A stretch of 45,976 nucleotides of DNA from Deltaproteobacteria bacterium (GTDB taxonomy: Bacteria; Desulfobacterota; Binatia; DP-6): positions 1 to 45,976 of the forward strand of contig VBKF01000150.1 of assembly GCA_005888095.1 (NCBI GenBank), read 5' to 3'. Positions within the stretch are counted from its first letter, which is position 1. Each line of letters starts with the position of its first letter. This document shows positions 1 to 45,976 of the stretch, one piece after another. Below the pieces are notes generated by a model. The model was not told where the DNA came from. It made no database searches and saw only the letters and a program-made list of their open reading frames with translations. The position numbers and the translations under genes are program-made.

Positions 1-2
1 AG

Positions 3-1580
3 CTAGCCGCTCACCCGCAGCGTGAACTTCTCGCGGGCGGGCGGCTTGCCCGGCCGCTCGATCTCGACGACGAGCCCCCACGGTCCCGCCATCGTGAAGC
101 GCGCGCTCCCCTCGTACATCCCGTCGCCCCGCTCCTGCGCGCGGGCCTGCTCGATGCTCATGCCCGGCATGTCCATCGTGTACGAGAAGCTCACGGCGGC
201 GCCTTTGACGGGCGCACCGCTCGCGTCGCGGACGTGCACGCGGATGGCGTTCTCTCCGACCTTGGCCGGCCCGGCCGCCACGGAGACCGCGACCATTAGA
301 TCGCCGACACGCCTTTCCTCCTGCCCGGGACCCGCCTGACCGCCCATCTCCATCGGCCGGGCGCTCTCCATCTTCCAGTCGCCCATGCCGATGGCGCCCA
401 TCATCCCCATCATGCTCTCGGCCGCCTGGAGCTTGCTCTCGGAGTCGACGAGGAAGTTGGCGCTGGTCACGACGCGTTCCCCGGGGGAGAGGCCTTCCAG
501 CACCTCGACGTAGTCGTCGAAGCGGCTGCCGAGCTTCACGTCGCGCGGCACGAGCTGTCCGTCGGTCGACGCGACGAAGACCACTTGCCGGCGGCCGGAG
601 TCGAGCACGGCGGTCTCGGGGACCGCCACGCGTTCGCCCGCCGGGACGTGGAGCTCGACGTTGCCGTACATCTCGGGCAGGAGCTGATGCTTGCCGGAGT
701 TCGGGAGCTCGAACCGCACCTTCGCGGTGCGGGTCTTCGGGTCGATGGAGGGGTAGACGTAGGTGAGGCGTGCGGTCCACTCTTCCGCCGGATAGTACGC
801 CAAGGTGATGCGGGCCTCCTGCCCGACTTGGACGAACGGCAGCTCGTACTCGTAGATGTCCGCGTACACCCAGACCGTGGAGAGATCGGCGATCTTGTAG
901 AGGGGCATTCCCGGCTCGGTCCGGTGGCCCTTGAAGGCCATCTTCTCGATCACGACCCCCGAGATCGGCGAGTAGATCGTCTGGTAGAGCTCGGGCTTCC
1001 TGCTCTCCTCGAGCGCCCGGACCTGCTGGTCGGCGAGATCCCAGAGCCGGAGGCGCTCGCGGCTCGCGCGGACGAGAGACCGCGCACTGTCGAGCGCGCC
1101 CGGGACGTTGCTGCCGCCGAGGCGGCCGAGCGTCTCGTGGGCGAGCAGGTACTCCTCCTGCGCCGTCACCAGCTCGGGGCTGTAGATCGTGAACAGCGGA
1201 TCGCCCTTGCGGACCGGCTTGCCCGTGTAGTCGACGAAGAGGTCGCCGATGTACCCCTCCACTTTGAGCGTCACCTCGGCCAGCTTGCGCTCGTCGTAGT
1301 CTAAGCGGCCCACGGTCCGGATCACCTGCTCCAGGGGACGGCGCTCGACCGTGCCGTACGTGAGCCCGATCGCCTGCTGTTGAATGCCGTCGAGGCGGAT
1401 CGGAGCGCGGGCGAAGCCCTCCTCGGGTCGGACGCCTTCCGCCGCTGGCGCCGCCCGCTCCGCGGTTGGCGCTCCGGCCGCCTGCGCGTCGTCGTCTGCA
1501 ACGAACGGCGTGGGAGCGAGCAGAGCGACACCGATCACGAGGAACGGAACGAAACGTCTTGCCATTTCGGAATGCCTCAC
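3..1580 (-). CDS. CusB-family RND efflux periplasmic adaptor with C-terminal FixH/YtkA-like domain
   Basis: Periplasmic membrane-fusion subunit of a heavy-metal (Cu/Ag type) RND efflux pump. After an N-terminal signal-like segment come the lipoyl/hairpin and barrel regions (motifs LTYGTVERRPLEQVIRTVG, YIGDLFVDYTGKPV, IYSPISGVVIEKMAFKG, LYKIADLSTVWVYADIYE), all typical of CusB/CzcB adaptors. A methionine-rich linker near residues 390-415 leads into about 90 residues resembling the FixH/YtkA beta-sandwich (VHVRDASGAPVKGAAV, MDMPGM), so the protein is longer than a plain CusB. The GTG start overlaps the TGA of the upstream outer-membrane factor gene (GTGA at 1577-1580); an ATG at 1565 is an alternative. 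The inner-membrane pump gene would be expected next, beyond the left edge. Family is clear; metal specificity is inferred. Confidence 0.92.
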   Translation of the reverse strand: MRHSEMARRFVPFLVIGVALLAPTPFVADDDAQAAGAPTAERAAPAAEGVRPEEGFARAPIRLDGIQQQAIGLTYGTVERRPLEQVIRTVGRLDYDERKLAEVTLKVEGYIGDLFVDYTGKPVRKGDPLFTIYSPELVTAQEEYLLAHETLGRLGGSNVPGALDSARSLVRASRERLRLWDLADQQVRALEESRKPELYQTIYSPISGVVIEKMAFKGHRTEPGMPLYKIADLSTVWVYADIYEYELPFVQVGQEARITLAYYPAEEWTARLTYVYPSIDPKTRTAKVRFELPNSGKHQLLPEMYGNVELHVPAGERVAVPETAVLDSGRRQVVFVASTDGQLVPRDVKLGSRFDDYVEVLEGLSPGERVVTSANFLVDSESKLQAAESMMGMMGAIGMGDWKMESARPMEMGGQAGPGQEERRVGDLMVAVSVAAGPAKVGENAIRVHVRDASGAPVKGAAVSFSYTMDMPGMSIEQARAQERGDGMYEGSARFTMAGPWGLVVEIERPGKPPAREKFTLRVSG

Positions 1581-2821
1581 TGCTCGCTGCCGACCGCGCG
1601 CTCCAGGTCGGCATAGGCCTTCTCGAAGTCCGCCTCGGCCTGGAAGTGCTCGAGGTGGACGGATTCGATGGCGCGCACGCTGTCGATGAGGGAAAGGAAG
1701 TCGACCCTGCCCGTCTCGTAACCGACCTGCGACGCGCGCAGCGCCTGCTCGGCCTGCGGGATGTGCGTCGACAGGAAGAGGTCCCGCTGCGCGAGCGCTG
1801 TCTTGGCGCGCAGGTACGCCTGCCGCACCTCGCGCCGGATCCGGTCCTGCAGACGACGGAGGTCGGCCTGCGCCGTCGTGATCCGGGCGTTCGCCTCGCC
1901 GACGGCCGCGTCGTACTTGTACTTGTAGGCGAGCGGGATCGAGATCGAGACCATCGCGCCCAGCCCGTCGCGGCGGTCGAAGTTGTAGAAGCGTTCCGCC
2001 ATGAACTCGAAATCGGGGAAGTAGCCCAGGCGTGCGAACCGGCGGTTCGCCTCGAACCGCGCAATGGAGGCCTGCTGTGCCGCGAGCTCGGGGCGCTGGC
2101 GAAGGGCAACTTCCGTCAGCGACCCGATATCCTGCTCGAGCCGCACCCTCTCCGGCTCCTCCGGGATCCCGATCGATCCCGGATCCTCCCGGCTGAGCAG
2201 CGCGGCGAGCTCCGCACGCGCCGCGTCGACGCCGAGCGTCTGCGTGGTCACGCGGTTGATGAGACGCGTGAGCTCGACCTGGGCGCGCAGCACGTCGGGC
2301 TGGGAGACCTGGCCGACGGCGTACTTCTGCTCGGCGATGCGCGCGAGGCGCTCCACCAGGTCCTTGTCGCGAGAGTAGACGAGGAGGTTCTCGTGCACCA
2401 GCCAGAGGTCCCAGTAGGCGCGCTTCACGGCCGCGATCACCTCGAGCTGCACCATGTCCGCCTCGCGGCGGGCGACGTCGGCGTCGCGCTCGGCGGCGGT
2501 GCCCGCGAGCGTGCGCTTCCCCGGGAAGGGCACCTTCTGGGAGAGCCTCAGGATGTTGTTGTCGGCCCGCGTGACGTCGAAGGACTCGGGCGCGTTCCAG
2601 GTCTCGTAGCTGAATACCGGGTCGTCGTAGGCGGAGGCCTGCGCGGGCACGTAGGACGCGGCCTGAGCGCGTGCCCGCGCCGCCTTGATCTCGGGGTTCT
2701 GCACCCGTGCTTCCTCGATCACCTCGGCCAGGCGAATGGCCGGAGGTTCGTCTCCGCGTCCGGGCGCCGCCGCCACCAGCAGCACGGCGGCCACGAATAC
2801 GCCTCTCGTCGTCTGCGACAT
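1577..2821 (-). CDS. TolC/CusC-like outer-membrane efflux protein
   Basis: Outer-membrane channel of the efflux system whose adaptor gene follows with a 4-base overlap. The 414-residue product has a signal peptide (MSQTTRGVFVAAVLLVAAAP), then the two long alpha-helical repeats of the OEP family: EVIEEARVQNPEIKAARARA opens the first half and LTEVALRQRPELAAQQASI the second, with a characteristic RLSQKVPFPGKRTL segment. The ATG at 2821 was chosen because a good Shine-Dalgarno sequence (GGGAGGG) lies just upstream and the signal peptide starts there, although the frame stays open to 3058. Divergent from the small gene at 2963. Specific substrate unknown; a heavy metal is likely from the partner. 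Confidence 0.93.
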   Translation of the reverse strand: MSQTTRGVFVAAVLLVAAAPGRGDEPPAIRLAEVIEEARVQNPEIKAARARAQAASYVPAQASAYDDPVFSYETWNAPESFDVTRADNNILRLSQKVPFPGKRTLAGTAAERDADVARREADMVQLEVIAAVKRAYWDLWLVHENLLVYSRDKDLVERLARIAEQKYAVGQVSQPDVLRAQVELTRLINRVTTQTLGVDAARAELAALLSREDPGSIGIPEEPERVRLEQDIGSLTEVALRQRPELAAQQASIARFEANRRFARLGYFPDFEFMAERFYNFDRRDGLGAMVSISIPLAYKYKYDAAVGEANARITTAQADLRRLQDRIRREVRQAYLRAKTALAQRDLFLSTHIPQAEQALRASQVGYETGRVDFLSLIDSVRAIESVHLEHFQAEADFEKAYADLERAVGSEQ

Positions 2822-2962
2822 ACTCCCTCCCCGATTGCCTCGTCGGCGAGCAGTGATGCCAAATGGGCGGGCAATCACGACCGGGGCAGAACCATCACCC
2901 GTGCATTCCGTGATGCGTACCAGGACACCTCGTGGCATCCGCCTTGCTCCGACCCGGGTACA

Positions 2963-3253
2963 ATGGCTGGGCGACTCGCTCCCCTTGTTCTCGCTCTCGT
3001 GCTCGTCGGTGGGCCGATCTCGAGCGCGAGCGACCCATGTCCCGGCTACGTCGAGCATCTGCGGCTGGCCCGTGCGTACCTCGACCGCGGCGAGCGCCCG
3101 AGTGCGCTGGCCGAACTGCGCCGCGCCCGCGAGGAACTCAAGGCGTGCCTGCGGGGCGACGAAGGCGTAGTGGCCTTGGCGGCGCTTGCGGTCGGGCCGC
3201 GTCGAGGCGACGCGAGCGTGGCCTTACGGGGTCCCCTGCTCGGCGCGCTGTAG
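2963..3253 (+). CDS. Small secreted TPR-like hypothetical protein
   Basis: A 96-residue protein with a clear signal peptide (MAGRLAPLVLALVLVGGPIS) and one TPR-like helical hairpin (LRLARAYLDRGERPSALAEL). It contains two cysteines after the signal region (PCPGY and KACL). The frame is open far upstream, but the signal peptide marks the ATG at 2963. A TACAAT hexamer overlaps the start codon region, so a leaderless transcript is possible but unproven. The last 30 bases overlap the end of the convergent gene at 3224. Function unknown; the position next to the metal-efflux genes suggests an envelope role, which is inference only. Confidence 0.5.
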   Translation: MAGRLAPLVLALVLVGGPISSASDPCPGYVEHLRLARAYLDRGERPSALAELRRAREELKACLRGDEGVVALAALAVGPRRGDASVALRGPLLGAL

Positions 3254-3532
3254 GGCCCTATCGATTGCATCGGGCGCGACAGGCTTCCCGCGCTCGAGGT
3301 CCTCGATGAGGCCGTTGACGCGTTGCTGCTCGAGGAGCAGGACCTGGCGTGCGCCGCCCTTTGTCTGATCGGCTCGCCGAGCCAGATTCGCCTCGGCCGC
3401 CTTCAGGCGGGCGACGGCCTGCCTCTGTTGGCCCGCCTTCAGCTCGCTGATCGCGTGTGACTCCCCCGCGGCCACCTGGGCCGTGGCGGAGATGGCGAAG
3501 ATTGTCAGCAGCAGAGTCTTCGTGGTCTTCAT
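3224..3532 (-). CDS. Small secreted helical hypothetical protein
   Basis: A 102-residue product with a signal peptide (MKTTKTLLLTIFAISATAQV) followed by a largely charged, helical region rich in Ala, Arg, Glu and Gln (LKAGQQRQAVARLKAAEANL, LEQQRVNGLIEDLERGK). This resembles small periplasmic coiled-coil proteins. The ATG at 3532 has a strong Shine-Dalgarno (GGGAGAG) and was preferred over the upstream frame extension to 3586. It is transcribed in the same direction as the Cys-rich gene upstream (3623-3988), with 90 bases between. That gap holds an inverted repeat able to pair with this ribosome binding site. No recognised family. Confidence 0.65.
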   Translation of the reverse strand: MKTTKTLLLTIFAISATAQVAAGESHAISELKAGQQRQAVARLKAAEANLARRADQTKGGARQVLLLEQQRVNGLIEDLERGKPVAPDAIDRALQRAEQGTP

Positions 3533-3534
3533 GA

Positions 3535-3620
3535 TTCTCTCCCTTGCTCGCGCGACGAAACGTCGCGCACCCTGCCCGCGGCGCATCAGCCCCGACGGGC
3601 CGTCGCTGGTTGGGAGAGAA
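3535..3620 (-). promoter_or_regulatory. Candidate SD-sequestering leader structure
   Basis: On the minus-strand mRNA the Shine-Dalgarno of the gene starting at 3532 (GGGAGAGAA, 3535-3543) is exactly complementary over nine bases to TTCTCTCCC at 3612-3620, just after the stop codon of the preceding gene. Between them sits a perfect 8-bp hairpin with a 3-base loop (3550-3568, GCGCGACG arms). The pairing would hide the ribosome binding site unless it is opened, for example by ribosomes finishing the upstream gene. Pairing is seen in sequence; regulation is inference. Confidence 0.35.
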
Positions 3621-3622
3621 GT

Positions 3623-3988
3623 CTAGAGGCGGAGCGAACGGATCAGGAGAAAGACGGGGCTCGCGCGCGCGACGGGATCGGAAGGACCCGACGTCTGGAC
3701 GTAGGTCCCATCCACGCTGCCGCCCGAGACCGGACACGAGAGACCGACCAGGAACGTGGGGTGCAGCTTGGCGGACGGTGCGAGCGTGGCCTGCTCGGCT
3801 GAGGCCTGCTCAACGCTGCAGCAGCGCGCTGCCTTTGCGATGCCGCGGTTCTGGTGCTGACACCGCGTTGCGCAGCAGCGGGCGGCGCGCAGCTCGCGCA
3901 TCGTCCGGGACGGGACCGCGTAGGCAACCTGGACCGCTACCGTGATCGATAGGGCAGACGCGACCGCGATGAGAGACCGGATACGCAC
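3623..3988 (-). CDS. Secreted cysteine-rich hypothetical protein
   Basis: A 121-residue protein with a signal peptide (MRIRSLIAVASALSITVAVQ, cleavage likely after AYA). Cysteines cluster in RCCATRCQHQ and ARCCS, with one more in LSCPVSGG. Such CC pairs with nearby His suggest disulfides or metal binding. The gene lies between metal-efflux genes and a desaturase-like gene, with its start only 20 bases from the divergent gene at 4009, so the two starts must share a compact promoter region. Same strand as the small helical gene at 3224. No family recognised; a metal-related role is a guess from context. Confidence 0.6.
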   Translation of the reverse strand: MRIRSLIAVASALSITVAVQVAYAVPSRTMRELRAARCCATRCQHQNRGIAKAARCCSVEQASAEQATLAPSAKLHPTFLVGLSCPVSGGSVDGTYVQTSGPSDPVARASPVFLLIRSLRL

Positions 3989-4008
3989 CGAGCCTGAAGC
4001 TACTCTCG

Positions 4009-4899
4009 GTGGCCTGGTTGTGCAACGGTCCCCATGTGCCGGCTGACGTCGTCCCGCCGATCGTGAGCGGGCCCCTCCTTGCCGGGACCTTCCTCGTGCT
4101 CGTGTGGCTCGAGCAGCGCTACCCCCTCAGGCGGTCCGTCGAGCCCAAGCTGCGACGCACGGCCCGCAACCTCGCCGTCGCGACCTTCAGCGCGGGTGCG
4201 GTCCATTTCGTGGAGCTGCCGGCGATATTGCCGCTGGCGCGGTGGGTCGAGGCGGGGAGATGGGGCCTCCTCGGCTGGGCACCCCTGCCCACCTGGCTCC
4301 ATCTCCTGCTCGCCGTCGTGTTCATGGACTACACGCTCTACGGCTGGCACGTGCTCACGCACCGCGTGCCGTTCCTCTGGCGGTTTCACGTCGTGCACCA
4401 CGTGGACCTCGACCTCGACGCCTCGACGGCGCTGCGCTTCCACTTCGCCGAGATCGTGATCTCGATCGGGTGGCGCATCGCGCAGGTGGTGCTGATCGGC
4501 GTGCCGCCGCTCGCCCTCTCGGCCTGGCAGACCGCGACGCTCGTCTCGATCATGTTCCACCATGCGAACGTGCGCCTGCCGATCGCGGCCGAGCGGCGCC
4601 TCAACCGGTTCATCGTGACGCCGCGCATGCACGGCATCCACCACTCGACCGTGCGCGAGGAGACGGACTCGAACTGGTCGAGCGGTCTCACCCTCTGGGA
4701 TTGGCTGCACGGCACCCTCCGGCTCGACGTGCCACAGGAGGAGGTCACGATCGGCGTCCCCGCCTACCGCCACCCGCGGGAGGTGACGCTCGGCAGGCTC
4801 CTCGCGATGCCCTTCGGACGCACGCGGCCGAGCTGGGAGCTCCCGGGAGGCGGCCGGCCCGCCCGCGCCGCCGCACCCGGTCCGAGCCTGCTCGGCTGA
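4009..4899 (+). CDS. Sterol desaturase / fatty-acid hydroxylase superfamily protein
   Basis: Integral-membrane diiron protein of the fatty acid hydroxylase superfamily (296 aa). The histidine clusters of the family are present: HVLTHRVPFLWRFHVVHH (HxxxH then HxxHH) and HGIHHS near residue 210, with HHANVRLP between. Hydrophobic segments near the N-terminus (VSGPLLAGTFLVLVWLE) and before the first His cluster are consistent with membrane embedding. The substrate (sterol, carotenoid, fatty acid or other lipid) cannot be told from sequence. The GTG at 4009 is the longest start; TTG at 4018 or GTG at 4036 are possible and no strong ribosome site settles it. Convergent with the methyltransferase that follows. 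Confidence 0.85.
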   Translation: MAWLCNGPHVPADVVPPIVSGPLLAGTFLVLVWLEQRYPLRRSVEPKLRRTARNLAVATFSAGAVHFVELPAILPLARWVEAGRWGLLGWAPLPTWLHLLLAVVFMDYTLYGWHVLTHRVPFLWRFHVVHHVDLDLDASTALRFHFAEIVISIGWRIAQVVLIGVPPLALSAWQTATLVSIMFHHANVRLPIAAERRLNRFIVTPRMHGIHHSTVREETDSNWSSGLTLWDWLHGTLRLDVPQEEVTIGVPAYRHPREVTLGRLLAMPFGRTRPSWELPGGGRPARAAAPGPSLLG

Positions 4900-4917
4900 G
4901 AAACTCCAAACGCTGCC

Positions 4918-5571
4918 TCAGCGCCAGGCGATCTCGGCGACCCGAACCGTCAGCGGGAGGCCCTCCTCGCGGACGGGGTGCTCGACGGCGCGCCAGGCGA
5001 GGCCGGCGGTGTCGAGCGCCGAGTAGAAGCCGAGCGTGTCGATGCGCCGCGCGTCGGCCACCAGCGCCCGGCCCCCGGGCGCCAGGAGGCGAGCGATCGT
5101 GTGGACGACCGCGTCGAATGCCGTGCGGTCGTACAGCACTTCGGCTGCCAGCACGAGGTCGAACCGTCCGGCGACGGCCGGCGTGGTGATGTCGGCGACC
5201 ACGCACTGAACGTCCACGAGCCTGTTCGCCGCCGCACTCGCGCGCACGAAGGCGAGCGGCGCCACCACCCGGTCGACGAACGTCACGCGCGCGCCGCGGC
5301 GCGCGGCGACGAGGCCCGGGAGCCCGAGGCCGCAGCCGAGCTCGACCGCCGAGCGCGCACCGCGCGGCACGGCCTCGGCCAGCACCGCCGCGCCCGTCCA
5401 GCGATGGGCCCAGTAGGGCGGCTCGGGCGGATCGTCGCCGGCGAGCAGCGCCGTGCGGTCGACGTGACGCTCGAGATCCGCGACCTCCCACAGTGCGATC
5501 GCCTCGGCACCGACGTCGATCCGGGAAAGCGTCGCGGGGAATCCCGCAATGACCGCCCGCTCTGTTGTCAC
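4918..5571 (-). CDS. Class I SAM-dependent methyltransferase (Methyltransf_16-like)
   Basis: Rossmann-type methyltransferase. The SAM-binding motif ELGCGLGLPG is followed by ARVTFVDRV (acidic residue after strand 2), VVADITTP, and DLVLAAEVLYD, which matches the METTL/nicotinamide-N-methyltransferase-like group (Methyltransf_16), often protein or small-molecule methyltransferases. Upstream, YWAHRWTGAAVLAE is also typical of that group. The start is uncertain. The GTG at 5571 sits just outside a perfect palindrome that precedes the divergent gene at 5603, and was chosen for that reason. ATG codons at 5604 and 5613 would run through the palindrome and overlap the neighbour. Substrate unknown. 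Confidence 0.8.
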   Translation of the reverse strand: MTTERAVIAGFPATLSRIDVGAEAIALWEVADLERHVDRTALLAGDDPPEPPYWAHRWTGAAVLAEAVPRGARSAVELGCGLGLPGLVAARRGARVTFVDRVVAPLAFVRASAAANRLVDVQCVVADITTPAVAGRFDLVLAAEVLYDRTAFDAVVHTIARLLAPGGRALVADARRIDTLGFYSALDTAGLAWRAVEHPVREEGLPLTVRVAEIAWR

Positions 5572-5577
5572 TCGGGC

Positions 5578-5602
5578 GGACGCGGTGCTATGCACCGCGT
5601 CC
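5578..5602. promoter_or_regulatory. Perfect 25-bp palindrome abutting a start codon
   Basis: Arms GGACGCGGTGC (5578-5588) and GCACCGCGTCC (5592-5602) are exact complements around a 3-base centre, TAT. The palindrome ends at the base before the ATG at 5603 and lies between two divergent genes. It could be an operator for a dimeric repressor or, in the plus-strand mRNA, a hairpin covering the ribosome binding region. No Shine-Dalgarno is visible for the gene at 5603. Confidence 0.45.
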
Positions 5603-5866
5603 ATGGAAGACATGGTGCGCCAGACCGATCAGATCATCAACTTCACCAACGAGATCAACCGCCGCATCGCCGAGTCCGGCATCACCGGTGTCGAAGGCCT
5701 CGTCGGCCTCTACGATCAGCTCCGCAGCGCGCTCGGGAAGGTGAGCCAGCAGGAGCTCGAGTGGGCCCAGGGCGAGGTGAGCCGCGTGCTCGAGCGCCTG
5801 CGACGGCTCTCCGAGGAATTGTCGCACCTCGCCGCCTTGAAGGCGGCGCTCGAAACGGGGCACTGA
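5603..5866 (+). CDS. Small coiled-coil hypothetical protein
   Basis: An 87-residue soluble protein without signal or membrane segment. Most of it is predicted helical, with heptad-like spacing (VRQTDQIINFTNEINRRIAE, VSRVLERLRRLSEELSHLA). It could form a helical bundle or dimer. The frame is open to 5549, but the extension lacks the character of the rest and crosses the palindrome, so the ATG at 5603 was chosen. Divergent from the methyltransferase. No family recognised, function unknown. Confidence 0.6.
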   Translation: MEDMVRQTDQIINFTNEINRRIAESGITGVEGLVGLYDQLRSALGKVSQQELEWAQGEVSRVLERLRRLSEELSHLAALKAALETGH

Positions 5867-5898
5867 GCCAGCGGACGCAGGCCGCCGGCGCGCCGCCG

Positions 5899-6252
5899 CT
5901 ACTTCACCGCCTCGACGACGATCCCCTGCAGACCGCCCTGGGCAACCTTGTTGCCATCGATCGTGATCTTCTCACCGGCCTTGTCCTTCGCCTGCCCGTA
6001 GGGCTTCGCGTTCTCGTGGTCCTCCAGGAGGAGGAACACCTGCTTGTCGTCCGTGAGCAGGCCGAGCGGGATCCCCTTCTTGGCGCACGTCTCGGCGCAC
6101 TTCTTGTGGCTGGGACCCCGGCTGGTCTCCGGGTGCGCCATGTAGCACGCCAGGTCCACGACCTCGCCGGTGAGCGTGTCGGCCCGCACCGCGGGGGTCA
6201 AGAGGAGCCCGGCGACCACGGCGGCGAGCACTGAGAGCAATCGCATTCGCAT
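5899..6252 (-). CDS. Secreted Cys/His-containing conserved hypothetical protein
   Basis: A 117-residue exported protein: signal peptide MRMRLLSVLAAVVAGLLLTP, then a compact domain beginning TLTGEVVDLACYM, with a conserved-looking Cys/His cluster (HKKCAETCAKKGIPLGLLTD) and a C-terminal beta region (KITIDGNKV, LQGIVVEAVK). I have the impression of a recurrent small periplasmic family with this ACYxxH...CAxxCxxxG pattern, but no name. The ATG at 6252 has a strong Shine-Dalgarno (GGGAGGGG) and was chosen over the TTG at 6267. Possible metal or heme-pocket role from the Cys/His set; this is inference. Confidence 0.72.
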   Translation of the reverse strand: MRMRLLSVLAAVVAGLLLTPAVRADTLTGEVVDLACYMAHPETSRGPSHKKCAETCAKKGIPLGLLTDDKQVFLLLEDHENAKPYGQAKDKAGEKITIDGNKVAQGGLQGIVVEAVK

Positions 6253-6309
6253 ACCATCCCCTCCCAACGATCGGAATCGTTCCTATTGTCCCTACCCGGC
6301 GTGGGCCTG

Positions 6310-6759
6310 TCAGTCAAACTCGCCGGCCGGCACGGCGTCGGGCGCATCCAGCGGCGGCGTGAAGACGGCGAGGGTGACGGCCCGCCCTCGACCCTCGTTC
6401 ACGAACCCGTGCGGGGTCCCGCGCGGGATGAGCACGGCGTCGCCGGCCCGGAGCCGAATGTGCGTGTGGCCGAGAGTGAGCGTGCCCCGCCCGCGCAGCA
6501 CGAACACCGTGAGGTCGTGGGCGGCGTGGCGGTGCGGCGCCTCCCGATCCCGCACCTGGACGACGTGGTAGCTCGCGGTCTCGGTGCGGGCGACCCGATC
6601 GGCGCGGATGTTCTCGTCCGCCGGCACGTGGGCGGCGAGGAACGCGTCGAGCCCATCGGCCAGCGGCCCGATCGCGACCTCGGGGACGCGTGCCGCGCAC
6701 CCCACGAGGAGCGCGGCGAGGAGTAGACTGCTACGCGTCGCCCTCGCCCCCGCGTCCAC
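6310..6759 (-). CDS. Cupin-domain lipoprotein
   Basis: A 149-residue protein with a signal peptide ending in a lipobox (LLVGC), so a likely lipoprotein. It is followed by a single cupin barrel: HRHAAHDLTVFVLRGRGTL (motif 1 with metal-binding His and Asp) and DAVLIPRGTPHGFVN (motif 2). Ligand or enzymatic activity cannot be assigned. The GTG start at 6759 lies inside the end of the upstream kinase-like gene (29-base overlap), suggesting translational coupling. Its reading frame occupies exactly where the missing ATPase domain of that kinase-like protein would be expected. Confidence 0.78.
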   Translation of the reverse strand: MDAGARATRSSLLLAALLVGCAARVPEVAIGPLADGLDAFLAAHVPADENIRADRVARTETASYHVVQVRDREAPHRHAAHDLTVFVLRGRGTLTLGHTHIRLRAGDAVLIPRGTPHGFVNEGRGRAVTLAVFTPPLDAPDAVPAGEFD

Positions 6760-7828
6760 CCGACGTGCCGCGCGCGAGACACTCGTCGACGCAGCTCTCG
6801 ATCAGCTGGCCGAGCGGCCCCGCGGCTCCGCCCCGCTCGTAGGCGCGAATCTCGGCCACACGCGCGGCGAGCTCGTCGACCGCCCGGGCGACCTTCCGCG
6901 CGAGCTCGAGCCCGCGGCCTCCCTCCTGCGCGAGGCTGCGCTCGAGCAGGCTCGTGTAGAGCTTCAACCCGCCGAGAGGGTTGTTGAGCTCGTGCGCGAT
7001 CTGGATGGCGAGGCGACCGAGGGACGCGCCCACGGCGCCACGGAGGCGGGAGCCGCTGCGCTCCTCCGCCATGACGAGCGCCGCACGCGCCGCGAGGAGC
7101 GTGAGCGGGCCGGCGTCGGCGGGCGGCCCGGGCAGCTCGACCGCCAGCGCACCCGACGTCGCGCCCTGGATCAACACGGGGACGGAAAGCGCCGTGCGCC
7201 CTTCACCCGTGCGCACCGCCGGTGCGCCCTTCGCGACGGCCTCCTCCGCGACGGCCGCCAGCGGCTCCGGCGCGTCGTCGCCGGCGACCCGCGCCAGCCG
7301 TCCGTCCTCGAAGGCGAAGACGGCGGCCACGTCTGCTCCCATCGCCGCTCGAGCCGCATCCGCCACGCGGGCGAGGACGGTGGCGGCCGGGCCCGACACC
7401 AGGAGAGCGGTGCGGAGCGCCTCGAGCAGCGCGCGGTCCCGTGCTGCACGGCCTGCCGCCAGCGCCGCCGAGACGCGCACCCCGACCTCCTCCGGAACGA
7501 TCGGCGTGCCGACGCAGTCAGCCGCGCCTTCCCGAATCGCCCGAGCCACGCGATCGCGCGCCCCCTCCGGGACCAGAAAGAGCACCGGGAGCCCGGGGCA
7601 CCGAGCCTGCAGCGCGCGCATGAGAGCAAGGCCATCCGTCGAGCCGAGATCGAGGGCGAGCAGCGCCACGTCGAACCGACGCCGTGCGAGCAGCGCGACG
7701 GCCGCGTCCGGGCGATGCTCGACGGTCATTGACACGCCGAGCGCCTCGAGCGCCGGCCTCAGCGTTTCCTGAACCCGCGAATCACCCTCGACGAGGAGCG
7801 CCGCGGGCGGTGTGAACCCCTGTGACAC
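6731..7828 (-). CDS. Pseudo-receiver-GAF-HisKA protein lacking the ATPase domain
   Basis: 365 residues in three parts. Residues 8-125 form a receiver-like fold (AALLVEGDSRVQ, DVALLALDLGSTDG, phospho-site-like D60), but the conserved Lys of the KP motif is replaced (GTPI near 106-109) and the acidic pair is reduced. Residues about 130-255 are GAF-like. Residues 265-330 form a dimerisation/histidine-transfer helix pair with H279 in IAHELNNPLGGL. The protein then ends without N, G1 or G2 boxes, so there is no catalytic ATPase domain. Either the 3' part was lost, or the protein works as a phosphotransfer or scaffold partner of another kinase. It overlaps the cupin gene downstream. Confidence 0.8.
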   Translation of the reverse strand: MSQGFTPPAALLVEGDSRVQETLRPALEALGVSMTVEHRPDAAVALLARRRFDVALLALDLGSTDGLALMRALQARCPGLPVLFLVPEGARDRVARAIREGAADCVGTPIVPEEVGVRVSAALAAGRAARDRALLEALRTALLVSGPAATVLARVADAARAAMGADVAAVFAFEDGRLARVAGDDAPEPLAAVAEEAVAKGAPAVRTGEGRTALSVPVLIQGATSGALAVELPGPPADAGPLTLLAARAALVMAEERSGSRLRGAVGASLGRLAIQIAHELNNPLGGLKLYTSLLERSLAQEGGRGLELARKVARAVDELAARVAEIRAYERGGAAGPLGQLIESCVDECLARGTSGGRGGEGDA

Positions 7829-8045
7829 GGCCCAACCTCGGCTGCTAGCTCCCTGTCCCTTTTACCTCTTCTGCGGGCTCGTGGCAGCCCGAAGTCGCAC
7901 GGCGCCTCCTGCCCGCCCGCGGCCCTGCATTGGCGTGCAGCCCTGCACGATGCCCGGTCCGGACCCATGCGGTCTGCGCAGGCATGCGCCTAGCATGCCC
8001 CGGATCTCCCGCCTCGAACCCGGGTCGAGGCCGCGACCACCATCC

Positions 8046-9197
8046 ATGAGGCGAACCGCCACACTCATCAGCTTTCTGGCTGCCGCTGCGCCAGCGGCCG
8101 CGCATCACACGGGGACGCCACCCGTCGTCCGAATCACCTGGTCGGGCGACAACAGCTTGCCGCGCTTTCCCTCCTTCACCGACACCCTCGCCCTCGTCGG
8201 TCCGGGCCCGAGCCCGTCCATCTACAGCCTTCGTCTCTTCGACCGCCCCGACATCGTGACGCCGGTCAGTGCCGGCGGCAACAACGCCAACCCCGCGGCG
8301 TCCCCGCGCGCGATCGCCTTCGACTCCGATGGCGATCCCCTGGCGAGCGGCGACCCGGGGCGGCAGGTCTTCGTGCGGGCCGGCGGGGCGCTCCTGCAGA
8401 TGACCCACGACCCGACCGGCACGAGCGCAAATCCGGCGTTGAACTACTTCGGCAACCTCCTGGCCTTCGAGTCGGCCGGCGACCTCGCCGGGAGGGGGAG
8501 CCTCGGGACCGTTCAGGTGTACTTGCGCGACGCCGACGGAGGCCCCGTAGTCCAGCTGAGCCGCGGCCAGGGGACCAGCCGCAATCCGTCGCTCAGCCGG
8601 GGCGGCACCACCATCGCGTTCGATTCGACGAGCGATCCGGCCACGGGAATCGACACCGGGATCTCGCAGATCTGGCTCTCGTCGACGGACCCCGCCACCA
8701 GCCACCCGATCACCGCCGGCAACGGTCCGAGCCGCAATCCGTTGGTCAGCAACCGGGGGCGCATCCTGGTGTTCGAGAGCGAAGCCGACCTCGCGAGCGG
8801 CGGCGCCAACACGGGCATCCCCCAGATCTTCGCCTACGACCTCATGAGCGGAAACTTCGCCCAGGTCACGCAGGACCCGAGCGGCTGCACCGGCGCGTCG
8901 GCGCTCAAGCGCGCCGGCGACTGGCGTATCGCCTTCACCTGCGCCGGGCAGGGCTTCTACCATGATCTGCGCGCCGACCGCCGCTACCGGCTGCCGATCG
9001 ACGGGGGCGACACGAATCACGTGGTGGCGGGGGCGGGCTTCTACTTCCTGACGGTCTGCACGACCGCCAACCTCCTCGGGACGGGGACCACCGCGGGCCA
9101 CGAAATTTACCTCTTCAACCTGTACAAGCGGCCGGCGGAGCCGGTGAGCGGCAGCGCCGTATGGTTCCCGGCGCGCGGCTTGCGACCGCTGCGCTGA
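8046..9197 (+). CDS. Secreted TolB-like beta-propeller protein
   Basis: A 383-residue exported protein with a signal peptide (MRRTATLISFLAAAAPAAAH) followed by repeated blades of the PD40/TolB type. Recurring units run 'NPxxS..G..IAFDS..D......QIFV', for example NPAASPRAIAFDSDGDPLA, NPALNYFGNLLAFESAGDLA, NPSLSRGGTTIAFDSTSDP and NPLVSNRGRILVFESEADLA. It probably forms a six-bladed propeller in the periplasm or outside the cell, binding a protein or glycan. The ATG at 8046 is set by the signal peptide; the frame is open to 7812 but that stretch is not protein-like. Alone on its strand, divergent from the kinase-like gene. Specific function unknown. Confidence 0.78.
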   Translation: MRRTATLISFLAAAAPAAAHHTGTPPVVRITWSGDNSLPRFPSFTDTLALVGPGPSPSIYSLRLFDRPDIVTPVSAGGNNANPAASPRAIAFDSDGDPLASGDPGRQVFVRAGGALLQMTHDPTGTSANPALNYFGNLLAFESAGDLAGRGSLGTVQVYLRDADGGPVVQLSRGQGTSRNPSLSRGGTTIAFDSTSDPATGIDTGISQIWLSSTDPATSHPITAGNGPSRNPLVSNRGRILVFESEADLASGGANTGIPQIFAYDLMSGNFAQVTQDPSGCTGASALKRAGDWRIAFTCAGQGFYHDLRADRRYRLPIDGGDTNHVVAGAGFYFLTVCTTANLLGTGTTAGHEIYLFNLYKRPAEPVSGSAVWFPARGLRPLR

Positions 9198-9211
9198 GAG
9201 CTCGACCGGCG

Positions 9212-9237
9212 GATCACGCTGCGCTCGCAGCGTGATC
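9212..9237 (+). terminator. Strong hairpin after the beta-propeller gene (terminator or repeat)
   Basis: GATCACGCTGCG (9212-9223) and CGCAGCGTGATC (9226-9237) are perfect inverted repeats separated by two bases, 15 bases after the stop at 9197. There is no clear T run after it, so it may be a REP-like palindrome rather than a classical terminator. It lies only 36 bases before the next gene. Confidence 0.5.
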
Positions 9238-9273
9238 TTGCGAGCCGCGGAGGCTCCTTGGGAGAATGCCGGG

Positions 9274-10935
9274 ATGGCACCCCGCCTTCTCGGGACGCTC
9301 GCGCGCTCGCTCGAGAGTCGGTGGTGGCTCGTCGCGACCGTGGCGCTCGCGACGACGTTGCGCGCGGCGCACGTGCTCTCGCTGCGTGAGACACCGTGGT
9401 TCGACCACCTGGTCGTCGATCCCGAGTACTACGACGAGTGGGCCCGTCGGCTCGCCGCCGGCGGCTGGCTGGGCGAGCGGCCCTTCTACATGGATCCGCT
9501 CTATCCCTACTTCCTGGGGGTCATCTATCGACTCTGCGGTCGCGACCTCCTCCTGGTCCGGCTCGTGCAGGTCGCCCTCGGCGCCGGCTCGTGCGCGCTC
9601 GTGGCGGTGATTGGCAGGCGCGTCGGTGGCGCCGCGATCGGCGCGCTCGCCGCCCTCGGCTTCGCCCTCTACAAGCCGGACATCTTCTACGTCGCCGAGG
9701 TCGACAAGACCTGCCTGTCCGTGTTCCTGACCGCGGCCGCCCTGGCGCTCGCCCTCGGACCGTCGCTCCCGGCACGCTTCGCCGGGGGGTTCACTCTCGG
9801 CCTGGCCGCGCTGACGCGCGCGAACTTCCTCCTGTTCGCGCCGCTGGGCATCCTGGTCTTCCTGATGGAACGCGGCGTGCCGGACGCGCGCGCCTTCGGG
9901 CTGCCCCGGCCGGTCGTGGCCGCCACGCTCTTCGCGGCGGGCGTTGGGCTCTCGCTCCTGCCGGTGGCGTTGAGGAACCACCATCTCTCGGGCGAGTGGA
10001 TCCTGACCACCTCGCAGGCCGGCCAGAACTTCTACATCGGCAACAATCCGACCAACCCCTGGGGCGCCTACGGCGCGCTGCCCTTCGTGCGCGGCAACCC
10101 GCACTTCGAGGAGGCCGACTTCCGCGCCGCCGCCGAGGCGCAGGCGGGCCGCTCACTGGCTCCGCGAGAGGTGTCGAGGTTCTGGTTCGCGCAGGCGTTC
10201 CAGCACATGCGCGAGCACCCCGCGTTTGCGGCCCGGGCGATGTTCTGCAAGCTCGTGCTCTTCTGGAACGACTTCGAGATCTCCGACAATCAGGACCAGT
10301 ACCTGCTCGAGCGCGACTCCTGGGTGCTGCGCCTGCCGCTCCTCGGCTTCGGCGGGGTCGCGCCGCTGGCGCTGCTCGGGGTGATCGCCACCGTGCGGAC
10401 GAGACGCGCCGTACGGCTGCTCGGCGGCTTCGTGATCCTCTACTGCGCCTCGGTGGTCGCGTTCTTCATCTTCTCGCGCTATCGGATCCAGGTCGTCCCT
10501 GCCCTGCTGCCGCTCGCGGCGGTCGGCGCGGCCGAGCTGGTCGCCCGGATCCGCGACCGGAGCTGGACGCGCGTCGCCGCCGCGGCCGCGGTCGTCGCCG
10601 GCGCGGGGCTCCTCTGCTTCCACCGCTTCGGCATCTTCTCGCGCGACAACGAGCTCGTGGTCGAGATGCGGCTTCGCCACCTCGGCGAGGTGTACGAGAC
10701 GGCCGGCATGCCCGACCGGGCCATCGACGTCTTCCAGGAGGCCGTCCGCGGCTGTCCCACCCGCTGCCCGCAGGCGCTCGAGAAGCTCTTCGCCGCCTAC
10801 GTCAAGACGGGCCGGCTCGCGGACGGCGAGGCCTACTTCCGCGCCTTCACGCGCGCCCATCCGGGGCAGCCCGACGGCGAGCGCGACCTCCAGCGCCTCA
10901 TGGAGATCGAAGCCGCCGGGCCCGGCCGGCGCTAG
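9274..10935 (+). CDS. GT39/PMT-like membrane glycosyltransferase with C-terminal TPR-like tail
   Basis: 553 residues. The first luminal loop carries FDHLVVDPEYYDEWARRL, the acidic motif region of GT-C (PMT/ArnT-like) enzymes that use polyprenyl-phosphate sugars. About ten hydrophobic segments follow (for example VALATTLRAAHVL, LLVRLVQVALGAGSCALVAV, FAGGFTLGLAALTRANFLLF, VIATVRTRRAVRLL then VILYCASVVAFFIFSRY). After the last membrane helix, residues from about 465 form two TPR-like repeats (LGEVYETAGMPDRAIDVFQE, LFAAYVKTGRLADGEAYFR), probably periplasmic. The ATG at 9274 follows GGGAGA and starts just before the first membrane segment. Acceptor unknown. Its stop overlaps that of the convergent flavoprotein by four bases. 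Confidence 0.85.
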   Translation: MAPRLLGTLARSLESRWWLVATVALATTLRAAHVLSLRETPWFDHLVVDPEYYDEWARRLAAGGWLGERPFYMDPLYPYFLGVIYRLCGRDLLLVRLVQVALGAGSCALVAVIGRRVGGAAIGALAALGFALYKPDIFYVAEVDKTCLSVFLTAAALALALGPSLPARFAGGFTLGLAALTRANFLLFAPLGILVFLMERGVPDARAFGLPRPVVAATLFAAGVGLSLLPVALRNHHLSGEWILTTSQAGQNFYIGNNPTNPWGAYGALPFVRGNPHFEEADFRAAAEAQAGRSLAPREVSRFWFAQAFQHMREHPAFAARAMFCKLVLFWNDFEISDNQDQYLLERDSWVLRLPLLGFGGVAPLALLGVIATVRTRRAVRLLGGFVILYCASVVAFFIFSRYRIQVVPALLPLAAVGAAELVARIRDRSWTRVAAAAAVVAGAGLLCFHRFGIFSRDNELVVEMRLRHLGEVYETAGMPDRAIDVFQEAVRGCPTRCPQALEKLFAAYVKTGRLADGEAYFRAFTRAHPGQPDGERDLQRLMEIEAAGPGRR

Positions 10936-11942
10936 GAGCGGATCAGGCCGCCGAGCCGACGGACGATGCGCTCGACGTCCTCTGCGAGCTCGCGGATGAC
11001 GTCGACCGCCGGCTTGATCCCGCCGACCAGCCCGACGCTCTGCCCCGCGAGCAGGCTCATCGAGCCGACGTCGCCGCTCGCGTCGGCGGTGGGTGGCGCC
11101 GCCCAGAAGCGCGGGACAGGCACGCGTTGTCCGCCCAAGGATGCCTCGCCGATCACCGCCTCGTCCGCTCGCTGCTCTTGCCCGCGCGCTTCCTTCCCGA
11201 GCCACTGCTCCACGAACGGCGTCCGGAGCGCGCGATGCGGGGCGTTCGGCCAGCCGCCGCCGAACAGCATGGTGAGGACGGTATCCTCTTCCGTCGCGGC
11301 GACCACCTTCTCCTTGTACAACGAATGGGCGGCGGCTTCCGGCGTAGCGAGGAATCGCGTGCCGAGGACGACGCCATCGGCACCCAGCGCCAGCGCCGCG
11401 ACCACGCCGCGCGCATCCGCGATACCGCCGGCGGCGACGACCGGCGTCGGGGCGACGGCATCAACCACGCGCGGCACCAGGACCATCGTGGCCACCTGGC
11501 CGGCGACGTGGCCTCCCGCTTCCACGCCCTGCGCGACGATGAAGTCGACACCGGCGCGCGCGGCCTGCCGCGCCGCCGCCACCGACCCGACCTGATGCAG
11601 GACCTTGATGCCGGCCGCGTGCGCCGGCTCGACGTAGGGCGCCGGATCACCCCAGAACGTCGAGAGTACGGGCGCGCGCTCCTCGATGCAGGCCGCAACC
11701 TGCTCCGGCGCGGCGAGCGGCAGGATGAAGTTGACGCCGAAGGGCCGGTCGGTCAGCTCCCGCACACGACGGATGAGCCGGCGAACGAGCGGCGGAGGGT
11801 TGGCGCCGAACGATACGATCCCGAGACCGCCCGCGTTGCCGACCGCCGCCACCAGCTCCGGGCTCGTGATGGACGGCCCCATCGGCGCCGCGATGATCGG
11901 CAGCTCGATGCCCAGCAGGTCACACAGGCGGGTGCGGAGCAT
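10932..11942 (-). CDS. Nitronate monooxygenase (2-nitropropane dioxygenase) family FMN protein
   Basis: FMN-dependent TIM-barrel protein of the NMO/2NPD family, 336 aa. It opens with LGIELPIIAAPMGPSITSPE, continues with GLGIVSFGANPP and FGVNFILPL, and has the catalytic-His region VEAGGHVAG and phosphate-binding PVVAAGGIADARGV then GADGVVLGTRFLATPEA. The family oxidises alkyl nitronates, but many members are flavin enoyl reductases or of unknown function. It is the last of eight genes read in the same direction from 21148, 19 bases after the response regulator. In this setting a role in supplying or protecting an oxygen-dependent aromatic pathway is possible but unproven. Confidence 0.9.
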   Translation of the reverse strand: MLRTRLCDLLGIELPIIAAPMGPSITSPELVAAVGNAGGLGIVSFGANPPPLVRRLIRRVRELTDRPFGVNFILPLAAPEQVAACIEERAPVLSTFWGDPAPYVEPAHAAGIKVLHQVGSVAAARQAARAGVDFIVAQGVEAGGHVAGQVATMVLVPRVVDAVAPTPVVAAGGIADARGVVAALALGADGVVLGTRFLATPEAAAHSLYKEKVVAATEEDTVLTMLFGGGWPNAPHRALRTPFVEQWLGKEARGQEQRADEAVIGEASLGGQRVPVPRFWAAPPTADASGDVGSMSLLAGQSVGLVGGIKPAVDVIRELAEDVERIVRRLGGLIRS

Positions 11943-11961
11943 GCCCCCTCGGGGGTCGCGG

Positions 11962-12327
11962 TCAGCAGTGGTGGGCGACCGTCTCGAGCAGACGGTCGAA
12001 CTCGATCGGCTTCACCATGGCGTCCACCGCGCCGAGCGCCGCCGCCTTCTGCGAGGTCCCGGCGTCCGCCGAAATGACGACGACCGGGATCGCCGCCAGG
12101 CTCGGATCGCGCAGCTGCTCGTCACGAAACGCCCACCCGTTCATCACGGGCATGAACAGGTCGAGGAGGATCAGGCAGAAGTCGGTGGAAGACCGGAGGC
12201 AGCGAAGGGCTTCTTTCCCATGCTCCGCCTCGACGACGCTGTACCCTTCGCCTTCGAGGAAGACCGCAAGAGATTCGCGCACGTCGCTATCGTCCTCGAC
12301 GATCAGGATGGTCTTGCCTGGACTCAT
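11962..12327 (-). CDS. Single-domain response regulator (CheY-like)
   Basis: A 121-residue stand-alone receiver. Acidic pocket in ILIVEDDSDVRES, phosphoacceptor D56 in LILLDLFMPVMNG, S86 in VVVISADAGTS and K106 in AMVKPIEF, so all catalytic residues are intact. There is no output domain, so it would act by protein contact or as a phosphate sink or relay. It begins 10 bases after the stop of the hybrid kinase gene, its probable phosphodonor, and precedes the nitronate-monooxygenase-like gene on the same transcript. Confidence 0.92.
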   Translation of the reverse strand: MSPGKTILIVEDDSDVRESLAVFLEGEGYSVVEAEHGKEALRCLRSSTDFCLILLDLFMPVMNGWAFRDEQLRDPSLAAIPVVVISADAGTSQKAAALGAVDAMVKPIEFDRLLETVAHHC

Positions 12328-12337
12328 CGCGAAGCCC

Positions 12338-14260
12338 TCAGCGGCCTGCGAGCGACGCGAGCAGCGTCACCAGGCCGTCGGGCTCGACCGGCTTGCGGAA
12401 GCACGCATGGAACCCCGCCGCAGCGACGCGATCTCCCTCTTGATGGTAACCCGTGATGGCCACGGCCGGGACCGCACGCAGGCGGCCCGTCGCCCGCAGC
12501 TCGCGTACCAGCGCGTACCCATCTTCCCCGGGCATCCTGATGTCGCTTACCAGCACATCCGGCTCCCAGTTGTCCAGCGCGGCCCGGGCGTCGGGTACCG
12601 ACGCGACCATCGTGACCTTCGCGCCGCGCTCCTCGAGGAGCACCCCCAGCGGCTCGCACGCCTCCAGCTCGTCGTCCACGATCAACACGCGCAGCCCGTC
12701 GAGCCGTGGGACAGGCAGCGCCGGCAAGCCGTCCTCCCGGTCCGCCGGTTCGATGATCGGGGTAATGGTGAACGTCGAGCCGGTGCCCTCGCCCGCACTC
12801 TCCGGCTTCACCGTACCCCCGTGTTGCTGGACCAGGCTCCGCACGATGGCGAGGCCGAGTCCCAGCCCGCCCGTCTTCCTCGTCTTCACGTCGTCGCCCT
12901 GGCGGAACGGCTCGAAGATCTGCGGCAGGAGCTCGGGCGTGATCCCGCGCCCCGTGTCCCGGACGACGATGCGCGCCTCGCGGTCGGTTCGCTCGACGCG
13001 CAGCTCGACGCATCCGCCCGCGGGGGTGAACTTCACGGCGTTGCTCAAGAGGTTCGAAACGATCTGTTGCAACCGGATCGCGTCGCCGAGGACGGTGCCG
13101 CCCGCCTCCAGGCTCGCTTCGAGCCGCACGTCATTTCCGACCGCGTCGGGTCGAATCGCATCGAGCGCGGCCTGGGCCACGGCCCGTAGGTCGACGGGAG
13201 CGAGGTTGAGCCTCAGGCGGCCCGTGACGATCCGCGACACGTCGAGCAGGTCGTCGATCAGCTCCGCCTGTATCCTGCCGCTGCGCTCGATGCTCTGCAG
13301 GGCCCGTGCCGCGCGCTCCGGCGAGACCTTCCCCTGGCGCAGGACGCGCACCCAGCCGAGCATCGAGGCGAGCGGCGTGCGAAGCTCGTGCGACACGATC
13401 GAGAGCAGCTGGTCCTTGGCGCGGCTCGCGGCTTCCGCCTCGGCGCGGGCCTGCTTGGCTTCCGCGAGGAGCCGCTCGCGCTCCTCCTCCGCACGTTTCC
13501 GGTCCGTCACGTCGCGTGCGATCTTCGACGCGCCGATCACGTCGCCCGTCGCGTCCCTGATCGGCGAGATGGAGAGCGACACCTGAATACGCTGCCCGTC
13601 CTTTCGCACTCGCTCCGTGTCGAAGTGCTCCACCCGCTCGCCGCGCCGGATCGCCGCGAGAATCGATGGGACCTCGTCCGGGCGATCGGGCGGAACCAGG
13701 CGAGAGAGAGGGCTCCCAACCATTTCCTCGGCCGTGTATCCGAAGATGCGTTCCGCGCCCTGGTTCCAGCTCGTCACGATGCCGTCGAGCGACTTGCCGA
13801 TGATGGCGTCGTCGGAGCCCTCGACGATGGCGGCAAGGCGCGCCTGCGCCTCCTCGGGCCGCTCGCGCCGCGTGATGTCCACCGCCGTGCCGATCGCGCG
13901 CAGCGGGCGGCCGCTTACGTCCCGGACGATCACGACGCTCGACGCCAGCCGGCGGACCTGGCCGTCGTCGCCGAGACTGCGGTACTCGACGCCGTACTCT
14001 CCCGCTCCCGCGAGCGCCGACTCGAAGGCGGCTCTGACTCGCTCCCGGTCGTCCGGGTGAACGCGGGCCCGCAACTCATCACGATGGCGGAGGGTCACGC
14101 CGGGCGGCACACCGAGCATCGCCGCGAACCGGTCGGTGACGCGCACCTCACCGGTCATCAGGTCGGCTTCCCAGACGCCGAGCTCCGCCGCGTCGAAGGG
14201 AAGCCGGGGCGTGTCGCCCGCCGGTACGCGGTTCACACGCTCGGGGGCGAGTCTCCGCAC
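12338..14260 (-). CDS. PAS-PAS hybrid sensor histidine kinase with receiver domain
   Basis: About 640 residues, no membrane segment, so a cytoplasmic sensor. Order: PAS (FDAAELGVWEADLMTGEVRV, residues ~22-130), second PAS with PAC (IVEGSDDAIIGKSLDG to IARDVTDRKRAE, ~142-256), coiled linker, HisKA with H291 in SIVSHELRTPLASM, HATPase with N-box NLLSNAVKF, DTGRGI and GGLGLGLAI, then a receiver with DD 529-530, D573 in VSDIRMPG and K623 in FRKPVEP. The frame runs back to 14461, but the N-terminal extension overlaps the benzoate-CoA ligase gene and is not protein-like. The GTG at 14260 is the likeliest start, though without a strong ribosome site. It sits between box genes and a lone receiver, suggesting it senses a pathway signal or redox state. 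Confidence 0.9.
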   Translation of the reverse strand: MRRLAPERVNRVPAGDTPRLPFDAAELGVWEADLMTGEVRVTDRFAAMLGVPPGVTLRHRDELRARVHPDDRERVRAAFESALAGAGEYGVEYRSLGDDGQVRRLASSVVIVRDVSGRPLRAIGTAVDITRRERPEEAQARLAAIVEGSDDAIIGKSLDGIVTSWNQGAERIFGYTAEEMVGSPLSRLVPPDRPDEVPSILAAIRRGERVEHFDTERVRKDGQRIQVSLSISPIRDATGDVIGASKIARDVTDRKRAEEERERLLAEAKQARAEAEAASRAKDQLLSIVSHELRTPLASMLGWVRVLRQGKVSPERAARALQSIERSGRIQAELIDDLLDVSRIVTGRLRLNLAPVDLRAVAQAALDAIRPDAVGNDVRLEASLEAGGTVLGDAIRLQQIVSNLLSNAVKFTPAGGCVELRVERTDREARIVVRDTGRGITPELLPQIFEPFRQGDDVKTRKTGGLGLGLAIVRSLVQQHGGTVKPESAGEGTGSTFTITPIIEPADREDGLPALPVPRLDGLRVLIVDDELEACEPLGVLLEERGAKVTMVASVPDARAALDNWEPDVLVSDIRMPGEDGYALVRELRATGRLRAVPAVAITGYHQEGDRVAAAGFHACFRKPVEPDGLVTLLASLAGR

Positions 14261-14294
14261 AGGGTGCGGATTGTCGCTTCGCCGAGACGGATGG

Positions 14295-15860
14295 TCAAGC
14301 TCGAGGAACGCCGTGCGGAGGCCGGATACCGATCCTCTCGTGCAGCGCGAAGCGCTGAACCTTCCCGGTGGCGGTGCGCGGGATCGACTCGAGAAAGGCG
14401 AGCCGCTTCGGCCGTTTGAAGCGCGGCAGGCCGTCGGCGCAGGCGCGCTCGATGCGCTCACGCAGCGCGTCGGCCTCGCCCGACACGCCCACCACGCAGG
14501 CGACGAGCTCCGTCAGGCCGCCCTCGCCCGCCGCGCCGATCACGGCGCACTCGCGGACGCCGTCGACCGACGCCACCACGCTCTCGACCTCCGGCGGCGA
14601 GACCCACTGCCCGGAGACCTTCAGCATGTCGTCCGTGCGGCCGAGGACCCGAAAGGAGCCGTCGGGGTTCTCGACCGCCTGGTCGCCGGTCGCGAGCCAT
14701 TCGCCTCGAAAGGCGCGACACGTGGCCTCCGCGCGCTGCCAGTAGCCGGCCGCGATGCTTTCCCCGCGGACGAGAAGCCGTCCGGCGCTTCCCGCCGCGA
14801 CGGGCACGTCACCCTCGTCGACCACCCGCACCTCGTAGCCGGGGACGGGCCGGCCGAGCGATCCCGGCCTGCATTCGCCGGGCCGGTTCGAGAGGAAGAT
14901 GTGCAGCGTCTCGGTGGAGCCGAGGCCGTCGATGATGTCCTGGCCGAAGCGCTCCTTCCACGCATGGAAGAGCGCTTCCGGCAGGGCCTCGCCCGCCGAG
15001 ACGAGGCGGCGCAGTCCCGAAATCGCCTCCTGCGCGCCCGGCGGCGCCTGCTCGAGGAGCGCCCGATAGACCGACGGCACGGCGAAGAAGAGGCTCGGCC
15101 GCTCCTCGGAGAGGATCGTCCAGGTCCGCGCCGGCGAGAAGGGCTCCGGCGAGAGCACGGCAGACGCACCGGCGGCGAGCGGAAAGTACAGGCTCGCGCC
15201 CAGGCCGTAGGCGAAGAAGAGCTTCGAGGTCGCATAGGCGACGTCGCCGGCGTGCACGCCGAGGATATGGCGTCCGTAGCTCTCCACCGCATGCAGGATG
15301 TCGCGGTGGCGGTGAACGACGCCCTTCGGACGGCCGGTGGTTCCCGAGCTGTAAAGCCAGAACGCCGGATCGTCGCGGTGCGTCGGAAAGGGCCCCGGGG
15401 AGGCGGGCGCGTCCTCGATCGCCTGCCACAGCGTGCCGGACCGACCGCCGCCCACCGTGAGCACCATCGGGAGCGGGCGCGTCTCGGCCTCGAGCACGTC
15501 GGCGACGGCCGCCGTGGTGATCACGGCCCGCGCCCGCGTCTCGCGCACGAAGGGAAGGGAGTCGCCGGGCCGGAGAAACGTGCTCACCAGGACCGGCACC
15601 GCCCCGGCCCAGATCGCGCCGAGAAAGGCGTAGACGTACTCGGGACAGTCGGGAAGGATGACGAGGACGCGCTGCTCCTCCTGGATGCCCAGCCGCTCGA
15701 ACGCCGCGGCCATCTGGCGCACGCGCTGCCTGAGCTCGGCGTAGCCGACGTCGATGCGCTCCCCGTCCGAACGAAAGCGCAGCGCGACGCCAGCATCGTC
15801 GCCGCGGCACAGGATCTCCGCAGCGATGTTGAGGTGAGCGGCTTCGTCGCCCGAGGACAT
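14295..15860 (-). CDS. bclA: Benzoate-CoA ligase family protein
   Basis: ANL-superfamily acyl-CoA ligase of 521 aa that activates benzoate (or a close aryl acid) to its CoA thioester using ATP. The AMP-binding P-loop is WLYSSGTTGRPKG (168-180). Benzoate-ligase-type features follow: HRHRDILHAVESYGRHILG, TSKLFFAYGLGASLYFPL, then DGLGSTETLHIFLSNRPG and the hinge region GRTDDMLKVSGQWVSP. The C-terminal catalytic lysine is K500 in ATGKVQRF. Gene order with boxB and boxC on the same strand (15 bases after boxB) supports benzoate rather than another acid. It supplies benzoyl-CoA to BoxB. Exact substrate range is not visible from sequence. Confidence 0.93.
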   Translation of the reverse strand: MSSGDEAAHLNIAAEILCRGDDAGVALRFRSDGERIDVGYAELRQRVRQMAAAFERLGIQEEQRVLVILPDCPEYVYAFLGAIWAGAVPVLVSTFLRPGDSLPFVRETRARAVITTAAVADVLEAETRPLPMVLTVGGGRSGTLWQAIEDAPASPGPFPTHRDDPAFWLYSSGTTGRPKGVVHRHRDILHAVESYGRHILGVHAGDVAYATSKLFFAYGLGASLYFPLAAGASAVLSPEPFSPARTWTILSEERPSLFFAVPSVYRALLEQAPPGAQEAISGLRRLVSAGEALPEALFHAWKERFGQDIIDGLGSTETLHIFLSNRPGECRPGSLGRPVPGYEVRVVDEGDVPVAAGSAGRLLVRGESIAAGYWQRAEATCRAFRGEWLATGDQAVENPDGSFRVLGRTDDMLKVSGQWVSPPEVESVVASVDGVRECAVIGAAGEGGLTELVACVVGVSGEADALRERIERACADGLPRFKRPKRLAFLESIPRTATGKVQRFALHERIGIRPPHGVPRA

Positions 15861-15875
15861 CGGGAAAGCGGCGAG

Positions 15876-17291
<1,416 letters not shown>

Positions 17292-17296
17292 CGCGC

Positions 17297-18937
<1,641 letters not shown>

Positions 18938-18942
18938 GGACG

Positions 18943-19956
18943 CTAGAGGATCCGCGGCAGCACCTCGTCCGTGAAGAGGACGAACGACTCGTGGCTGAGC
19001 GGCGCGCACAGGAGGTAGGTGAGGAACATCTCCTCGCGCAGGCGCGCGATCTCGTCGACCACCGCGTCGGGCGTCCCGTACACGATGACGCCGTCGAGGT
19101 AGCGCGCGACCGGGTCCACGGGCTGGGCGGACTCGCCGACCGCCACCCCGAAGCCGATCACGCCCGTCAGCGACTGGTGCTGCGGGCCGGTGTAGGAATC
19201 CACCAGCCAGCGCGCACCCCGGCGCGCGGTCTCCTCCGCCTCGCGTCGCGTGCGCGCGATCGCGAGCAGGCGTGCCATGGGAATCTCCCGGCCCTCGATC
19301 GACAGGCCGCGCGCCTCGAGCTGCTCCCGGTAGAGCTCCCGTTTGTTCGCGATCTCGCGGTGGGAGGAGTGCGGGTCCATCATGATCGTGAAGCCGGCCG
19401 CCGCGGCGCGACGGATCGCGTCCGGCGAGGAGGCCGCGAGCCACACGGGCGGGTGCGGCTTCTGCCGCGGCTTCGGCAGCACCTCGATCCCATCGAAACG
19501 GAAGTAGCGTCCCGCGTATGTCAGCCGGTCCTCCGTCCACGCGCGGAGGACGATGTCCACGGCCTCGTGGAACCGGGGCGCGCTCTCCTCCGGCGGCACG
19601 CCGAAGGCCACGAACTCCGTGCGGTCGAAGCCGCGCCCGGCTCCCCAGTTCACACGGCCGCCGGAGAGGACGTCGAGCAGCGCCACCTCCTCGGCGAGGC
19701 GAAGCGGATGGTAGAGGGCCGCCAGCGAGACGGCCGTGCCGATGCGCAGCCGCCGCGTGCGAGCGGCGACATGCGTGCCCATCAGGTGCACGGAAGGACA
19801 GACGCTGAAGGAATGGAAGTGGTGCTCGGCGAGCCACACCGCGTCGTATCCGGTGCGGTCCATGATCTCGATCCGCTGGAGCGCGCGCTCGTAGACCGTT
19901 TCGATGGCCACGCGCCGCTCGGGCCAGCTGAAGAACTGGAGGACGCCGACTTTCAT
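18943..19956 (-). CDS. LLM-class flavin-dependent oxidoreductase
   Basis: Luciferase-like monooxygenase fold (TIM barrel) of 337 aa, using F420 or FMN. Signature regions: MKVGVLQFFSWPERR, YDAVWLAEHHFHSFSVCPSV, RTRRLRIGTAVSLAALYHPLRLAEE, VNWGAGRGFDRTEF and PPVWLAASSPDAI. The EHHF motif and the shape are those of the alkanal-monooxygenase-like subgroup. It lies five bases upstream of boxC in the same direction, and 25 bases after the serine hydrolase gene. It could be a side oxidoreductase of the aromatic pathway or act on an entry compound; substrate and cofactor cannot be decided from sequence. Confidence 0.9.
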   Translation of the reverse strand: MKVGVLQFFSWPERRVAIETVYERALQRIEIMDRTGYDAVWLAEHHFHSFSVCPSVHLMGTHVAARTRRLRIGTAVSLAALYHPLRLAEEVALLDVLSGGRVNWGAGRGFDRTEFVAFGVPPEESAPRFHEAVDIVLRAWTEDRLTYAGRYFRFDGIEVLPKPRQKPHPPVWLAASSPDAIRRAAAAGFTIMMDPHSSHREIANKRELYREQLEARGLSIEGREIPMARLLAIARTRREAEETARRGARWLVDSYTGPQHQSLTGVIGFGVAVGESAQPVDPVARYLDGVIVYGTPDAVVDEIARLREEMFLTYLLCAPLSHESFVLFTDEVLPRIL

Positions 19957-19981
19957 CGTGTCCCGACGGGTGGCGCCTCCC

Positions 19982-21148
19982 TCAGTGGACGAGTGCAGCG
20001 ATCACGGCATCCGAGAGCCGCGACACGCGCTCGAGGTGGAAGCTGTCCTCCATGATGCCGGTCGAGAGGAAACAGAACCCGAGGTCGCGAGCCGGGTCGA
20101 TCCAGAAGGCGGTCGATCCCGCGCCGATCCCGCCGAACGTCCTGGGGCTCGAGAGGTTGCCGAAGGGCCCGGGGATGATGCCCTCGCCGCGGACGAAGAA
20201 GCCGAGACCGATCGAGGCTGGGAACGGCACCCAGCCGCGCATCTGCACGGCGTAGTCGAGGAGCGCGTTCGGCTTGTCGCCGGTCCAGTTCCGGGTGGCG
20301 AACTCGAGCATCGCGGGCGACAGGATGCGGGCGCCGTCCAGCTCCCCTCCACGCCCGAGCATCTCGACGAACCTGGCAAGGTCGCTGAGGGTGGTGAGAA
20401 AGCCACCTGCCGGAATCTCTGCACCAGGAATCGAGAGGAGCGCCCCGATGCCTTCGATCTCGAAGGGGGCAAAGAGTCCCGGCTCGGTGAAGCGCGCGAC
20501 CACCGGACAAAGGCGCCGGACGAGGTCGGCTCGAGGTCCCAGGCTCGTCTCGTTCATCCCGAGCGGCCGGAAGAGGTCCTCCTCGAGGATCTGCCCGAAG
20601 GAGCGCGTGGCGCCCTCCGCCCGTCGCACCATCTCGGCCATGACCGCGTGCGCGACGGCGATCGAATAGTTCACGCGCTCGCCGGGGAGCGACTCCGGCG
20701 TCGTGGTGCACGCCCACGCGACGAGCCGCTCGATGCTCACCAGGTCCTCGGGCGGGAGGGCCGGCACGCGGGACGCGATACCGCTCGTGTGCGTGAGGAG
20801 ATGAAAGAGCGTCATCCGCTCCTTGCCGCGGTTCCCGAACTCCGGGATGAGCTCCGAGACGGGCATCATGAGCCGCAGGTCGCCTCGCTCGATGCGATTC
20901 AGCACGATCGTGTTCGTGAACTGCTTGCCGACCGACATCGTCGCGAACACCGCGTCCGACTCGAGTCGCCTGGCGCTCGTCCGCTCGGCAAAGCCGCGGG
21001 TGGCGGACAAGGCGACGTTGCCGCCGCGCGTCACGCGGATTGCCGCACCGTCGTAACGCTTGGCGTCGATGTCGGCGTCGATCAGGTGCTCGACGCGGGC
21101 CAGGCGCTCGAGGTCGAAGCCGAGATCCTTGGGGTCTGCCTGCGTCAT
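19982..21148 (-). CDS. Serine hydrolase of the beta-lactamase/esterase family
   Basis: 388 residues, no signal peptide. Class-C beta-lactamase/EstB fold: catalytic SxxK is S72-V-G-K75 in FATMSVGKQFTN, the Tyr motif is Y161 in VNYSIAVAHAV, and HLLTHTSGI and FRPLGMNETSL are standard for this family. Near the C-terminus FGGIGAGSTAFWIDP takes the place of the third motif. The ATG at 21148 has a GGAG-type ribosome site (GAGGAG) and starts the domain correctly. It is the first gene of the box run, so an esterase releasing an aromatic acid from an ester would fit. That is inference, and a lactamase is unlikely without export. Confidence 0.9.
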   Translation of the reverse strand: MTQADPKDLGFDLERLARVEHLIDADIDAKRYDGAAIRVTRGGNVALSATRGFAERTSARRLESDAVFATMSVGKQFTNTIVLNRIERGDLRLMMPVSELIPEFGNRGKERMTLFHLLTHTSGIASRVPALPPEDLVSIERLVAWACTTTPESLPGERVNYSIAVAHAVMAEMVRRAEGATRSFGQILEEDLFRPLGMNETSLGPRADLVRRLCPVVARFTEPGLFAPFEIEGIGALLSIPGAEIPAGGFLTTLSDLARFVEMLGRGGELDGARILSPAMLEFATRNWTGDKPNALLDYAVQMRGWVPFPASIGLGFFVRGEGIIPGPFGNLSSPRTFGGIGAGSTAFWIDPARDLGFCFLSTGIMEDSFHLERVSRLSDAVIAALVH

Positions 21149-21345
21149 GGTCTGCTCCTCTGACAGCTCCCTAGCAGCGAGAGCCGTCGGCCGAAACCCC
21201 GGCCGGAGCGCCGGGATCGGGGAAAACCCCCAGGGGGCTGCGCGGAATCCCCCAACTCTGGCCCTCGCAGCGCGAAATGCCTGGTTGGACGTCGGCAAGC
21301 GGACCGGCACCGATGTTGCTCTCTCTCCCACCAGCGGAAAAGTCG

Positions 21346-21588
21346 ATGAGACTGAGACTGCTCGACCCCTTTGCCGTCTTCGTCGTTACGGGACTCTCGA
21401 TCGGGGTCGTCGCGGGGGTCGTCGTGGGCTGGGGGACCGTCTGCCTGCTCGGCTCATTCCGCCACTCGCATTTGAGCTGGCTGCGCTGGCCAAGGGCAGC
21501 ACCCTCGTCAGGACCCACACGATCGGGGAAACGGCTTGTCCGCTGCATCCGCTGCAAGCGAAGCGTCTGCATCTGCGACGACGACTAG
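21346..21588 (+). CDS. Small membrane protein with C-terminal cysteine cluster
   Basis: An 80-residue product: one hydrophobic helix (DPFAVFVVTGLSIGVVAGVV), a basic loop, and a tail RCIRCKRSVCICDDD with four cysteines in a CxxC...CxC arrangement able to bind zinc or an iron-sulfur cluster. The ATG at 21346 precedes the hydrophobic segment; the frame is open to 21277. The reverse strand here has no better candidate. No family recognised; gene reality is uncertain because the region is short and GC-rich. Confidence 0.4.
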   Translation: MRLRLLDPFAVFVVTGLSIGVVAGVVVGWGTVCLLGSFRHSHLSWLRWPRAAPSSGPTRSGKRLVRCIRCKRSVCICDDD

Positions 21589-21710
21589 GCCTCGACGAGC
21601 CTCACCATCCCCTCGACGCGCGGCGGCAGCCGCGGGCCATTCGCCGCCCTCAACGACCGTGCCGCAGCCAGTATTCACGGAACGCGCGCAGGCAGGGCAG
21701 CGACTCCGAG

Positions 21711-21784
21711 CGCGCCCGCCCCGACTCGAACGGGGGACCTGCAGGTTCGAAGCCTGACGCTCTATCCAGCTGAGCTACGGGCGC
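21711..21784 (-). tRNA. tRNA-Arg, anticodon TCG
   Basis: Folds as a full cloverleaf on the minus strand. Acceptor GCGCCCG pairs with CGGGCGC, then D-stem GCTC/GAGC, anticodon loop CTTCGAA (anticodon TCG), and T-arm CCCCG-TTCGAGT-CGGGG, with G as discriminator. CCA is not encoded. The outermost anticodon-stem pair (27-43) is a T-C mismatch; all other stems are perfect. A GATAAG hexamer at 21804-21809 with GTCGAG (minus strand CTCGAC) 16 bases upstream is a weak promoter candidate. Confidence 0.95.
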
Positions 21785-21880
21785 GTGCCGCGAGCGACGC
21801 GTACTTATCGCGACGGCTGGCGCGAGTCGAGAGGCCCCGGTGTGCAATGAAGGCGCTCACGCGCTGCGCCGACACACGTG

Positions 21881-22609
21881 CTACCTCGGGCGGATCGTCG
21901 ACGCGAGCAGCGCGAAGCTCTCGCCCTTGGTCTTCCCCTTCACGACGCCGACGCCCGCCGCGTACCTCTTCGTCTCCGGCGGCGAATCGGGCAGACGCGA
22001 AGTCTCGCGCACCTGGATCGCGTTGTCGAAGCGCCCTGCCGGAAGACGGACCTCCACCCCGATCTTCTTCACCGTCACCGTCTCATCCACGATGGGGAAC
22101 AGGTCCTCCGGCTTGAAGCTGTCGCCCACCTTGGGGTTGGCGGGCATGAACACGGCCGGCATCTGCGCGTTCCCGGCGTCCGGAGGATCGCTCGGCATCG
22201 TCGGCCCGCCGACGAGCCAGCTGCCTTCGTGGCTCGTCACCATGCCGTTGTCGTACTTGTCGACCAGCTCACCGAAGTAGAAGACCGTCCCGTCATCGGC
22301 CTGTGCGAAGAAGTTCTGCGAGATCTCCCCCACGTCGCCGCCCTCGAACTCGGTCTCCTGGAGGATGCGGGCCGGCACATCAGCGGCGCCGACGTGGAAC
22401 GTCCGCGTGCCGTCGAGGTAGAGGTCCACGATGACGCTCGCCGTCGCGCCCTTCTGGCCCCGGAAGACTTTCACGCCGCCCGGTTGGAATGGGTGGTAAG
22501 GGTTCGTGATGCTGAGCGGGTTCGCGAACGTGGGCGCCGCCGCGAGGGCGAGGCGCCCCTCGAGAACCATGACCAGTACACCGAGCATGACGCGCATAGG
22601 TTGGTTCAT
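21881..22609 (-). CDS. Secreted hypothetical protein
   Basis: A 242-residue exported protein: signal peptide from MNQPMRVMLGVLVMVLEGRL to about AAA, then a beta-rich domain. Notable parts are TNPYHPFQPGGVKVFRGQKG, DLYLDGTRTF, ETEFEGGDVGEISQNFFAQA, DGTVFYFGELVDKYDNG and a C-terminal ETKRYAAGVGVVKGK. The middle DGTVFYFGE..D.Y..G resembles a family of secreted proteins of unknown function seen in several environmental bacteria. The ATG at 22609 follows GGAGGAGG at a slightly long spacing; an internal ATG (MRVMLG) is possible. Divergent from the methyltransferase gene at 22791. Function unknown. Confidence 0.75.
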   Translation of the reverse strand: MNQPMRVMLGVLVMVLEGRLALAAAPTFANPLSITNPYHPFQPGGVKVFRGQKGATASVIVDLYLDGTRTFHVGAADVPARILQETEFEGGDVGEISQNFFAQADDGTVFYFGELVDKYDNGMVTSHEGSWLVGGPTMPSDPPDAGNAQMPAVFMPANPKVGDSFKPEDLFPIVDETVTVKKIGVEVRLPAGRFDNAIQVRETSRLPDSPPETKRYAAGVGVVKGKTKGESFALLASTIRPR

Positions 22610-22790
22610 TCGGACCGACCTCCTCCGCGGGGTGGCTACAATTGCAGGCGACCCGGGCGCAATCCCGCGAGCGAGTGCCGGGCAGCCCGCGAACCGAGGG
22701 TGTTGGTCCTTTCCGAGCGGGGCGGGGCCAGAGTACAAGGCCGATTGCCACACTCACTCGGAACCCCGACGTCCGAGCGACGACGACCGC

Positions 22791-23510
22791 ATGACGGTCC
22801 TTGATCCCGAGTTCCCGAACGCCGCGACCGCGTCCTTCATGTTCCGCGGGCAGGGCGTGCATGCGCTCTTCCTGGCCATCCTGCTGCCGGTCGCGTGGGG
22901 CCTGGCGGAGCCGGCGCTCGGAGACGGCCGCTGGCTCGGCCTGTCGGACACCGTCTGGTTCGTCCTCGCCGTGGGCGAAGCCGTGCTCCATCAGCTCTAC
23001 GTCTGGATCGCCTGGCGCGCCCAGCTCGGCCGGAAGCTGTTCACCCGCCTGTTCGGCCGCGGCGACTTCGCGGTCTACAGCGCCATCTTTTACGTCCTGC
23101 TGCTCCTCCGCCCGGTCGTGATCGCCGCCGTCTCCGTCGCGGATGCGGGAACCGTGCTGTTGCCGAGCTGGCTTGCGCTCGCCCTCGGCATCGTGCTCCT
23201 GGTGCCGTCGCTGTACACCGCCTGGTCCGTGCAGCGATACTTCGGATTCGCCCGCGCCGCCGGCGCCGACCACTTCCGGCGGCGCTACCGCGAGATGCCG
23301 CTGGTGACGCGAGGCGCCTTCGCGTGGACGCCGAACGCCATGTACACGTTCGGGTTCCTCGGGCTGTGGGCCGTCGCGCTGTTCGGCCGGTCGCATGCGG
23401 GCCTGGTGGCCGCGCTGTTCCAGCACGCCTACATCTGGGTCCACTACGCGTGCACCGAGCAGCCGGACATGGAGCTGCTCTACGGGAACCCGGGCACGTC
23501 ACGCGGCTGA
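22791..23510 (+). CDS. Membrane methyltransferase, phospholipid/isoprenylcysteine (PEMT/ICMT) type
   Basis: A 239-residue protein with about five hydrophobic segments (FLAILLPVAWGLAEPAL, SDTVWFVLAVGEAVLHQLY, AVYSAIFYVLLLLRPVVIAA, WLALALGIVLLVPSLYTAWS, MYTFGFLGLWAVALFG). The C-terminal ACTEQPDMELLYGNPG matches the SAM-binding C-end of the PEMT/ICMT superfamily, which methylates phosphatidylethanolamine, isoprenoid or sterol side chains at the membrane. Exact acceptor unknown. The ATG at 22791 opens the conserved part; the frame is open to 22506 but overlaps the divergent gene. Convergent with the histidine kinase gene. Confidence 0.75.
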   Translation: MTVLDPEFPNAATASFMFRGQGVHALFLAILLPVAWGLAEPALGDGRWLGLSDTVWFVLAVGEAVLHQLYVWIAWRAQLGRKLFTRLFGRGDFAVYSAIFYVLLLLRPVVIAAVSVADAGTVLLPSWLALALGIVLLVPSLYTAWSVQRYFGFARAAGADHFRRRYREMPLVTRGAFAWTPNAMYTFGFLGLWAVALFGRSHAGLVAALFQHAYIWVHYACTEQPDMELLYGNPGTSRG

Positions 23511-23548
23511 CCGCAGCGATGGCGCAGGCGGCTCCTCCGCACGCGCCG

Positions 23549-23578
23549 ACCGGGACGCGCGTCGCCGCACGTCCCGGT
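23549..23578. terminator. Bidirectional terminator-like hairpin between convergent genes
   Basis: ACCGGGACG (23549-23557) pairs exactly with CGTCCCGGT (23570-23578) around a 12-base loop, between the stops at 23510 and 23583. No T run is visible, so termination strength is uncertain. Confidence 0.45.
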
Positions 23579-23582
23579 AGCG

Positions 23583-24806
23583 CTACGCGCGGACGGCGCG
23601 CGCGCCGGGGATCGGCAGCCGCACGCAGAGGTGCGCGCCGCTGCCGGAGGTGATGCTTGCGCTGCCCCCGAGCGCCCGCACCCGCTCGCGAATGCCGATC
23701 AAGCCCGTCCCCAGCTCACCGTTCTTGCGCTTGGGCGCCAGGCCGACGCCGTCGTCCTCCACCTCGAGGCGGAGCTCGCCGTCCATCGCCGTGAGCGCCA
23801 CCCGCACGTGACGGGCACCCGCGTGCCGGACGACGTTGGTGAGCGCCTCCTGCGTGATCCGGTAGACCGCGGTCTCGATGTCCGCGGGCAGCCGCTCCGG
23901 CACACCATCGGCGGTGAAGGTCGCCACGATCCCGTGGCGCTCGGTGAACTCCTTCACCTGCGAATCGAGCGACGGGAGGAGCCCGTAGTCGTCGAGCGCG
24001 GAAGGCCGCAGGCCCTGCGACAGCTCGCGCATCTCGGCGATCGTCTTGGCGACGAGCCGGCGGGCGTCGGCCGCGCGGCTCCGCAGCATCCCCAGGTCCT
24101 CGGGACGCTGGCGGTCGAAGAGCCAGAGGTACGAGAGGATGGCCGTCAGCGAGGAGCCGAGCTCCTCGTGCAGCTCGCGCGACACCCGGCGCCGCTCCTC
24201 CTCGTGCACCGTCATGAGGCGCGTCGAGAGGGCCGCGAGCTCGTCCTGCCGCTGCGCCAGGCTCGTCCGGAAGCGCTCGATCACTCGCGCGCTCGCCGCG
24301 GCCGTCACCACGCCGGCGACGAGCGATCCGATGGCGAGCCCGAAGGGCGCCCCCGGCAAGCCGCGCGAGGACAGGATCGCGCTGACCAGCGCGAAGCCCA
24401 CGCACATCATCGCCCCGACGAGGACCGTGCGTCGCGTACGCCACGAGTAGAGCGCCGCGCTCCCCATGAGGAGGCAGGTCAGCAGGTTGGCCACGATCGC
24501 AGGATAGGTTGGCGTGGCGTACGGCTTGACGTACAGGTAGACGAGCAGGTCGGACGTGAGCCCGAGAACGAAGAGCAGGCTCAGCCGCTCGGCGTAGCGC
24601 GTGCCGAGCGAGGTGTAGGTGGCGAGCAGCACGGCGGCCCCGAGGGCGACCGCGAGGCCATAGAACGGCAAGACCTTGAGCAGCGCCCGCGGCTCCAGGT
24701 AGTGCACCAGGAGCGGCACGAACAACAGAGTAGAGAGCGCCAGCAGGGCGGCGAGCCGGAGCTGCGGCCGCGGCGTGAGATCGGCGCCGTGGCGTTCGTC
24801 CGCCAT
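23583..24806 (-). CDS. NarL-family membrane sensor histidine kinase
   Basis: 407 residues. About six membrane helices fill residues 17-172 (for example AALLALSTLLFVPLLVHYL, FYGLAVALGAAVLLATY, AMMCVGFALVSAILS) with only short loops, so the stimulus is sensed in the membrane. The HisKA_3 motif follows with H213 in RVSRELHEELGSSLTAI, then the HATPase domain (ETAVYRITQEALTNVVRHAG, VEDDGVGL, GTGLIGIRERVRALGG), a complete set of the NarX/LiaS type. It is divergent from the receiver at 24928 with 121 bases between. NarL-type kinases usually pair with a receiver plus HTH, which is absent here, so the DNA-binding partner must be elsewhere. Confidence 0.92.
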   Translation of the reverse strand: MADERHGADLTPRPQLRLAALLALSTLLFVPLLVHYLEPRALLKVLPFYGLAVALGAAVLLATYTSLGTRYAERLSLLFVLGLTSDLLVYLYVKPYATPTYPAIVANLLTCLLMGSAALYSWRTRRTVLVGAMMCVGFALVSAILSSRGLPGAPFGLAIGSLVAGVVTAAASARVIERFRTSLAQRQDELAALSTRLMTVHEEERRRVSRELHEELGSSLTAILSYLWLFDRQRPEDLGMLRSRAADARRLVAKTIAEMRELSQGLRPSALDDYGLLPSLDSQVKEFTERHGIVATFTADGVPERLPADIETAVYRITQEALTNVVRHAGARHVRVALTAMDGELRLEVEDDGVGLAPKRKNGELGTGLIGIRERVRALGGSASITSGSGAHLCVRLPIPGARAVRA

Positions 24807-24927
24807 GTGGGCCGCCTTTATGGCCCTCCGGGCACGGACGCAAGTACCGTCCTATTCCCCAAAAGCCGTGATGCCGTTGCCCCCAGGCACCGTTGGTGCT
24901 ATCCGGAAGCGGCGGTTGGGTAGGAGA

Positions 24928-25308
24928 ATGGGGCCGTCGCCCGCGCTCGCACGTCGGGTCCTCATCGTCGAAGACAACCCGGATAACCGGTTGGCGCTCC
25001 GGACCCTCCTCGAGCTCTGGGGCTACGTCGTGGAGGAGGCGCAGGACGGTGCGGGGGCGATTCAGGTGTTCCTGGAACGTCGCCCCGAGATCGCCCTCGT
25101 CGACATCGGGCTCCCGGGCCTCAACGGCTACGAGGTGGCGAAGCAAATGCGGTCGACGCCGGGCGGCAAACCGTTCCTGGTCGCCCTGACGGGCTACGGG
25201 CGGACCGACGACCGCCGCAAGGCCCTCGACGCCGGCTTCGACGCGCACCTGGTCAAGCCGGTCGACCCCGACGAGCTCGAGCGCCTGCTCGCCGCCGCCC
25301 CTGCGTGA
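24928..25308 (+). CDS. Single-domain response regulator
   Basis: A 126-residue receiver without output domain. ED at 15-16 in VLIVEDNPDNRLALRTLLEL, phosphoacceptor D59 in IALVDIGLPGLNGYEVAKQM, T88 in VALTGYG and K110 in HLVKPVDPDELE. The sequence is of the type often fused behind hybrid kinases. The ATG at 24928 has a GGAG ribosome site and was chosen over the frame opening at 24775. Divergent from the NarL-type kinase and followed after 16 bases by the radical SAM gene, with which it is probably co-transcribed. Confidence 0.88.
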   Translation: MGPSPALARRVLIVEDNPDNRLALRTLLELWGYVVEEAQDGAGAIQVFLERRPEIALVDIGLPGLNGYEVAKQMRSTPGGKPFLVALTGYGRTDDRRKALDAGFDAHLVKPVDPDELERLLAAAPA

Positions 25309-25324
25309 TCGCGATACGGGGTTC

Positions 25325-26194
25325 GTGAGCCTGGTCCTGACCGAAGCGCGGGTGTCGCGCGTGCTCACGCGGACCTCGGGCTTCCTGCGGACCGTCAGCT
25401 CGCACTCGCTCCAGCCCTACCGCGGCTGCACGTTCGGCGGGACGCTCTGCGGCGTCGGCTGCTACGTGCAGCACAACCGCTGGGTCACCCGCGGCGCGCC
25501 GTGGGGCGGCTTCCTCGAGGTCCGGACGAACGCCGCGGACGCCTATCGCGAGCAGTACGACGCCGAGCGAGCCTGGGCCCGGCGTTCGCGGGATGGCTTC
25601 ACGATCTTCCTCTCGAGCTCCACCGAACCCTTTCTCCCGCAGGAGGACCGCTTCGGCGTCACGCGGCGAGTCCTCGAGGCGATGTGCGAGCGGGCGCCCG
25701 ACGGGCTCATCATCCAGACTCACACGGACCGCGTGACGCGCTACCTCGATCTCTACCCACCGCTTGCCGCCGCGACCAGTCTCCGCTTCCACATCTCCAT
25801 CGAGAGCGACCGTGACCGCCTGCCCGGCCTGCCGCCGCCTGCGAGCTCCGTCGCGCACCGGCTGGAGGCCGCGGCAGCGCTGCGCGCCGCCGGCCTCCGC
25901 GTGGTGATCACCGTGTCCCCGCTCCTGCCGATCGCCGAGCCCCGCCGCTTCTTCGAGCGCCTGGCCGAGGTCGCCGATGCCGTCGTCGTCGACCACTTCA
26001 TCGAAGGCGACGGCACGCCCGGCGGCGCGCGGACGCTTGCCACGCCGCTGCCGGAGGCCATGGCGCGGGTGGAGCCGGCATCGGTGCGGCTCGACTACCG
26101 GGATCGGATGGTTGCCGTCGCGGAGGAGGTGATGCCGGGGCGGGTCAGCGTGTCCGTCGACGGCTTTGCCGGGCGTTTCCGTCCGGCGCGCTGA
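25325..26194 (+). CDS. SplB-like radical SAM protein with CX6CX3C motif
   Basis: 289-residue radical SAM protein related to the spore photoproduct lyase group. The cluster motif is atypical: C35, C42 and C46 in GCTFGGTLCGVGCYVQ, spaced CX6CX3C instead of CX3CX2C. Downstream, GFTIFLSSSTEPFLPQE, LIIQTHTDRVTRYLDL, RFHISIESDRDRLPGLPPPA and VVITVSPLLPI follow the SplB-like barrel. The SAM-contact (E in IESD) region is retained. The organism shows no sporulation genes here, so DNA repair is not assumed; radical SAM members of this group occur in non-spore-formers with unknown substrates. The start is GTG at 25325, right after the receiver gene. Confidence 0.8.
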   Translation: MSLVLTEARVSRVLTRTSGFLRTVSSHSLQPYRGCTFGGTLCGVGCYVQHNRWVTRGAPWGGFLEVRTNAADAYREQYDAERAWARRSRDGFTIFLSSSTEPFLPQEDRFGVTRRVLEAMCERAPDGLIIQTHTDRVTRYLDLYPPLAAATSLRFHISIESDRDRLPGLPPPASSVAHRLEAAAALRAAGLRVVITVSPLLPIAEPRRFFERLAEVADAVVVDHFIEGDGTPGGARTLATPLPEAMARVEPASVRLDYRDRMVAVAEEVMPGRVSVSVDGFAGRFRPAR

Positions 26195-26214
26195 CGCCGA
26201 CTCGGCGGGTGGTC

Positions 26215-26243
26215 TTGGCAGGGTCCGGCTGTGCAAGTATAGT
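26215..26243 (+). promoter_or_regulatory. Strong sigma-70-like promoter of the PIN locus
   Basis: TTGGCA (26215-26220) and TATAGT (26238-26243) are separated by 17 bases. The expected transcription start lies 4-5 bases before the ATG at 26254, so the mRNA would be nearly leaderless. The stretch 26237-26254 has an unusually AT-rich, iterated AGTA pattern for this genome, possibly an operator for the first gene product. Confidence 0.7.
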
Positions 26244-26253
26244 AGAGTAAAGT

Positions 26254-26979
26254 ATGAGGAAAACCAAGGACGAGTGGTCCCACATCCGACAGCGATATCT
26301 CCAGGGTCTCGAATCCACGGGTCTCCGGCTGACGCTTCGCGACCGGACATGGGCGTGCACCGAGAGCGGGCATTGGGTCGCGCTTCCGGGAGGGACCGCC
26401 ACGAAAGATCCCGACCACTGGTGGCTCTGCTACGACCGCGAGGCGTTCCAGCGGCGTAACGCGCTGGGAGCGATCCTCCTCTGCATGAGCCCCGACGGCT
26501 CTTGGCTCGACTTCGGCCTTGCGGCCGCCGTCCTGCGAGAGATCGAATCCCGCCTGCCCGTGGGCCGCGCTCGCCCGCAGCTCAACCTCAACGTGTTCCG
26601 GCGCGGGAGCCGCTTCGAGCTGCAGCTGACGGGTGGCCATGCCCCGCTCGACATCACGAGCCGACGCGGCGATCTGTCGTGGCTCGCCGGTCGGGAGCAC
26701 GCCGGGATGGTGGCCGAGCGTCCTGCCCCGGTCTCCGAGCCCGCACCGGCCAACCCGGAGTCTCGCTTCTTCGCAAAGGTCACGAAGGGGACGCTGAGAC
26801 CGCTCGATCCGGTCGATCTCGCGGCGGACGGCGTCTACGTGGTGCACGCCCGGAAGGTGGGTGCGGCGCCGGCGAGCGCATCGCTCCGTCGCATCCTCGC
26901 ACGCGGGGGGCCCGCCGACCTGCCGCCCGACTTCGCCGAGCAGCACGACCACTACGCCCACGGAGCGCCCAAGCGGTGA
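26254..26979 (+). CDS. Hypothetical partner of a PIN-domain protein (candidate antitoxin)
   Basis: 241 residues, unfamiliar. Visible features are a basic N-terminus (MRKTKDEWSHIRQRYLQGLE), a Trp/Cys-rich segment (TWACTESGHWVALPGG, PDHWWLCYDREAFQRR), a beta-rich centre with RPQLNLNVFRRG and FELQLTGGHAPLDITSRRG, and a proline-rich hinge before the C-terminal LRPLDPVDLAADGVYVVHAR. No ribbon-helix-helix, AbrB or Phd signature could be seen. The gene has its own strong promoter and its TGA overlaps the GTG of a PIN-domain gene, the layout of a toxin-antitoxin pair, though it is much longer than usual antitoxins. Function inferred from position only. Confidence 0.7.
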   Translation: MRKTKDEWSHIRQRYLQGLESTGLRLTLRDRTWACTESGHWVALPGGTATKDPDHWWLCYDREAFQRRNALGAILLCMSPDGSWLDFGLAAAVLREIESRLPVGRARPQLNLNVFRRGSRFELQLTGGHAPLDITSRRGDLSWLAGREHAGMVAERPAPVSEPAPANPESRFFAKVTKGTLRPLDPVDLAADGVYVVHARKVGAAPASASLRRILARGGPADLPPDFAEQHDHYAHGAPKR

Positions 26980-27383
26980 GCCGTGCCGCGTTCCTCGACA
27001 CGCTGCACATCCTCGCGCTGGTGAACCCGCGGGACGCATGGCACGCAAAGGCCGTCGAGCTCTCGCATCGCTGGCGTGGTCGGCTCGTCACGACCGAGGC
27101 CGTGCTCACGGAGGTCGCGGACGCCCTTTCCCGGCGGCCCTACCGGGCCTGGGCGGTAGAGGCGATCGAGGACCTCCGAGCGGATCCGAACGTCGCGTGC
27201 ATCACGGTCGACCCTCGCCTGTTCTCGCGGGGATTCGATCTCTACCGCGAACGAGCGGACAAGGACTGGAGCCTGACGGACTGCATCTCCTTCGTCGTCA
27301 TGCGAGACCGCAAGCTCGGCGACGCTCTCACTGCCGATGTTCACTTCGTGCAAGCGGGGTTCCGCGCGCTCCTGAGAGAGTAG
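26976..27383 (+). CDS. PIN-domain ribonuclease (VapC-like toxin)
   Basis: 135-residue PIN domain. The four acidic metal-binding positions are visible: D8 in AAFLDTLHIL, E in TTEAVLTEVADAL (residues 41-46), D102 in WSLTDCISFVVM and D121 in ALTADVHFVQAGF. The C-terminal SLTDCISF...TADVHF pattern is typical of type II toxins that cleave RNA. Translation starts at GTG inside the stop of the preceding gene (GTGA), which ensures coupled synthesis with the candidate partner. The cut RNA target is unknown. Confidence 0.88.
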   Translation: MSRAAFLDTLHILALVNPRDAWHAKAVELSHRWRGRLVTTEAVLTEVADALSRRPYRAWAVEAIEDLRADPNVACITVDPRLFSRGFDLYRERADKDWSLTDCISFVVMRDRKLGDALTADVHFVQAGFRALLRE

Positions 27384-27435
27384 GCGGCCTCCCGAAGCTT
27401 GCACGTGACGGGTGGCCCCACTACAGAGGACTCCC

Positions 27436-29397
<1,962 letters not shown>

Positions 29398-29403
29398 CCC
29401 GCC

Positions 29404-30837
29404 GTGGAGATCGTCTTCACGAACACGCTCTCCGGGCGCAAGGAGCCGCTCGTGCCGCGCGAGCCGGGTCGCGTGCGGCTCTACTGGTGCGGCGTCACGG
29501 TCTACTCGCGCTCGCACGTCGGCCACGCGCGCGCGCTGGTCACCGCGGACGTCCTCTGCCGCTACCTCCGCGCCCGCGGGCTCGAGGTCACCTTCGTCCG
29601 CAACTTCACCGACGTCGACGACAAGATCATCCGGCGCGCGAACGAGGAAGGCATCACGGCGGCCGCGCTGGCCGAGCGCGAGGTCCGCGCCTTCCAGGAG
29701 GACGTCGCGTGGCTCGGCTGCCTCCCGCCCACCCACGAGCCGCGCGCCACGGAGCACATCCCCGCGATGCTGGCGCTGGTCGAGCAGCTCGTCGCCGCGG
29801 GGTTCGCGTACGCCGTGCCCGACGGCAGCGTCTACTTCCGGGTCCGCCGCTTCCCGGCCTACGGGAAGCTCTCCCACCGCCGGCTCGACGACATGGAGGC
29901 CGGCGAGGAGATCGACCCCGCCAAGGAGGACCCGCACGACTTCGCGCTCTGGAAGGGCGCCAAGCCGGGCGAGCCCTGGTGGCCGAGCCCCTGGGGCCGC
30001 GGCCGGCCCGGCTGGCACATCGAGTGCTCGGCGATGGCCACCCGCTACCTCGGGCAGCCGTTCGAGATCCACGGCGGCGGCTCGGATCTCGTCTTTCCGC
30101 ACCACGAGAACGAGATCGCGCAGTCGGAGGCCGCAGCCGGCGTCCCGTTCGCCGACCTCTGGGTGCACAACGGCATGATCACCACCGGTGCCGAGAAGAT
30201 GTCGAAGTCGCTCGGCAACATCCTGTCGATCCCCGAGGTGGCCGAGCGCGCTCCGGCGGAGGCGCTGCGCCTTCTCTTCCTCGGCACGCACTACCGCACG
30301 CCGCTCGACTTCTCCCCGGCACGGCTCGAGGAGTCCGGACGCGCCCTCGGGCGGCTCTACGAGGCGCTGGCGCGCGCGGACGAGATCGCCGGCGGACCGC
30401 CACCCGCCGTCCCCGTCGACGGCGCGCTCGCCAGGCCGCCCTCGCCGTTCCTCGCCGAGTTCTCGGCCGCCATGGACGACGACCTCAACGCGGCCCGCGC
30501 CCTCGGTCTCGTGTTCGACCGGGTGCGCGAGCTGAACCGGCTGCTCGATGCCGGTGATCGGGCGGCGGGGGCCGCCATCCGCCGCGAGCTCGCCGCCGTC
30601 GCCGCCGCCACGGGGCTCTTCGCCGAGGCGCCGGCCGCGTTCCTCGAGAGCGCACGGCGTCGCGGCCAGGAGCGCGCCGGGCTCAGCGTGGCGGAGATCG
30701 AGGCAGCGATCGCCGCGCGCAACGACGCGCGCCAACGCAAGGACTTCCGCGAGGCGGATGCGATCCGCGAGCGCCTGCGCGAGCAGGGCATCTTGCTCGA
30801 GGACACCCCGTCCGGCACGATGTGGAAGGCGGGCTAG
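29404..30837 (+). CDS. cysS: Cysteinyl-tRNA synthetase
   Basis: 477-residue class I synthetase that charges tRNA-Cys. Zinc ligand C29 in YWCGVTVYSRSHVGHAR, with the HIGH-like motif HVGH at 38-41; GWHIECSAMATRYL and PHHENEIAQSEAA hold further zinc ligands, and the KMSKS motif is K265-M-S-K-S269 in EKMSKSLGN. The C-terminal GLSVAEIEAAIAARNDARQR and DAIRERLREQGILLEDTPSG are standard. It starts at GTG, six bases after acsA, so it is probably translated from the same transcript, which is an unusual pairing of an essential synthetase with acetate activation. Confidence 0.97.
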   Translation: MEIVFTNTLSGRKEPLVPREPGRVRLYWCGVTVYSRSHVGHARALVTADVLCRYLRARGLEVTFVRNFTDVDDKIIRRANEEGITAAALAEREVRAFQEDVAWLGCLPPTHEPRATEHIPAMLALVEQLVAAGFAYAVPDGSVYFRVRRFPAYGKLSHRRLDDMEAGEEIDPAKEDPHDFALWKGAKPGEPWWPSPWGRGRPGWHIECSAMATRYLGQPFEIHGGGSDLVFPHHENEIAQSEAAAGVPFADLWVHNGMITTGAEKMSKSLGNILSIPEVAERAPAEALRLLFLGTHYRTPLDFSPARLEESGRALGRLYEALARADEIAGGPPPAVPVDGALARPPSPFLAEFSAAMDDDLNAARALGLVFDRVRELNRLLDAGDRAAGAAIRRELAAVAAATGLFAEAPAAFLESARRRGQERAGLSVAEIEAAIAARNDARQRKDFREADAIRERLREQGILLEDTPSGTMWKAG

Positions 30838-30874
30838 CTCGCCCGCGTCCCAGACGTAGGACTGGAGGTGGGAG

Positions 30875-31378
30875 ATGAGGGTGGTGGGATGGATGGCGCT
30901 CGGCCTCGTGCTGCTCGCGGGAAGCGCGTCGGCGGACGAGATCTACCGCTCGACCGACGCCGCAGGCCGGCCGGTCTTCTCGAACGGCCGCGGGGGGAGC
31001 GGCGACGCGCGGCAGGACGTCGCACCGGCGGCGGCTCCCGCGACCGAAGACGCGGAGAACTTCTCCACCGGCGCCTCGCTCCGCCGCCAGGCCCTCGAGC
31101 GCGACCTCCGCACGTCGGAGCGCCGTCTCCGTGATCTCGACGCACGGCTCGCCGCCCTCGCGCGCGCGCGCACGCGAAACGCCGGCGGCAGCGAGGCGAC
31201 GGGCGGCGTGCGCGCCGTCGCCGCCGACGTCCGCTCCGAGGAGGAGCAACGCCTCGCCGCCGAGCGCGAGCAGGTGGCGCAGCACGTCGCGGACGCCCGC
31301 GCCGCCTACGCGAAGCTGCGCGAGGAGGTGGCGGCGCGGCTCGGCGGCACGCCGAGCTGGTGGATCGAGCTGCGGTAG
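30875..31378 (+). CDS. Secreted DUF4124-containing protein
   Basis: 167 residues: signal peptide (MRVVGWMALGLVLLAGSAS), then the short DUF4124 domain (DEIYRSTDAAGRPVFSN), a linker, and a charged helical region (RRQALERDLRTSERRLRDLD, SEEEQRLAAEREQVAQHVAD) likely forming a coiled coil. It ends in WWIELR. DUF4124 proteins are small envelope proteins with no known biochemical role. A GGGAG-type ribosome site precedes the ATG at 30875. Downstream of cysS on the same strand and tail-to-tail with the TreT-like gene. Confidence 0.85.
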   Translation: MRVVGWMALGLVLLAGSASADEIYRSTDAAGRPVFSNGRGGSGDARQDVAPAAAPATEDAENFSTGASLRRQALERDLRTSERRLRDLDARLAALARARTRNAGGSEATGGVRAVAADVRSEEEQRLAAEREQVAQHVADARAAYAKLREEVAARLGGTPSWWIELR

Positions 31379-31379
31379 C

Positions 31380-32585
31380 TCAGCGCAGCAGCGTCGCCAT
31401 CAGCGCCAGCTCGTCGCCCAGCTGGCGGGTGATCAGGAAGTTCTGCCGGACGTGCTCGCGCCCGGCGGCACCGAGCCGCGTGCGGAGCTCGGGGTCGGCG
31501 AGCAGCTGGCGCGCCCGGAAGGCCGCCCCCTCGACCGAGTTCACGGTGAAGCCGGTGACGTCGTAGATCACCTGCGCGGCGATCCCGCCCGCGAAGCCGC
31601 CGATCACCGGCTTCGACTTCCACATCGCCTCGGCGACGCCCAGGCCGAAGCCCTCGCGCGTGGACTTCTGGAAGACGATGGTCGCGGCGTGCTGGAGCGC
31701 GTTCACCTCGCGGCGCGCCTGCGGCGGCAGCTCGAGCACGTGCAGGTCGGGATCGTGGCTGGCCGCCTCCCGGACGTCCGCCGAGAGCTCCACCCCCGCG
31801 GGGTCGTCGCTCTCGGCGCCACCCACGAGCACGAGCCGGCACTCGTGCTGCCGCTTGACCAGCCGGTAGGCGTCGATGACGCCGAGCGGGTCCTTGAACC
31901 GGTCGAAACGCGCCACCTGGAGCAGGATCGGCTTGTCGCGCGGCACGCCGAGACCCGACAGGATGGCGTCGATCTCGGCCGCAGGGAGCTCGCGGTTCTT
32001 GTCGCTCAGCGGGTCGATCGACGGATAGATCAGGAACTGCGGGATCGGCAGACGCTGCGCGAAGCTCGGCAAGGAGAACACGGCGGCGTCGAACTTCACG
32101 ACGAACTGGCGGAGGAACGTCCAGGCGCGGCGCTGCGGCCGTGACACGTCGAGGTGGCACCGCCAGACCCAGGCACCCTCCGGAGGGCGGGCGTCGACCA
32201 GGCCGGCGGGCAGGACGTCGTGGGTCACGACGATGTCGGCCCCGAGCTCGAGCGCACTGGCGTGGCCGCGGGTGAAGGCGCGGAACTCGTCGAACGTCTC
32301 GGGCGGCAGCCGCTCCTCGTCGCCCTGGAGGGCCGCGTGGAGGCGCGCGCCGACCTGTGGCGCCTCCTCGCCGTCGAGGCTCTCCCAGGCGGCGTCGACT
32401 CCGGCTTCCTCGAGCAGCGGCACGAGGCGGCGAAGGATCTCGGCCACTCCGCCGACCTCCCGGCTCGTGCTGACGTGCAGCACCCGCCGCCCGCGCACGC
32501 GCTCCGAGAGGCGGCGGAGGAGCTCGACGGTCCCCGCGGGGGCGACGTGCCGGTAGTCCTCGAGGGTCGGCACGGCTTCGGTCAT
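31380..32585 (-). CDS. treT: TreT-like trehalose synthase, GT4 glycosyltransferase
   Basis: 401 residues of the GT-B fold close to trehalose glycosyltransferring synthase/trehalose phosphorylase. N-terminal RRVLHVSTSREVGGVAEILR, then DIVVTHDVLPAGLV, WRCHLDVSRPQRRAWTFLRQ, LLQVARFDRFKDPLGVIDAY and the nucleotide-sugar motif STREGFGLGVAEAMWKSKPV. Such enzymes make trehalose from an NDP-glucose and glucose, or phosphorolyse it. It is the last gene of a three-gene unit with a GH57-like protein and a DUF5752 protein (ATGA overlap with the latter), which fits compatible-solute or storage-glucan turnover. The symbol is by similarity of motifs; the direction of the reaction is not known. Confidence 0.85.
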   Translation of the reverse strand: MTEAVPTLEDYRHVAPAGTVELLRRLSERVRGRRVLHVSTSREVGGVAEILRRLVPLLEEAGVDAAWESLDGEEAPQVGARLHAALQGDEERLPPETFDEFRAFTRGHASALELGADIVVTHDVLPAGLVDARPPEGAWVWRCHLDVSRPQRRAWTFLRQFVVKFDAAVFSLPSFAQRLPIPQFLIYPSIDPLSDKNRELPAAEIDAILSGLGVPRDKPILLQVARFDRFKDPLGVIDAYRLVKRQHECRLVLVGGAESDDPAGVELSADVREAASHDPDLHVLELPPQARREVNALQHAATIVFQKSTREGFGLGVAEAMWKSKPVIGGFAGGIAAQVIYDVTGFTVNSVEGAAFRARQLLADPELRTRLGAAGREHVRQNFLITRQLGDELALMATLLR

Positions 32586-33253
32586 GCGCCGGCGAGGACC
32601 TCGTCGGCCAGCGCGACCAGCCGGTTGCGCAGCTCTTCGAGGCTCTGCTGGTACGGGTTCAGGCGGCCCATGCGCGCCGCCAGCTCGGGCAGCTTCAGCT
32701 GCTCGTCCACCCAGGCGGCGAAATCGCCGCGCCGCCGGCCCTTGCGGCCGCGCGCCTCGACGAGGTGCAGGTAGACGGCGCCCGTGTCGAGCGTCGCGAG
32801 GGCGTCGCGGAACTCCCGGAGCGTGCGCACCTTCACACCCGTCGGGATCTCGAGCACGCGCGACTGCATGAAGTAGAACGGCTCGCCGAAGCCGAACATG
32901 ATGCGCGGCACGGAGCGCAGCTGCGCGAGGTGGTCGTCGATCAGGCTCACGACCTCGGCGCGCAGGCTTTCGAGGTCCGGGAAGTCCTGCGGGTCGATGA
33001 TGCCGAGCTTCTCGCCGAGGACGCGGTCGCGCACCTGGATCGCGGCCCAGGTGGCGAAGTCGTTCGGGTACGCGCCGGGGAGGCCGCGTTGGCGGAGGCT
33101 GAAGCTGTGGGTGTGGAAATAGATGCTGTCCACCGGCACCTCCTCCAGGTGCTCGAGGAGCTCGCGCTCGTCGAAGGCGCGACGGCCGAGCATCTCGCGG
33201 AGCTCCCAGCAGCTGTGGAAGTGAAAGGGCGTCCGCGCCGTCCGCTCGTTCAT
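32582..33253 (-). CDS. DUF5752-family protein
   Basis: 223 residues. FHFHSCWELREMLGRRAFDE, HLEEVPVDSIYFHTHSFSLR and PNDFATWAAIQVRDRVLGEK are features of DUF5752, a family of unknown activity found beside trehalose and alpha-glucan genes. The repeated His pairs (FHFHS, YFHTHS) could bind a metal. It overlaps the genes on each side by four bases (ATGA), so it is made in fixed proportion with the TreT-like protein and the GH57 protein and probably works with them, perhaps as an accessory subunit. No catalytic mechanism can be assigned. Confidence 0.85.
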   Translation of the reverse strand: MNERTARTPFHFHSCWELREMLGRRAFDERELLEHLEEVPVDSIYFHTHSFSLRQRGLPGAYPNDFATWAAIQVRDRVLGEKLGIIDPQDFPDLESLRAEVVSLIDDHLAQLRSVPRIMFGFGEPFYFMQSRVLEIPTGVKVRTLREFRDALATLDTGAVYLHLVEARGRKGRRRGDFAAWVDEQLKLPELAARMGRLNPYQQSLEELRNRLVALADEVLAGA

Positions 33254-35511
33254 CGCGCCGCCGCTCCGGGCGCCTCGGGGGCGATCCGCAGGCGCTCGCA
33301 CAGGCGGGTCACGGGCAGCGCCGAGCGGACCGCCGGCGGCGCCTCCCGCCACCACGCGAGCGCCCGCACCTGGGCGCGGCCGAGATCGAGCACGACGGCG
33401 GCCGCCTCGGCCAGGTCGAGCAGGCCGAGCGCCTCCTGGGCTCCCTCGGGCAGCCCGACGATCCGCTCCTCGAGGGCCTGGGCGAGGCGTCGGGCCAGCC
33501 AGCGAGCCGGAAATACGACCCCGCGGGCCCGCAGGGACGCCGCCCGCGACTGCAGCGGCCCGAGTGCTGGCGGTGTCGCCGCGACCCCCGCCGCGATCTC
33601 CTCGGCGGCCTCGTACCCGAGCAGCATCGCGAGCTCCAGCGGCAATGGCGTGTCGGCGGCGAGCAGCGGCTCGAGGATGGTCCGCAGCCGGGCCAACGCG
33701 CCGTGGCGGCTGGCACGCGCGACGCTGGCGCCCTCCCGCGCCACCGCCTCGACGAGATGTTCGCGCTGCACGCCGAAGAGGCTCGCGAGCGTGAAGCGCG
33801 AGTCGCCCACCTGGCACGACGGCGTGCCATCCGCGGCGCGCACCGCCACCACGCGCAGCGCCGACAGGGCGCCCGTCGCGAGCTCGGCGACCCGCACCTC
33901 GGCCTCGAGCTCGCCGCCCGCGGGGGCGGCGGAAAAGCCGAGCTCGTAGCCCGGGACGCGCGGCGGCTGACCGAGGACGGCCAGCAACGCACCGCTCGCC
34001 GCCACGCGCGCGGGCGTCGCCGCCCGCCCACGCGCCGCGCGCCGGTAGAGGTCGGCGCCGCCCTCTCCATTCGCGTTGCTGCGCGCCGGGGCCAGCCGGT
34101 CGACGAACCCGTCCTCCAGCCGCCGGCCGAGGGCCTCGGCGAGCTCGATCGTCCGGGCCGCGTAGCGCATCACCTGCACCGGCTCCAAGCCCGCGAGGTC
34201 GTCGAAGAACCAGCCGCAGCTCGTCTGCATGAGGAGCGCATGGCGAGCGAGCTCGAGCGCGCGTCGCGTCAGCACGGTGGCCGCCGGGGAAAGCCGCCCG
34301 TTCGCCTCGTCGGCGAGGAAGCCCGCGGTGCGGCTGGGATCGAGCACGCACTCGACGTAGCGGTCGCGCGCGCCACACGGGTCGTGCAGGACCTCGCCGG
34401 CACGGGTCTCGTAGAGGATCGCCGTCTCGTTGCGCAGCCAGTCGATCGCCTGCCGGAGCGGCGCCCGCCAGGCCTGGCTCCCGCCGGCCGGGCCCGCGAC
34501 CCGGCAGCCGCAGTCCGCTCGCCAGCGCTCCACCCCGTGCGGGCAGCTCCACGACGTCCCCTCGATGATCTCCACCTCGTGCGCCGGCGGATGCGCGTCG
34601 CGGAAGGCCGCCGGGCCGACCAGCTCGACCTCGCGATCTCTGCGCAGCACCCGCAGCGCGGCCGCGAGCGCCATCTCGCCGAAACGGTGATGATGGCCGT
34701 AGGTCTCGCCGTCGACCGCGATGGCGACGATGCTCCCATCATCGTCCAGCGCCGCACGCAGCCGCTTGGCGAGCTCGACGCCGTCGCCCAGGAGCGCACC
34801 GAATGCGACGCCGTGCGACAGCGCCGCGTGACGGAAGACCACGTCGACGAAGCCGCCGCCGGGCAGGAGGCAGCGGTAGAGGCGGCTGACGTCGAGCGAC
34901 TCCGGCGTGACCGGCGTCCAGGCCGCGTCGTCCGCGCCCAGCGGCCGGATGCGACGGGCCTGGTGAGGCGCGAGCAAGGTGAGCGTGATGCCGGCCTCCG
35001 CCAGCGCCGCGAGGGCCGTGCGGTCGACCGCCATCTCGGGCAGCCACATCCCCTCCGGCGCGCGCCCGAAGCGGTGCTCGAAGTCTCGCCGCCCCCACCG
35101 GACCTGCGTGCGCACGTCGCGCGGCGTCGAGAGCGGCAGGATCGGGTGCCCGTAGGCCGACGCCCACGCATTGCCGTGACCGGTGCGCGCCTGGCTCGCC
35201 ACGTCGGCCCGCCTGAGGGCGGCGAACACCTCGGGCGCATGCGGCTCGAGCCAGGAGAGCAGCGTCGGACCGAAGTCGAAGCTCGTCCACTCGTAGCAGT
35301 TGACGAGGTCACAGAGCCGCCCCGCGCCGTCGAGCACCCGCGCCTCGGCGTTCGGCGCGTAGCACTCGCGCGTGATGCGCGTGTTCCAGTCGCGGTCCGG
35401 CGCCGCCGACGCCTCGGGGCCGACCACGCCCAGCCACGGGTGCTCGCGGGGCGGCTGGTAGAAGTGACCGTGCAGGCAGAGTGCGCGCACGGGTGGGTAT
35501 TTAGGCGGCAT
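33250..35511 (-). CDS. GH57-type glycoside hydrolase (DUF3536)
   Basis: 753 residues. N-terminal GH57-like catalytic barrel: LCLHGHFYQPPREHPWLG (His and Gln of the first motif), GMWLPEMAVD (E159 the likely nucleophile) and DGETYGHHHRFGE at 267-279 (D267 the likely acid/base). The C-terminal DUF3536 helical region begins around residue 300 and includes TSCGWFFDDLAGLEPVQVM and RYAARTIELAEALGRRL. Such proteins act on alpha-glucans, such as branching or amylase-like reactions, and lie in glycogen/trehalose clusters. The first gene of the operon; start at ATG 35511, divergent from the gene at 35628 with a promoter in between. Confidence 0.9.
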   Translation of the reverse strand: MPPKYPPVRALCLHGHFYQPPREHPWLGVVGPEASAAPDRDWNTRITRECYAPNAEARVLDGAGRLCDLVNCYEWTSFDFGPTLLSWLEPHAPEVFAALRRADVASQARTGHGNAWASAYGHPILPLSTPRDVRTQVRWGRRDFEHRFGRAPEGMWLPEMAVDRTALAALAEAGITLTLLAPHQARRIRPLGADDAAWTPVTPESLDVSRLYRCLLPGGGFVDVVFRHAALSHGVAFGALLGDGVELAKRLRAALDDDGSIVAIAVDGETYGHHHRFGEMALAAALRVLRRDREVELVGPAAFRDAHPPAHEVEIIEGTSWSCPHGVERWRADCGCRVAGPAGGSQAWRAPLRQAIDWLRNETAILYETRAGEVLHDPCGARDRYVECVLDPSRTAGFLADEANGRLSPAATVLTRRALELARHALLMQTSCGWFFDDLAGLEPVQVMRYAARTIELAEALGRRLEDGFVDRLAPARSNANGEGGADLYRRAARGRAATPARVAASGALLAVLGQPPRVPGYELGFSAAPAGGELEAEVRVAELATGALSALRVVAVRAADGTPSCQVGDSRFTLASLFGVQREHLVEAVAREGASVARASRHGALARLRTILEPLLAADTPLPLELAMLLGYEAAEEIAAGVAATPPALGPLQSRAASLRARGVVFPARWLARRLAQALEERIVGLPEGAQEALGLLDLAEAAAVVLDLGRAQVRALAWWREAPPAVRSALPVTRLCERLRIAPEAPGAAAR

Positions 35512-35561
35512 TCCGGCGGGATGGTCAAGCGTCGCACGAACCCGCCAGGCTCGAATGCGTG

Positions 35562-35590
35562 TTGAACGCTGGTAGACAAGCCGCTAAGAA
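35562..35590 (+). promoter_or_regulatory. Sigma-70-like promoter for the gene at 35628
   Basis: TTGAAC (35562-35567) and TAAGAA (35585-35590) are 17 bases apart. Expected start near 35597 gives a roughly 30-base leader that includes the Shine-Dalgarno GGGGAGAGG before the ATG at 35628. Confidence 0.6.
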
Positions 35591-35627
35591 GGGCCGCCGC
35601 ACTGCGTGTGCGACGCGGGGAGAGGAC

Positions 35628-36047
35628 ATGCGACACACCGGCCGTCAGCTCTCGCTCGCCTTCGCCGTCCTGGCCCTCGGCCTCATGGGGATGGGCGGGC
35701 TCGGCGGCGGTCGCGAGACGGGATTGCCGCAGCGAGAGTTTCGCGCCACGTTCACCGACGTCGACGGTACGCGCGTCGAGGCGACGCGCGTGACCGCGGG
35801 CGGCGACACGAACCTGGAGGGCGAGATCGGCCGGGGGCGGCTGCGCGTCCCGTTCGACAACATCGGCCGCATCCGGCTCGAGCCGCCGGGCGAGGATCGC
35901 GACCGCATCAAGGCGGAGGTCGTCCTCCGGGAGGGCGAGCCGGTGACGCTGCTCGTGCGCAGCTCGACCACCTTCTATGGCCAGACGCCGAGCGGGGCGT
36001 ACCAGATCCGGGCGCGCGACCTGAAGTCCATTGACTTCACCCGCTAG
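35628..36047 (+). CDS. Secreted hypothetical protein
   Basis: 139 residues with a signal peptide (LSLAFAVLALGLMGMGGLGG) and a small beta-rich domain: QREFRATFTDVDGTRVEATR, VPFDNIGRIRLEPPG, VVLREGEPVTLLVRSSTTFY and GAYQIRARDLKSIDFTR. The last part resembles the way periplasmic domains end in a beta-strand that reports on an expected polar ligand, but no family was recognised. A strong ribosome site (GGGGAGAGG) fixes the ATG at 35628. The stop codon is followed immediately by the composite palindrome at 36044-36352; the repeat even shares the TAG, so the repeat may have inserted at the gene end. Confidence 0.75.
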   Translation: MRHTGRQLSLAFAVLALGLMGMGGLGGGRETGLPQREFRATFTDVDGTRVEATRVTAGGDTNLEGEIGRGRLRVPFDNIGRIRLEPPGEDRDRIKAEVVLREGEPVTLLVRSSTTFYGQTPSGAYQIRARDLKSIDFTR

Positions 36048-36352
36048 GAGCGCGACCCAAGACTTCTTGGGTCGCGGGCACGGACGCGAGCATGTGGCGC
36101 TCGCGGCACGTGCGACCGCCGTGCCGCGGCTGGCGAAGCCAGCACGGCAGAACGGACACGCGCCGTTCCAGAGGTCTCGCGGTGCTCATGCGTACCGGTT
36201 GGCGATTGGGCCGGTCTGCGGCGGCCGTGGAAACGCGCGTGTTCGTCTGCCGCGCTGGCTTCGCCAGCCGCGGCAGGACAGTCGGGCGTGATCCCGACGG
36301 AACACCCTCGCGTCCGGTTCGCGACCCAAGATGTCTTGGGTCGCGCTCCTAG
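36044..36352. repeat. 309-bp composite palindromic element with hairpin ends
   Basis: The two ends (CTAGGAGCGCGACCCAAGA at 36044-36062, its complement ending at 36352) form a terminal inverted repeat that extends imperfectly for about 45 bases (differences at a few positions, both ending in GGACGCGAG). Each end is itself a hairpin: CGCGACCCAAGA, two bases, TCTTGGGTCGCG. Further inside, TGCCGCGGCTGGCGAAGCCAGC around 36122-36147 is matched by its complement around 36249-36277, each also a GCTGGC/GCCAGC hairpin. The centre (about 36150-36248) carries no gene. This looks like a MITE/REP-type non-coding element. Confidence 0.75.
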
Positions 36353-37679
36353 ACGCGCGGCCCTCCTCGTCGCGTGTCTCCTGACGCTCGCGCGTCCCGC
36401 GAGCGCCCTCGACGTGAAGCTCTGGCCGCTCTTTCGCTACGCGCACGACGAGGCAAACGACGTCGTCCGCTGGAGCGCGTTCGGCCCGATCCTGGAGTTC
36501 ACCCGCACGCCCGAGGCGCGTGACCTCCGCATCCGCCCGCTGCTCTGGCTCCGCCAGCAGCGCGGCGGGGAGCGCGACGACCAGGCCGACATCCTCTTCC
36601 CGCTCATCTCGACCCGCTGGCAGAACGGCTACCAGACCTTCCGCTTCCTCCTCTTCACGTACAGCAACCGCCCGGCGCCCAAGCCGGAGACCCGCGCGCC
36701 CACGTGGGCGACCCGCTTCGAGCTCTTCCCCTTCGTCTTCTACCGCTCCAGCCCCGCGCTCGGGACCTACTTCGGCGTCCTGCCCTTCTACCTCGACATG
36801 CCCGACTTTTACGGCTTCGAGCGCGTCCGCGTGGTCCTGTTCCCCGCGTACCTCCGGCTCACCGAGCCGCGGCTCGAGCGCCGCTTCTTCCCTTTCCCGT
36901 TCGTCTCGACCGTCGGCGGACCTGCCGGGCGCGGCTTCCGGCTCTGGCCCGTTTACGGGCGCAAGGAGACGCTCGGCACCGAGCGGACGAGCTACATCCT
37001 GTGGCCGTTTCACATCCGGCGCGAGCGGCTCGTGCCGGGCTACGGCTGGGAGCGCACGCGTGTCGACTTCCCGTTCGTCGCCGCCATCGACGGCGCCGGC
37101 CGCCGGAGCCGCTTTTACGGCATCTTCCTCTACACGCACACCGTGGACGAGCGGCAGGCGTACGAGGGGATCGGCAGCCCGTTCCCGTTCGTCTATCGCG
37201 AGCGCGCCCTCGGCGAGACCGAATATCGCATCTGGCGCTTCGCCCCGTTCTATGGACGTGCCGACCGCCCGCCCGTCTCGTCGCGCTTCTACGCGTGGCC
37301 GGCCTACCGCGTCCGCCGCCAGGACGTGGAGGACTTCCACTACGAGCGCGACGACGCCATGCTGGTCCTGTGGCGGCGGCAGCGGCAGTCGAACGAGACC
37401 TCCGGGCACCGCGAGCGCCTCTCGACGCTCTTCCCCGTGCGCCGGAGCGTCGAGGTTGACGGGCGGCGGTCCGGACAGATGCCGGCGCTCTTCGACAGCG
37501 TGTTGCCGAAGAACCGCGGGGTGCTCGCCCTGTGGGCGCCGCTCTACGGACTCTACCGCTGGGACACCGAGCCGGATGGCGCCCGCGCATGGAACGTGGC
37601 CTGGGGGCTCGTCGCGCGCGAGCGGGACCGGCTGGTCGGCCCCTGGCATCTCGAATGGAGCCACGACCATGGCGGTTGA
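36288..37679 (+). CDS. Unknown beta-rich protein with repeated LWP motifs, upstream of mlaE
   Basis: 463 residues. A signal-like stretch RRAALLVACLLTLARPASA is followed by many short repeats around Leu/Trp/Pro/Phe: KLWPLFRYAH, RLWPVYGRKE, ILWPFHIRRE, AWPAYRVRRQ, LWAPLYGLYRW, with FPFVF and FPFVY between. This suggests a beta-barrel or propeller in the envelope. The first 20 or so residues are encoded by the right arm of the 309-bp palindrome and the start (GTG at 36288) lies inside it; no ATG in this frame is near. The gene overlaps mlaE by 11 bases, so it may be part of the lipid transport system. No family recognised. Confidence 0.7.
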   Translation: MIPTEHPRVRFATQDVLGRAPRRAALLVACLLTLARPASALDVKLWPLFRYAHDEANDVVRWSAFGPILEFTRTPEARDLRIRPLLWLRQQRGGERDDQADILFPLISTRWQNGYQTFRFLLFTYSNRPAPKPETRAPTWATRFELFPFVFYRSSPALGTYFGVLPFYLDMPDFYGFERVRVVLFPAYLRLTEPRLERRFFPFPFVSTVGGPAGRGFRLWPVYGRKETLGTERTSYILWPFHIRRERLVPGYGWERTRVDFPFVAAIDGAGRRSRFYGIFLYTHTVDERQAYEGIGSPFPFVYRERALGETEYRIWRFAPFYGRADRPPVSSRFYAWPAYRVRRQDVEDFHYERDDAMLVLWRRQRQSNETSGHRERLSTLFPVRRSVEVDGRRSGQMPALFDSVLPKNRGVLALWAPLYGLYRWDTEPDGARAWNVAWGLVARERDRLVGPWHLEWSHDHGG

Positions 37680-38484
37680 AGCCGTCGGCCGCGTCCCCCG
37701 ACGCCCCGGTCCGGTCGGGCGCCTGGGCGCGGGCATCCTCGACCTCCTCCAGGTGCTGGGCGAGGCGGCCTCGCTCTTCGCGGCGGCCGTGCGCGCCTCG
37801 GCCTTCGCGCCGATCGACCGGCAGCGGGTGGTCGTGCAGATGGTCCGCGTCGGGACGGACACCCTGTCGATCGGCGCCCTCCTCTCGATCTTCGTCGGCA
37901 TGGTGCTGGTCGTGCAGGCCGCCGATCAGCTGCGCGACGTCAACGAGAGCGTGCTCGGGCCGATCGTCGGCCTGGCGATGACCAAGGAGCTCGGCCCCGT
38001 GATGATGGCCTTCCTGCTCGCCGGGCGCGCCGGCTCGGCGATGGCGGCGGAGCTCGGCTCGATGACCGTGTACGACGAGATCAACGCGCTGCGCACCATG
38101 GACATCGACCCGGTTCGCTTCCTGGTCATGCCGCGCTTCGTCGCCGCCACGCTCGCCCTTCCCCTCCTGATCCTCTACTCGGATTTCATCGGGGTGTGGG
38201 GCGGTGCGGTGGTGGTCGCCATCGACCCGGCGATCAAGCTCACGGTGAACGAGTACTTCGCGCGCATGCTCGAGTGGGTGCACCTGAGCGACATCCTGAT
38301 CGGGCTCGTGAAGGGCCTGATCTTCGGCATGATCGCCTCGATCCTGCCCTGCACCTTCGGCCTCCGGACACGCGGCGGCACCGAGGGGATCGCCACCGCC
38401 ACCACGGCGGCCGTGGTGTGGAGCTTCATCCTGATCCTCGTCTTCGACTTCCTGATCGTGCGCGGGAGCTTCGCCGCCGGCTGA
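37669..38484 (+). CDS. mlaE: MlaE/YrbE-type ABC transporter permease
   Basis: 271 residues. Membrane permease of an MCE lipid transport system that moves phospholipids between the two membranes. Signature: MVLVVQAADQL, VGLAMTKELGPVMMAFLLAG, RAGSAMAAELGSMTVYDEIN, LRTMDIDPVRFLVMPRFVAA and IASILPCTFGLRTRGGTEGI, with hydrophobic helices at the expected spacing. The frame is open far upstream because it is an alternative frame of the preceding gene. The ATG at 37669 gives the family N-terminus. Followed by mlaF with a one-base overlap (TGATG). Confidence 0.95.
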   Translation: MAVEAVGRVPRRPGPVGRLGAGILDLLQVLGEAASLFAAAVRASAFAPIDRQRVVVQMVRVGTDTLSIGALLSIFVGMVLVVQAADQLRDVNESVLGPIVGLAMTKELGPVMMAFLLAGRAGSAMAAELGSMTVYDEINALRTMDIDPVRFLVMPRFVAATLALPLLILYSDFIGVWGGAVVVAIDPAIKLTVNEYFARMLEWVHLSDILIGLVKGLIFGMIASILPCTFGLRTRGGTEGIATATTAAVVWSFILILVFDFLIVRGSFAAG

Positions 38485-39257
38485 TGGGCGCGGGGGCGCG
38501 AGAGACGCCGCAGCGGGGCGTCGCCGTGGAGCTCCAGGGCCTGCGCCGGTCGTACGACGGCTTCGACGTCCTGCGCGGCGTCGATCTCTCCGTGCGGGCC
38601 GGCGAGCTGCTCGCCATCGTCGGCCAGAGCGGCACGGGGAAATCCGTGCTGCTCCGCCAGATCATCGGGCTCGAACGTCCCGACGCGGGCCGCATCGTTA
38701 TCGGCGGTCTCGAGCTCCCGCGCTACCTCGCGATCGCGCCCGAGGAGAAGCCCTTCCGCATCGCCATGGTCTTCCAGAGCGCGGCGCTGCTCGCCTCCCT
38801 CACCGTGGCCGAGAACGTGGGCCTCAGGCTGCGCGAGCGCCGGCGCCACTCCGCGGCGGAGATCGAGGCGATCACGCGCCGAGTCCTCGCCGACGTGGAG
38901 CTCGAGGGCACCGAGGACAAGCTGCCGAGCGAGCTCTCGGGCGGGATGCGCAAGCGCGTCGCGATCGCGCGCGCGCTGGCGATCGACCCCGAGCTGATCC
39001 TCTACGACGAGCCGACCGCCGACCTCGACCCGATCCTGACCCAGCAGATCGGCGAGCTCATCCGCCGCATCCGGACCACCCGCGGCTCGACGCAGATCAT
39101 CGTCACGCACAACCTGCCCCTGGCGCGCGCGATCGCGGACCGCATCGCCGTCCTCGACCGGGGGCGCATCGTCGAGTGCAGCACGCCAGCCGAGCTCGCC
39201 GAGAGCCGCCAGCCGCTCACGCGCGAGTTCCTGCGGGCCGCCGCGCTCGGCCTCTAG
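38484..39257 (+). CDS. mlaF: MlaF-type ABC transporter ATP-binding protein
   Basis: 257 residues, the cytoplasmic ATPase of the MCE lipid transporter. Walker A GQSGTGKS (47-54), Q-loop FQSAALLASLTVAENVG, signature LSGGMRKRVAIARAL from residue 151, Walker B ILYDEPTADLDP (173-184), and a switch His in IIVTHNL. The FQSAALLASLTVAENV form is the Mla/Mkl version of the family. Starts with ATG overlapping the TGA of mlaE by one base and ends ten bases before mlaD, so all are in one transcript. Confidence 0.96.
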   Translation: MGAGARETPQRGVAVELQGLRRSYDGFDVLRGVDLSVRAGELLAIVGQSGTGKSVLLRQIIGLERPDAGRIVIGGLELPRYLAIAPEEKPFRIAMVFQSAALLASLTVAENVGLRLRERRRHSAAEIEAITRRVLADVELEGTEDKLPSELSGGMRKRVAIARALAIDPELILYDEPTADLDPILTQQIGELIRRIRTTRGSTQIIVTHNLPLARAIADRIAVLDRGRIVECSTPAELAESRQPLTREFLRAAALGL

Positions 39258-39266
39258 GAGATCGCC

Positions 39267-40235
39267 ATGCTCACGAGAGAACAGCGGATCGGGGCCTTCT
39301 TCGTGGTCGGCATCGTCCTGCTCTTCGTCGCCATCGAGCTGACGCTCGGGCTCGGGCTCCTCCGGCGGCGCTACCCCCTCTATGCCACTTTCCGCGACGT
39401 GCAGGGGCTCGACAGCGGCGCCGACGTCCGCCTGGCCGGCATCAAGGCGGGCCGGGTGGACGGGATGCAGATCGAGCAGGGCCACGTCCGCGTCACGCTG
39501 CTGATCAACGGCGGCCTCGTCGTGAAGAAGGATTCGCTGGCGCGTCTAGACTTCCGGGCCCTCAGTGGCGAGCGCTTCGTCTCCCTCACGCTCGGCACGC
39601 CGACCGCCAAGCCCGCCGAGCCGGGCGACACCCTCGAGGGCGAGACGCCGGCGAGCTTCTCCGACGTCGTCGACCAGCTCTCGGGCGTCGCCCAGAACGT
39701 GAACGAGCTGGTCACGAGCCTCAACGCCAACTCGCAGCGGCTCCTCACCAACCTCGCCGACCTGATCGAGCAGAACCGGAGCGAGCTCGACCAGATCGCC
39801 GAGAACGTCGCCTCGATCACCGGCAAGCTCGACCGCGGCACCGGGACGCTCGGGCTCCTGCTGAACGACTCGAGCCTCTACGACCGCGCCAGCGCGGCGC
39901 TCGGCGACGTGCGTCAGGCGGTGCAGGACATCGGCCAGGTGACGCACGACCTGTCCGAGGGCCGCGGCACGCTCGGCAAGCTCATCCGCGAGGACGGGGG
40001 CCTCTACGCGCAGGTGCGCGAGACGGTCGACCACCTGAACGAGTCGGCGCGAAACGCCGAGGAGATCACCGCGAGCCTGCGCGATGGCCAGGGCACGATC
40101 GGCAAGGCGCTGACCGACGACACGCTCTACTCGACGGGCGTCGACGCGCTGCGCAGCATGAACCGGGCGACGCAGTCGGTGGAGGACCAGGCGGCGATCT
40201 CGGTGCTCGGAACCATCGTGACGAGTCTCTTCTAG
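39267..40235 (+). CDS. mlaD: MlaD-type MCE-domain lipid-binding protein
   Basis: 322 residues. One N-terminal membrane anchor (IGAFFVVGIVLLFVAIELTL), then an MCE domain (YPLYATFRDVQGLDSGADVR, LAGIKAGRVDGMQIEQGHVR, LDFRALSGERFVSLTLG), followed by a long helical tail with repeats such as LDRGTGTLGLLLNDSSLYDR, LSEGRGTLGKLIREDGGLYA and LRDGQGTIGKALTDDTLYST. The tail is longer than E. coli MlaD and resembles the Mce/PqiB-like kind that may form a channel. It ends the operon (mlaEFD); MlaB, MlaC and MlaA homologues are not seen nearby. Confidence 0.95.
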   Translation: MLTREQRIGAFFVVGIVLLFVAIELTLGLGLLRRRYPLYATFRDVQGLDSGADVRLAGIKAGRVDGMQIEQGHVRVTLLINGGLVVKKDSLARLDFRALSGERFVSLTLGTPTAKPAEPGDTLEGETPASFSDVVDQLSGVAQNVNELVTSLNANSQRLLTNLADLIEQNRSELDQIAENVASITGKLDRGTGTLGLLLNDSSLYDRASAALGDVRQAVQDIGQVTHDLSEGRGTLGKLIREDGGLYAQVRETVDHLNESARNAEEITASLRDGQGTIGKALTDDTLYSTGVDALRSMNRATQSVEDQAAISVLGTIVTSLF

Positions 40236-40261
40236 GGGAGACGGTTTGTGCAACAAAGTGC

Positions 40262-40291
40262 TTGCCAGCTAGCAGGCGACGGGGGTATAGC
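40262..40291 (+). promoter_or_regulatory. Sigma-70-like promoter for the copper-enzyme gene
   Basis: TTGCCA (40262-40267) and TATAGC (40286-40291), 18 bases apart, precede the ATG at 40309 with an expected leader of about ten bases. A short palindrome TTTGTGCAACAAA lies upstream at 40245-40257 and could bind a regulator. Confidence 0.55.
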
Positions 40292-40308
40292 CGGGCCACG
40301 AGCTTTCG

Positions 40309-42024
40309 ATGCGGTCTCCGACCCGGCTGCTCGCCATCTCGCTCCTCCTCGGGCTCGCCCGGCTTGCCGCCGCCGCATGCGGTGATCACCCGCTCGACGC
40401 GGCGGAGATGACGGCGGCCCGTGCGGCGGGCGACCTGGCCTGCCCCTGCGTCGAGTACGCGGACCATGCCGCCTACGTGGGCTGTGTCGCCACCGAGGCC
40501 GCGCAGCGCACCGCAGCCCACGTGCTTCATCCGCAGTGCAAGCGGGCGCTCGTCAAGTGCGCCGCCCGGTCCACCTGCGGCAAGTTCGGCCTCGTGACCT
40601 GCTGCCGCACGACGGCCGCGGGCGTGACGAAGTGTCGGGTGACGCGGGACGCCGCCCACTGCACGCGGCCACGACACGGTTCCGCCTGCGTCGGCCGGAC
40701 GGCGAGCTGCTGCGACGCGTGCGGTGCGGGCGGCTGCAGCAGCCACACGACGACCACCACAACGACCCTGCCGGTGAGCTGCGCGAGCGCGGCCGAGGAC
40801 ACCTTCGATACGATCCAGCAGCGCATCTTCGGCTACCATGGCTGCGCCGTGAGCTCGTGCCATGGGCCGCTCGCTCAGGGCAACCTGGATCTGCGCGACG
40901 GCGCCGCCTACGGGAGTCTGGTCGGGGTGCCGGCCGTCAATCCCGTTGCGGCCCGCGCCGGCAAGCTGAGGGTCGCGCCCGGGAATGCGGCCGCGAGCTT
41001 CCTCTCGCAGAAGCTGCACGGCACGCTCGCGACCGGCGAGGGCGCTCGGATGCCGTACGTCGGCACATCACTCACGCCGGCGGAGCTGGCCTTCGTGGAC
41101 GCCTGGATCACCGCCGGCGCGGCGCAGACGGGGATCGTCCCCCAGGTGCCCTGCCTGCCGCCGCTCGAGTACGTCCCCGCGGAGGCCCCGGCGCCGCCGG
41201 CCGGGGGCTACCAGATGGTGCTCGACGGGCCCTGGCTCCAGCCCGGTCAGGAGCAGGAGGGCTGCTTCTGGATCCCGGTACCGAGCTCGACCGATTTCTA
41301 CACCGGCAAGTGGGAGTTCGTGCTGAATCCCGGGACGCATCACTTCGCCGTCTACACGAACCGCGACGACGTGCCGTCGCCGCCCGAGGGGCAGTGGCTC
41401 CTGAACGACTTCGGCTGCTACCGCGAGGCCAACTACGGCGCCACCCTGAGCGGGACGCCGCAGGCGCCCTACTACGTCGATGCGTACCCGGCGGGCGTCG
41501 CCCGCGTGCTCCGCGCCGGCAGGTTCATCGGGCTCAACGCCCACTATCACAACGGCTTCGACGTCCCGATCCAGATCAAGGTGTGGACCAACATCTACCC
41601 GTATCCCGGCACGCCGCAGCACGTCGCGCAGACCCTGACCTCACTCGACACAACCTTCACGATCGACGTCGCGCCCTTCACGCAGAAGGCGCAGCACGGC
41701 CGGTTCGTTAACGACCTCGGCAAGCCGATGTCGTTCGTCAACCTGAGCGGCCACATGCACAAGCGCGGGCTCCGGTTCACGGCCTGGCGGTCGAACGGCG
41801 CGAAGCTCTACGAGAACTTCGACTGGGCGCACCCGCTCGTCGTCCTCTACGACCCGCCTCTCGTGCTCGCGCCCGGCGACTGGATCGACTACGAATGCCT
41901 GCACGACAACGGCGTGACGCGCCCCGTGAAGCTCGACGCCTTCGGCAAGCCCACGCACCTCCGGTTCGGCGTCACCACCGACGACGAGATGTGCATCCTG
42001 CCGGGGGTGTACTACACGGACTGA
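40309..42024 (+). CDS. Secreted cytochrome-c-like and copper monooxygenase fusion protein
   Basis: 571 residues. A signal peptide (to about residue 23) leads to a Cys-rich region (residues 24-145: CKRALVKCAARSTCGKFGLV, TCCR, TASCCDAC), then a linker of seven Thr (147-153). After this comes a small domain with C179-x4-C184-H185 (GCAVSSCHG), LHGTLATGEGARMPYVG and LTPAELAFVDAWI, as in cytochrome-c-like domains of environmental bacteria, though the spacing is CX4CH. The C-terminal part is like ascorbate-dependent copper monooxygenases (PHM/DBM): H344/H345 in GTHHFAVYTN, H412 and H414 in NAHYHNG, H482 and H484 in SGHMHKRG and M561 in DDEMC form both copper sites. Substrate unknown. Confidence 0.85.
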   Translation: MRSPTRLLAISLLLGLARLAAAACGDHPLDAAEMTAARAAGDLACPCVEYADHAAYVGCVATEAAQRTAAHVLHPQCKRALVKCAARSTCGKFGLVTCCRTTAAGVTKCRVTRDAAHCTRPRHGSACVGRTASCCDACGAGGCSSHTTTTTTTLPVSCASAAEDTFDTIQQRIFGYHGCAVSSCHGPLAQGNLDLRDGAAYGSLVGVPAVNPVAARAGKLRVAPGNAAASFLSQKLHGTLATGEGARMPYVGTSLTPAELAFVDAWITAGAAQTGIVPQVPCLPPLEYVPAEAPAPPAGGYQMVLDGPWLQPGQEQEGCFWIPVPSSTDFYTGKWEFVLNPGTHHFAVYTNRDDVPSPPEGQWLLNDFGCYREANYGATLSGTPQAPYYVDAYPAGVARVLRAGRFIGLNAHYHNGFDVPIQIKVWTNIYPYPGTPQHVAQTLTSLDTTFTIDVAPFTQKAQHGRFVNDLGKPMSFVNLSGHMHKRGLRFTAWRSNGAKLYENFDWAHPLVVLYDPPLVLAPGDWIDYECLHDNGVTRPVKLDAFGKPTHLRFGVTTDDEMCILPGVYYTD

Positions 42025-42467
42025 GGCGTCGCGCGCCCGCGCGACTCTGCTTCGAGCGATCGCTCCGTTCGCCTCACGCCGAGCTGCGTGATGAGGAGCG
42101 CCGCGCCCGTCATCGCCACGCCCTTCAAGAAGAAGGACGTCTGGATCCGCTGCATCTGCTCGTCCGGCGCGGTGAGCATGGCGACGCCGTGCACCGTGAT
42201 CGTCACGGGGACGAGGAAGACGACGATCAGCCACGCTCCGAGACACGGGTAACGATTCGTCGCGATCAAGGTCGCGCCCACGAGCTCGACGACGGCGGAG
42301 GTCATCACCCAGAACGTGCGGAACGGAATGGCGGCAGGCATCAGGGCCACGAACCTGTTCAGATCCGTGAAATGGGCGACGCCGGAGAGGAAGAAGATGA
42401 GCGCGAACATCACCCGCCCGGCGATGGCGATCGCCGGGTGGAGCACGACGACGTCGTTCCGTTCCAT
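42012..42467 (-). CDS. DoxX-family membrane protein
   Basis: 151 residues with four hydrophobic helices (IAIAGRVMFALIFFLSGVAH, FWVMTSAVVELVGATLIATN, CLGAWLIVVFLVPVTITVHG, FFLKGVAMTGAALLITQ). The opening RVMFALIFFLSGVAHF and GAWLIVVFLVPVTI match the DoxX family, whose members are linked to redox or sulfur metabolism or to oxidative-stress membrane complexes. Its last codons overlap the end of the convergent copper-enzyme gene by 13 bases. No strong partner in the neighbourhood except perhaps the Spy-like gene upstream on the same strand. Confidence 0.88.
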   Translation of the reverse strand: MERNDVVVLHPAIAIAGRVMFALIFFLSGVAHFTDLNRFVALMPAAIPFRTFWVMTSAVVELVGATLIATNRYPCLGAWLIVVFLVPVTITVHGVAMLTAPDEQMQRIQTSFFLKGVAMTGAALLITQLGVRRTERSLEAESRGRATPQSV

Positions 42468-42525
42468 TGAATCAGGCCGCTACAACGACGACTGACATGA
42501 AGCAATGGAGCGCGCCCCAAACGCG

Positions 42526-42554
42526 GGCGCGCCGGGCGACGAGCCCGGCGCGCC
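42526..42554 (-). terminator. Long GC-rich hairpin after the Spy-like gene
   Basis: GGCGCGCCGGGC (42526-42537) pairs perfectly with GCCCGGCGCGCC (42543-42554) with a 5-base loop, just after the stop at 42562 in minus orientation; GTTTGGGG follows on the minus strand. It could be a factor-independent terminator, or a REP-type palindrome because the RAYT gene is nearby. Confidence 0.55.
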
Positions 42555-42561
42555 GGTATCC

Positions 42562-43035
42562 TCAGAGCGACAGCGTCCCGGTCCGGATCAGATACGCGAG
42601 CCGCGCTCGCTGCTCGGGCTTGAGGACCGCGTGGATGCGGCCGAGCGACTGGATGAGCACGTCGCGGAGCCGCTCGGCGCTCCGCACGCGGAGCGTCGCT
42701 CCATCGGTCGCCTTTTGCTGATCGAAGGTCTCGCCCGCGATCGCGTCGGCGAGCGCGGCGACAGCCCGGCGCCCGTCGACCTCGGCCTGCGCGCGCTCGG
42801 TCTTGAGCTCGTTCAGGATGCGGGCCAGCTCGGCCACCTGCTGCCCGTCGAGCTGGAGCTTGTAGGCGAGGAAGCGAAGCGGCCGCCTGACGCCGAAGGC
42901 GCCGGCGCCCAGGTCGCCGTGGTCGGGCGGGGCCGCCCAGCGGGCGCCGTGCGCCATCGATCCGCAGCCCGCATGCACGGCGTACTCGCGGGCGGCGTGG
43001 CGGGATCGCCACCAGTGCATCATTCCTGGATGCAT
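42562..43035 (-). CDS. Spy/CpxP-like LTXXQ-type protein
   Basis: 157 residues. An His/Met-rich head (MHPGMMHWWRSRHAAREYAV) precedes a helical domain with LDGQQVAELARIL and LKPEQRARLAYLI, the two LTxxQ-like motifs of the Spy/CpxP family of periplasmic chaperones and metal-stress proteins. ALADAIAGETFDQQ forms the central helix. No classical signal peptide is visible, so export is uncertain. The ATG at 43035 has a strong ribosome site (GAGAGGAG) and was chosen over the frame opening at 43128. It is divergent from the RAYT transposase gene. Possible role in metal or envelope stress. Confidence 0.7.
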   Translation of the reverse strand: MHPGMMHWWRSRHAAREYAVHAGCGSMAHGARWAAPPDHGDLGAGAFGVRRPLRFLAYKLQLDGQQVAELARILNELKTERAQAEVDGRRAVAALADAIAGETFDQQKATDGATLRVRSAERLRDVLIQSLGRIHAVLKPEQRARLAYLIRTGTLSL

Positions 43036-43107
43036 GTCGTTCTCCTCTCGCGGGGGCTTGTCGCTCCCGGCGGGGCTGGACGCGTGGGCGAGATGCCTCA
43101 CGCCTGA

Positions 43108-43785
43108 ATGCGTTCTCAAATAGCGCACGGCGGATGCGTGTCAAGTGACAGGCGGGGCGCCGGCCGCAAACCCACACCTGGCGGGCGTCCCAGTGTGCCC
43201 CATCGTGCGCGGCCGCCGCACAAGACCGCGCATCCGATCCACGTCACGTTGCGCGCCACGGCCGCCGTTCGCTGCCTCCGTGCCGACCGGGTCTTCCCGG
43301 CCGTCCGCCGCGCGCTCGCCGCCGCCTCCCACGAGGGGTTCCGGATCATCGAGTTCTCCGCCCAGGACGACCATCTTCACCTCTTGGTCGAGGCCGAAGA
43401 CGGAACGTGCCTGTCGCGCGGCATCGCAGGGCTCGCGATCCGCGTCGCCCGCACCGTGAACCGTGCCCTTGGACGCCGCGGGGCCGTGTGGTCCGACCGA
43501 TTCCACGCCCGGGCCGCCACCACGCCGCGCGCCGTCCGCAACGCGATCGTTTACATACTCATGAACCGGAGGAAACACGCCCATTGCGAACAGGGGCTCG
43601 ATGCGTGCTCGTCGGCGCGCTGGTTCACCGGCTGGCGCGACGGACCCGTGCCGTCCTCCACGGAGCTTTCACCCGTTGTCAGGGCACGCACGTGGCTGGC
43701 GGCGGTGGGTTGGCGGATGCACGGGCTCATCGGGATCGATGAACGCCCGCGCACCGGACTGCGACCTGCCTCGTGGTGCCGCTGA
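43108..43785 (+). mobile_element. REP-associated tyrosine (Y1) transposase
   Basis: A 225-residue CDS. HUH-type single-strand nuclease family: HPIHVTLRA near residue 42, the HUH pair H89-L-H91 in QDDHLHLLVEA, and catalytic Y149 in NAIVYILMNRRKH. The N-terminal part GRKPTPGGRPSVPHRARPPH is typical of a subgroup of RAYT transposases that act on REP palindromes rather than IS ends. The 3' 50 or so residues after the Tyr are less conserved. GTG at 43138 is a shorter alternative start. No flanking terminal inverted repeat was found, as expected for a domesticated RAYT. The palindromes at 36044, 42526 and 45491 are its possible substrates. Confidence 0.88.
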
Positions 43786-43887
43786 CCATCCACGGTGGCC
43801 GCAGCCACTCTGGCGGTAGATCCTTCTCAACCATGACACCCCACATAGCGGCCGATCCGGTGACGGCCGGCCGCCCGCCGGGCTTGT

Positions 43888-44640
43888 TCACCCCACCATC
43901 GTGAGGCCGCCCGAGACGCTCAGCACCTGCCCGGTCACGTACGCCGCCTCGTCGGAGGCGAGGTAGGCGACGGCGCCTGCCACGTCCTCCGGCCGGCCGA
44001 GCCGGCGGAGGGGAATGCCCCGTCGCATCCCCTCGAGGATCTTCGCGCCGCCCTCGCCCCGCATCACGTCGGTGAGGAGCTGCGTCTCCGTCGGGCCGGG
44101 GCAGACGACGTTCACGGTGATCGCGTGACGGGCCACCTCGCGCGCGAGTGCCTTCGAGAAACCGATGACGCCCGCCTTGCAGGCGGAGTAGACCGACTCC
44201 CCGCTGCTGCCGACGCGTCCCGCGTCGGACGCGATGCTCACGATGCGCCCGCCGCCGCGCGCCGCCATGCCCTGGAGCACGGTGTGCGTCGTGTTGAGGA
44301 CCCCCTTCAGGTTGACGGCGATCAGGCGATCCCAGAGCGCCGGGTCGCTGTCGACGAAGAAGTGCAGCCGCTCCCATCCGGCGTTGTTGACGAGGACGTC
44401 GATCGGCCCGAGCGCGTCCTCGAGCGTCGCGACCGCGCGGCCGACGGCCTCGCGGTCGGCGACGTCGGCGGCCGCGGCCGAAGCGCGCCCCCCGGCCGCC
44501 CGGACCTCTGCCGCGACCGCTTCGGCGCCCGCGCCGTCGAGGTCGAGGACCCCGACGGCGAGGCGGTCGCGCGCGAGCCGCAGCGCGATGGCCCGGCCGA
44601 TGCCGCGCCCCGCGCCGGTGACGAGCGCGACGGAGTTCAC
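43888..44640 (-). CDS. SDR-family dehydrogenase, BadH-like
   Basis: 250 residues, classical short-chain dehydrogenase. TGAGRGIG (8-15) binds the nucleotide, NNAG at 85-88, catalytic Ser near 137, Y151 and K155 in SVYSACKAG. LVNNAGWERLHFFVDSDP, SIASDAGRVGSSGESVYSAC and VVCPGPTETQLLTDV are very close in pattern to BadH, the 2-hydroxycyclohexanecarboxyl-CoA dehydrogenase of alicyclic acid metabolism. A related acyl-CoA substrate is likely. FabG-like activity is the alternative. It ends the catabolic cluster, four bases after a MaoC-type dehydratase gene, and its terminus lies about 100 bases from the RAYT gene. Confidence 0.88.
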   Translation of the reverse strand: MNSVALVTGAGRGIGRAIALRLARDRLAVGVLDLDGAGAEAVAAEVRAAGGRASAAAADVADREAVGRAVATLEDALGPIDVLVNNAGWERLHFFVDSDPALWDRLIAVNLKGVLNTTHTVLQGMAARGGGRIVSIASDAGRVGSSGESVYSACKAGVIGFSKALAREVARHAITVNVVCPGPTETQLLTDVMRGEGGAKILEGMRRGIPLRRLGRPEDVAGAVAYLASDEAAYVTGQVLSVSGGLTMVG

Positions 44641-44644
44641 GCCG

Positions 44645-45076
44645 CTACCCGCGGCTCGGCAGCGCCGCCGTGAAGCTGCCGCTCACGGCGACGTCGCCCT
44701 TCTGGTTGACGGCCTGCACCTCGCCGTCGATCCGCCGCTCGCCGTCGGCGTCGTACTTCCGCGTCACCTTCCCTGTCGACATGATGGTGTCGCCCGGCCA
44801 GACGCGCGTGGCGAAGCGGACCTTGAAGCGGCGGAGGTTCTCCGGCCCGACGAAGTCGGTCACGCAGCGGCCGACGAATGCGGCGGTCAGCATGCCGTGG
44901 CCGAACACGCTCGGCTGGCCGGCCATGTGGGCGAACTCCTCGTCGTGATGGATCGGGTTGAAGTCGCCGGAGGCGCCCGCATAGCGGACGAGATCCGTCC
45001 GGCTCAGGTTCTCGACCACGACGGGCGGCAGCTCGTCGCCCTCGTTCACGTCCTGGAAGAAGCGCGCCATGCTCAC
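44645..45076 (-). CDS. MaoC-family dehydratase (HadB-like)
   Basis: 143 residues, hot-dog fold. Catalytic Asp and His are in ASGDFNPIHHDEEFA (D38, H43), followed by HMAGQPSVFGHGML and FKVRFATRVWPGDTI, typical of R-specific enoyl-CoA hydratases and HadB-like subunits. The GTG overlaps the TGA of the upstream dehydratase gene (GTGA at 45073-45076); ATG at 45070 is also possible. Together they may make a two-subunit 3-hydroxyacyl-CoA dehydratase, as in mycobacterial HadAB. Substrate unknown; likely a CoA thioester of the same pathway as the SDR. Confidence 0.92.
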   Translation of the reverse strand: MSMARFFQDVNEGDELPPVVVENLSRTDLVRYAGASGDFNPIHHDEEFAHMAGQPSVFGHGMLTAAFVGRCVTDFVGPENLRRFKVRFATRVWPGDTIMSTGKVTRKYDADGERRIDGEVQAVNQKGDVAVSGSFTAALPSRG

Positions 45077-45612
45077 CCCTGCACGGCGCCCTCGGTCTGG
45101 ATGAGGGTGCTCCGGCTGTAGGCGGCCACCTCGCCGCGCTGGTTGGTGAACTCGGTCTCGGTGATGACGAAGAGCATCTTCCCGCCCCGCTTGCCCTCCT
45201 TCTCGAAGACGTCCTTGGTGCGCCCGCGGGCCGTGAGCACGTCGCCCGGGCGGATCGGCTTCAGGTACTCGAACTCCTGCTCGCCGTGCAGCAGCCGGCG
45301 GTAGTCGAGCTTGAGGCTCCGCGCGCCGCCCATGCCGCCCTCGATCCAGTGCGCGATGGTCATGAGGAAGGTGGGCGGCGCGAGCGCGGCGTCGCCGGCG
45401 TACGCGGGGTTCGCGTCCTTGATGGCGCGCGCGAACTCTCGGATCTTCCCGTACTCCACGCGCATCGTGATGGGCTCAGACCAATTGGATTCTGGGGGCC
45501 CGTGCGGTGCTCGCTCGCTTCGCTCGCTGCGCTCCTCCGATGCCCCCAGACCCCGCGCCGGGCTCGGCGAGGCCTCGCCCGGCTTCCCTTTGTCGGTCTT
45601 GAGCTCGTTCAT
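45073..45612 (-). CDS. FAS1/HadA-like dehydratase with repeat-derived N-terminal insert
   Basis: 179 residues. The conserved hot-dog domain starts at SEPITMRVEYGKIREFARAI, with PAYAGDAALAPPTFLMTIAH, LKLDYRRLLHGEQEFEYLKP and EFTNQRGEVAAYSRSTLIQT, as in HadA-like MaoC_dehydrat_N proteins. Between MNELKTDK and SEPIT an extra segment of roughly 36 residues (G-KPGEASPSPARGLG-ASEERSERSERAP-HGPPESNW) is encoded by palindromic DNA (45491-45583 and flanks). The insert keeps the frame and is low-complexity, so the enzyme core is intact. It overlaps the acyl-CoA dehydrogenase gene by four bases (ATGA). Confidence 0.85.
   Translation of the reverse strand: MNELKTDKGKPGEASPSPARGLGASEERSERSERAPHGPPESNWSEPITMRVEYGKIREFARAIKDANPAYAGDAALAPPTFLMTIAHWIEGGMGGARSLKLDYRRLLHGEQEFEYLKPIRPGDVLTARGRTKDVFEKEGKRGGKMLFVITETEFTNQRGEVAAYSRSTLIQTEGAVQG
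45491..45583. repeat. REP-like palindromic repeat inside a coding region
   Basis: TCTGGGGGC (45491-45499) and GCCCCCAGA (45542-45550) are exact complements that enclose an iterated CGCTCGCTTCGCTCGCTGCGC core (positions about 45509-45532). A second palindrome follows: GCCGGGC (45557-45563) with GCCCGGC (45577-45583) around GGCGAGGCCTCGCC. The whole stretch lies in frame in the dehydratase gene near its start. Confidence 0.7.
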
Positions 45613-45976
45613 AGGCCGATCAGCTGCGCGACGATCTCGCGGTTCCAGGTGGCGTCGCCGAAGGTCACCTCGGAGCTCTTCGCGCGCTTGAAGTAGATGT
45701 GCATGTCGTGCTCCCAGGTGAAGCCGATGCCGCCGTGGATCTGGATGCCCTCGCCGGCGGTGTGGCGGTAAGCGTCGGAGCAGTAGGCCTTGGCCATCGC
45801 GGCGGCGAGCGGCGCCTCGGGCACGTCGTTGGCGACCGCCCAGGCGGCGTAGTAGGTGGCCGACTTCGAGCTCTCGACCTCGACCAGCATGTTGGCGCAC
45901 TTGTGCTGGATGGCCTGGAAGCTGCCGATCGGGCGGCCGAACTGCTCGCGGACCTTGGCGTAGTCGACGCTCATCT
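45609..45976 (-). CDS. Acyl-CoA dehydrogenase, C-terminal part (cut by window edge)
   Basis: At least 121 residues of the C-terminal helical domain; the gene begins beyond the right edge. YAKVREQFGRPIGSFQAIQH is the hallmark 'QFG.PI..FQ..Q' stretch, SDAYRHTAGEGIQIHGGIGFT holds the QIHGGIGFTWEHDMHIYFKR flavin/dimer motif, and it ends with FGDATWNREIVAQLIGL. FAD enzyme of beta-oxidation type. It overlaps the dehydratase gene by four bases (ATGA), so it leads the catabolic run that continues to 43888. No substrate chain-length can be told from this part. Confidence 0.92.
   Translation of the reverse strand, partial: MSVDYAKVREQFGRPIGSFQAIQHKCANMLVEVESSKSATYYAAWAVANDVPEAPLAAAMAKAYCSDAYRHTAGEGIQIHGGIGFTWEHDMHIYFKRAKSSEVTFGDATWNREIVAQLIGL

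Follow-up and report, generated by a model that had tools for sequence, protein, structure and literature searches.

Within the window analyzed here (the whole stretch of DNA, 45,976 nucleotides long), a gene for a 241-residue protein is followed directly by a gene for a PIN-domain protein (Table 1). As the open reading frames are read, the stop codon of the first gene and the start codon of the second share four bases, GTGA, and this overlap lies exactly where the original prediction had placed it.

Table 1. Features of the two-gene locus, in window coordinates.
Feature	Position	Strand	Remarks
Segment lacking from this site in congeners G001 and G002	26197..27385 (26190-27387 by the G002 alignment)		
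Sigma-70-like promoter TTGGCA-17-TATAGT, putative	26215..26243	+	TTGGCA 26215-26220, N17, TATAGT 26238-26243
AGTA x4, period 5, candidate operator	26236..26254	+	Overlaps the -10 box and the A of the ATG
Composite antitoxin gene (ORF1)	26254..26979	+	ATG start, 241 aa; relatives in G006 and G002
N-terminal extra domain	26254..26706	+	Residues ~1-151; weak models show it as beta-rich; outside known families
AF2212-like part, probable	26761..26895	+	About residues 170-214; from alignment with L008, suggestive only
VapB-type C-terminal tail, presumed toxin-blocking	26896..26976	+	Residues 215-241; profile matches and tail pattern
PIN-domain (VapC-type) toxin gene	26976..27383	+	GTG start, 135 aa

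The 135-residue protein matches the Pfam PIN family (PF01850) with an E value of 1.5e-6 and a score of 29.2 bits (cut-off 23.6), and its acidic quartet (D8, E46, D102, and D121) is invariant in a four-row PIN alignment, which bears out its description as a PIN domain with all acidic residues in place. Its only sequence relatives among PDB entries were two VapC20 chains, found with E values of 8.5e-6 for the single sequence and 1.7e-11 for the four-row profile. The likeness to VapC20 (5wzf and 5wz4, named as a 23S rRNA-specific endonuclease) is one of PIN homology, in which the four acidic positions align with acidic residues of chain 5wzf; the window protein is nevertheless a distant relative, as the single-sequence E value indicates.

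Upstream of the pair, the TTGGCA-N17-TATAGT site is the sole sigma-70-like match within positions 24900-27900. Because shuffled sequences already average 0.2 matches (standard deviation, 0.4), the match is modest when taken alone. The site, which had been called an excellent promoter, is nevertheless aptly placed. Ten bases (26244-26253) separate the -10 box from the ATG, and a near-leaderless antitoxin transcript is plausible. The iterated AGTA boxes were confirmed as four tandem copies, an array that occurs once in the whole window and in none of 100 window shuffles, and they remain a candidate operator. A fused antitoxin related to that of the window, in the congener G002, likewise has three copies of ATGT with a period of five shortly upstream of its gene (L010 3974-3987). 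Among the 16 upstream regions examined, only these two had at least three period-5 copies, and no such run was seen upstream of the 14 other antitoxins examined from the wider VapC set described below. Thus, period-5 boxes are present in both fused cases that can be read (2/2), the third, in genome G006, being cut off on its 5' side. The box sequences themselves (AGTA and ATGT) are not alike between the two relatives, which we count against the interpretation favored below; such differing boxes are what a co-evolving repressor and operator might show. The promoter scan of the G002 upstream region gave no forward sigma-70-like match.

The pair is missing from the corresponding site in two congeners, G001 and G002. 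The flanks align with 81-91% identity, and the insert is replaced by 9 bases in G001 and by 15 bases in G002, where the radical-SAM-like gene directly adjoins the downstream acetyl-CoA-synthetase-like gene in both genomes (these flanking genes were named by eye, and the radical-SAM-like gene has a sub-threshold Pfam match). Since two congeners have the site without the pair, the two genes came or went as one unit of ~1.19 kb, and for the same reason we rejected the idea of the pair as a long-standing occupant of the site. G002 has its own copy of the pair at another site. The GC content at third codon positions (GC3) is 0.835 and 0.838 in the antitoxin and toxin genes, compared with 0.91 and 0.966 in their neighbors.

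Relatives of the 241-residue protein were found in 3 of the 98 genomes searched (its own and related genomes), namely its own, G002, and G006, all within one family, and the three fused pairs occupy three different gene contexts. In G006, the fused gene enters from the contig end without its 5' end and is followed by a PIN gene whose GTG overlaps its stop codon. The G002 copy is in two pieces: contig C36 closes with the N-terminal one, and contig C430 opens with the C-terminal one, which is followed by an overlapping PIN gene; these are probably one gene split by the assembly. The order of antitoxin and then PIN gene is therefore found in all three genomes with relatives. A scan of genome contigs from 84,980 species with N-terminal patterns returned two relatives among 214 matched stretches, and these were the G006 and G002 contigs. 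No match to the window protein was obtained in plasmid and phage records at an E value of 1 or in viral contigs.

The PIN toxins belong to a larger set within the class, in which a PIN profile gave 29 matches at an E value of ≤1e-15 in 24 of 145 genomes. Of the 26 matches outside the fused loci, 25 have a neighboring open reading frame whose end is no more than 20 bases away from the match; in the other case (L059), the frame ends 24 bases before the match and does not look like an antitoxin. The front parts of the antitoxins in this set vary, with AF2212-like, MazE-like (L069, E value 0.0005, below the cut-off), weak ribbon-helix-helix (RHH; L066, E value 0.11), and other small types among them, as read from Pfam runs on 10 of the 26 non-fused antitoxins. 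Some are large (309 aa in L062, 307 aa in L063, 303 aa in L068, and 281 aa in L064), and that of L060 would measure 257 aa from its first TTG versus 148 aa from its ATG. The antitoxins of L062 (572-1498), L063 (1905-2825), and L068 (1905-2813) have long front parts that look alike, and they lie beside PIN toxins of the same family. They represent a second large-antitoxin architecture; those of L062 and L063 have no Pfam match. In L064 (712-1554), a T5orf172-like domain (E value 0.0017, just under the Pfam cut-off), which we take to be of the GIY-YIG type, is fused to the tail ahead of a PIN toxin.

What most of these antitoxins have in common is the end of the protein. The last ~30 residues of the 241-residue protein (DLPPDFAEQHDHYAHG) correspond to a VapB tail shared by other antitoxins of the same VapC family. 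A pattern written for this tail is present in 20 of 30 antitoxins (the 26 above, L008, and the three fused ones), whereas 500 shuffles gave 1.8 on average and never more than 6, a comparison that serves only as a guide because the pattern was written after the tails had been seen. The pattern is present in 17 of 27 when the fused antitoxins are left out and in 18 of a subset of 24 (six left out); it is absent from L056, L059, L062, L067, L071, L072, L073, L075, L079, and L080, which weighs against the interpretation favored below. A profile of the fused C-termini only (~72 residues), run against 21 antitoxins, matched L008 (2.7e-7), L063 (1.3e-4), L066 (9.4e-4), L069 (0.0021), L058 (0.005), L057 (0.0061), and L070 (0.03), and the best of 379 decoys reached 0.62. 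There is thus good evidence, by sequence similarity, that the tail is of the VapB type. The 241-residue protein had been said to match no antitoxin type. The statement is borne out by the direct Pfam scan and is true of the first ~150 residues, but not of the C-terminal tail, which is that of other VapB antitoxins. Because of this tail, we interpret the protein as a composite VapB-type antitoxin rather than as the wholly new antitoxin family that had been suggested, and we reject the notion that it is unrelated to known antitoxins throughout.

The identity of the ~40 residues preceding the tail depends on one bridging sequence. Searching 297 genomes of the phylum with the whole-protein alignment led to genome G300, with an E value of 5.7e-4 for that genome, in which a 76-residue antitoxin (L008) overlaps a PIN gene; this antitoxin is 32% identical to the fused C-terminus over the whole module, and its PIN partner is 50% identical to the window toxin. 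With L008 alone as the query, the three fused C-termini are recovered at E values between 4.3e-6 and 5.7e-4, and L008 is close to three short antitoxins that had been found via their PIN genes (L056-L058; 5.5e-11 to 2e-6). Two of these pass the Pfam AF2212-like cut-off of 21.6 bits (L056 with 23.7 and L057 with 29.1), and L008 (18.5) and L058 (19.7) lie below it. The AF2212-like family (COG2880/DUF104) is described as a predicted AbrB-like antitoxin family linked to PIN genes (PMC2701414). A profile of the four short antitoxins, searched against 380 window open reading frames (the antitoxin frame among them) and the three fused proteins, retrieved the fused C-termini at 3.6e-6, 3.5e-5, and 1.7e-4, with the best decoy at 6.9. 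Without L008, the fused proteins still rank first, but only at 0.69, 0.83, and 1.5, and L008 itself had been found through its similarity to the fused proteins. When the last 27 residues were cut from the fused-only profile, nothing significant was left. The top two matches were then L058 (0.5) and L057 (0.86), both AF2212-like antitoxins, which is suggestive only, given a best decoy of 1.2. Direct Pfam scans of the 241-residue protein and of its last 74 residues gave no AF2212-like match, and the full protein had no Pfam match of any kind. In a search of PDB sequences, the module profile that includes L008 had AF_2212 (2nwt) as its sole match, with an E value of 0.062; the fused-only profile did not find AF_2212, its sole match being an unrelated dehydrogenase (0.61). 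Within the class, matches to the C-terminal profile with L008 were obtained in 8 of 145 genomes, three of them the fused ones. The residues before the tail are therefore only probably AF2212-like, because the label rests on L008, itself close to L056-L058.

Compared with the VapBC systems that have short AF2212-like (COG2880/DUF104, PF01954) antitoxins (L008 and L056-L058), the window pair likewise has the antitoxin first, a homologous tail, and, in the case of L008, a PIN protein that is half identical. It differs in that those antitoxins are 76-83 aa long from their ATG, whereas the window antitoxin, at 241 aa, has an extra N-terminal domain of ~150 aa and an AF2212-like part that is only weakly recognizable.

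Searches of Pfam, NCBIfam, PHROGs, PADLOC, and PDB sequences yielded nothing credible for this N-terminal domain (~150 residues). AlphaFold2 models built from three sequences were beta-rich and weak, with mean pLDDT values of 55.5 and 57.1. The best fold match of the full model was a fungal lectin (Z 3.9, rmsd 3.6, 103 aligned) and that of the domain model a sliding clamp (Z 3.3, rmsd 4.3, 86 aligned), and Foldseek returned nothing at an E value of ≤0.001 in the PDB or, for the domain model, in the viral library. The models are too weak either to assign or to exclude any fold. All three fused relatives keep the domain, in which blocks such as WVALPG and WWL are invariant, and it was also found outside the fusions in three other genomes of the phylum (G371, 7.9e-7; G459, 1.1e-25; G642, 1.2e-38), where it forms the C-terminal half of a protein of 220-221 aa. 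No adjoining PIN gene was seen in the 7-10 kb around these three genes. Because the domain occurs in these ~220-residue proteins without an adjacent PIN gene, we regard it as a separate module grafted onto the antitoxin. A lack of linkage between the upstream protein and PIN genes elsewhere had been named as a refutation of the original prediction; the linkage is complete for the fused protein (3/3 genomes) but does not extend to the domain on its own in the three other genomes. In the class search, none of 148 genomes apart from the three fused ones passed an E value of 0.001; only G371 of 12 genomes matched in its class, and 2 of 244 matched in the class of G459. Among the weaker matches, at E values of 0.0027 to 0.1, a good part contain stop codons. 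Of eleven plasmid records matched by tblastn to the G006 domain (E values of 1 to 10), three were realigned and the open reading frames of two were read; the matches in these were rejected as short pieces in unrelated frames, and the low E values of the realignments stem from searching a single locus.

The toxin-antitoxin reading proposed for the pair is supported by its recurring gene order in three of three genomes, by its discrete insertion relative to two congeners, and by a VapC set in which, in nearly every case (25/26), an open reading frame ends 20 bases or fewer from the PIN match. Features of VapBC systems are present in the two-gene order with the antitoxin first, the PIN protein with its acidic quartet, and the tail common to the antitoxins of related VapC proteins. 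A role of the 241-residue protein as an effector or targeting partner, with the PIN protein as a processing nuclease, would fit the large N-terminal domain that matches no known family; the VapB-type tail, the short-antitoxin counterpart L008, and the gain or loss as a unit all speak against this, and we consider it highly improbable.

Starting from the gene order, its recurrence, the tail homology, and the insertion as a unit, all established here, we favor, with a probability of roughly 70%, a mobile VapBC-type module whose composite antitoxin comprises a blocking tail, an AF2212-like repressor part, and a signal-gated N-terminal domain. By analogy with their families, (i) the PIN protein would be a metal-dependent RNase toxin; (ii) the C-terminal tail of the antitoxin would fold into the active-site groove of the PIN protein and block it; and (iii) the part before the tail, probably AF2212-like and of the AbrB superfamily, would dimerize, bind the AGTA boxes, and repress the operon, the AF2212-like label being a weakly supported element of this scheme. 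The GTGA overlap would couple translation of the toxin to that of the antitoxin. Finally, in the least-supported step, the N-terminal domain may make the stability or grip of the antitoxin dependent on a signal, either a ligand or a partner, which would free the toxin. This explanation draws on three genomes, one of them with the 5' end of the gene missing (G006) and one with the gene split over two contigs (G002).

The role of the N-terminal domain is where the readings diverge. That the pair is an ordinary VapBC module for addiction or stress, with a domain that merely aids folding, dimerization, or stability of the antitoxin and senses nothing, is a serious possibility, if short of an even chance. 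Gene order, tail, and mobility are all as in ordinary VapBC systems, and conservation is lower in the N-terminal part (43% identity to G006) than in the C-terminal part (57-60%) and the PIN proteins (66 and 67%); set against this, the domain is retained in all three relatives, down to its invariant blocks, and exists in proteins of its own in three genomes. Since it is retained in the relatives and present in separate proteins elsewhere, the domain probably has a function of its own.

A defensive role, in which the domain would recognize either a phage product or a modified nucleic acid and unleash the PIN RNase in abortive infection, appears unlikely. It would suit the surroundings of two of the three standalone domain genes, where RelE-like pairs and a transposase were named by eye in G459 and a MazE-like and PIN pair in G371, and it would suit the repeated appearance, within this VapC set, of large antitoxins whose front parts are of other kinds, but none of the five proteins scanned (antitoxin, toxin, and three relatives) matched PADLOC-DB, and phage records, plasmids, and viral contigs held no credible match. 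These surroundings were read at L096 770-2159 and 2354-3460 and at L097 7739-8396 (genes named by eye), and the MazE-like and PIN pair of G371 is ~2.3 kb from the domain gene.

Returning to the composite VapBC-type module, we tentatively suggest that the N-terminal domain is an undescribed sensor of a cellular or phage signal that would loosen the VapB-type tail from the PIN RNase, and that this VapC family, with several front domains (the N-terminal domain, the ~300-aa type, and the T5orf172-like domain) on one tail, might be a plug-in sensor VapBC family; we consider this somewhat unlikely as it stands. The neutralizing tail of the VapC family is suggested as a portable part that has been fitted with unrelated front domains. 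How chromosomal VapBC systems are triggered has long been an open question, and a VapB carrying a large, separate module that is also found in proteins of its own would give a direct handle on that trigger. Among the matches listed in literature searches on DUF104/AF2212-like antitoxins and on VapBC systems with extra, sensor, or modular domains, no such fusion appeared in the titles or abstract openings. The nearest parallel in design is PanA and other modular antitoxins, which are built of separable neutralization and other domains (PMC10440598). In contrast to these, the accessory domain of the window antitoxin is N-terminal to a VapB-type tail and lies outside known families, with no Pfam family matched.

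Elsewhere in the window, a histidine-kinase-like gene on the reverse strand (23583-24806) lies next to a divergent, lone receiver-domain-like gene on the forward strand (24775-25308), both recognized by eye from their translations.
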